The position numbers and the translations under genes are program-made. From Candidatus Altimarinota bacterium (GTDB taxonomy: Bacteria; Patescibacteriota; Gracilibacteria; JAHISY01), in NCBI GenBank assembly GCA_028690585.1, contig JAQVAZ010000005.1, positions 1 to 46,136 on the forward strand: a stretch of 46,136 nt of DNA, read 5' to 3'. Under the pieces are notes generated by a model that ran no database searches, was not told the origin of the DNA, and saw only the letters and a list, made by a program, of their open reading frames with translations. Each line of letters starts with the position of its first letter. The stretch's first letter is position 1. This document shows positions 1-46,136 of the stretch, in pieces.

Positions 1-333
1 ACCGTATGAAGTGCCAAGCCCGATGCGACAACTATAAGCATCGTTGATAAAAACTCTCTCAAAGATCGGGCTGATGTAATTGAAAATGAGATGATGAATA
101 ATCCTATCGCGAAAATCACCTGCAAAAATTTCGCGCTTCACTGGTTTGAAAGAGATGAAGCAAATACTGCGGGAAATCTGATATTTACGTTGGAGAATAT
201 CTTCATACAACCGAAAAAGCCGCGATTCAAAATTCAATTCAAACCGAAGCGCGTTGATGGTTTTGCGTTTATTTTTGCGCGCGCAATAATATGCGCGAAA
301 AAGATCAGTCAGCAGCTGATTAGCATCTAGCAT
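1..333 (-). CDS. DGR reverse transcriptase, N-terminal part (runs off the window)
   Basis: Seen: an open frame on the minus strand from ATG at 333 to the window edge, 111 residues with no stop. It reads MLDANQLLTDLFRAYY, then a basic stretch (ARKNKRKTINALRFE), then KPVKREIFAGDFRDRIIHHL and NYISPIFERVFINDAYSCR. The block KREIFAGDFRDRIIHH followed by PIFE..FI.D.YSCR.G.GT is the conserved early reverse transcriptase region of group II intron-like and DGR enzymes. Known: DGR reverse transcriptases copy the template RNA into adenine-mutagenised cDNA together with Avd. The catalytic YxDD box and the DGR-typical SQ motif would lie beyond the edge and cannot be checked. Context (TR and avd upstream on the same strand) makes the DGR assignment firm. 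The start is preceded by an in-frame TAG at 346-348. No strong ribosome binding site is seen; a GGAG lies about 17 nt upstream. Confidence 0.93.
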   Translation of the reverse strand, partial: MLDANQLLTDLFRAYYCARKNKRKTINALRFELNFESRLFRLYEDILQRKYQISRSICFISFKPVKREIFAGDFRDRIIHHLIFNYISPIFERVFINDAYSCRIGLGTSYG

Positions 334-417
334 ACAAGCAGGCTACATCATCTCCATGAAAGCAATGTGAATCTACTTCGGTAAACAACTACTCGCGGGA
401 AAGTATAATCAGTCCTA

Positions 418-602
418 ATGAGGCAGCGAATAGAAAAGCCGTTGGCCTTGGCGTTTGGGTTGCGGTTTACCGTAGTGTTGCTGGAATTCAGGTTGCGATT
501 CCAAGCTGTAGATGCATCAGCCTGAGTAGAAGACCAATAGTTCGTGTTTGTGCCACGATTGTTGTAAGTGCTATCAGTATTTCGGTTGCCAGTGAGAATG
601 CT
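418..602 (-). other. DGR template repeat (TR)
   Basis: This non-coding 185-bp copy of the 3' end of the FISUMP gene aligns without gaps to 1193-1377 (offset 775). I counted 16 mismatches, at 443, 455, 461, 466, 467, 478, 487, 488, 499, 548, 549, 563, 574, 582, 587 and 602. Every one is a T on the + strand, that is an A on the coding strand. The copy holds 56 such T positions of 185, so restriction of all changes to them by chance is very unlikely. Read in the VR frame, TR is rich in AAC/AAT codons, as DGR templates are. It has no start codon context of its own, and identity to VR ends abruptly on both sides. It lies between avd and the reverse transcriptase, as in the Bordetella phage DGR. 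Confidence 0.95.
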
Positions 603-764
603 GCAACAATAATCATTGAGCTATTTGCAAAGTGCTAAAGCACACAATGCAAACGAGAGAAAATTCTCTCAATACCTCATGAAAAATCATGAGAAGATTA
701 TGGGACTAATTGTGGCTCACTCGCTTCTACCTTAGCAAATCGCGATTCTGGCCAATGCGTAATG
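603..764 (-). other. Structured spacer between avd and TR
   Basis: The 162-nt non-coding stretch between the avd stop and the TR contains three small hairpin-capable palindromes. These are 624-653 (TTTGCA..GTGC TAAA GCAC..TGCAAA), 655-670 (GAGAGA/TCTCTC with a 4-nt loop) and 676-693 (CTCATGA/TCATGAG with a 4-nt loop). None has the long T-run of a rho-independent terminator, so read-through from avd into TR and the reverse transcriptase is likely. They may be part of the folded template RNA. Confidence 0.5.
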
Positions 765-1118
765 TCAAGTATGCATATACGATTTTTTTTGCCACGCGAG
801 TAGTTGTTTGCTGACAGATTCAATTTTTAGATTGAGAAACGCAAACTTTTCTAAACTGATTTGTCTCAAATCACGCAATAGCCTGAGAAAAAGCCGAATC
901 ACTTCGATATTTTCACGGGCAGTTTGAAGCAATACCCGACGATTACTTACATTGCTATTGGCTTTGTAGATATTGGTAATCATCTCGACAACTTCCTTTT
1001 TGATACTTTCACCAAGCGTGTATTTGTATTCACGCGAAAAATCTTTGGTAAAGCGGAATAATTCGAGAAGTAGTTGGTAGCTTTCGTAATAAACGGGAAG
1101 ATTATCGTAGGTTGCCAT
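765..1118 (-). CDS. avd: DGR accessory variability determinant (Avd), four-helix bundle protein
   Basis: 117 residues starting MATYDNLPVYYESYQLLLEL and built of amphipathic helices. Helical segments run at about 5-35, 36-65, 68-90 and 92-112. The length and the opening D-N-L-P-V-Y-x-x-S-Y pattern are typical of the S23/Avd four-helix bundle family. Known: Avd forms a basic barrel-shaped pentamer that binds the DGR reverse transcriptase and template RNA and is required for mutagenic cDNA synthesis. The protein is rich in Lys and Arg as expected. It sits 67 nt downstream of the target gene and 162 nt upstream of TR, which gives the classical order target-avd-TR-RT. The gene ends in TGA, showing that TGA is a stop here. 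One arm of the inverted repeat around TR lies in its last codons. A related family without DGR function exists, but context decides. Confidence 0.92.
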   Translation of the reverse strand: MATYDNLPVYYESYQLLLELFRFTKDFSREYKYTLGESIKKEVVEMITNIYKANSNVSNRRVLLQTARENIEVIRLFLRLLRDLRQISLEKFAFLNLKIESVSKQLLAWQKKSYMHT

Positions 1119-1185
1119 TTTGTTTTGAGATTAGCAAAAGCCTGTTTTCACGGGGAAAGAGTCGAAGTGTCAAAGAGACGAATTT

Positions 1186-2226
1186 TTAGTCCATGAGGCA
1201 GCGAATAGAAAAGCCGTAGGCCTTGGCGTGTGGGTAGCGGCGTACCGTAGTGGTGCTGGAACCCAGGTTGCGAGTCCAAGCTGTAGATGCATCAGCCTGA
1301 GTAGAAGACCAATAGTTCGTGTAGGTGCCACGATTGTAGTAAGTGCTACCAGTATTCCGGTAGCCAGTGAGAATGCCTTCGAAACCAGAAGTGCCACCGA
1401 CTTTTAGTTTCGTGCCTGCGGGATCACAATCCCAAGCATTGCTACGATTTGCATCACAAGTGCCAGTCGCGAGATAACTATCGAGAGTGTGTTGCTGCGC
1501 ATCAGTCGGGATATGCCAACCTGTCGGGCAGATACCTTGGCTGCCTGCGGTGGTGGAGTAACCCATCGCTTCATCCCAAGTATAGAGTCCACCTTCGGAG
1601 TCGCAAGTTGCGGAGGTATTGTCGTAGCACCATTTCTCGACTGTGGAGTTATTGGTTGGCATGGTAGCAGCGCTGGCTAGCATGCTGCCTTTCTTGATAT
1701 TTTGTTTTAGCCAGCATTGAGTGCCGATTTGCACTGTGTTGTAAGTGTAGCCACCATCGGTGACTGTATCAGTGCCACAAGTGAAAGGCGCGATACTCGC
1801 GATGAGTTTCCAAGTTGTGCCATTGCAACCTTCGTAAATTTTGGTTGTAGTGTTGTAGCGAATCAAACCGTCTTGGCTGCTACCGCAAGTTGTCGAGTAG
1901 GCTGGTTTTACACTACTGATGTTTGTGAGCTGACTTCCATCTACTGCAGGCAGTTTTGCATTGGCATCTAGCTGGATTACATTGGTAGCAGCAGTGCCGA
2001 CATTCTTGGTAGCAGCAGTGCCGAAAGTTCCAAGATAAGTAACTAAATCATTCCAGTCTGAGGCTAGAATCATATCTCCAGTAGCTTTGGTGGTATTCCA
2101 CGCAGCGAAAACGCTGGTGATAGCTACAGTCAAGACTATTCCTAGCGCAACCCAAAAAGCTTTCCTCGGGATATCGAGAAGAAAGTGAAGGAAGCGTTTG
2201 AGAAGAAGTAAAAGTTTTTGCTGCAT
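1186..2226 (-). CDS. DGR target: membrane-anchored FISUMP-domain variable surface protein
   Basis: 346 residues. A basic N-terminus is followed by one hydrophobic segment at about 23-43 (KAFWVALGIVLTVAITSVFA), probably an uncleaved anchor or a signal peptide, and the remainder is outside the cell. Residues about 85-145 resemble tail-fibre-like linker pieces (LDANAKLPAVDGSQLTNI, then DGLIRYNTTTKIYEGCNGTTW). Residues about 150-345 form a FISUMP (Fibrobacter succinogenes major paralogous) domain: GGYTYNTVQIGTQCWLKQN, then GLYTWDEAM, ICPTGWHIPTD, YWSSTQ and the closing GFSIRCL. Residues 284-345 are the variable repeat. Its changed codons encode Y, G, T, R and H where the template has mainly Asn. 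Inferred role: a diversified binding or adhesion protein on the cell surface. Ligand unknown. The short gap to avd suggests co-transcription. Confidence 0.93.
   Translation of the reverse strand: MQQKLLLLLKRFLHFLLDIPRKAFWVALGIVLTVAITSVFAAWNTTKATGDMILASDWNDLVTYLGTFGTAATKNVGTAATNVIQLDANAKLPAVDGSQLTNISSVKPAYSTTCGSSQDGLIRYNTTTKIYEGCNGTTWKLIASIAPFTCGTDTVTDGGYTYNTVQIGTQCWLKQNIKKGSMLASAATMPTNNSTVEKWCYDNTSATCDSEGGLYTWDEAMGYSTTAGSQGICPTGWHIPTDAQQHTLDSYLATGTCDANRSNAWDCDPAGTKLKVGGTSGFEGILTGYRNTGSTYYNRGTYTNYWSSTQADASTAWTRNLGSSTTTVRRYPHAKAYGFSIRCLMD
1193..1377 (-). other. DGR variable repeat (VR)
   Basis: This is the last 185 bp of the FISUMP gene apart from its final codon and stop. It matches TR except at 16 template-adenine positions. 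Relative to TR, ten Asn codons have become Tyr (5), Thr (2), Gly, Arg and His. There is also one Asp to Gly, one Ser to Gly (edge of the repeat) and two silent changes. The 25 bp at the 3' end (1193-1217) are identical to TR, consistent with a site where mutagenic homing initiates. That assignment is inference by analogy. Confidence 0.94.
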
Positions 2227-2236
2227 ACGGAAAGAA

Positions 2237-2434
<198 letters not shown>

Positions 2435-2440
2435 GCAGCT

Positions 2441-2469
2441 AGTTTAGCAAAGGAAGTTAGCTTTGGTAA
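2441..2469 (-). promoter_or_regulatory. Candidate promoter of the DGR target gene
   Basis: On the minus strand TTACCA and TAAACT are separated by 17 nt, with TGC directly before the -10 (extended -10 TGCTAAACT). Transcription would begin near 2434, leaving a leader of about 200 nt that contains the microsatellite. Confidence 0.45.
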
Positions 2470-2700
2470 AACTTTTTTGTTTGAGTGAAGCGAAAATCCC
2501 CTCTTTGGAAAAGAGGGGTTGGGGAGATTTTATAAACAGTTTTAGCAAGAAAGATTTTTTATAAGCAAAGTTGGAATAGCTTAAAAAATTCCTGCAACAA
2601 ATCCCCCTAATTCCGCCTTGCGGAATTCTCCCCCTTTATCAAAGGGGGAATAATAATTCCTTTTTATAATTTCATTCTCTTGAGTTGGAAGATTAAAAAA
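2470..2700. repeat. Intergenic palindromic repeats between the DGR and the rpsG terminator
   Basis: There is no gene in this stretch. It holds three hairpins: CCCCTCTT/AAGAGGGG (2498-2518) followed by GGGGAGATTT, AATTCCG/CGGAATT (2609-2627), and CCCCCTTT/AAAGGGGG (2630-2648). The first resembles the CCCTCTTT..GGGGAGATTT block at 12988-13045, so this is a dispersed element of the genome. Confidence 0.7.
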
Positions 2701-2734
2701 AATTACAAAGAAAAGACGCCCCATCGGGGCGTCT
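2700..2734 (-). terminator. Rho-independent terminator of the rpoBC-rpsLG operon
   Basis: A GACGCCCC/GGGGCGTC stem (2715-2733) with a 3-nt loop is followed on the minus strand by a T-rich stretch. It sits 45 nt beyond the rpsG stop. A closely similar hairpin with a similar approach sequence follows ribBA at 44650. Confidence 0.8.
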
Positions 2735-2778
2735 CTACAATATTTTTTAAAACCTTATTCTTTGTTCCATTATTCTTC

Positions 2779-3252
2779 TTAGTATTTTGCCAAATGCGCG
2801 AAGGCTTTGTTGGCAGCTGCCATCTTGTGCACATCTTCTTTTTTCTTGACTGCAGCACCTTCACCTTTGAATGAATCAAGAATGATATCAGCGAGACGCA
2901 ACGCCATCTTCTTACCCTTAGCTTTGCGAGCTGCTTCGAGAATCCAGCGCATAGAGAGAATGCGTTGGCGGTTTGGAGAAACTTCGGTTGGCACTTGATA
3001 GACACCACCACCCACGCGTTTTGGTTTTACTTCGATACTTGGCGCAGCATTTTCGAGTGCAGTTTTGAAAGTAATCATTGGATCTTTTTCTCCGCGTTTG
3101 ACTAATTCTGCCAACATCTCAGCAAAAATATTGCGGGCTACAGATTTCTTACCACCCAGCATGATGGAGTTGATGAATTTTTCTTGGAGCGGATCAGCGC
3201 CTGAAAGCAGCTGAGCTTTGAAAGGAATACCGTTGTGATAAGTGCGTTTCAT
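2779..3252 (-). CDS. rpsG: 30S ribosomal protein S7
   Basis: 157 residues, normal length. Recognisable family blocks include DPLQEKFINSIMLGGKKSVAR near the N-terminus, ENAAPSIEVKPKRVGGGVYQVPTEV in the middle, and RWILEAARKAKGKKMALRLADI. S7 binds the 3' major domain of 16S rRNA, nucleates assembly of the small-subunit head, and contacts E-site tRNA. It is the last gene of the rpoB-rpoC-rpsL-rpsG operon, 74 nt after rpsL. fusA and tuf, which often follow, are absent. A terminator follows directly. The start ATG matches the usual N-terminus. Confidence 0.97.
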   Translation of the reverse strand: MKRTYHNGIPFKAQLLSGADPLQEKFINSIMLGGKKSVARNIFAEMLAELVKRGEKDPMITFKTALENAAPSIEVKPKRVGGGVYQVPTEVSPNRQRILSMRWILEAARKAKGKKMALRLADIILDSFKGEGAAVKKKEDVHKMAAANKAFAHLAKY

Positions 3253-3326
3253 TGAGTAAAAATTAGGTGGTTAAAATTCAGAAACTCCAGCCGAAACTCT
3301 GCCGAAAATTCTTACTGTTTGGTTTT

Positions 3327-3752
3327 TTACTTCTTAGTTTTTGGTTTTTTGGCACCGTATTTGCTACGAGATTGTTTGCGATTGGCAACACCCTGAGTAT
3401 CTAATACTCCACGGAGAATGTGGTATCTGACACCCGGAAGATCCTTCACTCTGCCACCACGAATCATCACAACACTATGCTCTTGGAGGTTGTGGCCTTC
3501 GCCAGGGATATAAGCAATTACTTCTTCTCCATTGGTAAGTCTCACACGCGCAACTTTTCGCACCGCGGAGTTAGGTTTCTTTGGAGTGGTGGTATAAACC
3601 CTCACGCAGACTCCGCGCTTCTGTGGGCAACCTGCTGGCAAATCACGCTTGGTGGTTTTGATAGAGTTGCTGATAGATTGCAAAGCCGGAGATTTGGATT
3701 TCCGAGCCGGAGTGCGGCGAGGTTTGCGGATGAGTTGGTTGATTGTTGGCAC
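3327..3752 (-). CDS. rpsL: 30S ribosomal protein S12
   Basis: 141 residues, slightly longer than usual through an extended N-terminal region and a Lys-rich tail. It contains the invariant [22 protein letters not shown] and [21 protein letters not shown] loops that line the decoding centre. Both lysines linked to streptomycin resistance when mutated (in TTPKKPNS and GGRVKDLPG) are present, so the sequence is wild-type at these sites. It lies between rpoC (72 nt upstream) and rpsG on the same strand. Confidence 0.98.
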
Positions 3753-3824
3753 GATAGGTTTTTAAATTAAGAGTTGAATTTCAGGTTGCGAGAGTTTAGC
3801 AACCTTACTGTAATTTTCCAAGTG

Positions 3825-6800
3825 TTAAAGCGTTAGCGCTTCTGGATGCATCTTCTGGTAAGTTTTGCCTGCTGGAATCAACTTACCGATAATCACATTT
3901 TCCTTCAAGCCACGGAGATTATCGACCTTCTTGGTGGTGGAAGCTTCTACCAATACGCGAATTGTTTCTTGGAAGGAAGCAGCCGAGAGCCAGCTATCAG
4001 TGTGGAGAGAAACACGCGTAAGACCGAGAAGCATTTGCTCAGCGGAGGCTTCTACTTTGGAGGTTTCACGCAATGCTTTATTGAGGCGGCGGAGTCTCAC
4101 GATATCTACTACTTCACCTGGGAGTAAATCTGTATCTCCTGGGTCTAATACACGCGCTTTGCTAAACATCTGTCTTACGATTACTTCTACATGCTTATCG
4201 TTAATTGATTGGCCTTGGGCGGTATAAATCGATTGCACTTCTTTTACGATATAGCGTTGGACATTTGTCACATCAGTCAGCTCCATGAGATGACGAAGAT
4301 TGAGATGGCCGTAAGTGAGTTGATCGCCAGAAGAAACTAAATCACCTGTCTTTACACGCAGAGCTGCGCGCGCTGGGATTTCGTATTCTTTCTCATTTCC
4401 TTTGGAATGCGCGATAATAATCTCTTTGCTAGTAATTCTATCCACGATTCCTTCGTTTGGAGATTTGATCGTGAGGCGACTATCAAGCGCGCGGGCAATA
4501 ATCTGTTTGGCTTTTACATGTTGACCTTCTTTCACTGCTGGCTCATAACCAGTAAGGTAATGCCTATCTTTACTTTCTCCATTCGCAATCACAGTAACGA
4601 TAGTCTTATTGTCACGCTTGTGGACTTTAGCTTTGCCAGAAATCTCAGAAACAACTGATTGCGCTTTTGGAGTGCGCGCTTCAAATAATTCTTCAACTCT
4701 AGTCAAACCTTGAGTGATATCACTTTCGCCGGCTACACCTCCCATGTGGAAAGTTCTCATAGTCAACTGGGTGCCTGGCTCTCCGATGGATTGCGCAGCG
4801 ATGATGCCGACTGCCGTGCCAACCTCCACTGTGATATCTCTGCCCAAATCTCTACCATAGCAACGTTGGCAAACTCCGTTTTCGGTTTGGCAAGTGAGGA
4901 TGGAGCGAATCGCAATGTTATCGATTTTCAATTCATTAATCTTCGCGACAAGAGGCCTGTCGATTTCTGTGCCAGTATCTGCAAGTAATTCTCCCGTCTT
5001 TGGATCAGCGAGAGGCGCAGCCAAAGTTCTACCGAAAACCACGCGTTGGAACTCTTCTCCAATCTTCTCTACTTCTGCGCGATTTACGATTACGGAATCT
5101 TTACTGCCACAGTCAGCTTCTCTCACGATGATATCTTGCACCGCATCTACCAACCTACGAGTGAGGTAACCCGCTTCCGCAGTCTTCAGCGCAGTATCGG
5201 ATTTACCCTTTCTTCCTCCATGAGTAGCAATGAAGTATTCGAGAATGGTGAAGCCTTCTTTGAGTGAGGATTTCACTGGCAACTCGATAGTTTTACCAGC
5301 TGGATTTGCCACCAAACCTTTCATACCAGCTAGCTGAGTCACCTGCCCCCAGTTACCACGCGCGCCAGAGTCAATCATCACGTAGATATCATTATCGACT
5401 GGAGTAGCCGCTTGGATTGTTTTGGAAATCTTTTGCTTTGCCTCACTCCAAACCTTGATAGTGTGATGGTATCTCTCATCATCAGTGATGAGACCTTTCC
5501 AGAATTGGTTGTTGATTTCTTTGATGACTTCATCTCCATCAGCAACGATTTTGAATTTTTCATTTGGCACAACCACATCTGACATAGAAATCGTCAGACC
5601 AGATTTGGTAGCGAATTTGAAACCGATGCGTTTCAAATCATCACACATTCTGACTGCGCGATCTTGCCCACATTTTTCAGCAGCTTCGGAAACAGCATGT
5701 TTCAAAGCATTTTTACCCATGATTTTATTTTGATAACCAATCGCGCTAGGCAAGAATGAGTTGAGAATCAATCTGCCAATCGTAGTGTGTTGGATACCAT
5801 GCTTTGGAGTTTTTGCTGCAATCTTCGCATGGAGAGTAACGAAACCACTGCGATAAGCATTCACTGCCTCAGAGATATCTGCGAAAGCCATACCTTCACC
5901 TTTCTCCCCTGCTTTTTCTAAAGTAAGGTAGTAGCAACCGAGCACCATATCCTGAGTCGGAGCAATCGTTGGATCTCCAGTCGCTGGCTTCAACATATTT
6001 TGCGTAGCAGCAATCAATTCACGCGCTTCCTTCTGACCTGCTGTGGAAAGTGGTAAATGCACCGCCATCTGATCTCCATCGAAATCCGCGTTGAAAGCTG
6101 GACAAACGAGTGGATGCACTTGAATCGCTTTACCTTCAATCAATACTGGCTGGAAAGCTTGGATACCGAGGCGATGGAGAGTAGGCGCGCGGTTTAGCAT
6201 CACATATCTACCAGCGATAACTTCTTCCAAAGCATCCCAAACTTCACGGCGATTTTCTTCGATAAGTTTCTCTGCTGATTTCACATTGTAAGCGAGATCT
6301 TTCTTCACGAGATTACCGATTACGAATGGTTTGAAGAGCTTCAAAGCCATCTCTTTTGGCAAACCACATTCGCTGAGTTTCAATTTTGGGCCAACCACGA
6401 TCACACTTCTACCAGAGTAATCCACGCGTTTCCCGAGTAAGTTTTGGCGGAATCTTCCTTGCTTGCCTTTCAGCATATCGGAAAGTGAGCGAAGCTTGCG
6501 TTTATCTCCTACGGAGAAAACCGCTTTTGCGCTACGCGCAGAATTGTGAAGAAGTGTATCTACTGCCTCCTGCATCATGCGTTTTTCATTGCGGCAGATA
6601 ACCTCAGGCGCGCCGATTTCCATCAATCTCTTCAGACGATTGTTGCGGTTGATAACTCTGCGATACAAATCGTTGAGATCGCTTGCTGCGAATCTACCAC
6701 CATCGAGATGCACCATCGGGCGCAAATCTGGTGGGATCACAGGCAGCGCTGTCAGCACCATCCACTCTGGGCGGATACCAGCTTTTTTGAATGAAGAAGC

Positions 6801-7685
6801 GAGCTTGAGGCGTTTGATAGTTTTCTTGTATTTCTGGCCAGTAGCTTTCTTGAGTTCTGCTTCGCGCTCTTCGATAAATTTATCGAGATCGATTGCAGCG
6901 ATGATATCTTGCACCGCTTCGGCACCGATACCAGCCTGAAACACATGGCCAAATTTCATGGATAAATCACGGTAGCTGATTTCGCTGATTACTTTTCCAA
7001 CTTCCAAGCCTTCCAAATCATCTTTGCTGGAATGATATTGCTCAGCAATCTCTTCTACAGTAGCAATTGCTTCATCTTCGAGCGCAGCGATTTCTTTAGC
7101 CGCAACATCCTTTGGAGTGCCAGCGGCTTTGTGTTTCGCTTTCAATTCGTTTGATTTTTCGCGGTATTCTTCCTTCGCAGAATTCTGTTGCTTCTTGTGC
7201 TCCTCTTCAAGATCCTTGAGCGCTGTTTCTCTCTCTGCTTCGTTTAAGCTTTTTACGATGTAAGCAGCGAAATAAATCACTTGCTCGAGAGTCTTGATTG
7301 GAAGATTGAGAAGCAAACCAATACGGCTTGGAGTGCTGCGAAGAAACCAGATATGAGTGACAGGCACTGCGAGTTTGATGTGGCCAATCCTCTCTCTGCG
7401 CACCACACTACGAGTAACTTCCACTCCGCATTTTTCACAAACCACACCCTTGTATCTCACGCGTTTATATTTTCCGCAGTAGCATTCCCAGTTTTTGCTT
7501 GGGCCGAAAATCTTTTCGCAGAATAATCCATCTCTTTCCGGTTTTTGAGTGCGGTAGTTGATGGTTTCTGGTTTGGTAACTTCACCGTGACTCCAACCGA
7601 GGATTTGCTCGGGAGAAGCGATTGCTAGTGTAATCGCATCAAAATTTTGGAGTCTATCGCGGTCGAGAGTTGCATCGTTTGGCAT
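3825..7685 (-). CDS. rpoC: DNA-directed RNA polymerase subunit beta'
   Basis: 1286 residues. The N-terminal zinc site ([23 protein letters not shown], about 68-90) is followed by a charged coiled-coil-like insertion at about 150-230 (many Glu/Lys/Ala), then the clamp and rudder. The catalytic loop [14 protein letters not shown] carries the three Asp residues that bind the active-site magnesium. The second zinc site is [17 protein letters not shown], with the bridge and trigger helix region [16 protein letters not shown] downstream. The C-terminal end ([16 protein letters not shown]) is normal. It forms the RNA polymerase core with beta, and is transcribed with rpoB, 46 nt upstream. Confidence 0.98.
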
Positions 7686-7731
7686 TTTGGGAGGAAAAAT
7701 TAGGGAGAAAAATCAGTTTTAAAAGTGGAGA

Positions 7732-10700
7732 TTAGACTTCATCATCTTCTGTTTCGAGACTTTCTTTCATCTCTTCGATAGCAGAAAGCTCCTCTGGATC
7801 GGCATCTAAATCTTCGGAATCTTCTTCTTGTAATTCAGAGATTTGATCTTCTTCTGGGATGATTGCGCCACCTGCTGGGATTTTGGAGACTGCTACACTG
7901 AGACCTTCATCTTCATCCGCAGCTACCAGCATTTCTTCTTCACTCATCTCATTTCTACCTTCGAGATTTAATAATTCCACATTGAGACAAAGCGCTTGCA
8001 ACTCTTTCACCAACACATTGAAGGATTCTGGAGTGCGAGGTCGGCGAATTTCTTCACCTTTGACGATGGCTTCGTAGGCTTTGCTTCTGCCGTAAACATC
8101 ATCGGATTTGATTGTAAGAATTTCTTGTAACACATTCGCAGCTCCGTAAGCTTCGAGTGCCCACACTTCCATTTCTCCGAAACGCTGACCACCATGTTGC
8201 GCTTTTCCTCCGAGTGGTTGCTGAGTCACGAGAGAGTAAGGGCCAACGCTTCTCGCATGAATCTTGTCTTCCGCAAGATGGTTGAGTTTCAACATATAAG
8301 CCACACCCACGGTAGTTTTGCGGTCGAAAGGCTCACCAGTGAGGCCATCGAAAAGTTGAATCTTGCCGTCTTCTGGTAAATCATGCTCTTTTAGCAATTT
8401 AGTAATTGTTTCAGTGTAGATACCGTTGAGAGCTGGAGTCGCGAATTTCATACCAGTCTTCTTCGCTACCCAACCAAGATGCGTCTCGAGAATCTGACCG
8501 ATATTCATACGAGATGTCACACCGAGTGGATTGAGAATGATATCGACTGGAGTGCCATCTGGCAGGAATGGCATGTTTTCGATTGGCACAATGGTGGAAA
8601 TCACACCCTTATTTCCGTGGCGACCTGCCATCTTGTCACCTACTTGCAGTTGGCGGCGTTGCGCAACGTGAACATGAATCTGTCTCACTACTCCGATTGG
8701 TAATTCCACTCCATCTTCACGCGTGAAAAGTCTCACGTCGATAACTTTTCCTCCAGTGCCTCCAGGCATACGGAGAGAAGTATCTTTCATATCGCGCGCT
8801 TTTTCTCCGAAGATTGCGCGAAGTAATCTCTCTTCTGCGGTAAGTTCGGTTTCACCTTTTGGAGTAATTTTTCCAGCGAGGATATCACCTTCTTTTACAT
8901 AACTTCCCACTTGGATAATTCCATCTTCATTGAGGTTTTTCAATCTTTCCTCAGAAACATTTGGAATATCACGCGTAACTTCTTCCATACCGAGTTTGGT
9001 TTCTCTCACATCCACTACATAATCTTCAATATGCACAGAATCGTAATAACCTTGCTGCGCAATGCGATCGGAAATAATTACCGCATCTTCGAAGTTGCAA
9101 CCGTGCCAACTCATATAAGCTACGAAGAGATTTTGACCAAGCGCTAATTCACCTTCATCAGTTGCCGCGCCTTCGATGAGGATATCGCCTTTCTTCACTT
9201 TTTGACCGCTATCCACTACTGGGCGCTGAGAGATACAAGTGCCTTGGTTACTACGCGCATAAGTTTGGATTCCGTAGGTTTGGCGTTTGCCACTCTTATA
9301 AACAACAGTAACAGCAGAAGCATCGAGGCTAGTGACTTCTCCATCTTCCTCCGCGATTACTACTTGGTCGGAGTTTTGCGCGACAATCGCTTCAGTGCCA
9401 GTGCCGACGAGTGGTGTGTGAGGTCTCACAAGATTCACTGCTTGGCGTTGCATGTTGGTTCCCATCGAAGCACGAGTGTTGTCGTTGTGCTCGAGGAATG
9501 GAATCAGCGCAGTTTCCATAGAGAAAATCTGCTGCGGAGTGACATCAATATGAGTCAAATCATTCACATGCGCCAGCATCGGCTCACTACCTGCGCGGGC
9601 TGAGATACGAGTATTGAGGAAGTTTCCGTTTTCATCTACTTCAGAATTCGCTTGCGCTACTTTGAAAGCCTCCTCTTCTTCGGCATCGTAATATTCAAAC
9701 TCATGAGTGGCGTAGGCTCTGACTGGCACTTTATCTTTCTTCTCGCCTTTTGAAATTTCAATCAAACGCTTAGCGCCTTCTTTGGTAATCATCTCCCCTT
9801 CTTTCACGAGAATCTTGTTACCTTCTTTGATATCAGTCTTCGCGCGGCGCTTGATGATTTCCTCTATTTTTATAGGCGCATCTTGAATAACTTTGTAATA
9901 AGGAGTTTCGATGAAGCCGTGTTTGTTGATGCGCGCATAAGCAGCGAGATGCACTACGAGACCGATGTTTGGACCTTCAGGAGTGGCAATCGGACAGATT
10001 CTGCCGTAATGGGAAGTATGCACATCTCTCACGTCAAACCCAGCTCTTTCACGGGAAAGACCTCCTGGGCCCATCGCAGAAAGTCTGCGTTTATGTGCCA
10101 ACTCAGCGAGTGGATTCGTTTGATCCATGAATTGAGAAAGCTGCGATGAAGCATAAAACTCACGGAGTGCAGCTGTAATCGGGCGCGCATTGATAAGTTG
10201 TTGAGGCGCAGCTGTCTCGAGATCCATCACAGTCATTCTGTCTCTGACGATACGATCAACACGAAGCAAACCTACGCGGAATTTGTTTTGAACTAATTCA
10301 CCTACCGCGCGGATGCGGCGATTGGAAAGATGATCGATATCATCTACTTTTCCGATTCCGTTGTTGAGATTGATGAGATGCTTGATGATAAGCATGAGAT
10401 CATCCACCTGGAAAACACGGTGTTTTTTATCAGTAGGAGTTTCGAGATTGAAGCGTTTGTTGAGTTTGTATCTACCGACTGGCCCCATATCATAGCGGCG
10501 GTAATCGAAGAAAAGCTGCTCGATAAGTGCTTTTGCATTATCTGGAGTTGCGAGATCTCCTGGGCGAATCTTTTGGTAAATAAGTTGCGCAGCTTCATCG
10601 ACAGTTTTGGCTGGATCTTTTTCCAGAGTAGTTGCGATGAAAGGCAAATTGCCGGCGCGATCTACATCTTTGAAATTGTTGAGAATCTTCTCATCATCCC

Positions 10701-11421
10701 AACCAGTGAAAGCGCGAATAAGGGCGGTAACTGGGATTTTGCGTTTGCGGTCAATCTTCACAGAAATGATTCCGCGTTTATCAGTTTCCAATTCTAACCA
10801 AGCGCCACGCTTTGGAATAATTTTCGCAGCAGCGTAGCTTGGATAGATTGGATTTGGAGAAAAGAAAACACCAGGGCTTCTGACTAATTGAGAGACTACA
10901 ACTCTTTCGATACCATTCACGATGAAAGTGCCTTTCTCTGTCATCAGAGGCACTCCACCGAAGAAAACTTCTTGCTCTTTGATTTCACCAGTTACCTTGT
11001 TTACAAGTCTCACCTGCACTTTGAGAGTGCCTTCGTAAGTGCCGCTTTTTTCTTTCGCTTCCTTCGGAGTCAGCTTCGGTTCTTCGATTGCATGCTTGAG
11101 AATATGTAGTTCCAATTTCTTTCCGCTGGAATCAGAGATAGGAGAAATCTCATCAAACAATTCTTCGAGGCCTTCAGTGAGAAACCAGTTATAACTATTC
11201 AGCTGAGTTTCGATGAGATTTGGCAGTGGCACGTGAGTGCGACTTTCAGAATAATATTTGCGTGGATTCTTCGCGCGCGCCACCAAAGCATTTGGCAAAA
11301 CCACTGGCAATTTGTAAGGCTTGGTTTTGACAGTGCTTTCGATGATAGATTTCTTCTTGCGTGAAGAAGAAGCAGGTTTCTTAGGAGCTGCAGCTTTCTT
11401 AGGTGTAGGTTTCTTAGCCAT
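7732..11421 (-). CDS. rpoB: DNA-directed RNA polymerase subunit beta
   Basis: About 1229 residues from ATG 11421 (MAKKPTPKKAAAPKK, a Lys/Ala-rich head). A longer frame starts at 11475, but its 18 extra residues look like translated leader. Both starts lie downstream of the promoter at 11501-11529. The rifampicin-binding segment reads SQLSQFMDQTNPLAE then HKRRLSAMGPGGLSRERAGF. The usual Asp, His and Ser contacts are kept, with Met where E. coli has Leu533. Further on are GRICPIATPEGPNIGLV, GDKMAGRHGNKGV and GGQRFGEMEVWALEAYGA. The C-terminus ends in a very acidic tail of about 60 residues. It is the first gene of the operon with rpoC, rpsL and rpsG. Confidence 0.97.
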   Translation of the reverse strand: MAKKPTPKKAAAPKKPASSSRKKKSIIESTVKTKPYKLPVVLPNALVARAKNPRKYYSESRTHVPLPNLIETQLNSYNWFLTEGLEELFDEISPISDSSGKKLELHILKHAIEEPKLTPKEAKEKSGTYEGTLKVQVRLVNKVTGEIKEQEVFFGGVPLMTEKGTFIVNGIERVVVSQLVRSPGVFFSPNPIYPSYAAAKIIPKRGAWLELETDKRGIISVKIDRKRKIPVTALIRAFTGWDDEKILNNFKDVDRAGNLPFIATTLEKDPAKTVDEAAQLIYQKIRPGDLATPDNAKALIEQLFFDYRRYDMGPVGRYKLNKRFNLETPTDKKHRVFQVDDLMLIIKHLINLNNGIGKVDDIDHLSNRRIRAVGELVQNKFRVGLLRVDRIVRDRMTVMDLETAAPQQLINARPITAALREFYASSQLSQFMDQTNPLAELAHKRRLSAMGPGGLSRERAGFDVRDVHTSHYGRICPIATPEGPNIGLVVHLAAYARINKHGFIETPYYKVIQDAPIKIEEIIKRRAKTDIKEGNKILVKEGEMITKEGAKRLIEISKGEKKDKVPVRAYATHEFEYYDAEEEEAFKVAQANSEVDENGNFLNTRISARAGSEPMLAHVNDLTHIDVTPQQIFSMETALIPFLEHNDNTRASMGTNMQRQAVNLVRPHTPLVGTGTEAIVAQNSDQVVIAEEDGEVTSLDASAVTVVYKSGKRQTYGIQTYARSNQGTCISQRPVVDSGQKVKKGDILIEGAATDEGELALGQNLFVAYMSWHGCNFEDAVIISDRIAQQGYYDSVHIEDYVVDVRETKLGMEEVTRDIPNVSEERLKNLNEDGIIQVGSYVKEGDILAGKITPKGETELTAEERLLRAIFGEKARDMKDTSLRMPGGTGGKVIDVRLFTREDGVELPIGVVRQIHVHVAQRRQLQVGDKMAGRHGNKGVISTIVPIENMPFLPDGTPVDIILNPLGVTSRMNIGQILETHLGWVAKKTGMKFATPALNGIYTETITKLLKEHDLPEDGKIQLFDGLTGEPFDRKTTVGVAYMLKLNHLAEDKIHARSVGPYSLVTQQPLGGKAQHGGQRFGEMEVWALEAYGAANVLQEILTIKSDDVYGRSKAYEAIVKGEEIRRPRTPESFNVLVKELQALCLNVELLNLEGRNEMSEEEMLVAADEDEGLSVAVSKIPAGGAIIPEEDQISELQEEDSEDLDADPEELSAIEEMKESLETEDDEV

Positions 11422-11500
11422 GAAGTAGGGGTAGTGAAAAAATACTGGGAAACTAATCCTTTTCTCACTACTCACTCATCACTGGAAAATTAGCTGCGAA

Positions 11501-11529
11501 ATTATACGCGATGAATTTAACCCCTGCAA
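11501..11529 (-). promoter_or_regulatory. Sigma-70 promoter of the rpoB operon
   Basis: TTGCAG and a perfect TATAAT are separated by exactly 17 nt on the minus strand. The predicted start near 11494 gives a leader of about 70 nt to ATG 11421, or about 20 nt to ATG 11475. Confidence 0.75.
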
Positions 11530-11579
11530 ACCGTTACAGAAATCACCTTTACAAATTAAAATTATATTGTAGGGATAAT

Positions 11580-12077
11580 TTACGCTATCCAGCTAGCAGG
11601 AGAATCCTTAGCGTCATTCGGCTCATCCCATATAGAATCTTGAATGCATTTGTAACTTATAGAGGCAGGATCATAAACCATCCTCTGGATACCAGTATTA
11701 TCTTTGAAATCTGGGTATATTCTTGCGAATAACTCGCGCGCTTCCTGCTTACTCCATTTCTTTCCAGCATCAAAATCTTTACCATCCATGATATAAGGTT
11801 TCACTATCCTAGTAAAAAGTTCCTTTTCAAGATATGCAATATCGCACATCAAAAAATCTCCATCAATTTGAACTCCACAAATTTCTACTGCCTCTATCTC
11901 TTTCCTAATCGCACCAATAAATCGTGCAACAATCTCAGTAGAAATCATACTCCCAATTAGCCATGCAATGGAGTCAAACGATCTCTCAATACCTTCTAAT
12001 ATTTCCATTTTATCGAGAGGTTCTGAATCCTCACTCGGTGGATCCAATTCAGATTCAGGTTCAGGTGCTTCAGGCAT
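11580..12077 (-). CDS. Hypothetical acidic protein
   Basis: 165 residues not recognised as any family. The N-terminal 22 residues are almost all Pro, Glu, Ser and Asp (MPEAPEPESELDPPSEDSEP), likely disordered. A mainly helical part follows (MEILEGIERSFDSIAWLIGSMI.., then KEIEAVEICGVQIDGDFLMCDIAYLEKELF). The C-terminal half carries KKWSKQEARELFARIYPDF, which looks like a compact helical domain. There is no signal peptide; the hydrophobic stretch around 38-48 is short. The sequence is more AT-rich than the neighbouring housekeeping genes. The gene stands alone between folP and the rpoB promoter on the minus strand. Confidence 0.7.
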   Translation of the reverse strand: MPEAPEPESELDPPSEDSEPLDKMEILEGIERSFDSIAWLIGSMISTEIVARFIGAIRKEIEAVEICGVQIDGDFLMCDIAYLEKELFTRIVKPYIMDGKDFDAGKKWSKQEARELFARIYPDFKDNTGIQRMVYDPASISYKCIQDSIWDEPNDAKDSPASWIA

Positions 12078-12156
12078 GGTGATATTGTTTAAAGGAGATT
12101 GATTTTATATACTAAAAGACCCAATGCAAAAACTGCGCTGAATAGAATTTTTATTC

Positions 12157-12936
12157 TTAAATTTTTCTCCACACTTCCAACGCCTGCTTCGTCTCCGCCA
12201 CATCGTGAATCCGAAAAATCCTCACACCACTAGCATACCCTGCTAAAACCGCAGCGATACTTCCGCCCAATCTCTCCCCCACTTTCGATCCATCAATTTT
12301 TCCGATGAAGCTTTTGCGTGAGGCTGCGAGACAGACTGGCGCAATCTTTTCGAATTCCCCTATTCGCGCAATCAATTCCAAATTCTGAGCTAAGGTTTTT
12401 CCGAAACCAATTCCCACATCAATGATAATTTGTGATTTTTTTATTCCGGATTTTTCACACTCACGGATGCGTTGCTGGAAAAACTTCTTCAAATCCCCCA
12501 CTACGTTTTTCGTCTTCATCGTGTGGGAAGGATTCACTGGTAAATCCAAAGCATGCATCAGGATTACTTTTTTTTTGCAAGAAGCTACCAGCTTCCGCAT
12601 TTCGGGATTTTCTAAACCACTCACATCATTAATCCAATCGATATAAGGCAAACATTTTTCCGCTACTTCTGGCTTGCGCGAATCGAGTGATATTTTGAAA
12701 CCTTTTGCTCTCAACTTTTTCACCACAGGAAAAACGCGTTTCAATTCTTCGGAAACACTTACAGAAACTCCTCCTGGCCGCGTAGATTCTCCACCGATAT
12801 CTAGAATATCTGCGCCAGCCTCACGCATTAGCGCAGCTTGTTTCAAGGCTTTTGCGGTTGTATCGAATTTACCACCATCGGAAAAAGAATCTGGTGTGAG
12901 ATTGAGAATCCCGAGAAGAATGAAATCTTTTTTCAA
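12157..12936 (-). CDS. folP: Dihydropteroate synthase
   Basis: 259 residues, a full TIM-barrel DHPS. Motifs in order are ILNLTPDSFSDGG (pterin pocket), ADILDIGGESTRPGG, SLDSRKPEVAEKC, WINDVSG, IIDVGIGFGKTLAQNLELI and CLAASRKSFIG (p-aminobenzoate and phosphate loop). DHPS joins p-aminobenzoate to dihydropterin pyrophosphate in folate synthesis. The usual D-P-G-x-G-F motif has Val instead of Pro. No other folate gene is in the window, so pathway completeness is unknown. The start is TTG at 12936, with a TAAACT box 7 nt upstream, suggesting a leaderless transcript. Confidence 0.95.
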   Translation of the reverse strand: MKKDFILLGILNLTPDSFSDGGKFDTTAKALKQAALMREAGADILDIGGESTRPGGVSVSVSEELKRVFPVVKKLRAKGFKISLDSRKPEVAEKCLPYIDWINDVSGLENPEMRKLVASCKKKVILMHALDLPVNPSHTMKTKNVVGDLKKFFQQRIRECEKSGIKKSQIIIDVGIGFGKTLAQNLELIARIGEFEKIAPVCLAASRKSFIGKIDGSKVGERLGGSIAAVLAGYASGVRIFRIHDVAETKQALEVWRKI

Positions 12937-12943
12937 CGCAAAG

Positions 12944-12949
12944 AGTTTA
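12944..12949 (-). promoter_or_regulatory. Candidate -10 box of folP (leaderless)
   Basis: TAAACT lies 7 nt before the TTG start of folP, so transcription would begin at or next to the start codon. No clear -35 is seen. Confidence 0.4.
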
Positions 12950-12955
12950 CCTTTT

Positions 12956-12983
12956 TGTCATTCCAGCGAAAGCTGGAATCCAG
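12956..12983. repeat. TGTCATTCC-type dispersed palindromic repeat, copy 1
   Basis: The stem ATTCCAGC/GCTGGAAT with a GAAA loop is preceded by TGTC and followed by CCAG. It belongs to the same family as the copies at 15440, 15882, 34356 and 37450. Confidence 0.8.
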
Positions 12984-13249
12984 AAATTCCCCTCTTTCGT
13001 AAATCGAAGACTCGCCTTTGGAGAGGAGGAGTTAGGGGAGATTTAAATTGCGCCAAGCGCAACCAGCAGATTTAGGATTACAAACCTCAAGCAAATTTCA
13101 AACGCTGGTCGGGGTTTGTAACCCCGATCGAAACGTTTTTAAATTAGCACCGATTAGAAAATCTAATTCGCTTACACAGATTTGAATCTGCAAAGATTAC
13201 AGGATAAGGCTTTTAGCAAGCTACCATTATTCTTTATTCCTTATTCCCT
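12984..13249. other. Intergenic region between folP and the thioredoxin-CcdA gene
   Basis: No gene is seen. It contains a CCCCTCTTT..GGGGAGATTT block (12988-13045) akin to 2493-2530, the 74-bp dispersed repeat (13102-13175), and a GGAATA-rich tract directly behind the stop of the neighbouring gene (13225-13249). Confidence 0.6.
13102..13175. repeat. 74-bp dispersed repeat, copy A
   Basis: It begins ACGCTGGTCGGGGTTTGTAA and contains the hairpin TCGGGGTT/AACCCCGA. Copy B at 28291-28364 has the same length with five mismatches by eye. Both copies lie in gene-free DNA. Confidence 0.85.
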
Positions 13250-14476
13250 CTACGCAACCTTGAGCAACTCTGGGTGGAAAATCAAAAGATAACCAAGCAG
13301 CAGCATAATCACTCCTCCCAGCAGATTTGTATATTTAGAATACTTCTGTGTAATTCCGATATATTCCATTCCCACCAATGCAATTCCAAATACGATGAGA
13401 TCATCCACCACGTAAAACAAAGTGTATAGGAGAATCAAACCTTGCTGCGCGATGGTAGGTAGCGCATTGATTTGGAGAATCTTCGTGAAAGCCTGTGGAA
13501 TACCGATGCTGCAAGCGAATTCGATAATATTCACACTAAAAGCTAAACCCAAAACTCCCGCTGCAGTAATCCAAGTCAGAGGCTGCGCCACCAAATCTTT
13601 TATGCGAGTATGAATCTTTTGGCGCTGCTGGAGATTGGTAACCTTGCAAGTGCCATCAGTGGTGATTCCCTCATAGAGGAAGAAGATTCCTCCACCGATT
13701 GCGATGATACCGACAAGCGGAGTGATGTATTTATCTAAGCCGACGAAATCCCAAGTGGTAAACCACACATTGAGAATCGCGTAATACATGATGGTTTCTG
13801 CGAGAATAAATAATCCTGCAATCTGAAACATTTTTTTCTTATCTCCGATTTGTAGCAACACGATGAGGAAAGTAACTAAAACCCACATCGCGCAAGGATT
13901 GAATCCATCGACAAAACCCAAAACCGCAGCAATCGTTGGGAGTGAATATTTCGCGATATCGATTACTCCGTAAAAAGGAATATCGACGAGGAAACGCTTA
14001 TCAGGAGAAGCTACGCATTGCTGCGCAGTATCCTCACAAATCTCATCTTTATAAGAATTCACTTTCCCTTGACTGCCACCTGCAGCGATAAACTCCTCGA
14101 AGCCAAGCGTGGTTTTACCTTTACTCGCATCGAGTAGTTCGGTAATAGTGATTCCCGTTGTTTGCGCTGAGCCAAACCCTTGGATAATCGTATTACCTAC
14201 AAGCGTAATCGGAGTCGCTTTGGGAAGTTTCTCGAGAGTAGTGAGTGTATCGAAATGTGTGTAATGCGTAGCATCTCCGATATCGTGGTAAAAAACTTCG
14301 AAATCGCTGCGTGTTTTTACCAGCTTCGCGAGGAATTCCTCTTCATCCGCGCAGTGACTACAACCTTCTCTGACGAAAACATTGATGGGGGTTTTGATTT
14401 CCTCTGCGGAAACGAAAGCAAACGAAACCAAAGGGATAAGTAATCCCAGCAACATCAAAGTGAATTTTTTCAGCAT
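13250..14476 (-). CDS. Thioredoxin/glutaredoxin-like domain fused to a CcdA/DsbD-type membrane domain
   Basis: 408 residues from ATG 14476. A signal-like segment (LKKFTLMLLGLLIPLVSFAFVSA) leads to an extracytoplasmic thioredoxin-fold domain with a C-S-H-C redox pair (VFVREGCSHCADEEEF). A membrane domain with about six helices follows from residue about 185. That domain carries the two half-cysteine signatures of DsbD/CcdA transporters, GFVDGFNPCAMWVLVTF and NIIEFACSIGIPQ. Known: this family moves electrons from cytoplasmic thioredoxin across the membrane. Inferred role: reducing or isomerising disulfides in exported proteins. A longer frame to 14569 exists, but an extended -10 box (14502-14510) lies inside it, so the shorter start is preferred. 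It is divergent from nnrD. Confidence 0.88.
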   Translation of the reverse strand: MLKKFTLMLLGLLIPLVSFAFVSAEEIKTPINVFVREGCSHCADEEEFLAKLVKTRSDFEVFYHDIGDATHYTHFDTLTTLEKLPKATPITLVGNTIIQGFGSAQTTGITITELLDASKGKTTLGFEEFIAAGGSQGKVNSYKDEICEDTAQQCVASPDKRFLVDIPFYGVIDIAKYSLPTIAAVLGFVDGFNPCAMWVLVTFLIVLLQIGDKKKMFQIAGLFILAETIMYYAILNVWFTTWDFVGLDKYITPLVGIIAIGGGIFFLYEGITTDGTCKVTNLQQRQKIHTRIKDLVAQPLTWITAAGVLGLAFSVNIIEFACSIGIPQAFTKILQINALPTIAQQGLILLYTLFYVVDDLIVFGIALVGMEYIGITQKYSKYTNLLGGVIMLLLGYLLIFHPELLKVA

Positions 14477-14501
14477 AATTTTTGGTAAAACAAACGCAAG
14501 G

Positions 14502-14510
14502 ATTTTAGCA
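14502..14510 (-). promoter_or_regulatory. Extended -10 box (TGCTAAAAT) of the thioredoxin-CcdA gene
   Basis: TGCTAAAAT on the minus strand lies 26 nt from ATG 14476. It is one of several identical or near-identical boxes in the window and decides the start of this gene. Confidence 0.5.
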
Positions 14511-14559
14511 TGAAGCGAAGCGAAATCCGCCGAAGTTCGCCTCGGCGAACGAAGGCGAA

Positions 14560-14565
14560 TAAAAT
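14560..14565 (+). promoter_or_regulatory. -10 box of nnrD (leaderless)
   Basis: TAAAAT lies 6 nt before the ATG at 14572, so the mRNA would start at the start codon. It directly follows a palindrome-rich CCGCCGAAGTTCGCCTCGGC stretch. Confidence 0.45.
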
Positions 14566-14571
14566 ACAATT

Positions 14572-15396
14572 ATGAAAGCTTCTCCTGATTTCAGCAGCGC
14601 AGATGTAAAATCTTTTTTTCCTAAGCGCGGTAAAAATTCTCACAAAGGTAAAAATGGCGAAGTGGTAATCGTAGGAGGAAGTAGAAATTATGTTGGAGCT
14701 GCAAGTTTTGCGGCGGGAGGCGCAATCGCAGCTGGTTGTGATTTGGTTTACCTTTTCACACCAGAGGTGAATTTCGCCGTGGCGCGGAAATTCTCTCCGA
14801 ATGTTTTGGTGAGAAGTTTCGCTGGAGATAAAGAGAAGCTTACGAAACCAGCAGTGAAAGCAATCGTAGAATTTGCGAAGAAACGCAACGCAACTTTAGT
14901 GGTTGGTTGTGGTTTGGATTTTGAGGAAGCAGCTTTATTTGAATTGTTGAGAATAAATAAACAACCGATTGTGCTAGATGCTGCTGCGCTAGTAAAAAAC
15001 CTACCGCTGCCTTTCAAAAATTCTCATACAATTCTCACTCCACATGCGCGAGAGTTTGCGAGAATCGCGGGGAAACTTTCTCCTGAGAAATTCGCAATGG
15101 AAGCAAAAGCTACGCTACTTATCAAAAAACCTGTAGATATCATCGTAAGTAAGCGTGGAGAAATTCGCTACAACAGAAGTGGAAATCCAATCCTCACCGT
15201 AGGTGGCAGCGGAGATACACTCGCTGGCTTAGTCGGAGGATTAGTTGCGCGAGGTATGGATGAAGTAAATGCCTGTGGCATAGGAAGTTTCCTCCTCGGG
15301 AAAGCAGGAGAAATTCTCGCAGAAAAAATGGAAAGTGTAACTCCACAACTCCTCGCCAAAGAAATTCCGAAGCTGATTCGAAAGTTAGTGGGGTAA
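14572..15396 (+). CDS. nnrD: ADP/ATP-dependent NAD(P)H-hydrate dehydratase
   Basis: 274 residues of the ribokinase-like YjeF C-terminal family. Motifs are GRNSHKGKNGEVVIVGGSRNYVGA-like at the N-terminus (KNSHKGKNGEVVIVGGSRNY), then PIVLDAAAL, TILTPHAREFARI, and the catalytic and nucleotide loop TVGGSGDTLAGLVGGLVARG, where Asp is the general base. It repairs hydrated NADH and NADPH by dehydration with ADP or ATP. The epimerase half (YjeF N-terminal domain), fused in many bacteria, is absent here. It is divergent from the thioredoxin-CcdA gene, with starts 95 nt apart. Confidence 0.93.
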   Translation: MKASPDFSSADVKSFFPKRGKNSHKGKNGEVVIVGGSRNYVGAASFAAGGAIAAGCDLVYLFTPEVNFAVARKFSPNVLVRSFAGDKEKLTKPAVKAIVEFAKKRNATLVVGCGLDFEEAALFELLRINKQPIVLDAAALVKNLPLPFKNSHTILTPHAREFARIAGKLSPEKFAMEAKATLLIKKPVDIIVSKRGEIRYNRSGNPILTVGGSGDTLAGLVGGLVARGMDEVNACGIGSFLLGKAGEILAEKMESVTPQLLAKEIPKLIRKLVG

Positions 15397-15439
15397 ATTT
15401 TTTCAATTCCCACTTTCCTTTTGTCACCCCACCTCCTAC

Positions 15440-15470
15440 TGTCATCCCCGCGAAGGCGGGGATCCAAACA
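15440..15470 (+). repeat. TGTCATCCCCGC-type repeat, copy 2 (left of the GIY-YIG gene)
   Basis: TGTCATCCCCGCGAAGGCGG and following bases form a strong hairpin (ATCCCCGC/GCGGGGAT). It is inverted relative to copy 3 at 15882-15912. The two bracket one GIY-YIG gene. Confidence 0.85.
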
Positions 15471-15475
15471 AAAAA

Positions 15476-15775
15476 CTATTCAAATAATTCGCTATATAAA
15501 TCTTTCCAACTAGGGTTTTTCTCGTGAATCAATCTGATTTTCCATTCCCGCTTCCATTTCTTCAAACGCTTTTCTCGCTGAATCGCTTCATCCGCTTCTC
15601 CAAACTCTTCGTAATAAACCAGCTGATTCACTTTGTATTTCTGAGTGAAACCTTTTATTTTCCCCTCTTTATGCTCAAGTATTCTTCTTTGCAAATCATT
15701 CGTGACTCCAATATACAGAGTGGAATTAATTCCACTCGCTAGGATATAAACAAAATAGATTTTTTCTTCACGCAT
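15476..15775 (-). CDS. GIY-YIG domain endonuclease (YhbQ/UPF0213-like)
   Basis: 99 residues. The GIY-YIG core is visible as FVYILASGINSTLYIGVTNDLQRR. Downstream are the conserved EHKEGKIKGFTQKYKVNQLVYYEEF, with the catalytic-type Arg in NDLQRRILEH and the Glu in AIQREKRLKKW. Known: single-domain GIY-YIG proteins of this type occur in many copies in CPR genomes. Some cut DNA but most have no known role. The gene is closely flanked by inverted copies of a palindromic repeat (15440-15470 and 15882-15912), which suggests a mobile or formerly mobile unit. Confidence 0.93.
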   Translation of the reverse strand: MREEKIYFVYILASGINSTLYIGVTNDLQRRILEHKEGKIKGFTQKYKVNQLVYYEEFGEADEAIQREKRLKKWKREWKIRLIHEKNPSWKDLYSELFE

Positions 15776-15881
15776 GCTTTGATTTTAGCGGTTTGTTTTT
15801 TCGGCAAGGATATTCTCATCTTTAGATTTCAGAAATTTTTCATTTCCGATGATTCTACATAATATTCACATTACCTTTACG

Positions 15882-15912
15882 GTTTTGGATCCCCGCCTTC
15901 GCGGGGAAGACA
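15882..15912 (-). repeat. TGTCATCCCCGC-type repeat, copy 3 (inverted, right of the GIY-YIG gene)
   Basis: On the minus strand it reads TGTCTTCCCCGCGAAGGCGG and continues GGATCCAAAA, nearly identical to copy 2 in opposite orientation, about 420 bp away. Confidence 0.85.
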
Positions 15913-15960
15913 ACGGAAACTTTTTCTTAATCCTTAATCCTGCTTCCTTAATCCTTATAA

Positions 15961-15986
15961 TAAAAGCCTCCTTGCGGAAGCTTTTA
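15961..15986 (-). terminator. Terminator of the ECF sigma operon
   Basis: The stem AAAAGCTTCC/GGAGGCTTTT with a GCAA loop is followed by TATTATAA on the minus strand. It lies about 30 nt beyond the stop of the secreted protein gene. Confidence 0.65.
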
Positions 15987-16012
15987 TCACCCCTTGCGTA
16001 ACGAATCGTTTA

Positions 16013-16594
16013 TTATTCTTGAGCCTCGTTGGCTTCGTTTCCTTTATCATGTTTTGGGCCGTGGCCGCCTCCCATCATTCCCATTCCTTCGCCACCACCC
16101 ATTCCCATACCTTCTCCTCTACCTTCGATTCCTAAAGTCTTCGCGATAGCTTGAGCTTTTTCACGATAACCATACATCTCTTTATATTGTGAGAAGTTAT
16201 CAGCGGTAATCTTAGTTAGGAGTGGAGATTTTGGATTCTCTTTAGTTACTTCCGCTTTCCAAGTTTCATAGTTACCAGCTGTGATAGCAGTTTCTACCGC
16301 TGCGCGATGCGCTTCCATTTCAGCGCGTTTGGTTTCCATTTCTTTATGCTTTGCGATCATCTCCTGAAATTTTGCTTCGGTTACTTTGCTTTGCATTTGT
16401 GTCGGTAACAAAGATTTCCAAGTAGCATAATCATTAGCATCCATCGCTTTTTCGATTGCAGTCATTGTAGCTGCGTCTGGGCGATTTCCTTTTTCAGTCG
16501 TATCGCTACCTGCGAAAACAAATGAAGCAGGAATGAAAGCTAAAGCGAGTGTAGAAGCTGTTACTTTAGCCCAGAATTTGTGAGTCTTTTGCAT
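16013..16594 (-). CDS. Secreted Gly/Met/His-rich protein of the ECF operon
   Basis: 193 residues, family not recognised. A clear signal peptide (KFWAKVTASTLALAFIPASFVFA) is followed by two related units: AIEKAMDANDYATWKSLLP at about 47-65 and AVETAITAGNYETWKAEVT at about 99-117. Each ends in a Lys-rich helical piece (KFQEMIAKHKEM; NFSQYKEMYGYREKA). The C-terminus is a low-complexity tail rich in Gly, Met, His and Glu (GEGMGMGGGEGMGMMGGGHG), which could bind a metal. It is third in an operon after an ECF sigma factor and a membrane protein. An extracytoplasmic stress role is plausible but unproven. Confidence 0.8.
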   Translation of the reverse strand: MQKTHKFWAKVTASTLALAFIPASFVFAGSDTTEKGNRPDAATMTAIEKAMDANDYATWKSLLPTQMQSKVTEAKFQEMIAKHKEMETKRAEMEAHRAAVETAITAGNYETWKAEVTKENPKSPLLTKITADNFSQYKEMYGYREKAQAIAKTLGIEGRGEGMGMGGGEGMGMMGGGHGPKHDKGNEANEAQE

Positions 16595-16623
16595 AGTATT
16601 GAATTTATGAGATTAAATTTCGG

Positions 16624-17400
16624 CTAGCGCGCTTGCATCAGTTGATACGCAGAAGAATTTAAATTTCTTTCAGAATTATCTGATGTATCACCCTGAGAAA
16701 ACATCATCATATGCATCATGTGTATTGGTTTACCTGGAATAATCATTTCCGCCTCAAAAGAGTTATCGCCTGTTTTCTTTCCTAATGCGCGAATCTCTTC
16801 TCCGACTTGCAGCTTCACCATCGGAGCAATATCTGCATCACTAATTCCTACCCGCCAAATTGTGTTATCAAAAGCGTCGAGTATCAGAATAGTAGCTTGC
16901 GCTTCCTGAATATCACCGATGAGAAAACCCGCATCAGGATTGAGCCAAGGAGTTTCATCAAAAGCTGGAATCCCCAACTGCTTCTCACGGAAATCATGCA
17001 TCCCTTGCGGCACGCCAGTTGGCATGAGTGAAGAAGCTAAAACCAAACTCGTAACAAGCAACACTCCTCCCACTGCAAAAACTCCATAGCGGTAACCATG
17101 TTTTGTTTGGCGGAAAAATACATAACTAATCGCAAAAGCGGAGAGAATTCCTCCCAGCCAGATAAAAGAAACCGCTTCGCAGAGAAAATGAAGACTGCCA
17201 CCTGGATAACGCGCAGCGATATTCCACTCTGCTTCGAGTAACTCGCGAATCAACGCTGCGAATAAAATTCCCGCGAGAATAATCGCCAAAACTGCCAATC
17301 CCCACACCAACGCATTCTTGGTTTGAAACCAAGCTTTGGCGCGTGGAGTAATTTTCTTTTGCTCGATAGCAGCGAGAATGGATTTGGTGAGCTTACTCAT
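16624..17400 (-). CDS. Membrane protein of the ECF operon, possible anti-sigma factor
   Basis: 258 residues from ATG 17400, which overlaps the sigma factor stop by 8 nt (ATGAGTAA), so translation is probably coupled. A cytoplasmic head of about 28 residues (MSKLTKSILAAIEQKKITPRAK) is followed by three hydrophobic segments (about 30-52, 75-99 and 107-127). The outside domain of about 125 residues contains IPAFDETPWLNPDAGFLIGDIQ and LILDAFDNTIWRVGI. No zinc-binding anti-sigma motif is visible. The position directly behind the ECF gene suggests an anti-sigma or partner role, which is inference. Confidence 0.75.
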   Translation of the reverse strand: MSKLTKSILAAIEQKKITPRAKAWFQTKNALVWGLAVLAIILAGILFAALIRELLEAEWNIAARYPGGSLHFLCEAVSFIWLGGILSAFAISYVFFRQTKHGYRYGVFAVGGVLLVTSLVLASSLMPTGVPQGMHDFREKQLGIPAFDETPWLNPDAGFLIGDIQEAQATILILDAFDNTIWRVGISDADIAPMVKLQVGEEIRALGKKTGDNSFEAEMIIPGKPIHMMHMMMFSQGDTSDNSERNLNSSAYQLMQAR

Positions 17401-17965
17401 GAATGAGAAATTTAGAGAGGTTAGCTTTTTGAATTTCCTCTTGGAGTTGTTTCTTTCCGCGCGCAATCAGAGTAGCTACACTGCCAGCTGGCTTACGGAG
17501 AATATCGCCAATCGTTTCATAATCTTTATCTTCGATGAAACGCAAAATTAAAACTTCACGATATTTTTCTGGTAACTTCGCGAGAATGCGATTTACTTCT
17601 TTCGCAAGAATCTTGCTATCCATCTCACTTTCGATATCGAAAGTAGACTGAAAGAAATGTGTCGCATCTGCCTCATCGATACCAATCGATTCCACGCGCG
17701 CTTTGCGCTTGCGCCACTTACTGATTACTTCATTGTGAGTGATGCGGTAAATCCAGCTAGAGAATTTTAGGGAAGTATCGTAATCGTTGAGATTTTGGTA
17801 AGCCTTGAGAAATACTTCTTGGAGAATATCTTCTGCTTCCTCTCTGGAAACATTCGAAATGCGCAAAACATAACGCAGCAAAGGCTTTTCATATTTAGCT
17901 ACGATTTCAGAATACGCATTGGGGTTCTTGATTGCTTTCGCAACCAAAAGAGCATCTTCTTGCAT
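17393..17965 (-). CDS. ECF-type RNA polymerase sigma factor (sigma-70 family)
   Basis: 190 residues from ATG 17965. Region 2 is present: YSEIVAKYEKPLLRYVLRI, then SREEAEDILQEVFLKAYQNL and KFSSWIYRITHNEVISKWRK. Region 4 is ILAKLPEKYREVLILRFIEDKDYETIGDILRKPAGSVATLIARGKKQL, with a helix-turn-helix. Region 1 and most of region 3 are missing, as expected for ECF factors. The frame extends to 18004, but a perfect TATAAT sits 7 nt before ATG 17965 inside that extension. The shorter, leaderless start is therefore favoured. It leads an operon with a membrane protein and a secreted protein. Confidence 0.93.
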   Translation of the reverse strand: MQEDALLVAKAIKNPNAYSEIVAKYEKPLLRYVLRISNVSREEAEDILQEVFLKAYQNLNDYDTSLKFSSWIYRITHNEVISKWRKRKARVESIGIDEADATHFFQSTFDIESEMDSKILAKEVNRILAKLPEKYREVLILRFIEDKDYETIGDILRKPAGSVATLIARGKKQLQEEIQKANLSKFLIHE

Positions 17966-17972
17966 CTGCCGT

Positions 17973-17978
17973 ATTATA
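17973..17978 (-). promoter_or_regulatory. -10 box (TATAAT) of the ECF operon
   Basis: A consensus TATAAT lies 7 nt upstream of ATG 17965 on the minus strand. No convincing -35 is found at 16-18 nt. Confidence 0.5.
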
Positions 17979-18028
17979 CGCGTGGAAGATGGATTTCCTT
18001 TCAAAGAAAAATCTACTACTAGCTTTAA

Positions 18029-19060
18029 CTAAGCAGCAGATCCCTTCTGTTTAGCAGCGGCTAAAGCAATCGCTTGCTGCGTAGGTCGAATTACATAGTT
18101 AATCCGAGTTTTTTCTCTACCCATAAAATCAGCAAACCTCTCTTTACCTCTAGTGTCTTTCCCTAGTGATTCACCATTCATAAAAGGAGTTTCTACTACA
18201 CCCATCGCACCACTAGAGTGAATAATTTTCAGCGGGAAACCCGTGGCATCAACTTCAGTCACCCTACCGATGTGTCTACTACCATCTCCAATAGTAGTAG
18301 TGATTGCATCACCAACTTGGCAATGTAGCTTATCTCTCCATGTGATTTCCTTGCCTCTTGAAAAATCTTGATTCACAGGAATCATAACTAACTGACTTGG
18401 ATTCTCTTTAATGGTTTTTTCAAGATTACTAACTCTACGCAGACTGAAAGCATCCCCTAGTTTAAGGTTATCGAAACAAGTAATTCCAGCTGCCCGAAAT
18501 CCTTGCATCGTAAGATCAGTGCAAGTAAGTGGCTCTTTTCTAGAAGAGAATATCTCCCCTGTAAGATTATTTCTTAATTTAAAATTACCACCACGTTGTT
18601 TCCCTTCAATCGAAGCTAAACCATCTCTCCCGTTTGGATCTGTGTCGTATGGATTACCCAAATAAGCTCTTTCTGCTTGAATCGCAAGCTGCGCATAAAT
18701 ATCACGCTGCGATTCTGGCTGAATTGATTGAATTTTTTCAGCAGACTTAGTTTCTTTTTGGGGAGTTTTTTTAGTAGCAACTTTCGCTGGATTTTCACCG
18801 ATAGCTTGATTTAAAACTAAACCATTTTTTACTTTTTCTAAGAGAAAATTATTCAGCAAAATATTTTGCTGTGCAGAAAAATCATACTTAGCGTCTATTG
18901 GTAAGCCTAATTCTGCCTTCAATGAATCGAAAAGCTTCTCTCTCCCTTTTCGGGAAGCATCCATCTGAAGAGATTTGAGTGTGTCTACAATACTCACTTT
19001 ACTTCCCTTTTCAAGGGAAGAGTTTTGCTGTGATTTTTGTTTTTGTAATTCTAGACTCAT
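18029..19060 (-). CDS. NlpC/P60-like (cysteine peptidase fold) protein
   Basis: 343 residues from ATG 19060. The first 130 residues are Lys/Gln/Ser-rich and probably mostly helical or disordered (SLELQKQKSQQNSSLEKGSK; ATKKTPQKETKSAEK). The C-terminal 200 residues contain EPLTCTDLTMQGFRAAGITCF, where the Cys aligns with the nucleophile of NlpC/P60 enzymes. HIGRVTEVDATGFPLKIIHSSG follows, resembling the family's catalytic His region. No signal peptide is visible. Inferred role: a papain-like amidase, perhaps cell wall related. The fold call rests on these two motifs only. A good promoter lies at 19083-19111, inside the longer frame that would start at 19117, so the shorter start is used. Confidence 0.65.
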   Translation of the reverse strand: MSLELQKQKSQQNSSLEKGSKVSIVDTLKSLQMDASRKGREKLFDSLKAELGLPIDAKYDFSAQQNILLNNFLLEKVKNGLVLNQAIGENPAKVATKKTPQKETKSAEKIQSIQPESQRDIYAQLAIQAERAYLGNPYDTDPNGRDGLASIEGKQRGGNFKLRNNLTGEIFSSRKEPLTCTDLTMQGFRAAGITCFDNLKLGDAFSLRRVSNLEKTIKENPSQLVMIPVNQDFSRGKEITWRDKLHCQVGDAITTTIGDGSRHIGRVTEVDATGFPLKIIHSSGAMGVVETPFMNGESLGKDTRGKERFADFMGREKTRINYVIRPTQQAIALAAAKQKGSAA

Positions 19061-19082
19061 TTTGTTTTGTTTAAACACTGAT

Positions 19083-19111
19083 ATTATAGCAAAAAAACCG
19101 CGTTTTAACAA
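19083..19111 (-). promoter_or_regulatory. Sigma-70 promoter of the NlpC/P60-like gene
   Basis: TTGTTA and TATAAT are separated by 17 nt, with TGC before the -10 (extended). The leader to ATG 19060 is about 16 nt. Confidence 0.75.
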
Positions 19112-19155
19112 CAACACAGAAGGGATTTAGATTTCCTAAAAAGATTAGTAAAAAG

Positions 19156-21162
<2,007 letters not shown>

Positions 21163-21175
21163 TTAATTCCGCGAG

Positions 21176-21184
21176 ATTCTAGCA
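21176..21184 (-). promoter_or_regulatory. Extended -10 box (TGCTAGAAT) of gyrB
   Basis: TGCTAGAAT lies 22 nt upstream of the gyrB ATG on the minus strand. The -35 is weak. Confidence 0.45.
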
Positions 21185-21237
21185 AAAAGAAAACAACACG
21201 GAAAGTGTAGAAATGTATTCAACTATTCTTGGAATAA

Positions 21238-21474
21238 CTATTCCATTTGTAAAGCATGGCGATTTAAGGCGACAAGGAAACCTCCTCTCTCACTATTAGC
21301 AGCAATTCTTTCCTGCGCAGAGGCAATCTCATTAGATAATTCCCTGATAAGATCTCTTGTTAGCTGCACCAAAACAACACCTAATTCATTATCGCTTTGT
21401 GCTAAACGCAGAGCTTCTGCATATTTGGCTTGTAATGCTTCTTCGGGAGATAAGTTTTCAGGTTTTTCTAACAT
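21238..21474 (-). CDS. Small hypothetical helical protein
   Basis: 78 residues, family not recognised. It appears all-helical with charged heptad-like patterning (SPEEALQAKYAEALRLAQSD; LTRDLIRELSNEIASAQERI), soluble, with no Cys. A good promoter (21499-21526) 24 nt upstream supports that it is a real gene. It lies between gyrB and the ATP-grasp gene on the same strand. Confidence 0.6.
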   Translation of the reverse strand: MLEKPENLSPEEALQAKYAEALRLAQSDNELGVVLVQLTRDLIRELSNEIASAQERIAANSERGGFLVALNRHALQME

Positions 21475-21752
21475 AGCGCTTAAAATTTGACGGCAGTTAT
21501 TCTAGCAGCTTTTTTTATTTTGTAAATATCAACTATGAAGCTCCGCTAGCTTACGCAGGCGGTTTCAAAATCTTTCACAAGCTTGAAGCTGGTGTTTTGA
21601 TATTCAAGCGAGAGGCGAAATCCGCCGAAGCAAAATTTCTAAGCAAAATAATTTCCGCATTCATCCCCCAGCTTGCGCAGGAGAGTTTTCTGCGAAGGCG
21701 GATAAAAATCTAGGCGAATCCCAAAAGAAACTCTCAAGCGCGCTGCTGAGTT
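21475..21752. other. Gene-free stretch with promoter and palindromic fragments
   Basis: It contains the promoter of the small gene at its left end. At about 21600-21725 are GGCGAAATCCGCCGAAG and GCGAAGGCGGAT pieces like those at 14515-14562, probably eroded dispersed repeats. No tRNA or ORF is seen. Confidence 0.5.
21499..21526 (-). promoter_or_regulatory. Promoter of the small hypothetical gene
   Basis: TTTACA and TAGAAT are separated by 16 nt, with TGC before the -10. The leader is about 18 nt to ATG 21474. Confidence 0.6.
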
Positions 21753-23024
21753 TTAACTAACTATTACCTTCAACCTCTCTTGGTAATACAAACTTTTAGC
21801 TTTCACTTCTTGGTAAGTTTTGCCAGCAAGAAGAATCACCGCCACTGGCTCGAAGTTTTCTCGAGCCAGCCCTACAATTTTTTTAGGCTCAGCTTTAATC
21901 TTGGAATAGCGCAGCGCGGAATCTTTTTGGATTTCTTCCCAGTTTTCGATACGCTTGAATTTCCCTTGTTTAGTTGGGAAAAGCTCGAGGAGTGAAACAT
22001 ACTGTTGCGCTTTTTTGCGTAGCTTCACCCGCCTGCCAGTCACTGCGCGAATCAGTAAATCTGGGAGATAAATTCCGTAAGCGTGGTTATACATCAGCGG
22101 GCGGTAACCACCCATGCGGCTGGCGATTTCGATAATACGAGCTTTGCCTTTTTTATCAAGAATTAATTCGGTGAAAGTAGCGCAGTTGCGCAACCCCAAC
22201 ACTTTGATTGCGGTTTCGGTTACCTGCTTCGCTTCCTTCCAGAGTTTGCGCGGTTGCGCAGAAGGCAGGATACGGAAAGCCAGGAAAGAATCATCTCTCC
22301 CGATATCCGCAGCGGTATAGATATCGCAAACACTTGGCGCATGCCACACACGATGAGAATCCACGAGAGAAGAAACTGTAACTTGCTTTCCGGTAATCGC
22401 TTTCTCGATTAAAACTGTTTCGCGAGGATTGGGATAATCGAAACGGAAATCGAGATAATGAAAATCATTGTAAAGCTCCTCATCAAGATTCGCTTTGAGT
22501 TGCGTGAATTCTTTCCAAGCGCGGCGCAAGGCAGTGGGAGTTTTCACATGGAAAACACAGCGGGATTTGATCCCAGCAATAGATTTGAGAAATACATCAC
22601 CTCCCAATTTCTTCTGCGCTTTCAGCGCTTCAGGCAGAGTTTGCGCTACGGAAAATTCGATGTTTTCTGGCATGATAGCCAGCGCTTTTCGCATCAGCAC
22701 TTTGTTGCGAGTGCAACAAGCTGTGTAAGTAGTGGTAGCTGCCACACCTAGCTTTTCCGCAAGATAGCTGCGTTGCACTACGAAGTGGTCGTAGTTACTT
22801 ACAACTGCTTTTACATTGTATTTAGCCGAGAGAGTTTTCGCGAGTGCATCCCACACTTCGCGCTTGTTTAAATCCTCTTCGTAAATCTCATCAAAAACTT
22901 CCGCAGCACCTTTGCGGGTTTTGCGCGTAACTAAAACTGCTGCGAAACCAGCGCGCTTCGCGGATTCCACGCTTTCTAGTTTGTGGAGATACTCGGTAAA
23001 AACAATCGCTTTCTTTCTACGCAT
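21753..23024 (-). CDS. ATP-grasp carboxylate-amine ligase family protein
   Basis: 423 residues. The N-terminal Rossmann-like part (KAIVFTEYLHKLESVESAKRAGFAAVLVTR) leads to the ATP-grasp core. GGDVFLKSIAGIKSRCVFHV holds the first ATP-binding Lys, VLIEKAITGKQVTVSSLVD the acidic strand, and FTELILDKKGKARIIEIASRMGG the metal-binding Glu pair and Arg. The C-terminal part (LRKKAQQYVSLLELFPTKQG) resembles the lid and tail of PurK/carbamoyl-phosphate-like ligases. Such enzymes make amide or peptide bonds through acyl-phosphates. The substrate is unknown. It is divergent from a second ATP-grasp gene, with starts 113 nt apart, so they may share regulation. Confidence 0.85.
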   Translation of the reverse strand: MRRKKAIVFTEYLHKLESVESAKRAGFAAVLVTRKTRKGAAEVFDEIYEEDLNKREVWDALAKTLSAKYNVKAVVSNYDHFVVQRSYLAEKLGVAATTTYTACCTRNKVLMRKALAIMPENIEFSVAQTLPEALKAQKKLGGDVFLKSIAGIKSRCVFHVKTPTALRRAWKEFTQLKANLDEELYNDFHYLDFRFDYPNPRETVLIEKAITGKQVTVSSLVDSHRVWHAPSVCDIYTAADIGRDDSFLAFRILPSAQPRKLWKEAKQVTETAIKVLGLRNCATFTELILDKKGKARIIEIASRMGGYRPLMYNHAYGIYLPDLLIRAVTGRRVKLRKKAQQYVSLLELFPTKQGKFKRIENWEEIQKDSALRYSKIKAEPKKIVGLARENFEPVAVILLAGKTYQEVKAKSLYYQERLKVIVS

Positions 23025-23137
23025 GAAGATATTCGGCGAGAGTTTATACTGATTTATTCTAGAAAAATAGGAATTCCCAAATAAGCGCTGAGAGGCTAAA
23101 CTCCAGCCAACTTTTTACTTCCAAATTAATTACTTCA

Positions 23138-24025
23138 ATGAAACTCGTAATCATCAACGATGAGCATAATCCAGAATGCGAAATCCTCTTTGTAAAAGCA
23201 GCCAAGAAACGCAAAATCCCACTAGAAATCACCAACTCCAAAATCCGGATGGAGAATGTTTCCCCTGTTAAGAAAGAAAAAGGATTACTGGTTTACCGTA
23301 TTGCCACCAACGCATCAGAAGAATTATTGGAAACGATTCTGCTGGCAAAAGGTGCTACTTCTCTGCGTGAACCAAAGCAACTGCTTGGTAAAGAAGGCAA
23401 CGAGTTATTTATGATGCGCAAAGGAAAACTCCGCATGAATCTCATTCTTGAGAAAGGTGGAGTAGTGATTCCAAAAACTATTTTCTCAAATGCTGATGAT
23501 GAGAAAAGCATGAAGGTAATCGTGAAGAAGCTTGGATTACCACTGCTAATTAAAACGCTTGGAAGCAGTAAAGGTAAGGGTGTGATTTTGATTGATTCTT
23601 TCTTTGGTTTGAGATCTTCTGCAGAAGCGCTGCTGGAAAAAAATATTCCTTTTTTCTATCAGGAATTTGTGAAAGAAGCGGCTGGTAGCCACATCCGCGC
23701 AATCGTCTTGGATGGCAAACTCATTTGCGCTTATCGGAAATGGGTTTCGAAAAAATCAGATTTTCGCTCGAATTCCTCCGGAGGTTTATCTACAAACAAG
23801 CTCGTGAAGCTGAATCCTGCTACGGAAAAAATGGCTATCGAAGCAACCCGCGCTTCTGGATTAGCGCTGGGCGGAGTAGATCTGATCAAGCTTGGGAAAA
23901 ATACTTACTCGGTGGCAGAGGTGAATTTCCCTTTCAATTTTGCGCGCAGCGAAGAGCTTGGCAAATTCGATGTTGCTGGAAAAATCATTGATTACCTCGT
24001 GAAAAAAGCGCAACAGAAAAGCTAA
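23138..24025 (+). CDS. RimK-like ATP-grasp ligase
   Basis: 295 residues. The N-terminal pre-ATP-grasp part (KLVIINDEHNPECEILFVKAAKKRKIPLEI) and the middle block (KGKLRMNLILEKGGVVIPKT) are like RimK. ATP binding follows with LPLLIKTLGSSKGKGVILI and FYQEFVKEAAGSHIRAIVLDGKLICAYRK. The C-terminal metal site is SVAEVNFPFNF (E-x-N). RimK relatives add Glu or other amino acids to proteins or small peptides. The target here is unknown. It is followed 49 nt later by a DUF1704/MATCAP-like metallopeptidase on the same strand. This hints at a ligase and peptidase acting on the same peptide tag. Confidence 0.88.
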   Translation: MKLVIINDEHNPECEILFVKAAKKRKIPLEITNSKIRMENVSPVKKEKGLLVYRIATNASEELLETILLAKGATSLREPKQLLGKEGNELFMMRKGKLRMNLILEKGGVVIPKTIFSNADDEKSMKVIVKKLGLPLLIKTLGSSKGKGVILIDSFFGLRSSAEALLEKNIPFFYQEFVKEAAGSHIRAIVLDGKLICAYRKWVSKKSDFRSNSSGGLSTNKLVKLNPATEKMAIEATRASGLALGGVDLIKLGKNTYSVAEVNFPFNFARSEELGKFDVAGKIIDYLVKKAQQKS

Positions 24026-24040
24026 CTAAGTATTGCTTAC

Positions 24041-24068
24041 TTGCATAAACAGAGTTTTATGCTAAAGT
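24041..24068 (+). promoter_or_regulatory. Promoter of the DUF1704-like peptidase gene
   Basis: TTGCAT and TAAAGT are separated by 16 nt, with TGC before the -10, ending 6 nt before the GTG start (leaderless). The peptidase can therefore be expressed apart from the RimK-like gene. Confidence 0.55.
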
Positions 24069-24074
24069 AACAAT

Positions 24075-25499
24075 GTGAGTTTAGAGGTTTCTCCATCACT
24101 TCCCGCTGCTTCCGAATGCTTGGATGTAAGGTGGTTTTCGGAATTCAAAGAAATTGGCGGATTCCAATCCCACTCTCTTTTGGAGGTAAGTAGCAAAGCA
24201 AGAGAATCTCAGAAAGCTGCTTTCCTAGCAGGTGAAATTCTGAATCCTAGTTTTAGCTACGAAAAATTAGATGCTGGTGAATTAGCAGTAAGCGAAAAAG
24301 CTTTGCTGGATTTGAAACAGAGAATCAAAACCGAAGAAGAAAATCCTACGGTGAAACACCTCTATCTCTGGAAAATCAATGAAAAAATCGCGGAAGCGCG
24401 CATGCTGCAAGCAACTCTAGGTGGAGATATGCGCAACTTTGCGCGCTACAACCGCTTCATTTATGGGAATCCCGATAAAGCAGTTTTTACACATACACTC
24501 ACCTCTCTCACTAAAAAACTTGGAGAAGCAAAGCAATCTCCTGATGTAGATTCGCAACAAGCTGCGGAAGAATTGGAAGCGGTTTTACCAAAAGTAGATT
24601 TAGCAGAAAACGAAAATGAGATTACTCCCCCACCCGAGAATGTTTTTCTCGCTTTACGCGAAAGTGTAAGAGTAAATTTTGAAGGTTTATTGGGATTAAC
24701 TGATGCAGAAAAAAAGAAATATTCTTCTAAGGATTTGAAGCAAATCTTTGAGGAAGCTTTGCGCGAAATTGGAATCGAGGAAGGTTGGGAAGTAATGGTG
24801 GATTTGGATAAAGCTGTAATTAGCGTTAATTCCGCTGAAAACCAAATCGGAATCCCTCCAGAGAAAAACTATCTGCTGCGTAGGGTAAAAAATCTCTTAG
24901 TGCATGAGATCGGAATCCATGTGAAGAGAAATCTAGAAGGTGGTAAATCTAAACTGAAATTACTCTCACTAGGATTGGATCGATACACACGCGGAGAAGA
25001 AGGAATCGCAACTCTCGCAGGAAAACTCGCGGAAAATCCTAAAGCGTTTGAAGAATATGAAATGCTAGATCGGCAGTTTGCGATTGGATTGGAAGTAGGA
25101 ATAGATGGGAAGAAACGCGATTTCCGCGGAGTATTTGAAATCATGCAGAAATACTATTTCTTCGAAGAAATGCAAAGCTGCGCAAAACTGAAAGATCCAG
25201 AGAAGCAAGCTGCGCGCAAAGCAAAAGCTTTTGCTAAATCCTGTGATAAAGCGTGGTTGCGTTGCTATCGCAGCTTCCGTGGCAGCGATTGCAAAACTCC
25301 TGGAGTTTGCTTCGCGAAAGATATTGCTTACGCGGAAGGTAATATCGCTACCTGGTATCTCCTCGGAAAAAACCAAGAGCTACTGGGGAAACTCACACTC
25401 GGAAAATTCGATCAAACGAATCCCCGCCACTTGAAAGCTTTGTTTGCTTTACAGATTGGAGGAATCACGGAAGCAGATTTAGCTGCGTTGGGAAAATAA
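24075..25499 (+). CDS. DUF1704/MATCAP-like metallopeptidase
   Basis: 474 residues from GTG 24075 (an overlapping ATG at 24073 is followed at once by TGA). The C-terminal half has LLVHEIGIHVKRN at about 273-285, an H-E-x3-H zinc motif. GEEGIATLAGKLAENP follows at about 308-323, matching the QEGLA/EEG box. CFAKDIAYAEGNIATWYLL at about 415-433 fits the family's late conserved block. Known: this family includes bacterial DUF1704 proteins and the eukaryotic tubulin tyrosine carboxypeptidase MATCAP. The N-terminal 190 residues are helical and not recognised. Its closeness to a RimK-like ligase suggests removal of a ligated residue, which is inference. Its stop touches the stop of convergent ppdK with no base between. 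Confidence 0.8.
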   Translation: MSLEVSPSLPAASECLDVRWFSEFKEIGGFQSHSLLEVSSKARESQKAAFLAGEILNPSFSYEKLDAGELAVSEKALLDLKQRIKTEEENPTVKHLYLWKINEKIAEARMLQATLGGDMRNFARYNRFIYGNPDKAVFTHTLTSLTKKLGEAKQSPDVDSQQAAEELEAVLPKVDLAENENEITPPPENVFLALRESVRVNFEGLLGLTDAEKKKYSSKDLKQIFEEALREIGIEEGWEVMVDLDKAVISVNSAENQIGIPPEKNYLLRRVKNLLVHEIGIHVKRNLEGGKSKLKLLSLGLDRYTRGEEGIATLAGKLAENPKAFEEYEMLDRQFAIGLEVGIDGKKRDFRGVFEIMQKYYFFEEMQSCAKLKDPEKQAARKAKAFAKSCDKAWLRCYRSFRGSDCKTPGVCFAKDIAYAEGNIATWYLLGKNQELLGKLTLGKFDQTNPRHLKALFALQIGGITEADLAALGK

Positions 25500-28109
25500 T
25501 TACTTTTCTCTCAAAGCTGCTTGCGCAGCTGCAAGTCTGGCAACTGGCACTCGGAATGGTGAGCAACTCACGTAATTCATTCCCACGCGGTGGCAAAACT
25601 CTACAGAGGCTGGATCTCCACCATGCTCTCCACAGATTCCACACTTCAGATCCTTGCGATCTTTGCGGCCTTTTTCGATTCCCATTTTTATCAAAGCGCC
25701 GACTCCACGCTGGTCGAGAGTAGAGAAAGGATCGGATTCGAGAATTCCTCTTTCGATATAGGTTGGCACAAACTTCGGCGCATCATCGCGCGAGAATCCG
25801 AAAGTCAGTTGAGTGAGATCATTCGTGCCGAAGCTAAAGAATTCTGCTTTGCGCGCAATTTTCCTCGCGCGAATACAAGCGCGTGGAATCTCAATCATCG
25901 TGCCAACCGCGTATTTCAGCTGCACTCCAGACTTCTGGATGATTTCGCCTGCAACCTTTCTAACAATTTCTGCCAAGAAATAATATTCTTCCATAAAACC
26001 GATAAGCGGAATCATTACCTCTGGAATCACATCTACCTTTTCTTTCTTGAGCTTCACTGCTGCTTCGAAGATCGCGCGCGCTTGCATCTCTACGATCTCT
26101 GGATAAGTCACCATCAACCGCGCACCACGGAGCCCCATCATTGGATTTACTTCATGCAGCATTGCCATCCGACTGCGTAACTTTTCTTCGGTAATATTCA
26201 AATCTTTCGCTAGTGCTTTGATTTCTTTCTCTTCGCTTGGGAGGAATTCGTGTAGTGGTGGATCGAGCAAACGCACTGTAACTGGTAACCCTTTCATCGC
26301 TTTGAAAATAGCGTAGAAATCATCACGCTGATATGGCAGCAATTTAGCCAGCGCTTTGCGACGCGCTTCTTCTGTCTCGGCCACAATCATTTCTCTCACC
26401 GCCATGATGCGTTTCGGCTGGAAAAACATATGCTCGGTGCGAGTAAGCCCGATTCCCTCTGCGCCGAAACTCCTAGCGAAAGCTGCATCGTGTGGAGTAT
26501 CCGCATTCGCTCTGACTTTGAGTTTGCGATACTTATCCGCCCACTTCATCAACTGTGCAAAATCTTTATCAAGCTTTGGTTCAATCGTAGCAATCTTCCC
26601 GAGGATCACCTCTCCAGTGCCACCATCGAGTGTGATTACTTCTCCCTCACGGATAATCTTCGTGCCAATCTTCATCTGTTTCTTCTGGCTATCCACTTGA
26701 ATCATCTCCGCGCCAGCCACGCAGCATTTACCCATACCTCTAGCCACCACCGCAGCGTGTGAAGTCATACCTCCGCGCGCAGTGAGAATTCCTTTCGCTT
26801 GATTCATACCATGGATATCTTCTGGAGAAGTTTCCTTCCTCACGAGAATCACGGATTTGCCAGCTTTACCTTGCTTCTCCGCTTCATCCGCTGTGAAAAC
26901 TACCGTGCCACAAGCAGCACCAGGAGATGCTGGTAAACCTTTTGCGATTACAACTTTCTTTGCTTTCGGATCGAGAGTTGGGTGGAGAAGTTGGTCCAAA
27001 GCGTAAGCATCGATGCGCAGCACCGCTTCTTTTTCGCTGATCATTTTTTCTTTCACGAGTTCAACTGCGATTCGAACCGCTGCTTTCGCGGTGCGTTTTC
27101 CGTTGCGCGTTTGGAGAAGGAAAAGTTTCCCACCTTCGATGGTAAATTCCATATCTTGCATATCAGCATAGTGCTTCTCCACTCGTTTATAAATCGCTTC
27201 TAACTCTGAGTAAACACGGGGATTTTCTTTCTTGAGATGCGAGATGGTGAGTGGTGTGCGGATACCAGCTACCACATCTTCACCTTGGGCATTCATCAGG
27301 TATTCACCGAAGAAACGCTTCTCACCAGTGCCTGGATCGCGTGTAAAAGCTACTCCTGTGCCACTATCATTTCCGAGATTGCCGAATACCATCGCTTGCA
27401 CATTTACTGCGGTGCCAAGCATCCCCTTGAGTTTATTCATCTGGCGATAGTAAATCGCGCGTGGATTATTCCAGCTCTCGAAAACTGCTTTGATAGCAAG
27501 CTCTAACTGCTGCAAAGGATTCTGAGGGAAATCTCTGCCGATAGTTTTTCGCACCACTTTTTTGAAATTCATTACCAACTCTTTCAAGTCTTCTGCATCT
27601 AGATCCACATCATTTTTCACATTGCGAGTATGTTTCATTTTCTCTATTTCCGCTTCGAATTCATCATGGGAAACACCCAAAACCACATTACCAAACATTT
27701 GGATAAACCGGCGGTAAACATCGTAAGCAAATCTCTCGTTGCCACTCGCAGCGATTAAGCCTAATACGCTTTCATCATTCATGCCAAGGTTTAAAACTGT
27801 ATCCATCATCCCTGGCATACTAGAAGCTGCACCGCTTCTCACGCTTACAAGCAAAGGATTATCTGCATCACCAAGCTTCTTTCCCATCTCTTTCTCGAGG
27901 CGCTTGAGAAATTTCTCTACCTCCTCAAGTAATCCTGCTGGAAGTTTCTTATCCTGCGCATAAGCCGCGCATGCTTCAGTGGTGATAGTAAATCCTGGTG
28001 GCACTGGAATCCCGAGATTCGTCATCTCAGCGAGATTCGCACCTTTACCTCCGAGTAAATCTTTCATCTTCGCATTTCCCTCTGAGAATGCGTAAACGCG
28101 TTTGGGCAT
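25500..28109 (-). CDS. ppdK: Pyruvate, phosphate dikinase
   Basis: 869 residues, normal length. The N-terminal ATP-grasp part has LLGGKGANLAEMTNLGIPVPPGF, SVRSGAASSMPGMMDTVLNLG and NDSGTGVAFTRDPGTGE. The swivelling domain carries the phosphorylated His in GGMTSHAAVVARGMGKCCVAG. The C-terminal PEP/pyruvate barrel has GIGLTRTEHMFF, LDPPLHEFLP, GTNDLTQ and the catalytic Cys in CGICGEHGGDP. It interconverts pyruvate with ATP and phosphate to phosphoenolpyruvate with AMP and PPi, a frequent glycolytic or gluconeogenic step in CPR bacteria. An extended -10-like TCGCTAAAAT lies near 28197, leaving a leader of about 80 nt. Confidence 0.97.
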   Translation of the reverse strand: MPKRVYAFSEGNAKMKDLLGGKGANLAEMTNLGIPVPPGFTITTEACAAYAQDKKLPAGLLEEVEKFLKRLEKEMGKKLGDADNPLLVSVRSGAASSMPGMMDTVLNLGMNDESVLGLIAASGNERFAYDVYRRFIQMFGNVVLGVSHDEFEAEIEKMKHTRNVKNDVDLDAEDLKELVMNFKKVVRKTIGRDFPQNPLQQLELAIKAVFESWNNPRAIYYRQMNKLKGMLGTAVNVQAMVFGNLGNDSGTGVAFTRDPGTGEKRFFGEYLMNAQGEDVVAGIRTPLTISHLKKENPRVYSELEAIYKRVEKHYADMQDMEFTIEGGKLFLLQTRNGKRTAKAAVRIAVELVKEKMISEKEAVLRIDAYALDQLLHPTLDPKAKKVVIAKGLPASPGAACGTVVFTADEAEKQGKAGKSVILVRKETSPEDIHGMNQAKGILTARGGMTSHAAVVARGMGKCCVAGAEMIQVDSQKKQMKIGTKIIREGEVITLDGGTGEVILGKIATIEPKLDKDFAQLMKWADKYRKLKVRANADTPHDAAFARSFGAEGIGLTRTEHMFFQPKRIMAVREMIVAETEEARRKALAKLLPYQRDDFYAIFKAMKGLPVTVRLLDPPLHEFLPSEEKEIKALAKDLNITEEKLRSRMAMLHEVNPMMGLRGARLMVTYPEIVEMQARAIFEAAVKLKKEKVDVIPEVMIPLIGFMEEYYFLAEIVRKVAGEIIQKSGVQLKYAVGTMIEIPRACIRARKIARKAEFFSFGTNDLTQLTFGFSRDDAPKFVPTYIERGILESDPFSTLDQRGVGALIKMGIEKGRKDRKDLKCGICGEHGGDPASVEFCHRVGMNYVSCSPFRVPVARLAAAQAALREK

Positions 28110-28446
28110 GAAATTGTAATTAGAAATAAAAAAACACTCAGCGTAAGGGAATGAATCCTCGCGATGAGTGAAGTTGATGTTGCATCGGGCGAAAGGATTT
28201 TAGCGATGCGAAGCAGATGCAGCAACCCTTAGCTGCGCAACTTGGAATTTCCCGTTTATTTTTTCACCAGCTTTTCTTCGAGAAATCTTCACGCTGGTCG
28301 GGGTTTATAACCCCGATCGAAACGTTTTTAAATTAGCATTGATTTGAAAATCTCATTCGCTTACGTATGAAATTTTCAAGTTTAGCTAAATTTAAGAAAC
28401 ATGTGATTCAAGTTAAAAACTTGAACCTGCAATAAAATATTGGAAA
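28110..28446. other. Intergenic region upstream of ppdK
   Basis: It holds the ppdK leader, a TAAAAT box (28197-28202, minus) and dispersed repeat copy B. No ORF or RNA gene is recognised. Confidence 0.5.
28291..28364. repeat. 74-bp dispersed repeat, copy B
   Basis: Same element as 13102-13175, same orientation, five mismatches over 74 bp, with the TCGGGGTT/AACCCCGA hairpin kept. Confidence 0.85.
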
Positions 28447-28483
28447 CCATATTCCATATTCCATATTCCTTATTCCATATTCC
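28447..28483 (-). repeat. GGAATA-rich tandem tract directly 3' of the Cys-rich gene
   Basis: On the minus strand, right after the stop codon, GGAATATGGAATAAGGAATA and further imperfect copies occur. Similar tracts follow rpsG, the thioredoxin-CcdA gene, pyrF and ribBA. Confidence 0.7.
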
Positions 28484-29512
28484 TTATTCCTTCTTCTTGC
28501 TTGGTTTTTTTACAACCTTTGGCTTGGTAGTCGCAGCTTTTTTACCTGGAGTTACATCGAGAGCCCAAGCCCGATACCAATCATCCGCAATATTCACATT
28601 TTTATCGCTTAACTCTTTCAGGAGTTTATCTACATGGAAGTGGTATTCATCGGGAGAATACTGTTTATTGAAGATGTGATACTTCTTGAATTCCAAACCC
28701 ACGCAACCGAAACAGTATTCGCAATCTGCACAGTAATTGCAGAAATAACTGAAATGAGTGCGAGAGCAATCAATCATGAAAGCCGATTCGGAAACACTAT
28801 CACCAGCCACAAATTCATAGCAGGTTTGTGTTTGCATAGTAAGCACACCATCAACCGTATTTTTGCACCTCAATCCTTCGAAGAGATAAGCACAATCTTC
28901 ATTTTCTTTACTCCATAGAAGATCGTAACAGCGCGTATTGAGGAAGGAATAAACCATCAACTTACTATCTACATTTTCGTATTCGATTAGATCTACCATC
29001 GGAATCTTTTCACGCAGCTTATCGAGATAAACATCTACCTCATTAGGGGAAAGCTTATGCAACTCCGCTAAATGCTTTCGATATTCCGCTTCAGTGTATT
29101 GCTTATTAAATATACAAAACTTTTTATTCTCCAACTCCACACAACCAAAACAATCAATGCAGTTGAAACAAGTATGGCAAAAGTGTGTGCGAAAACAACC
29201 CGAGCAATTCACACAGTAAGTGCATTCGTGGCATTTTTCGGAATTACCACTACATTCGTAGCAAAGATTCATATCTGTGCTGTTGCTACAATCCGCACAT
29301 TCATTGCCACGCAACAGATATTCACAAAAAACCGATTGAAATAATTCCGCGCAAGTGAAACACATGTGGCAATCACTCGAAACTCCCATCTCATCACAGT
29401 AAGGGCAATTCACATTTTCAGAACCTTTGAAAACGCGAAAATTACTCGCAAGATAAGGAGTTTTATCGCGTAGCTCTTTGATTTTATCGAAAAATGGATG
29501 AGAGAATTTCAT
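28484..29512 (-). CDS. Cysteine-rich CPR protein (31 Cys), probable metal binder
   Basis: 342 residues from ATG 29512 (a TTG at 29527 is possible). I count 31 cysteines, many as C-x2-C or tandem C-x2-C-x2-C: CHMCFTC, CHECTYCVNCSGC, CHTCFNCIDCFGC, CNYCADCEYCFGC. Two copies of a unit ending FGCVELENKKFCIFNKQYTEAEYRKH and FGCVGLEFKKYHIFNKQYSPDEYHFH show internal duplication. The Lys-rich tail resembles a nucleic-acid-binding or flexible end. The IFNKQYS/T-x-EY unit recurs in CPR proteins of unknown function. A zinc-ribbon gene lies 24 nt upstream on the same strand, and the pair looks like a split or paired metal-binding module. No catalytic role can be read. Confidence 0.8.
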   Translation of the reverse strand: MKFSHPFFDKIKELRDKTPYLASNFRVFKGSENVNCPYCDEMGVSSDCHMCFTCAELFQSVFCEYLLRGNECADCSNSTDMNLCYECSGNSEKCHECTYCVNCSGCFRTHFCHTCFNCIDCFGCVELENKKFCIFNKQYTEAEYRKHLAELHKLSPNEVDVYLDKLREKIPMVDLIEYENVDSKLMVYSFLNTRCYDLLWSKENEDCAYLFEGLRCKNTVDGVLTMQTQTCYEFVAGDSVSESAFMIDCSRTHFSYFCNYCADCEYCFGCVGLEFKKYHIFNKQYSPDEYHFHVDKLLKELSDKNVNIADDWYRAWALDVTPGKKAATTKPKVVKKPSKKKE

Positions 29513-29536
29513 TGCTGCGAATTGCAATCGCCAAAA

Positions 29537-29836
29537 TTACAAATCTAGAAAAATCTTATCGGCTTCTCCAGAGCCTTTGAAGGTGAGATAACAATCTTTG
29601 CAGTAAATCAGTAAACCAGTCTCTGGATCGCAAGTAGTGTGAATCTCTTTACCACATTTAGCGCATTTCACTTTGTAAAAGCAACCGCGCATTCTCACAC
29701 GATGTCGGCGCTTTTTACGGCAAAACGGGCAAGATTTTGGATCTGGCAATTTCAACTTCTCGAGAATCTTTTTCTCAAGCGGAATGATTGCGAATTGCTG
29801 ACCGCAGTCAACGCATTCTTTTAGGGTTTCAGGCAT
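29537..29836 (-). CDS. Zinc-ribbon protein
   Basis: 99 residues with four C-x2-C pairs: ECVDCGQQF, CPFCRKKRRHR, CAKCGKEIHTTC and YCKDCYLTF. This suggests two or more zinc ribbons around a basic patch (KKRRHRVRMRG), suited to RNA or DNA binding. It directly precedes the 31-Cys protein, 24 nt apart, and both are probably one transcript. Function unknown. Confidence 0.8.
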   Translation of the reverse strand: MPETLKECVDCGQQFAIIPLEKKILEKLKLPDPKSCPFCRKKRRHRVRMRGCFYKVKCAKCGKEIHTTCDPETGLLIYCKDCYLTFKGSGEADKIFLDL

Positions 29837-30019
29837 ATTTTTAATTTGAAAAACCTACCGTGCGATTTCCGCTTTTTTTACCACACAGTAAGTTTTTTAA
29901 ATTAGGGTTTTAGACTAATGAGGATGTGGTCCGTTGATTGAAGACATAGGATTAAATTAGGTGACTAAAGCTTTAGAATTTTACATATTTCCAAAATTTT
30001 TTCAAAAAGTTAAAAACTA

Positions 30020-32347
30020 CTAGAAAATAGCTCGGAGTGGAATCGGAGGATTGAAATCAAAAAGTGAAGTATCTTTATCACCAAAAAGCTCTGCTTCCAC
30101 CTCTCTGCGAGAAGTTGCGTATTCTTCTCGAGAATTAGCAATTATATCAGCGAGGTAATTTTCTTTAGGCACTTTCACAGTGAGAGTGCGGGCTGAGAAT
30201 GGAGTGGAAGTTTTACCACCCACCGAAAGCTTGAGGTAGATATCACGGATGGAAAGATTCACCACATCTTCTGGTGTGAAAGTTGGAGTGAATTCCGTAG
30301 CCATCGCAATCGCATCATCTGGCCCAGCGCGGAAAGCAATAATTGAACCCACATTACCAAAAGCTGCATCATGCACCTCGGGAGTAAGTTGTGAGAGATA
30401 CTGATGCGCGATGATGAGATTGAGGCGGAATTTACGTGCTTCCGACAGAATCACGATGAAAGCGTTGCTAGCGAAGTTTTGGAATTCATCGATGTAGAGA
30501 TAAAAATCTCTCCTCTCTTCTTCGGGGGTTTTGATACGCGCCATCGCTACTTCTTGGATTTTGGTAATCAACATCGAGCCAAGCAGCGCGCAGTTATTCT
30601 CCCCAATCTTGCCTTTCGCGAGATTGATAATGAGGATTTTGCCTTCATTGAGAATCTCATCGAAGTTGATATTGCATTTCTTCTGACCGACGATGCGCTG
30701 AATCAGTGGGTTCAAAGTAAATTCTCCGAGCTTATTGATGAGTGGAGTTACAGTTTTGTGGCCTTGTTTCTCTTGCAACTGGAGAAACTCATTCGCCCAG
30801 AAGTTACGGATTGATGGCTCTTTGATAACGCTAATCATATCCTGACGGAAACTCTTGTCAGTTAGCATCTTTTGCACATCATTGATGGTTGGCTCCGGCA
30901 AATCCAAAACAGCGAGAAGCGCATAACGCAACACATGCTCCATACCAGGCAACCACAGTGAGGAGAAAAGTTTTTGGAAAATGGAAATGAAACCGTGAAT
31001 GATGATGTGTTTGTTTTCTGGAGTAATTCCCGCTAGCGGATTGAAAGCAATCGGGAAATCATCATCCTGAATATTGAAATACAAAACATCCTTCACTCTT
31101 TCCTTCGGCACGAATTTCAGCACTTCTTCAGCCAAGTCGCCATGCGGATCAATCACCGCCAAGCCATTGCTATGCTTCATATCAGAGGCAATCATCAACT
31201 CAAGCAGCTTGGATTTTCCGCTACCAGATTTACCGATTACGTAAGTGTGGCGGCGCCTATCATCGATGCTGAAACCGAAATCAATGTGGCGCTGGCGGAA
31301 GTTGGTATGCGCAAAAGGCTCAGTATCCATCTCAGCGCCAGTCGAGAGATGATGCGGAGCTTCCGCTTTGCGCGAGTGAATACAGCTGAGATTCGCGAGT
31401 GAAATTCCCGCTGGCGGGAAATGATAAAACATGGAAATCTCATCGGTAGCCAGCACCATCTTCTTCCCAACCGCGCGCTGGAAGAGTAATTTTTGAAGTG
31501 TTTCCCTGTCTTGAATTCTTTTTACTGTGAGATCATTGAGGAATTGCACTCTGCAAGCTTTGATATTGGTAGCAAACATCTCGAGAGCTCTCTCCGCTTT
31601 GCCTGGCACACTGCTTTCGAAATAAACCATCATATGCACATAACCGCGATTGCGTTGAATCCGAGCCATCGCTCTTTCCCAGAGATTTTTATTGAAAGCT
31701 TTTCCATAAACATGCCTTTTTACATTACTCATAATCGCTGACTTGGCGCGCAGCGAATATCTGCGTTGTTCCCAAATATCTACATCGATTGGGAAAATCA
31801 CCAACTGCAACATTCCAAAATCTTCGAGGGAAAGTAAGCTGAAAGCAGAAACTACTGGCAGCAAAGAATTGCCCGCGAAGTCGCGGTAGTTTTTGATTGG
31901 AAAATAATGCGAATGGCTGGTGACGATTTCTCCTCCAGCGAATTCTGTATCTTCTCCGAGGTGTGGTGGGAAATGCTCGGCAGGTGAAATCTCCGCTGCT
32001 GGGAAAAATGCGTAAATCACCGCTTGGAATTTCTCCGCAAACTCTTTTACACAAGTGAAATAAAAACCAGTTTTCTGATGAATAGTAGCAATCTCGAGTG
32101 AGAGAAAAGTATTTTTCTTACCCGCCTGGCGGAATAATTCGTTTAAGCATTTTTCAAAAGTCTCCACGTCAAAAGGAGAATGATGCGGGCCTTCTACGAT
32201 ATAGGTGCCGAGATTTTCTGGCACGAAAGCTGCTGCAGGATGATGGTGCCCGTGGCCACCATGGGAATCACCATGCGCGGAATGCGCAGCTTCTCCATGT
32301 GGAGCCGCATGAGAATCGTGATTATTTTGAGCTTCTGGTTGATTCAT
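30020..32347 (-). CDS. VirD4/TraD-HerA-like DNA-translocase ATPase with His-rich head
   Basis: 775 residues from ATG 32347 (a GTG at 32359 is also in frame). The first 40 residues are unusually His-rich (HGDSHGGHGHHHP). After an alpha/beta N-terminal part of about 330 residues comes the motor. Walker A is YVIGKSGSGKSKLLELMIAS, followed by AVIDPHGDLAEEVL. Walker B is FYLYIDEFQNF, and a later block reads LNLIIAHQYLSQL with the coupling-protein-like Gln. No membrane helices are seen. Known: such type IV coupling-protein-like ATPases are near universal in CPR genomes and may act in DNA uptake, transfer or pilus-linked functions. No other T4SS gene is in the window. The His head could bind metal. 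Confidence 0.85.
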   Translation of the reverse strand: MNQPEAQNNHDSHAAPHGEAAHSAHGDSHGGHGHHHPAAAFVPENLGTYIVEGPHHSPFDVETFEKCLNELFRQAGKKNTFLSLEIATIHQKTGFYFTCVKEFAEKFQAVIYAFFPAAEISPAEHFPPHLGEDTEFAGGEIVTSHSHYFPIKNYRDFAGNSLLPVVSAFSLLSLEDFGMLQLVIFPIDVDIWEQRRYSLRAKSAIMSNVKRHVYGKAFNKNLWERAMARIQRNRGYVHMMVYFESSVPGKAERALEMFATNIKACRVQFLNDLTVKRIQDRETLQKLLFQRAVGKKMVLATDEISMFYHFPPAGISLANLSCIHSRKAEAPHHLSTGAEMDTEPFAHTNFRQRHIDFGFSIDDRRRHTYVIGKSGSGKSKLLELMIASDMKHSNGLAVIDPHGDLAEEVLKFVPKERVKDVLYFNIQDDDFPIAFNPLAGITPENKHIIIHGFISIFQKLFSSLWLPGMEHVLRYALLAVLDLPEPTINDVQKMLTDKSFRQDMISVIKEPSIRNFWANEFLQLQEKQGHKTVTPLINKLGEFTLNPLIQRIVGQKKCNINFDEILNEGKILIINLAKGKIGENNCALLGSMLITKIQEVAMARIKTPEEERRDFYLYIDEFQNFASNAFIVILSEARKFRLNLIIAHQYLSQLTPEVHDAAFGNVGSIIAFRAGPDDAIAMATEFTPTFTPEDVVNLSIRDIYLKLSVGGKTSTPFSARTLTVKVPKENYLADIIANSREEYATSRREVEAELFGDKDTSLFDFNPPIPLRAIF

Positions 32348-32515
32348 AAGGAGATTCACTCAGCTGCCTGAAATTTTCAGAATGCTATTCTGACACTTAA
32401 TTTGAAATTTTTCAAGTATTTGCAAACCGCATTCAGATTAGCAAAAACCACCTCAAATCTAAAGTCAGTGATTCTAAAATCACGCTTTTCTAATCAAGGT
32501 TAAGCTTTTCTCACA

Positions 32516-32524
32516 TGCTAAAAT
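32516..32524 (+). promoter_or_regulatory. Extended -10 box (TGCTAAAAT) of the ABC exporter gene
   Basis: TGCTAAAAT ends 7 nt before the ATG at 32532, so the transcript would be leaderless. A weak TTAAGC lies upstream. Confidence 0.5.
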
Positions 32525-32531
32525 CCCATTA

Positions 32532-34307
32532 ATGCGCATCTCTTTCTGGCAAATTTCGAATTTTGTTTGGAAACACTGCCAGCAACACTGGGGTTGGGTT
32601 TTAGTTTTAATAATACTTTTGATTCTGCAGTCGGCTTCAGAAGTTGTGATGCCTTATCTGGTTGGAATCTTCACCGATTATCTTGCGAATAATATCAACA
32701 CAGAATCCGCTATGGCTTTCCGTGGGACTTTTTTACCACTTGGACTCATCACAGCTGTAGGAATTATTTATTGGATATTACGAGTAGGTGGCTCACTACT
32801 CTTCGATAGATTTCAAGTTCCACTGATGCGCGATGTAGCCGTGGAAGCCTTTTCCAAAGTGCAGCGCTTCTCGACTGAGTGGCATGTGAATTCTTTTGCT
32901 GGTGCAACGGTGCGAAAAATCACACGTGGTATGTGGGCTTTCAATCTGTTTTTGGATCAGTTTTATTTTGGTTTTATACCGCTTTTTTTCCTACTTATTG
33001 GAGTAATCGTTTCTATGGTTTTGCGCTGGCAGCTGATGGGAATTCTCGTTGCAGTCGGCTGCATCATCTATACCTTTGTGAGTATTTTGCTAGTGAAGAT
33101 TTTTATTATTCCAGTAGCGAGAGAATCAGCAGCTGCCGATACGAAACTCGGAGCTACCCTCGCCGATAGTGTTACCTGCAACGCTACGGTAAAAATGTTT
33201 GGCAGAGAAGAAGCCGAAGATCAACTCCTCACTCGTGTAGCAGAAAACTGGCGCAAAAAAACTTGGAGAACTTGGGTGCGCCACAGCAGTGTAAATCTGG
33301 CGCAAGCTGGGATGATGACGGTGGTGAAACTCGCAATGCTAACTCTGGCAGCTTGGCTTTGGGCTTATAAACAAGCGAGTGTGGGTGATGCTGCGTTTGT
33401 GATTGCGAGTTACAACCTCATCAGTAGCCACCTCCGAAATATCGGTGAAAAAATCCGTGAGGTGCAAAAAGCTTCCACCGATTTATCAGATGCTGTGGAA
33501 TTCTCTCTTCTACCGCTGGAAGTTATGGATGTAGTAAATGCAAAAACACTTCTCGCGAAGCGCGGTGAAATTATTTTTGAGAAAGTGAAATTCCGCTATG
33601 CGAATCAAACTAAAGCAGTGTATCAAAATCTCTCAGTAGAGATTCAGCCTGGAGAAAAAATCGCGCTAGTCGGCCACTCTGGTGGTGGCAAATCTACTTT
33701 CGTGAAATTGATTCAGCGGCTTTATGATTTGAATAGCGGAGCGATAAAAATCGATGGGCAAAACATCGCGGAAGTTACGCAGGAAAGTTTACGCCGCGCG
33801 ATTGGAGTAGTGCCACAAGAGCCGATTCTCTTTCATCGTAGCCTTGCGGAAAATATTGCTTATGGGAAACCAGAAGCCACATTCGAAGAAATCAAACGCG
33901 CAGCGAAGCTAGCAAACGCGAGTGAATTCATCGAGAAACTGCCACTGAAATACGAAACTCTCGTGGGAGAAAGAGGAATTAAGTTGAGTGGCGGAGAGAG
34001 GCAGCGTGGGGCGATTGCGCGCGCGATGCTGTCAGATACTCCGATTCTGATTCTCGATGAAGCTACTAGCAGCCTTGATTCCGAATCTGAGAAGCTGATT
34101 CAAGATGCGCTGAAGAAACTGATGCGTGGCCGCACCACTATCGTAATTGCGCATCGCCTCAGCACAATCAAATCAGTGAATCGCATTCTCGTATTTGAGA
34201 ATGGGAAAATCGTAGAAAGCGGCCACCACGCTACTCTCGTAAGAAAGAAAAGTGGAATCTACCGCAAACTTTATGAACTGCAGGCTGGCGGCTTCATCGC
34301 TGAGTAG
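32532..34307 (+). CDS. ABC exporter, fused membrane and ATPase domains (MsbA/MDR type)
   Basis: 591 residues. The N-terminal membrane domain of about 320 residues has six hydrophobic segments (for example WVLVLIILLILQSASEVVMPYLVGI, YFGFIPLFFLLIGVIVSMVL and MGILVAVGCIIYTFVSILLV). The ATPase domain has Walker A VGHSGGGKSTFVKLIQRL, a Q-loop (GVVPQEPILFHRSLAENI), signature LSGGERQRGAIARAML, Walker B ILILDEATSSLDSES and the H-loop IVIAHRLS. Such half-transporters work as homodimers exporting lipids, peptides or drugs. The substrate is unknown. It stands alone and is divergent from the VirD4-like gene. Confidence 0.95.
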   Translation: MRISFWQISNFVWKHCQQHWGWVLVLIILLILQSASEVVMPYLVGIFTDYLANNINTESAMAFRGTFLPLGLITAVGIIYWILRVGGSLLFDRFQVPLMRDVAVEAFSKVQRFSTEWHVNSFAGATVRKITRGMWAFNLFLDQFYFGFIPLFFLLIGVIVSMVLRWQLMGILVAVGCIIYTFVSILLVKIFIIPVARESAAADTKLGATLADSVTCNATVKMFGREEAEDQLLTRVAENWRKKTWRTWVRHSSVNLAQAGMMTVVKLAMLTLAAWLWAYKQASVGDAAFVIASYNLISSHLRNIGEKIREVQKASTDLSDAVEFSLLPLEVMDVVNAKTLLAKRGEIIFEKVKFRYANQTKAVYQNLSVEIQPGEKIALVGHSGGGKSTFVKLIQRLYDLNSGAIKIDGQNIAEVTQESLRRAIGVVPQEPILFHRSLAENIAYGKPEATFEEIKRAAKLANASEFIEKLPLKYETLVGERGIKLSGGERQRGAIARAMLSDTPILILDEATSSLDSESEKLIQDALKKLMRGRTTIVIAHRLSTIKSVNRILVFENGKIVESGHHATLVRKKSGIYRKLYELQAGGFIAE

Positions 34308-34518
34308 ACAGCAGCCGGTAGATGGTAGATTTTTCTTTTGTAATTCCTGCCCCACTGTCATCCCCGCGAAGGCGGGGATCCAGAAAATAAAAACTTTTTT
34401 CTTCGAGTGAAGCGAAGCAAAATCGAGAAGTTTTTTCTCACCAAGTTCTCGACAAGCTCGAACAAAAAAAGCTAGTTCACTTCGAATAAAAACTACCTTA
34501 TTCCATATTCCTTATTCT
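34308..34518. other. Intergenic repeats between the ABC exporter and pyrF
   Basis: It includes TGTCAT-type repeat copy 4 (34356-34383), a TCTCGACAAGCTCGA-like palindrome near 34446, and a GGAATA-rich tract (minus) directly behind the pyrF stop. Confidence 0.6.
34356..34383 (+). repeat. TGTCATCCCCGC-type repeat, copy 4
   Basis: TGTCATCCCCGCGAAGGCGG is identical over its core to copy 2 at 15440. Confidence 0.85.
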
Positions 34519-35262
34519 TTAATCCTTTCTAGCTACCCACCCAGCTTCGCGGTATTTCTCTGCTTCCGCTACAGGGTTTTCCGCGCCGGTAATTCCCCTA
34601 CCGACGATAATCACATCCGCGCCAAGGCCAATCGCTTTCTCAGGAGTATTGTAAGTTTGCCCCAAATCATCTCCACCTGAGGAAAGCTGAATCCCTGGAG
34701 TGAGGATTAGTAAATCCTCCCCTGCTTCCGCGCGAATTTTTGCGAGAGCCTCTGGCCTATCGGAGCTGCCGATGAATCCCACCACAAAATCTGGATAAGC
34801 TTTGGCCATCTCCACAGTTTTCAGCGCATAACTTTCGGAAAAAAGATTTCCTTTCGGAGTCATCTGCGCGAGAAGTATCAAACCACTCTTCTTATTTACT
34901 TTTTGTAAGCCTTGGATAATTCCTTCGCCAACAATCGTATGCGCATTAATGAAATCTGCCCATTCGGCAATCTTATAAATTCCTTCCGAGAATTGGAGAG
35001 AAACAGTATTACCGATATCCGCAAACTTCCTGTCTTCGAAGATGAGGAAATTTTTTCTTCGCGCGATTTCGCTAAGCTTCTCCGTAAATTCTGGAGTGAA
35101 ATCTCGCAAGATATCCACGTGAGTTTTGAAGATACAAATCTTCTCACCAAGCATTTCTGCTAATTCCAAAACCTCCTCTGCCAAAACCACATCTGCTGCG
35201 ATGCACAGATTGGTTTGCTTTTCTTCCATGATTTTCCGAAGTTTCTTTATCGTAGGATGCAT
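34519..35262 (-). CDS. pyrF: Orotidine 5'-phosphate decarboxylase (eukaryote-type)
   Basis: 247 residues. Motifs are LCIAADVV, CIFKTHVDIL, the catalytic FEDRKFADIGNTV with the D-x-K-x2-D charge network, WADFINAHTIVGEGI, VVGFIGSSDRPE, and the phosphate loop LTPGIQLSSGGDDLGQTYNTP followed by DVIIVGRGI. It makes UMP from OMP, the last step of de novo pyrimidine synthesis. The KTH.DI and FEDRKFADIGNT wording is closer to the eukaryotic URA3/UMPS group than to the E. coli PyrF group. No other pyr gene is in the window. A GGAATA-rich tract follows its stop. Confidence 0.94.
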   Translation of the reverse strand: MHPTIKKLRKIMEEKQTNLCIAADVVLAEEVLELAEMLGEKICIFKTHVDILRDFTPEFTEKLSEIARRKNFLIFEDRKFADIGNTVSLQFSEGIYKIAEWADFINAHTIVGEGIIQGLQKVNKKSGLILLAQMTPKGNLFSESYALKTVEMAKAYPDFVVGFIGSSDRPEALAKIRAEAGEDLLILTPGIQLSSGGDDLGQTYNTPEKAIGLGADVIIVGRGITGAENPVAEAEKYREAGWVARKD

Positions 35263-35317
35263 AGGAGTTGATAACTTTAAGCTAGAGAGCTTAATTATTA
35301 TAAATCAATAAGTGCAA

Positions 35318-35908
35318 TTATAATTTTTGTTTTTGAGAAAAAATATCTCTACCTTCTAAAACTCTCAATGAAAAATCAATTAAAATTCCCACAAAAAATA
35401 CAAAAGATCCTAGAAAAAACAATCTCGTTTTAATTACTGAAGCAAACAATTTCCTAGCTTCCGATTCTTCTAGCCTTGGCCTTAATTCCGCCCCACATCC
35501 CCCTGGTGGCTCTGGCTCAGTTTGTAAAACAATCGGATCTCCACTGTGAGAAAATAGCGCGCAATTATCATTATAAGCGATAAGCTGAAAATTATTTCCT
35601 GCCTTTTTAATATTTTGATTAAAAGATTGATACATTACGCTCCTAGCTATCACAACAACCGATTTTTTATCTTTTAAGTCTGGCCAACTTTTTACTAATA
35701 CATCAAAACCCTCATTTTTAGGGAGTAAGATAAATCGACTATTCAAAGAAATATAATCCAAGGCATCTAATGCCTTCACACAATTTTGACAAACCAGTCT
35801 ATTTAAAAATTTAAAATGTTCAGACTCATCAACAAACCATCCAAAAATAATCAAAATTATTCCTATGACACCGAAATAAAACTTCGCTTTTTTAAATTTA
35901 TTAACCAT
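35318..35908 (-). CDS. Hypothetical two-helix membrane protein coupled to der
   Basis: 196 residues from ATG 35908, which overlaps the der stop by 8 nt (ATGGTTAA), so translation is likely coupled. There is a hydrophobic segment at about 9-26 (KFYFGVIGIILIIFGWFV). An outside domain of about 125 residues holds four Cys (LVCQNCVKALDAL, NDNCALF, PGGCGAEL), and a second segment near the C-terminus reads RLFFLGSFVFFVGILIDFSL. The gene is AT-rich compared with der. No family is recognised, and the membrane topology with both ends inside is inference. Confidence 0.7.
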   Translation of the reverse strand: MVNKFKKAKFYFGVIGIILIIFGWFVDESEHFKFLNRLVCQNCVKALDALDYISLNSRFILLPKNEGFDVLVKSWPDLKDKKSVVVIARSVMYQSFNQNIKKAGNNFQLIAYNDNCALFSHSGDPIVLQTEPEPPGGCGAELRPRLEESEARKLFASVIKTRLFFLGSFVFFVGILIDFSLRVLEGRDIFSQKQKL

Positions 35909-37382
35909 ATTTTTTCTTTCTAGTAACTGCTTTCCCCTTCTTTGTAATTGCATTCAGCTTCCGTGGCTTGCTGAGACTCGGCTTCGCGCGGAATTTCGGC
36001 TTGAATACAGGGAGATTTACGATATATGGATTCTCACTTTTTCTCTCACGGAATTCTAATTTAATCGGAGTGCCACCGAAACCATACTGCTCACGCAAAC
36101 GATTTTCCACATAGCGCTTGTAACTGAAGTGAAAAGCGCGAGGGCGATTCACAAAAAATATAAATTTCGGTGGAGTTTCTTTTACCTGAGTTGCGTAATA
36201 AATCTTCGGTGGAGATCTCCCCAAATCCCTTTGGCCTGGGGCATTTTCCGCTACAATCTTCCGAATGAAACGATTCAACTCTGGAGTGCGAATGCGTTTA
36301 TTTCGCGCTTCCATCACCTCTAGCACTCGTGGAAACACGTGGTTGATATTCGCACCACTCTTCGCAGAAATCATCACCACAGGTGCCCAGCGTGCGAAAG
36401 CAAACTTCTGATGGAGAGTATCCAACCACTTCTCTTGTGCTTCTTCATAATCTGCCCAAGCATCTACTTTGTTTACCACCACAATCATACCCACTCCTGC
36501 ATCGATAATCTTCTCGGCTACATGGAGATCTTGCGCTACCAAACCTTCACTTCCATCAACAAGCAACAAAGCTACATCTGCTTCCGATAAAGCATTGAGA
36601 GTTCTGCCAGTTGCGAATCTATCAATGCCTGTGCCGATCTTCCCACTTCTGCGCATTCCGGCTGTATCGAGTAAACGGAAATTATTACCTTCATGCATAA
36701 GTAAAACATCGTTGGTATCACGCGTAGTGAGAGGAATCTCACTCACCACCACTCTTTCCTTTCCAAGTAATTTATTCACGAGTGAGGATTTCCCTACATT
36801 TGGCCTCCCCATGATTGCTACATTCGCATCTACTCTCACCAGAGAATCAATCTCCTCTCTCTCCGCTGCGGCTTCTTTCTGATTTTTTTTCGCGAGGCGC
36901 AGCTGCTTGGTAACAGATTTAAATAATTCATCCAAACCACTACGATGCACCGCAGAAGCTCCCACTGGGACTCCGAGACCCAGCGAAGCAAAGTTCATGA
37001 GATCAGCAATATTTCCGGATTCGTATTTATTCGCTACGAAAACAACAGGTTTATTCGTTTTGCGCAGCATCTCCGCTACCGCAATATCATCTGTAGTAAT
37101 CTCCGCTTTCGCATCCACCAAAAAAAGCAAAACATCGGCTTCGTCGATTGCGTATCTCACCTGCGCTTGAACATTGCTATCGAGATCATTTCCCTGTGTG
37201 GTTTCGATTCCACCCACATCTGTCAGCAGGAATTTCAAGCGGTTTACGATAACTTCACGCTCAATCCTATCGCGCGTGGTGCCAGCTTCCATCGCAGTGA
37301 TTGCTAGATGTTTACCAACCACACGGTTAAAGAGTGTAGATTTACCTACATTTGGGCGACCGATAAGCGCAACTCGTAGCAA
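35901..37382 (-). CDS. der: Ribosome biogenesis GTPase Der (EngA)
   Basis: 493 residues. Two tandem G domains are present. The first has [21 protein letters not shown] and a DVGGIE switch. The second has [43 protein letters not shown] and the VNKVDAW specificity loop. A C-terminal KH-like domain follows ([30 protein letters not shown]) with a basic tail. Der assembles the 50S subunit. The start is TTG at 37382 with a TATAAT box at 37404-37409, giving a leader of about 15 nt. A membrane protein gene overlaps its end. Confidence 0.97.
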
Positions 37383-37403
37383 AGTAAGTTAGTTTAAGAT
37401 ACC

Positions 37404-37409
37404 ATTATA
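37404..37409 (-). promoter_or_regulatory. -10 box (TATAAT) of der
   Basis: GGCTATAATGG on the minus strand lies 21 nt from the TTG start. The -35 is weak. Confidence 0.5.
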
Positions 37410-37449
37410 GCCTAATTTTACCTGTTGAATGCTCTATCTGCTAATCCAT

Positions 37450-37500
37450 TGTCATTCCCGCCCCCAATCAAGTTGAGGGTAAACTCCAGCGGGAATCCAG
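37450..37500 (+). repeat. TGTCATTCCCGC-type repeat, copy 5, with enlarged loop
   Basis: TGTCATTCCCG and CGGGAATCCAG are the two ends of the repeat. The loop is expanded by about 27 nt (CCCCCAATCAAGTTGAGGGT and on) compared with the other copies. Confidence 0.75.
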
Positions 37501-37544
37501 AAAAAAACAAAAACAGAAAATAGCTATAACCTTAACTTTATAGA

Positions 37545-38195
37545 TTGCAAAATCTTTCCCAAAATCTCGCAGACTTCGAAGCGCAATTAGCGGAAATTTG
37601 TGAAAATTGTAACAGAAATAGAAATGAAATCACTTTGGTTGGTGTAATAAAAAATCACACCGCGGATGAAGCAAACCAGTTACTACAAGCAGGATTGCGC
37701 GTAATCGGAGAAAATCGCATTCAAGAAGCGCTGGGTAAATTTCCTGAATTATTACCTTGTGAGAAGCACCTCATCGGGCATCTGCAAACGAATAAAGTGA
37801 AAGAAGCGGTAATGAATTTCGATTGCATCGAGAGTGTAGATAGCCTGAGATTAGCTGAGAAGCTCAATGCGGAAGCAAAAAGCCAAGGCAAGATTCTGCC
37901 TATTTTTATAGAAGTAAACATCGCTGGAGAAACTCAGAAGTTTGGATTTCAAGCTGCGGAATTAGAAGAAGCGATTGGGAAAATTCGCGTAATGAAAAAT
38001 CTAAAACTCGAAGGTTTGATGGTGATGGGAGTGGAAGGAGATGAGAAAAAAACTGAGGAAGTTTTCCAGCAAGGTTGGCAGCTGTGTGAGAAATTTGGAA
38101 TGCAGAAATACTCTGCTGGAATGAGTGGAGACTTCGAAATCGCAGTGAGAAACCACTCAACTCATTTACGAGTTGGAAGCTTGCTGTTTAGATAA
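37545..38195 (+). CDS. YggS/PROSC-family pyridoxal phosphate homeostasis protein
   Basis: 216 residues from TTG 37545. The alanine-racemase-like barrel is recognisable: EITLVGVIKNHTADEANQLL (the Lys that binds PLP), GENRIQEALGKF, HLIGHLQTNKVKEAV, CIESVDSLRLAEKLN, FIEVNIAGETQKFGF, LEGLMVMG and YSAGMSGDFEIAV..STHLRVGSLLFR. It is a little shorter than the usual 225-235. Known: these proteins bind PLP and control vitamin B6 and amino acid balance, without catalysis. Its last 12 codons occur again as a diverged relic at 38930-38965. Confidence 0.93.
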   Translation: MQNLSQNLADFEAQLAEICENCNRNRNEITLVGVIKNHTADEANQLLQAGLRVIGENRIQEALGKFPELLPCEKHLIGHLQTNKVKEAVMNFDCIESVDSLRLAEKLNAEAKSQGKILPIFIEVNIAGETQKFGFQAAELEEAIGKIRVMKNLKLEGLMVMGVEGDEKKTEEVFQQGWQLCEKFGMQKYSAGMSGDFEIAVRNHSTHLRVGSLLFR

Positions 38196-38197
38196 GG

Positions 38198-38428
38198 TTA
38201 CTTCTTCCAAAGCTTTCTTGGAATCAAAGTCTGTTTGGTAAAAGTAAGCATTTCTCTAGCAGAGAAAGATTTCTTACCCATATCAACTTCTGTATAGGCC
38301 CCGTTTTCTTTCTTCAATAAACATTTATGATCTCCCCCACCTTTTTTCTTAATTTCTACAAATCCTTGTCTCAACAAAAAAGCCACAACTTCGCGTGGCT
38401 TCCAATTTTTTAAGGAAGAGTTATTCAT
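38198..38428 (-). CDS. HicA-like type II toxin (mRNA interferase)
   Basis: 76 residues. The dsRBD-like HicA fold is suggested by KPREVVAFLLRQGFVEIKKKGGGDHKCLL, with the catalytic-type His after the Gly run. A second strand and helix follow in VDMGKKSFSAREMLTFTKQTLIPRKLW. HicA toxins cut mRNA and are normally paired with HicB. No HicB-like gene is beside it. Instead an unrelated 113-residue protein ends 1 nt before its ATG. It lies in an accessory segment between yggS and the helicase gene. Confidence 0.75.
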   Translation of the reverse strand: MNNSSLKNWKPREVVAFLLRQGFVEIKKKGGGDHKCLLKKENGAYTEVDMGKKSFSAREMLTFTKQTLIPRKLWKK

Positions 38429-38429
38429 T

Positions 38430-38771
38430 TCACGCTACATAGCAATTATCTTCTTTTATAATATCTTCTATTTTTTCCTGATACCTCTGGAAGCTATTAA
38501 GGTTTTTAGTTATTTTTACAAATTGAGCAAACTCATCTTTTATTTCCTTCGGTAGGCTTTGATTAAGAAGATGCTCACCCAATTTATTCTCGATAACATT
38601 ACAGAGATAAGATTTTGCGTTAGCTAAAATTTTAAGCCTTGCTAATTCAGAATCTTTTTCTTCTACAAGCAAACATAACTCTTCGCAAGCAGCTATAGAA
38701 TTTCCTTCACTTGTTTTATATGAAAGAAAAGTAAGTAATCCTTGGCGATAAGTATTCTTTTTCTTAAGCAT
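38430..38771 (-). CDS. Hypothetical protein upstream of the HicA-like toxin, possible antitoxin
   Basis: 113 residues from ATG 38771. The frame reaches 38810, but a TGCTAAAAT promoter box lies inside the extra part. It seems all-helical (SIAACEELCLLVEEKDSELARLKILANAKSYLCNVIENKLGEHLL; LPKEIKDEFAQFVKITKNL). No HicB, RHH or HTH motif is visible. It ends TGA one base before the toxin ATG, so the two are co-translated. AT-rich codon use suggests an acquired segment. The antitoxin role is inferred only from position. Confidence 0.6.
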   Translation of the reverse strand: MLKKKNTYRQGLLTFLSYKTSEGNSIAACEELCLLVEEKDSELARLKILANAKSYLCNVIENKLGEHLLNQSLPKEIKDEFAQFVKITKNLNSFQRYQEKIEDIIKEDNCYVA

Positions 38772-38793
38772 AATATTTGATTTGGAGCACCTG

Positions 38794-38802
38794 ATTTTAG
38801 CA
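38794..38802 (-). promoter_or_regulatory. Extended -10 box (TGCTAAAAT) of the HicA-like operon
   Basis: It is identical to the boxes at 14502 and 32516, 23 nt before ATG 38771 on the minus strand. Confidence 0.5.
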
Positions 38803-38882
38803 TTCATCAACCCCTAAATCAATGCCATCCTATAATGAAACTATCTCTAAAATCAAACTAGGGATTAATCCCATTTTAATCA

Positions 38883-38924
38883 TTAACTTTCTCCGCAAAT
38901 CTCTCGGAAAGCGCAGCGGCTACA
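38883..38924 (-). pseudogene. Relic of the helicase-nuclease gene 3' end
   Basis: Fourteen codons read C-S-R-C-A-F-R-E-I-C-G-E-S-stop, against C-S-R-C-A-F-R-E-I-C-G-E-N-stop at the true gene end (39474-39515). Three of 42 bases differ, two of them silent. It is a diverged copy of the neighbour's end, not a gene. Confidence 0.85.
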
Positions 38925-38929
38925 AAACC

Positions 38930-38965
38930 ACTCATCTCCGAATCGGAAGTTTGCTGTTTAGATAA
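38930..38965 (+). pseudogene. Relic of the yggS 3' end
   Basis: Twelve codons read T-H-L-R-I-G-S-L-L-F-R-stop, against T-H-L-R-V-G-S-L-L-F-R-stop at the end of yggS (38160-38195). By eye the differing bases are silent or conservative. It lies 5 nt from the helicase-end relic. Confidence 0.85.
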
Positions 38966-39000
38966 AAAGGTTTTAGAATGCGCTACTTAACTTTTTTACT

Positions 39001-39477
39001 ATGGAATCAAATCGCACTGATATCACAGACTTCAAATCTAACGATGTAGTTAGAGATGCCTTAGAAGCTGTTACTTTTGAAGATATTTCAAAAATGGTTA
39101 GAGATTATTGTGGAGAAAATGCTGATGCTGCTTTTAAACGAGAAGGAAAAGGTAAACACAGAATGACTCAGCTCTTCGATCGCCCGGTAGATCCAGAAGA
39201 TCCTGATGAAAAAGTTCTATTACATCCTCGAGCAAAATTACAACAAGTATTATGGAAGGCTTGGTGTGATGATTCCATTAGTGGAATAGACTTAAATATC
39301 TCAGAAGTCCTCATGAATCTAGAAGAAAGATTATGGGAAAATTCAGAATTAAACCTACGCAATAAACCATCCATAGATGAAGCAGAATTTAGAAAATTCC
39401 CAACACTAAACGGACTTTTGGTTTGCGCCAGAAAGGCAGTTGCGCAAGCTATTTTGGATGACAGAAACGCAGCTTAA
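39001..39477 (+). CDS. Hypothetical protein in the yggS-helicase hot spot
   Basis: 158 residues, family not recognised. It is soluble, acidic and mostly helical (NDVVRDALEAVTFEDISKMVRDYCG; LNISEVLMNLEERLWENSELNLR; LNGLLVCARKAVAQAILDD), with a central PVDPEDPDEKVLLHPRAKL loop. Its TAA overlaps the TAA of the convergent helicase gene by two bases (TTAA). A TAGAAT box lies at 38974-38979, about 21 nt upstream. AT-rich codon use and the relic gene ends just upstream suggest it arrived by recombination. Confidence 0.65.
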   Translation: MESNRTDITDFKSNDVVRDALEAVTFEDISKMVRDYCGENADAAFKREGKGKHRMTQLFDRPVDPEDPDEKVLLHPRAKLQQVLWKAWCDDSISGIDLNISEVLMNLEERLWENSELNLRNKPSIDEAEFRKFPTLNGLLVCARKAVAQAILDDRNAA

Positions 39478-42458
39478 TTTTCTCCGCAAATCTCTCGGAA
39501 AGCGCAGCGACTGCAATCAGATTTTTCTTCGCAGCAAGGAAACTCCAGATTCTGAATCTTGGTGAAGTTTTCTCTGATAACTTTTTTCAGATCCTCCACT
39601 TCCTCTTCTCGCGGTGAGAAAAATTCATCGTGAAATTCTCCTTGGTGATCTGGGCGGATGAAAGATAAGCCCACTGTTTTTGCCCTGAAAATAAAGCGAT
39701 TATCGAGCTGCGCGAGTAGGAGATAGAAGAGAAGCTGGCGGTAAGCATCACCGGTGGAGTTGGCAGTTTCTCCACGGATTTGCGCTGAGGTGAGTGGCTT
39801 CATCGATTTGTAATCGATAAAACTCACTTCATCACGCGTCTCGGGGATCAAATCAATCCTATCGATTTTTCCAGTGAGTGGAATTTCTTCGAGGTGAATA
39901 TCGTGTTTGCTGAAATCGTATTCTACTTCCACTGGCGGAGTGAATTTCTCGCGGTGGAATTTCAAATATTTTTCCAAGGCTGGAATCGCATCTCTCTCGA
40001 TAAGTTTGCGTTGGTTGGAGGTAAGGGGTTCTCGATCCAAACTTCTGTGTAATCCTACTAGCGCAATCTCTTCGCTTGGAAGCTTCCCACTGCGTTTAAA
40101 TTCTCGGAAATAATCCTCGAAAGCACTATGCATCGCGCTACCAAAAATCATACCCATCCTATCCTCCACTGTTTGGAAAGTTGGCAGATGCAGCAAATTC
40201 TCGAAGAGGAATCGCTTCGGGCAACTGAGATAATTATTCAGCGAAGTTGGAGAAAGCCGAAACTCTGCGAGGATACCGCTGAGGAATTTGCGCGATTCTG
40301 GATCTAATTCATGCGTGGCGGCCGTCGGCAGCGCTGAGAAAGCACTCGGTGGAATTGCGATTTTCTGTAAGTGTTTTGGAGAAATCTCCGCGATGAATCT
40401 ACTCGGAGAAACTTCCCGGAAGCTGTAGGAAGCCGCGATAGAAATCGTGAGATGCGATCTCGCGCGAGTCAGCGCTACGAAAAATAATCTCCTCTCATCC
40501 TCCACACGCTTTTCTTTCTCATCATCTACCTCCGCAATCTCAGCAGTCAGTGGTGGCAGCTTCAGCATCTCGCGCTTCCCTTTTCCACTCCACGCATTAT
40601 CTTCCGCGCGAATAATGAAAACGTGTTTCCATTCCAAACCCTTCGCGCGATGCGCTGTGGTAAGTGTAATCGCTTCCGTAGCGCGAATCGGGAGAGGGAG
40701 CGAGATGTTTTGTGATTGCATCGCTGCGATATCCGCGAGGAAATTGCGGAGAGTGGGCTCTTCACGATTGATGGCAAAGTTGCGGGTGAAACTGAGGAAA
40801 GCAGTCAGCGCTTCCGCAGCTTCGTATTCTTTTTTCTCAGAAATCTGGTGGGTTAATCCACTCACCGCTGCGATGTTTTCGGTTAATTCAAGCAGATTCA
40901 ATTCTGCTTTATTTTTTTGGAAGCCTACGAGTTTCTCACCCAGCTCTCGCGCAACTCCGGAAGCTTCCTCGCTTAGCATCACATCGAGGAGTGAATCTCT
41001 GCGTGAAGCTGCTTTCGCGAGTTTATAAACTTCCACTGGAGGCAGCGTGGTGAAATCCGCAAACAAAACACTAAGTAAAGCTACGGAATCTGCGGGGTTT
41101 TCTACCGACTTCAACAATGCGAGTAATTGCTTCACACGCGGATTAAGCAAAGCATTTTGCCCATCAGCGCGATGAATCGGAATCCCTTCTCTTGCGAGGA
41201 AATCCGCGAGTAAATCTCCATGGAAACGATTGCGATAAATCACCACAATCTCACTCGGATTTTCTTTTTGCTTCAGCAACTCACGAATTTCATTCACGAT
41301 GAAACTCGCTTCATCCGCTTCACTCCCCGCCTCCGCGAGAGTAATCAGTGGTGAATCTTTGAGAGAATTTTCTGCTACTAAATCTTTACTGATGCCAGGA
41401 ATTTTATTTACCAACCTCTCAGTGTTGTTGCGAATCACCGCCGAAGAAGCATCGAGAATCGTTTGAGTGCTGCGGTAATTTTTCGTGAGAGTTACGATTT
41501 TGGTTTCTGGATAATTCGCAGTGAATTCCAGAATATTCGCGAGTGAAGCACCTTGGAAACGGTAAATGGATTGATCATCGTCACCCACCACACAAAGATT
41601 GGGTTTACTATCGTAGCTTCCCCACGCTTGCAGCAAAGCGTTTTGCGCACCATTCGTATCTTGGAATTCATCCACCACAATGTAGAGATAATTCTCCTGG
41701 AGGTAAGCGAGGAGGAATTCATCATCTTTGCGGTTTAATTTTTCTACTACGGAAAGAATCAAATCATCGTAATCTGTGAAACCTTTTTCCTCTAATTCGG
41801 CTTGGTAGGAAGCATAAAAATCCGAGAGCTCCAGATTCTTCGCAATGCGTTTCTCAGCCTCGAGAATTCTACCGAGTGGCTTCTTGGTGCGTGGATTAAT
41901 TCTTTCTTGCGTAGCGAGCTCTGCTTTTTCTCCTTCTGTAATTTCGAGTAATCTAGCTGGTGAAATTCCTTCGCGCTTCAGATTGGAAATTGCGGAAGCA
42001 ATATCGCGGAGGTAAAGATCCGCAGCGCGCAAAGGCCGCAGTAGTGGAAAATTTCCTTTCGCCAGAATCTCACGGAAAAGCTGCTGCTGGAGTAACTCAT
42101 CGATTTGGATTCGCTCGCGCGTGGTAGCAAATTCCGCTGGAAAGATGGAATGCAACCGCGCGCAAAATGAATGAAAAGTAGTAGCGGTGATTCCGTAAGC
42201 ATCGCTACCAATGATGCTGGCTAAGCGTTTTTTCAACGCAATCGCGCCACTCTCAGTGAAAGTCAGCGCGAGTAAGTTGTGTGGTTTCGCTTGAGTTTTT
42301 TTCAGAATATTCGCAAGGCGCAGCGCGAGAGTTTGCGTTTTTCCGCTGCCTGGCCCAGCTACAATCAAGACTGGGCCTTCGATAGCTTCCGCAGCTTCCC
42401 GCTGCGCTGGATTGAGCCGGCTAAATTCCTCGAGAAATTTCTCTTGATTCGCTTGCAT
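39474..42458 (-). CDS. UvrD/PcrA-like helicase fused to a PD-(D/E)XK nuclease with iron-sulfur cysteines
   Basis: 994 residues. Superfamily 1A helicase motifs are Walker A VLIVAGPGSGKTQTLALRLA, Ia ALTFTESGA, the DExx box YLYIVVDEFQDTNGAQ, III VCVVGDDDQSIYRFQGA, IV TLTKNYRST, V TLTTAHRAKGLEWKHVFI and VI RRLFFVALTRAR. The C-terminal 270 residues form an AddB/RecB-type nuclease domain. They contain LNNYLSCPKRF (first cluster Cys), MHSAFEDYF, GKIDRIDLIP, FIDYKSMKP (D-x-K) and a final C-C..C-x2-C..C region (FPCCEEKSDCSRCAFREIC). Likely role: recombination and repair of DNA ends. Two overlapping stop bases separate it from the convergent small gene. Confidence 0.93.
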   Translation of the reverse strand: MQANQEKFLEEFSRLNPAQREAAEAIEGPVLIVAGPGSGKTQTLALRLANILKKTQAKPHNLLALTFTESGAIALKKRLASIIGSDAYGITATTFHSFCARLHSIFPAEFATTRERIQIDELLQQQLFREILAKGNFPLLRPLRAADLYLRDIASAISNLKREGISPARLLEITEGEKAELATQERINPRTKKPLGRILEAEKRIAKNLELSDFYASYQAELEEKGFTDYDDLILSVVEKLNRKDDEFLLAYLQENYLYIVVDEFQDTNGAQNALLQAWGSYDSKPNLCVVGDDDQSIYRFQGASLANILEFTANYPETKIVTLTKNYRSTQTILDASSAVIRNNTERLVNKIPGISKDLVAENSLKDSPLITLAEAGSEADEASFIVNEIRELLKQKENPSEIVVIYRNRFHGDLLADFLAREGIPIHRADGQNALLNPRVKQLLALLKSVENPADSVALLSVLFADFTTLPPVEVYKLAKAASRRDSLLDVMLSEEASGVARELGEKLVGFQKNKAELNLLELTENIAAVSGLTHQISEKKEYEAAEALTAFLSFTRNFAINREEPTLRNFLADIAAMQSQNISLPLPIRATEAITLTTAHRAKGLEWKHVFIIRAEDNAWSGKGKREMLKLPPLTAEIAEVDDEKEKRVEDERRLFFVALTRARSHLTISIAASYSFREVSPSRFIAEISPKHLQKIAIPPSAFSALPTAATHELDPESRKFLSGILAEFRLSPTSLNNYLSCPKRFLFENLLHLPTFQTVEDRMGMIFGSAMHSAFEDYFREFKRSGKLPSEEIALVGLHRSLDREPLTSNQRKLIERDAIPALEKYLKFHREKFTPPVEVEYDFSKHDIHLEEIPLTGKIDRIDLIPETRDEVSFIDYKSMKPLTSAQIRGETANSTGDAYRQLLFYLLLAQLDNRFIFRAKTVGLSFIRPDHQGEFHDEFFSPREEEVEDLKKVIRENFTKIQNLEFPCCEEKSDCSRCAFREICGEN

Positions 42459-42554
42459 AGCTGAGTGATTTTAACACTGGAAGTAAGAAGAAAGTTTGAG
42501 AATAAAACCTATCTGTATTACCATTTTGCTCAGAGAATAAATAACCAATCCAAA

Positions 42555-42782
42555 ATGAAACTAAAAAAGTTTTTCCGAGGATTATCTACCAAACCTAATC
42601 CTTATTTCTTAGAAAGATTGATAACTGCGGTTGCTATCGTGATGGTGTGGCGAGGAATGTGGAATCTACTGGATACTTACTTCTTCCCCCAACACAAAAT
42701 CCTCAGCGATATCTTAAGTGTAGTGATTGGCTTGATTCTTCTCTATCTACCAGATGATGGAGAAATCAAAGATTTGGTTTAG
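42555..42782 (+). CDS. Small membrane protein
   Basis: 75 residues from ATG 42555; a GTG at 42465 would add 30 unlikely residues. The basic head (MKLKKFFRGLSTKPNPYFLERL) is followed by two hydrophobic segments (ITAVAIVMVWRGMWNLL and ILSDILSVVIGLILLYLP). The family is unknown, resembling small two-helix CPR membrane proteins. Its end overlaps the convergent methyltransferase gene by 17 nt. Confidence 0.65.
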   Translation: MKLKKFFRGLSTKPNPYFLERLITAVAIVMVWRGMWNLLDTYFFPQHKILSDILSVVIGLILLYLPDDGEIKDLV

Positions 42783-43311
42783 TTTTTTTATAGAGAAAAA
42801 TCTTCCCACCGCGCAGAGGAAACTCGGCAACTTTGTAAGGCTTGAATCCTGGCAGCTGAAAAGAAGCGGAAATAATCCTCGCGCCAGGCTTCAGCTCTTT
42901 GCGAAATTTTGGAGAAAGCTGCTGCATCACCTCTGGCAATAGATAACAAAACACCACATCCGCTTTACGGAGATTTGCTTTGAAAAGGTTTTGGCGGTGG
43001 ATAGTAACTTTGCTACGGTGGATGAAGCGGTTGATTTGCGCGAGACACCACACCAGTAGTGAAATCTCGTAACCTTCTGCGATTGCCTTATATTCCTTCT
43101 CTGCGCGAATCAAAATCCGCGCATCTCCACAACCCAAATCAACTAATTTTTCTCCTGGTTTAATTTTTGCTAACTTCAGCATCTCCTCAATCACTTTGCG
43201 CTTACTTGGCACAAATGGGCTGCGGAAAAAGCCTGCGACAAAAACCACAGTAAAAACTGTCAAGAGAAACAAACCAATTAACGCAGCGAGATTCACCTCG
43301 AGAGTTTGCAT
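42766..43311 (-). CDS. Membrane-anchored class I SAM-dependent methyltransferase
   Basis: 181 residues. An N-terminal hydrophobic helix (LAALIGLFLLTVFTVVFVAGFF) is followed by a short class I methyltransferase fold. Motif I is KLVDLGCGDARILI, with GYEISLLVWCLAQI as the second strand. ADVVFCYLLPEVMQQLSPKF and LKPGARIISASFQLPGF complete the core. The substrate is unknown. Similar small proteins are common in CPR and some archaea. A TAAACT box lies 7 nt before the ATG. Confidence 0.85.
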   Translation of the reverse strand: MQTLEVNLAALIGLFLLTVFTVVFVAGFFRSPFVPSKRKVIEEMLKLAKIKPGEKLVDLGCGDARILIRAEKEYKAIAEGYEISLLVWCLAQINRFIHRSKVTIHRQNLFKANLRKADVVFCYLLPEVMQQLSPKFRKELKPGARIISASFQLPGFKPYKVAEFPLRGGKIFLYKKTKPNL

Positions 43312-43318
43312 CCCTATT

Positions 43319-43324
43319 AGTTTA
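43319..43324 (-). promoter_or_regulatory. -10 box of the methyltransferase gene (leaderless)
   Basis: TAAACT lies 7 nt before ATG 43311 on the minus strand. Confidence 0.4.
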
Positions 43325-43397
43325 CGCTAAAAGAAAGAATTGGAGTTTTCGCGATAGCCGATTAAACTATTCCTCGCTTATTTTTAACAAACCTACT

Positions 43398-44600
43398 TTG
43401 CTGAATACAATCGAAGAAGCTATCGCGGAAGTGAAGGCTGGTCGGCCAATCATCGTAGTAGATGATGAAAATCGTGAAAACGAAGGTGATTTGCTAGTAG
43501 CTGCGGAAAAAGTAACTCCTGAGATTATCAATTTCATGGCAACTCATGGGAAGGGTTTGATTTGCACACCAGTAAGTTTGGAGATTGCTGAGAGATTAGA
43601 TTTTGCTCCGATGAATCCAAAAGTTTGCGAAGGTGAGCAATGCAACTTCGCTATCACAGTAGATCTAAAAGATGGAATCACTAGTGGAATCTCCGCGGCA
43701 GATAGAAGCAAAACAATTCAAGCGATTATAAATCCCAAAAGTAAAGCTGGTGATTTCAATCGCCCAGGCCACGTATTTCCGCTGCGCGCGAGGAATGGTG
43801 GAGTGCTTGTAAGAGCTGGACACACAGAGGCAGCAGTGGATCTTGCGAAGCTTGCAGGATTACAACCAGCTGGCACGATTTGTGAAATCATGAAGGATGA
43901 CGGCCACATGGCGCGACTACCAGATTTGGAAAAATTTGCAGAAAAGCATGGAGTCAAAATCGTTTCGATTGTGGATCTGATTGCTTATCGTAGAGAGAAA
44001 GAAAGATTGGTAGAAAAAATGGCAGAAGCAGATTTACCTACAGAATACGGAGATTTTCGTATCATGGTTTATCGTAACAAACTCAATCCAAGTGAAGAGC
44101 ATGTTGCGCTGGTAAAAGGTGAAGTAGCTGGTAAGAAAGATGTATTGGTGAGAGTGCATAGTGAATGCCTCACGAGTGATGCTTTCGGCAGTTTGCGTTG
44201 CGATTGCAAAGAGCAAAAAGATGAATCGATGAAGCAAATCGAAAAAGCTGGCTGCGGAGTTTTGCTATACATGAGACAGGAAGGTAGAGGTATCGGCTTG
44301 TGTAACAAAATCCGCGCTTACGAATTACAAGATAGTGGCCTTGATACTGTGGAGGCGAATGAAAAGCTCGGATTTGTAGCGGATTCACGCGAGTATGGAA
44401 TTGGCGCGCAAATCCTTGCAGACCTCGGCCTCACTTCGATTAAACTACTGACGAATAATCCACGCAAACTTGCTGGTATCGAAGGTTACGGATTGAAAGT
44501 AACTGAGCTGCTACCACTAGAAACGAAACCGCATGCGCAAAATCAGAAATATCTCGCAGCAAAAAAAGCGAAGCTTGGCCACAAGCTCAAGAATGTTTAA
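43398..44600 (+). CDS. ribBA: Bifunctional DHBP synthase and GTP cyclohydrolase II
   Basis: 400 residues from TTG 43398. The N-terminal RibB half has [73 protein letters not shown] and [19 protein letters not shown]. The C-terminal RibA half has [20 protein letters not shown], with the zinc Cys residues, then [34 protein letters not shown] and [17 protein letters not shown]. It makes the two early riboflavin precursors, from ribulose 5-phosphate and from GTP. RibD follows 249 nt downstream after a terminator. No FMN riboswitch is seen in the 86 nt upstream. Confidence 0.97.
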
Positions 44601-44649
44601 AGGAATAGTGGAATAAAGAATAAAGGATAGGGCTTTAAAAATAGCGTAG

Positions 44650-44676
44650 AAACGCCCCATCGGGGCGTTTTATTTT
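44650..44676 (+). terminator. Rho-independent terminator of ribBA
   Basis: The stem AACGCCCC/GGGGCGTT with a 3-nt loop is followed by TTTATTTTT. The approach sequence GGAATA..AAAGAATAA..GTAGA resembles that before the rpsG terminator on the other strand. Confidence 0.85.
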
Positions 44677-44849
44677 TGGAAATTTTTTGTCGTGGTGAGC
44701 TTGTCGAACCATAAAAAAAATTTTATCCTCCTAGAAATAAAACCCCTCGACAGGCTCGGGGTGACAAAAGGTAAACTTGCAATCGCTAACCAATACCTAT
44801 TAAAATTTCTCATTCCTCTTCACGCAAAAATCTAACTGAAAACGCTTAT
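44677..44849. repeat. Intergenic palindromic repeat between ribBA and ribD
   Basis: It contains GTGGTGAGCTTGTCGAACCA (44693-44712) and, further on, CCCCTCGACAGGCTCGGGGT (44743-44762), two dispersed-repeat-like palindromes. A TTAAAAT box near 44801-44807 may serve ribD. Confidence 0.6.
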
Positions 44850-45806
44850 ATGCTGCGCGCGATTGCGCTAGCAAAAAAAGCAATTAATCCTTCCCCGAAT
44901 CCTCGGGTTGGTTGTGTGATTGTGAAGCATAATAAAGTTATTGCGGAAGGCTTTCACCACGAAGCTGGGAAACCACACGCGGAAATCGAAGCGCTGCGTA
45001 AGGCTGGAAAACAAGCGCAAAACGCTACACTTTTTGTGAATCTCGAACCGTGCAATCACCACGGAAAAACTCCTCCGTGTAGTAAAGCGATACTGAAAGC
45101 TGGAATCAAAAAAGTAGTAATCGGAATGCGAGATAAATCAAAAGCAAAAGGTGGAATGGATTTTTTACGTAAAAATAGTGTGGAAGTGGTTGCAGGAATT
45201 TGTGAAAAAAAATGCAAAGAATTGAATCAGGTTTGGCTGAAGAATACAGAGAAGCAACTCCCTTACCTCACACTAAAACTCGCGCTAGATGAAAATGGAA
45301 ATACGATTCCAGCCAAAGGCAAGAAATGGATTACCGGAGAAAAAGCGCGCAAAGAAGTAATGCGAATGCGAAGAAAACATGATGCGATTCTGGTGGGAGT
45401 AAATACAATCATCATCGATAATCCGCACCTCACCGTGAGAGGAATTAAATCAAAACAGCAACCCGTGAGAATTATTCTGAATCCACAGCAGCGCGATATC
45501 AGCAAAGCAAAAATCTGGAGAGAAAGCGGTAAAACACTAGAAATTACGCAAAAAGATTTCCCTCGCTACAATCTCAAAAGTATTCTCCAGAAACTTTATC
45601 ATCAAGGCATCACAAGTATTCTCGTGGAAGGTGGAAGATTCACTGCTGAGAAACTTCTCGCAGCTGGTTTAGTTGATAAATTAGAGATTTTCCAGCATAA
45701 TAATGAAGGCTCACCTCCTCAACTATTTGGGAAGAAATTTCCGCTAGAGTGGAAGTGCAACTTCGAGAAAGATTCCCTCTTCTCTGGATTTCTAAATCAC
45801 TACTGA
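44850..45806 (+). CDS. ribD: Riboflavin biosynthesis deaminase/reductase RibD
   Basis: 318 residues from ATG 44850. The N-terminal deaminase has PSPNPRVGCVIVKHNKVIAEGFH, PHAEIEALRKAG (zinc His and catalytic Glu) and NLEPCNHHGKTPPCSKAI (zinc Cys pair). The C-terminal reductase has LTLKLALDENGNTI, WITGEKARKEVMRMR, DAILVGVNTIIIDNPHLTVR and SILVEGGRFTAEKLL. It carries out the second and third steps from the GTP branch. The frame is open upstream of this ATG (TENAY in front of MLRAIALAKK fits the usual N-terminus), so a non-standard start a few codons earlier is possible. It overlaps the rhodanese start by one base (TGATG). Confidence 0.95.
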   Translation: MLRAIALAKKAINPSPNPRVGCVIVKHNKVIAEGFHHEAGKPHAEIEALRKAGKQAQNATLFVNLEPCNHHGKTPPCSKAILKAGIKKVVIGMRDKSKAKGGMDFLRKNSVEVVAGICEKKCKELNQVWLKNTEKQLPYLTLKLALDENGNTIPAKGKKWITGEKARKEVMRMRRKHDAILVGVNTIIIDNPHLTVRGIKSKQQPVRIILNPQQRDISKAKIWRESGKTLEITQKDFPRYNLKSILQKLYHQGITSILVEGGRFTAEKLLAAGLVDKLEIFQHNNEGSPPQLFGKKFPLEWKCNFEKDSLFSGFLNHY

Positions 45807-46132
45807 TGAGTATCATCGAAGAAATTTCCGCGGAAAAAGCTGCGAAACTAATCGCAGAGAAACCAGCTTTGGAGATTCTTGATATTCGCACAGAGATGGA
45901 ATTCGATGCCGGTAGAATCAAACATGCGCAGCTGATTGATGTTTATGAGCCTGATTTTATCGAGAGAATCAAAAATCTTCCGCGCGAAAAAGAGTATCTA
46001 TTGTATTGCAGAAGCGGAGTGAGAACCGCAAACGCATTACCTATTTTTGAGAAACTGGGGTTTCAGAAAATCTATCATCTCACCTACGGAATTCTCGATT
46101 GGCAGCAAGAGAGATTGCCACTGGAAAAATAG
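45806..46132 (+). CDS. Rhodanese-like domain protein
   Basis: 108 residues from ATG 45806, sharing the A of the ribD stop TGA. The single rhodanese domain has EILDIRTEMEFDAGRIKHAQLID and the active-site loop LLYCRSGVRTANA with the sulfur-accepting Cys. It ends IYHLTYGILDWQQERLPLE. Such domains carry sulfur or act as small phosphatase-like folds. The role beside ribD is unknown, and coupling to ribD may be only positional. Confidence 0.9.
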   Translation: MSIIEEISAEKAAKLIAEKPALEILDIRTEMEFDAGRIKHAQLIDVYEPDFIERIKNLPREKEYLLYCRSGVRTANALPIFEKLGFQKIYHLTYGILDWQQERLPLEK

Positions 46133-46136
46133 ATAT

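Follow-up and report, generated by a model that had tools for sequence, protein, structure and literature searches.

For a single phage element it has been worked out in detail how diversity-generating retroelements (DGRs) select an RNA and where its copying begins and ends. DGRs in CPR genomes are already a known kind of element (PMC8144416). The stretch of DNA analysed here (46,136 nucleotides from a Candidatus Altimarinota bacterium; hereafter the window) begins with such a DGR. On the minus strand of positions 1-2226 we have found, in order, a target gene carrying the variable repeat (VR), avd, the template repeat (TR) and the start of the reverse transcriptase (RT) gene. An earlier note on this DNA had read this one-strand order from the sequence, and coordinates and family matches bear it out. 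The features are as follows.

1-333, minus strand: DGR RT gene, 5' part, first 111 codons (phrog_1423, 8ub7_A, tree)
418-601, minus strand: TR (15/15 mismatches to the VR at adenines)
765-1118, minus strand: avd, DGR accessory protein, 117 aa (PF22296, phrog_3206, NF033474)
1186-2226, minus strand: DGR target gene, 346 aa (PF09603, 1.8e-28; TIGR02145, 1.7e-29)
1193-1376, minus strand: VR, at the 3' end of the target gene
2779-3252, minus strand: rpsG, right-side neighbour of the insertion site (ORF translation, same-family comparison)

The TR and VR are 184 nt each and 92% identical, and no other direct repeat of 20 nt or more was found in window positions 1-2700. All 15 mismatches fall at the 55 TR adenines and 0 elsewhere (hypergeometric p=3e-9), with 5 changes to T, 5 to G and 5 to C. 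The 3' end of the repeat (IMH region) is invariant, with 0 changes within the final 25 nt. The TR holds 14 Asn codons (10 AAC, 4 AAT), in which an A-to-N change never creates a stop, and the VR is altered in 13 codons, 11 of them with a changed residue. A hairpin or cruciform after the VR is common in DGRs, but not universal; directly 3' of the VR at the window locus none was found (z=-0.06).

A-biased TR/VR pairs were detectable in 57/81 related loci, the window being counted among the 81. A plain duplication of the gene end, with gene conversion and no DGR, would fit a TR that encodes the same C-terminal domain as the target. This reading is contradicted by the A-only substitutions, by the adjoining Avd and RT and by the same pattern in those 57 loci, and we regard its probability as negligible. 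The A-only mismatches, together with the Avd and RT family matches, support the earlier proposal of a DGR in a CPR genome. The assignment of this genome to Patescibacteria (CPR) is drawn from its same-class relatives, of which some read TGA as sense.

The avd product matched bAvd PF22296 (1.7e-13), phrog_3206, "Avd protein of DGR" (7e-21), and NF033474 (2.8e-13, under that model's curated cut-off). The start of the RT matched the PHROG reverse transcriptase phrog_1423 (1e-28) and, by phmmer (1.1e-8), chain 8ub7_A, deposited as "Reverse transcriptase", which we take to be the BPP-1 DGR enzyme. These N-terminal 111 residues match DGR RTs, in agreement with the earlier identification. The window starts at base 1 of contig C22, with the window edge being the contig edge that cuts the RT. 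Hence, the rest of the RT does lie outside the window, as had been said, and the leftward extension that the earlier note had proposed is impossible. The remaining two thirds of the gene were absent from the 98.7%-complete assembly when searched with Pfam RVT_1 and a full relative RT, which ruled out a location on another contig. RT motifs 3-5 of the window copy lie beyond the assembled part; across the related loci YVDD was found in 69/81 and IGNLTSQ in 69/81, both being present in nearly all full-length relative RTs.

When the 111 residues were placed on a tree with three group II intron RTs as the root, the window N-terminus nested inside the DGR RTs, which is where the earlier note had expected it. 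Its nearest relatives were L033 (Staskawiczbacteria), L034 and L035, and Ignavibacteria and further CPR lay close by; with an alignment of only 111 columns, many forks stayed unresolved. One DGR clade has been described as Patescibacteria-restricted (PMC8144416), whereas the group that holds the window RT is mixed and includes CPR, Ignavibacteria and Bacteroidota. Two same-class genomes (L020 and L021) also have DGR RTs, which were placed elsewhere on the tree.

The target protein has a hydrophobic N-terminus, a shared N-terminal module and a C-terminal FISUMP domain (Fib_succ_major), with the VR located at the C-terminal end, inside this domain. The AlphaFold2 model of the FISUMP domain had a mean pLDDT of 93, and the PDB structure that matched it best was the C-terminal domain of Legionella Lcl (E=0.033), C-type lectins matching only at E>0.4. 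Since C-type lectins match the model weakly, a C-type-lectin-like fold is plausible rather than established. The target is a putative surface protein, presumably displayed on the cell. Its N-terminal module is also present on contigs C48 and C37 with other C-termini, and proteins with this module make up a modular family of putative surface proteins. Besides the target, two proteins with this module and different C-terminal parts are those at L030 1-993 and L031 3-1169. DGRs have been reported to be enriched in CPR, with the VR at the C-terminus of modular targets (PMC8144416), and the FISUMP/Fib_succ_major domain to be a DGR target in human microbiomes (PMC4159848). The target described here belongs to the same domain family in a different host and, unlike those targets, is accompanied by a second, diverged FISUMP copy on contig C3, within a protein whose length is 1,496 aa or more.

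This second copy (L029, 3-4490) is not C-terminal in its protein, which runs off the contig. Compared with the TR, it is altered at 26/53 A sites and 31/117 non-A sites (Fisher p=0.005). Such an enrichment of changes at TR-adenine sites is what past or parallel targeting would leave, and the C3 copy is therefore a possible former (abandoned) or parallel/remote target of the DGR, as judged from its sequence. We have rejected it as a second live VR, given that 31/117 non-A sites differ from the TR as well. No further TR besides 418-601 was found.

The C3 copy bears on the possibility that the DGR is decayed, with the TR and VR as relics and an RT already broken, hence the contig end there. Its resemblance to an abandoned target and the incomplete RT in the assembly would agree with such a history. 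However, there are 0 non-adenine TR/VR mismatches in 184 nt, no stop interrupts the frames of Avd and the RT N-terminus, and the RNA pairing described below is retained. Neutral decay is disfavoured because it would have brought changes of other kinds, and we consider this explanation improbable. A DGR that may be active at present is the reading that we have carried forward.

On the same strand, rpsG, rpsL, rpoC and rpoB come next (named from ORF translations), and the earlier placement directly downstream of rpoBC-rpsLG was right. Three same-family genomes (G001, G002 and G004) show the empty site, with rpsG followed by ~50-110 bp and then a membrane-protein gene. In the window genome the corresponding membrane-protein gene is on contig C24, whose start falls inside that gene. 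Among the C24 genes past it are a lipoprotein gene and serS, which are found downstream in G002 as well. Based on this gene order shared with same-family genomes, contigs C22 and C24 most likely border a single gap, with the DGR between rpsG and the membrane-protein gene. A search for an RT match in five same-family genomes found none. The DGR was either inserted here or lost by the relatives, and the same-family sample fits both.

We have made some further observations on this region and genome. A 32-nt GA microsatellite (window 2365-2396) lies upstream of the target gene, and L022 has a GA run directly 5' of its RT. MITE/REP-like palindromes (CCCCCT...AAAGGGGG) occur at window ~2481-2530 and 2590-2660; the L021 RT contains a seemingly in-frame repeat resembling them (SKGGVPRSGGGF, CKGGEPRSGGGF). 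Window ORFs longer than 250 aa hardly ever end in TGA (14 TAA, 7 TAG, 1 TGA), and several same-class relatives read TGA as sense. The lineage is possibly close to TGA reassignment. An alternative code for the window genome was rejected and the standard code kept because the genome encodes release factor 2.

The part that may be new here is the RNA around the TR, the earlier note having contained no RNA structure. The RNA features are the following.

605-705, minus strand: cloverleaf (four-way junction) RNA (R1 match, covariation, own MFE fold)
703-711, minus strand: closing helix, 5' strand, AAUUAGUCC, abutting the cloverleaf
407-415, minus strand: closing helix, 3' strand, GGACUGAUU, 3-11 nt past the TR
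787-821, minus strand: outer helix, 5' arm, in the 3' coding end of avd (inverted repeat; compensatory changes vs L034)
368-402, minus strand: outer helix, 3' arm, in the TR-RT spacer (inverted repeat; compensatory changes vs L034)

The avd-TR interval measures ~180 nt across loci (IQR 165-205). In 42 loci it was more stable than its shuffles (median z -2.87, against -0.22 for the avd coding control; Wilcoxon 1.8e-7). When 13 sequences, selected by eye for complementary ends, were folded individually, nearly all formed the same four-way junction, and MFE folding of the window sequence alone yielded it too. The resulting cloverleaf is ~100 nt long and its 3' end stops 3 nt short of the TR in the window.

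We have built a covariance model (R1) on a seven-sequence seed from relatives, with the structure taken from single-sequence folds of those seven. In the seed, 89.5% of cells were paired and 20/35 pairs showed double changes, a result equalled by 0/500 shuffles. The support for the closing stem (P1) is partly by construction, since P1 guided the choice of the seed; the other three helices had no part in that selection. Sliding the structure along the alignment lowered the paired cells to 38-48%, a comparison in which the seed structure is favoured because it was derived from folds of the same seven sequences.

Run on the 46-kb window, whose sequence was left out of R1 but had been inspected by eye before R1 was built, the model gave exactly one match (605-705, minus strand, E=3.6e-8). 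It gave 24 matches at E<=0.5 in 86 loci and 0 matches in 71 mostly viral loci. A refined model (R2) was built from 21 R1 matches. In the 21-sequence alignment, 181 cells showed double changes against 58 in shuffles, these pair counts (A8) deriving from an alignment fitted to the model. R2 matched about 35/81 related cellular loci at E<=0.02, window included, and also the code-25 relative L021 (2.9e-5). On viral loci it produced two weak matches, both directly before a TR, almost all phage relatives being without the cloverleaf. Over 380 Patescibacteria genomes, under stricter filters (E<=0.01), it returned the window's own match alone. No Rfam 15 covariance model matched the avd-TR-RT region at E<=5.

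The position of the cloverleaf is as constrained as its fold. Among the loci with a scored TR (n=29; L060, among the 35, left out), the distance from cloverleaf 3' end to TR start was between -5 and +8 nt in 28/29, with a median of 3, the window value also being 3. The seed sequences had been taken immediately 5' of the TR, but the search of the non-seed loci made no use of where the TR lies. In L036 avd is far from the element and in L088 it comes after the RT, and in both the cloverleaf stays at the TR, which indicates that it is part of the TR RNA and not of the avd message. Conserved structure, compensatory changes and a fixed place 5' of the TR mark the pre-TR cloverleaf as an RNA family that may be new. 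As a separate observation, a Peregrinibacteria contig (L091, 7406-7507, minus strand) carries a cloverleaf RNA and an avd oriented opposite to the RT, perhaps a second DGR.

Two long-range helices accompany the cloverleaf. In the closing helix of the window, the cloverleaf 5' flank (AAUUAGUCC) pairs with the TR 3' edge (GGACUGAUU). Over 29 loci the mean best pairing was 13.4, compared with 11.6 (sd 0.42) in partner permutations, of which 0/500 reached the observed value; the signal is weak in about half of these loci. The outer helix joins avd to the TR-RT spacer, and both the window and L034 sequences fold with it. Between the two, three pairs are altered on both sides, by our reading at avd third codon positions. 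The outer helix gives a strong signal in the window, in L034 and in a minority of other loci, and a weak one or none in most, and we have rejected it as a universal DGR feature on its weak overall signal. In L035, arrays of short AGTTGCAAG-type repeats, seemingly mutually complementary, were seen on both sides of the TR.

We have compared these structures with the Bordetella phage BPP-1 element (mtd-avd-TR-brt), which has the gene order, A-specific TR/VR divergence, Avd and RT found here. As here, the avd 3' end and the TR-RT spacer flank its template (PMC12875486). In BPP-1, however, avd runs directly up to the TR, and the RNA described as structured is the 144-nt spacer on the 3' side of the TR, where a conserved structure of the Bordetella element has been reported (PMC8867640). 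In the window element the spacer measures 84 nt, and ~180 nt of structured RNA precede the TR on its 5' side. BPP-1 has a hairpin after its VR, whereas none was found after the window VR, and the BPP-1 avd-spacer helix reaches only 5-8 pairs in folds. Neither R1 nor R2 matched BPP-1.

In BPP-1, reverse transcription is terminated by a motif that lies beside the TR in the 3' end of avd, and it is the spacer that recruits RT-Avd and serves in priming (PMC12875486). Because of this analogy, we propose that cDNA synthesis stops at the cloverleaf and starts at the closing helix, the two structures thereby setting the cDNA ends. Avd, the RT and the TR RNA would all come from one minus-strand transcript. 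The RNA fold would hold the TR between the 5' cloverleaf and the closing helix just past the TR, with the outer helix joining the 3' coding end of avd to the spacer. RT-Avd would bind the folded RNA, start the cDNA at the TR 3' edge, beside the closing helix, misincorporate opposite TR adenines and stop at the cloverleaf, at the TR 5' edge. The cDNA would then home to and replace the VR, with up to ~20 residues of the target's C-terminal domain being randomised. Taken as a whole, an rpsG-adjacent DGR with an RNA-clamped TR, cDNA bounded by RNA structures and VR replacement is the account that we consider probable.

Alternatively, the DGR is real and the cloverleaf does not bound the cDNA, serving for example to process or stabilise the avd-TR transcript or to recruit Avd only. 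The cloverleaf that stays at the TR although avd is far off (L036) or after the RT (L088) is compatible with such a role. However, the 3-nt spacing is tighter than processing or recruitment alone would need, and the BPP-1 motif beside the TR does stop reverse transcription. We see this alternative as a minor but serious possibility, and favour a cloverleaf that bounds the cDNA.

In retron msr-msd, a structured RNA with complementary flanks encloses the reverse-transcribed segment. The window RNA likewise encloses the copied segment between complementary flanks, by analogy only: the window DGR has a different RT family, no evidence of a branched guanosine and a product that homes into a gene.

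In the DGR literature that we searched, to which the main DGR RNA-structure and CPR-DGR papers did not belong, we found no report of a 5' cloverleaf, and the chances that it is new are about even. We are equally divided on the broader claim that a large, mostly cellular DGR lineage carries an undescribed four-way-junction RNA ~3 nt 5' of the TR plus a closing helix, which together would clamp the TR and set both cDNA ends in an RNA architecture unlike that of Bordetella. The cloverleaf is common to DGRs of CPR bacteria, Bacteroidota, Ignavibacteria, Cloacimonadota and others. Its covariance model locates the template 5' end within a few bases when the VR is unassembled. The cloverleaf might also yield components for programming DGR mutagenesis beyond the Bordetella system. 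At the template 5' edge of these DGRs, the cloverleaf is a concrete, mutable RNA part with a directly testable role.
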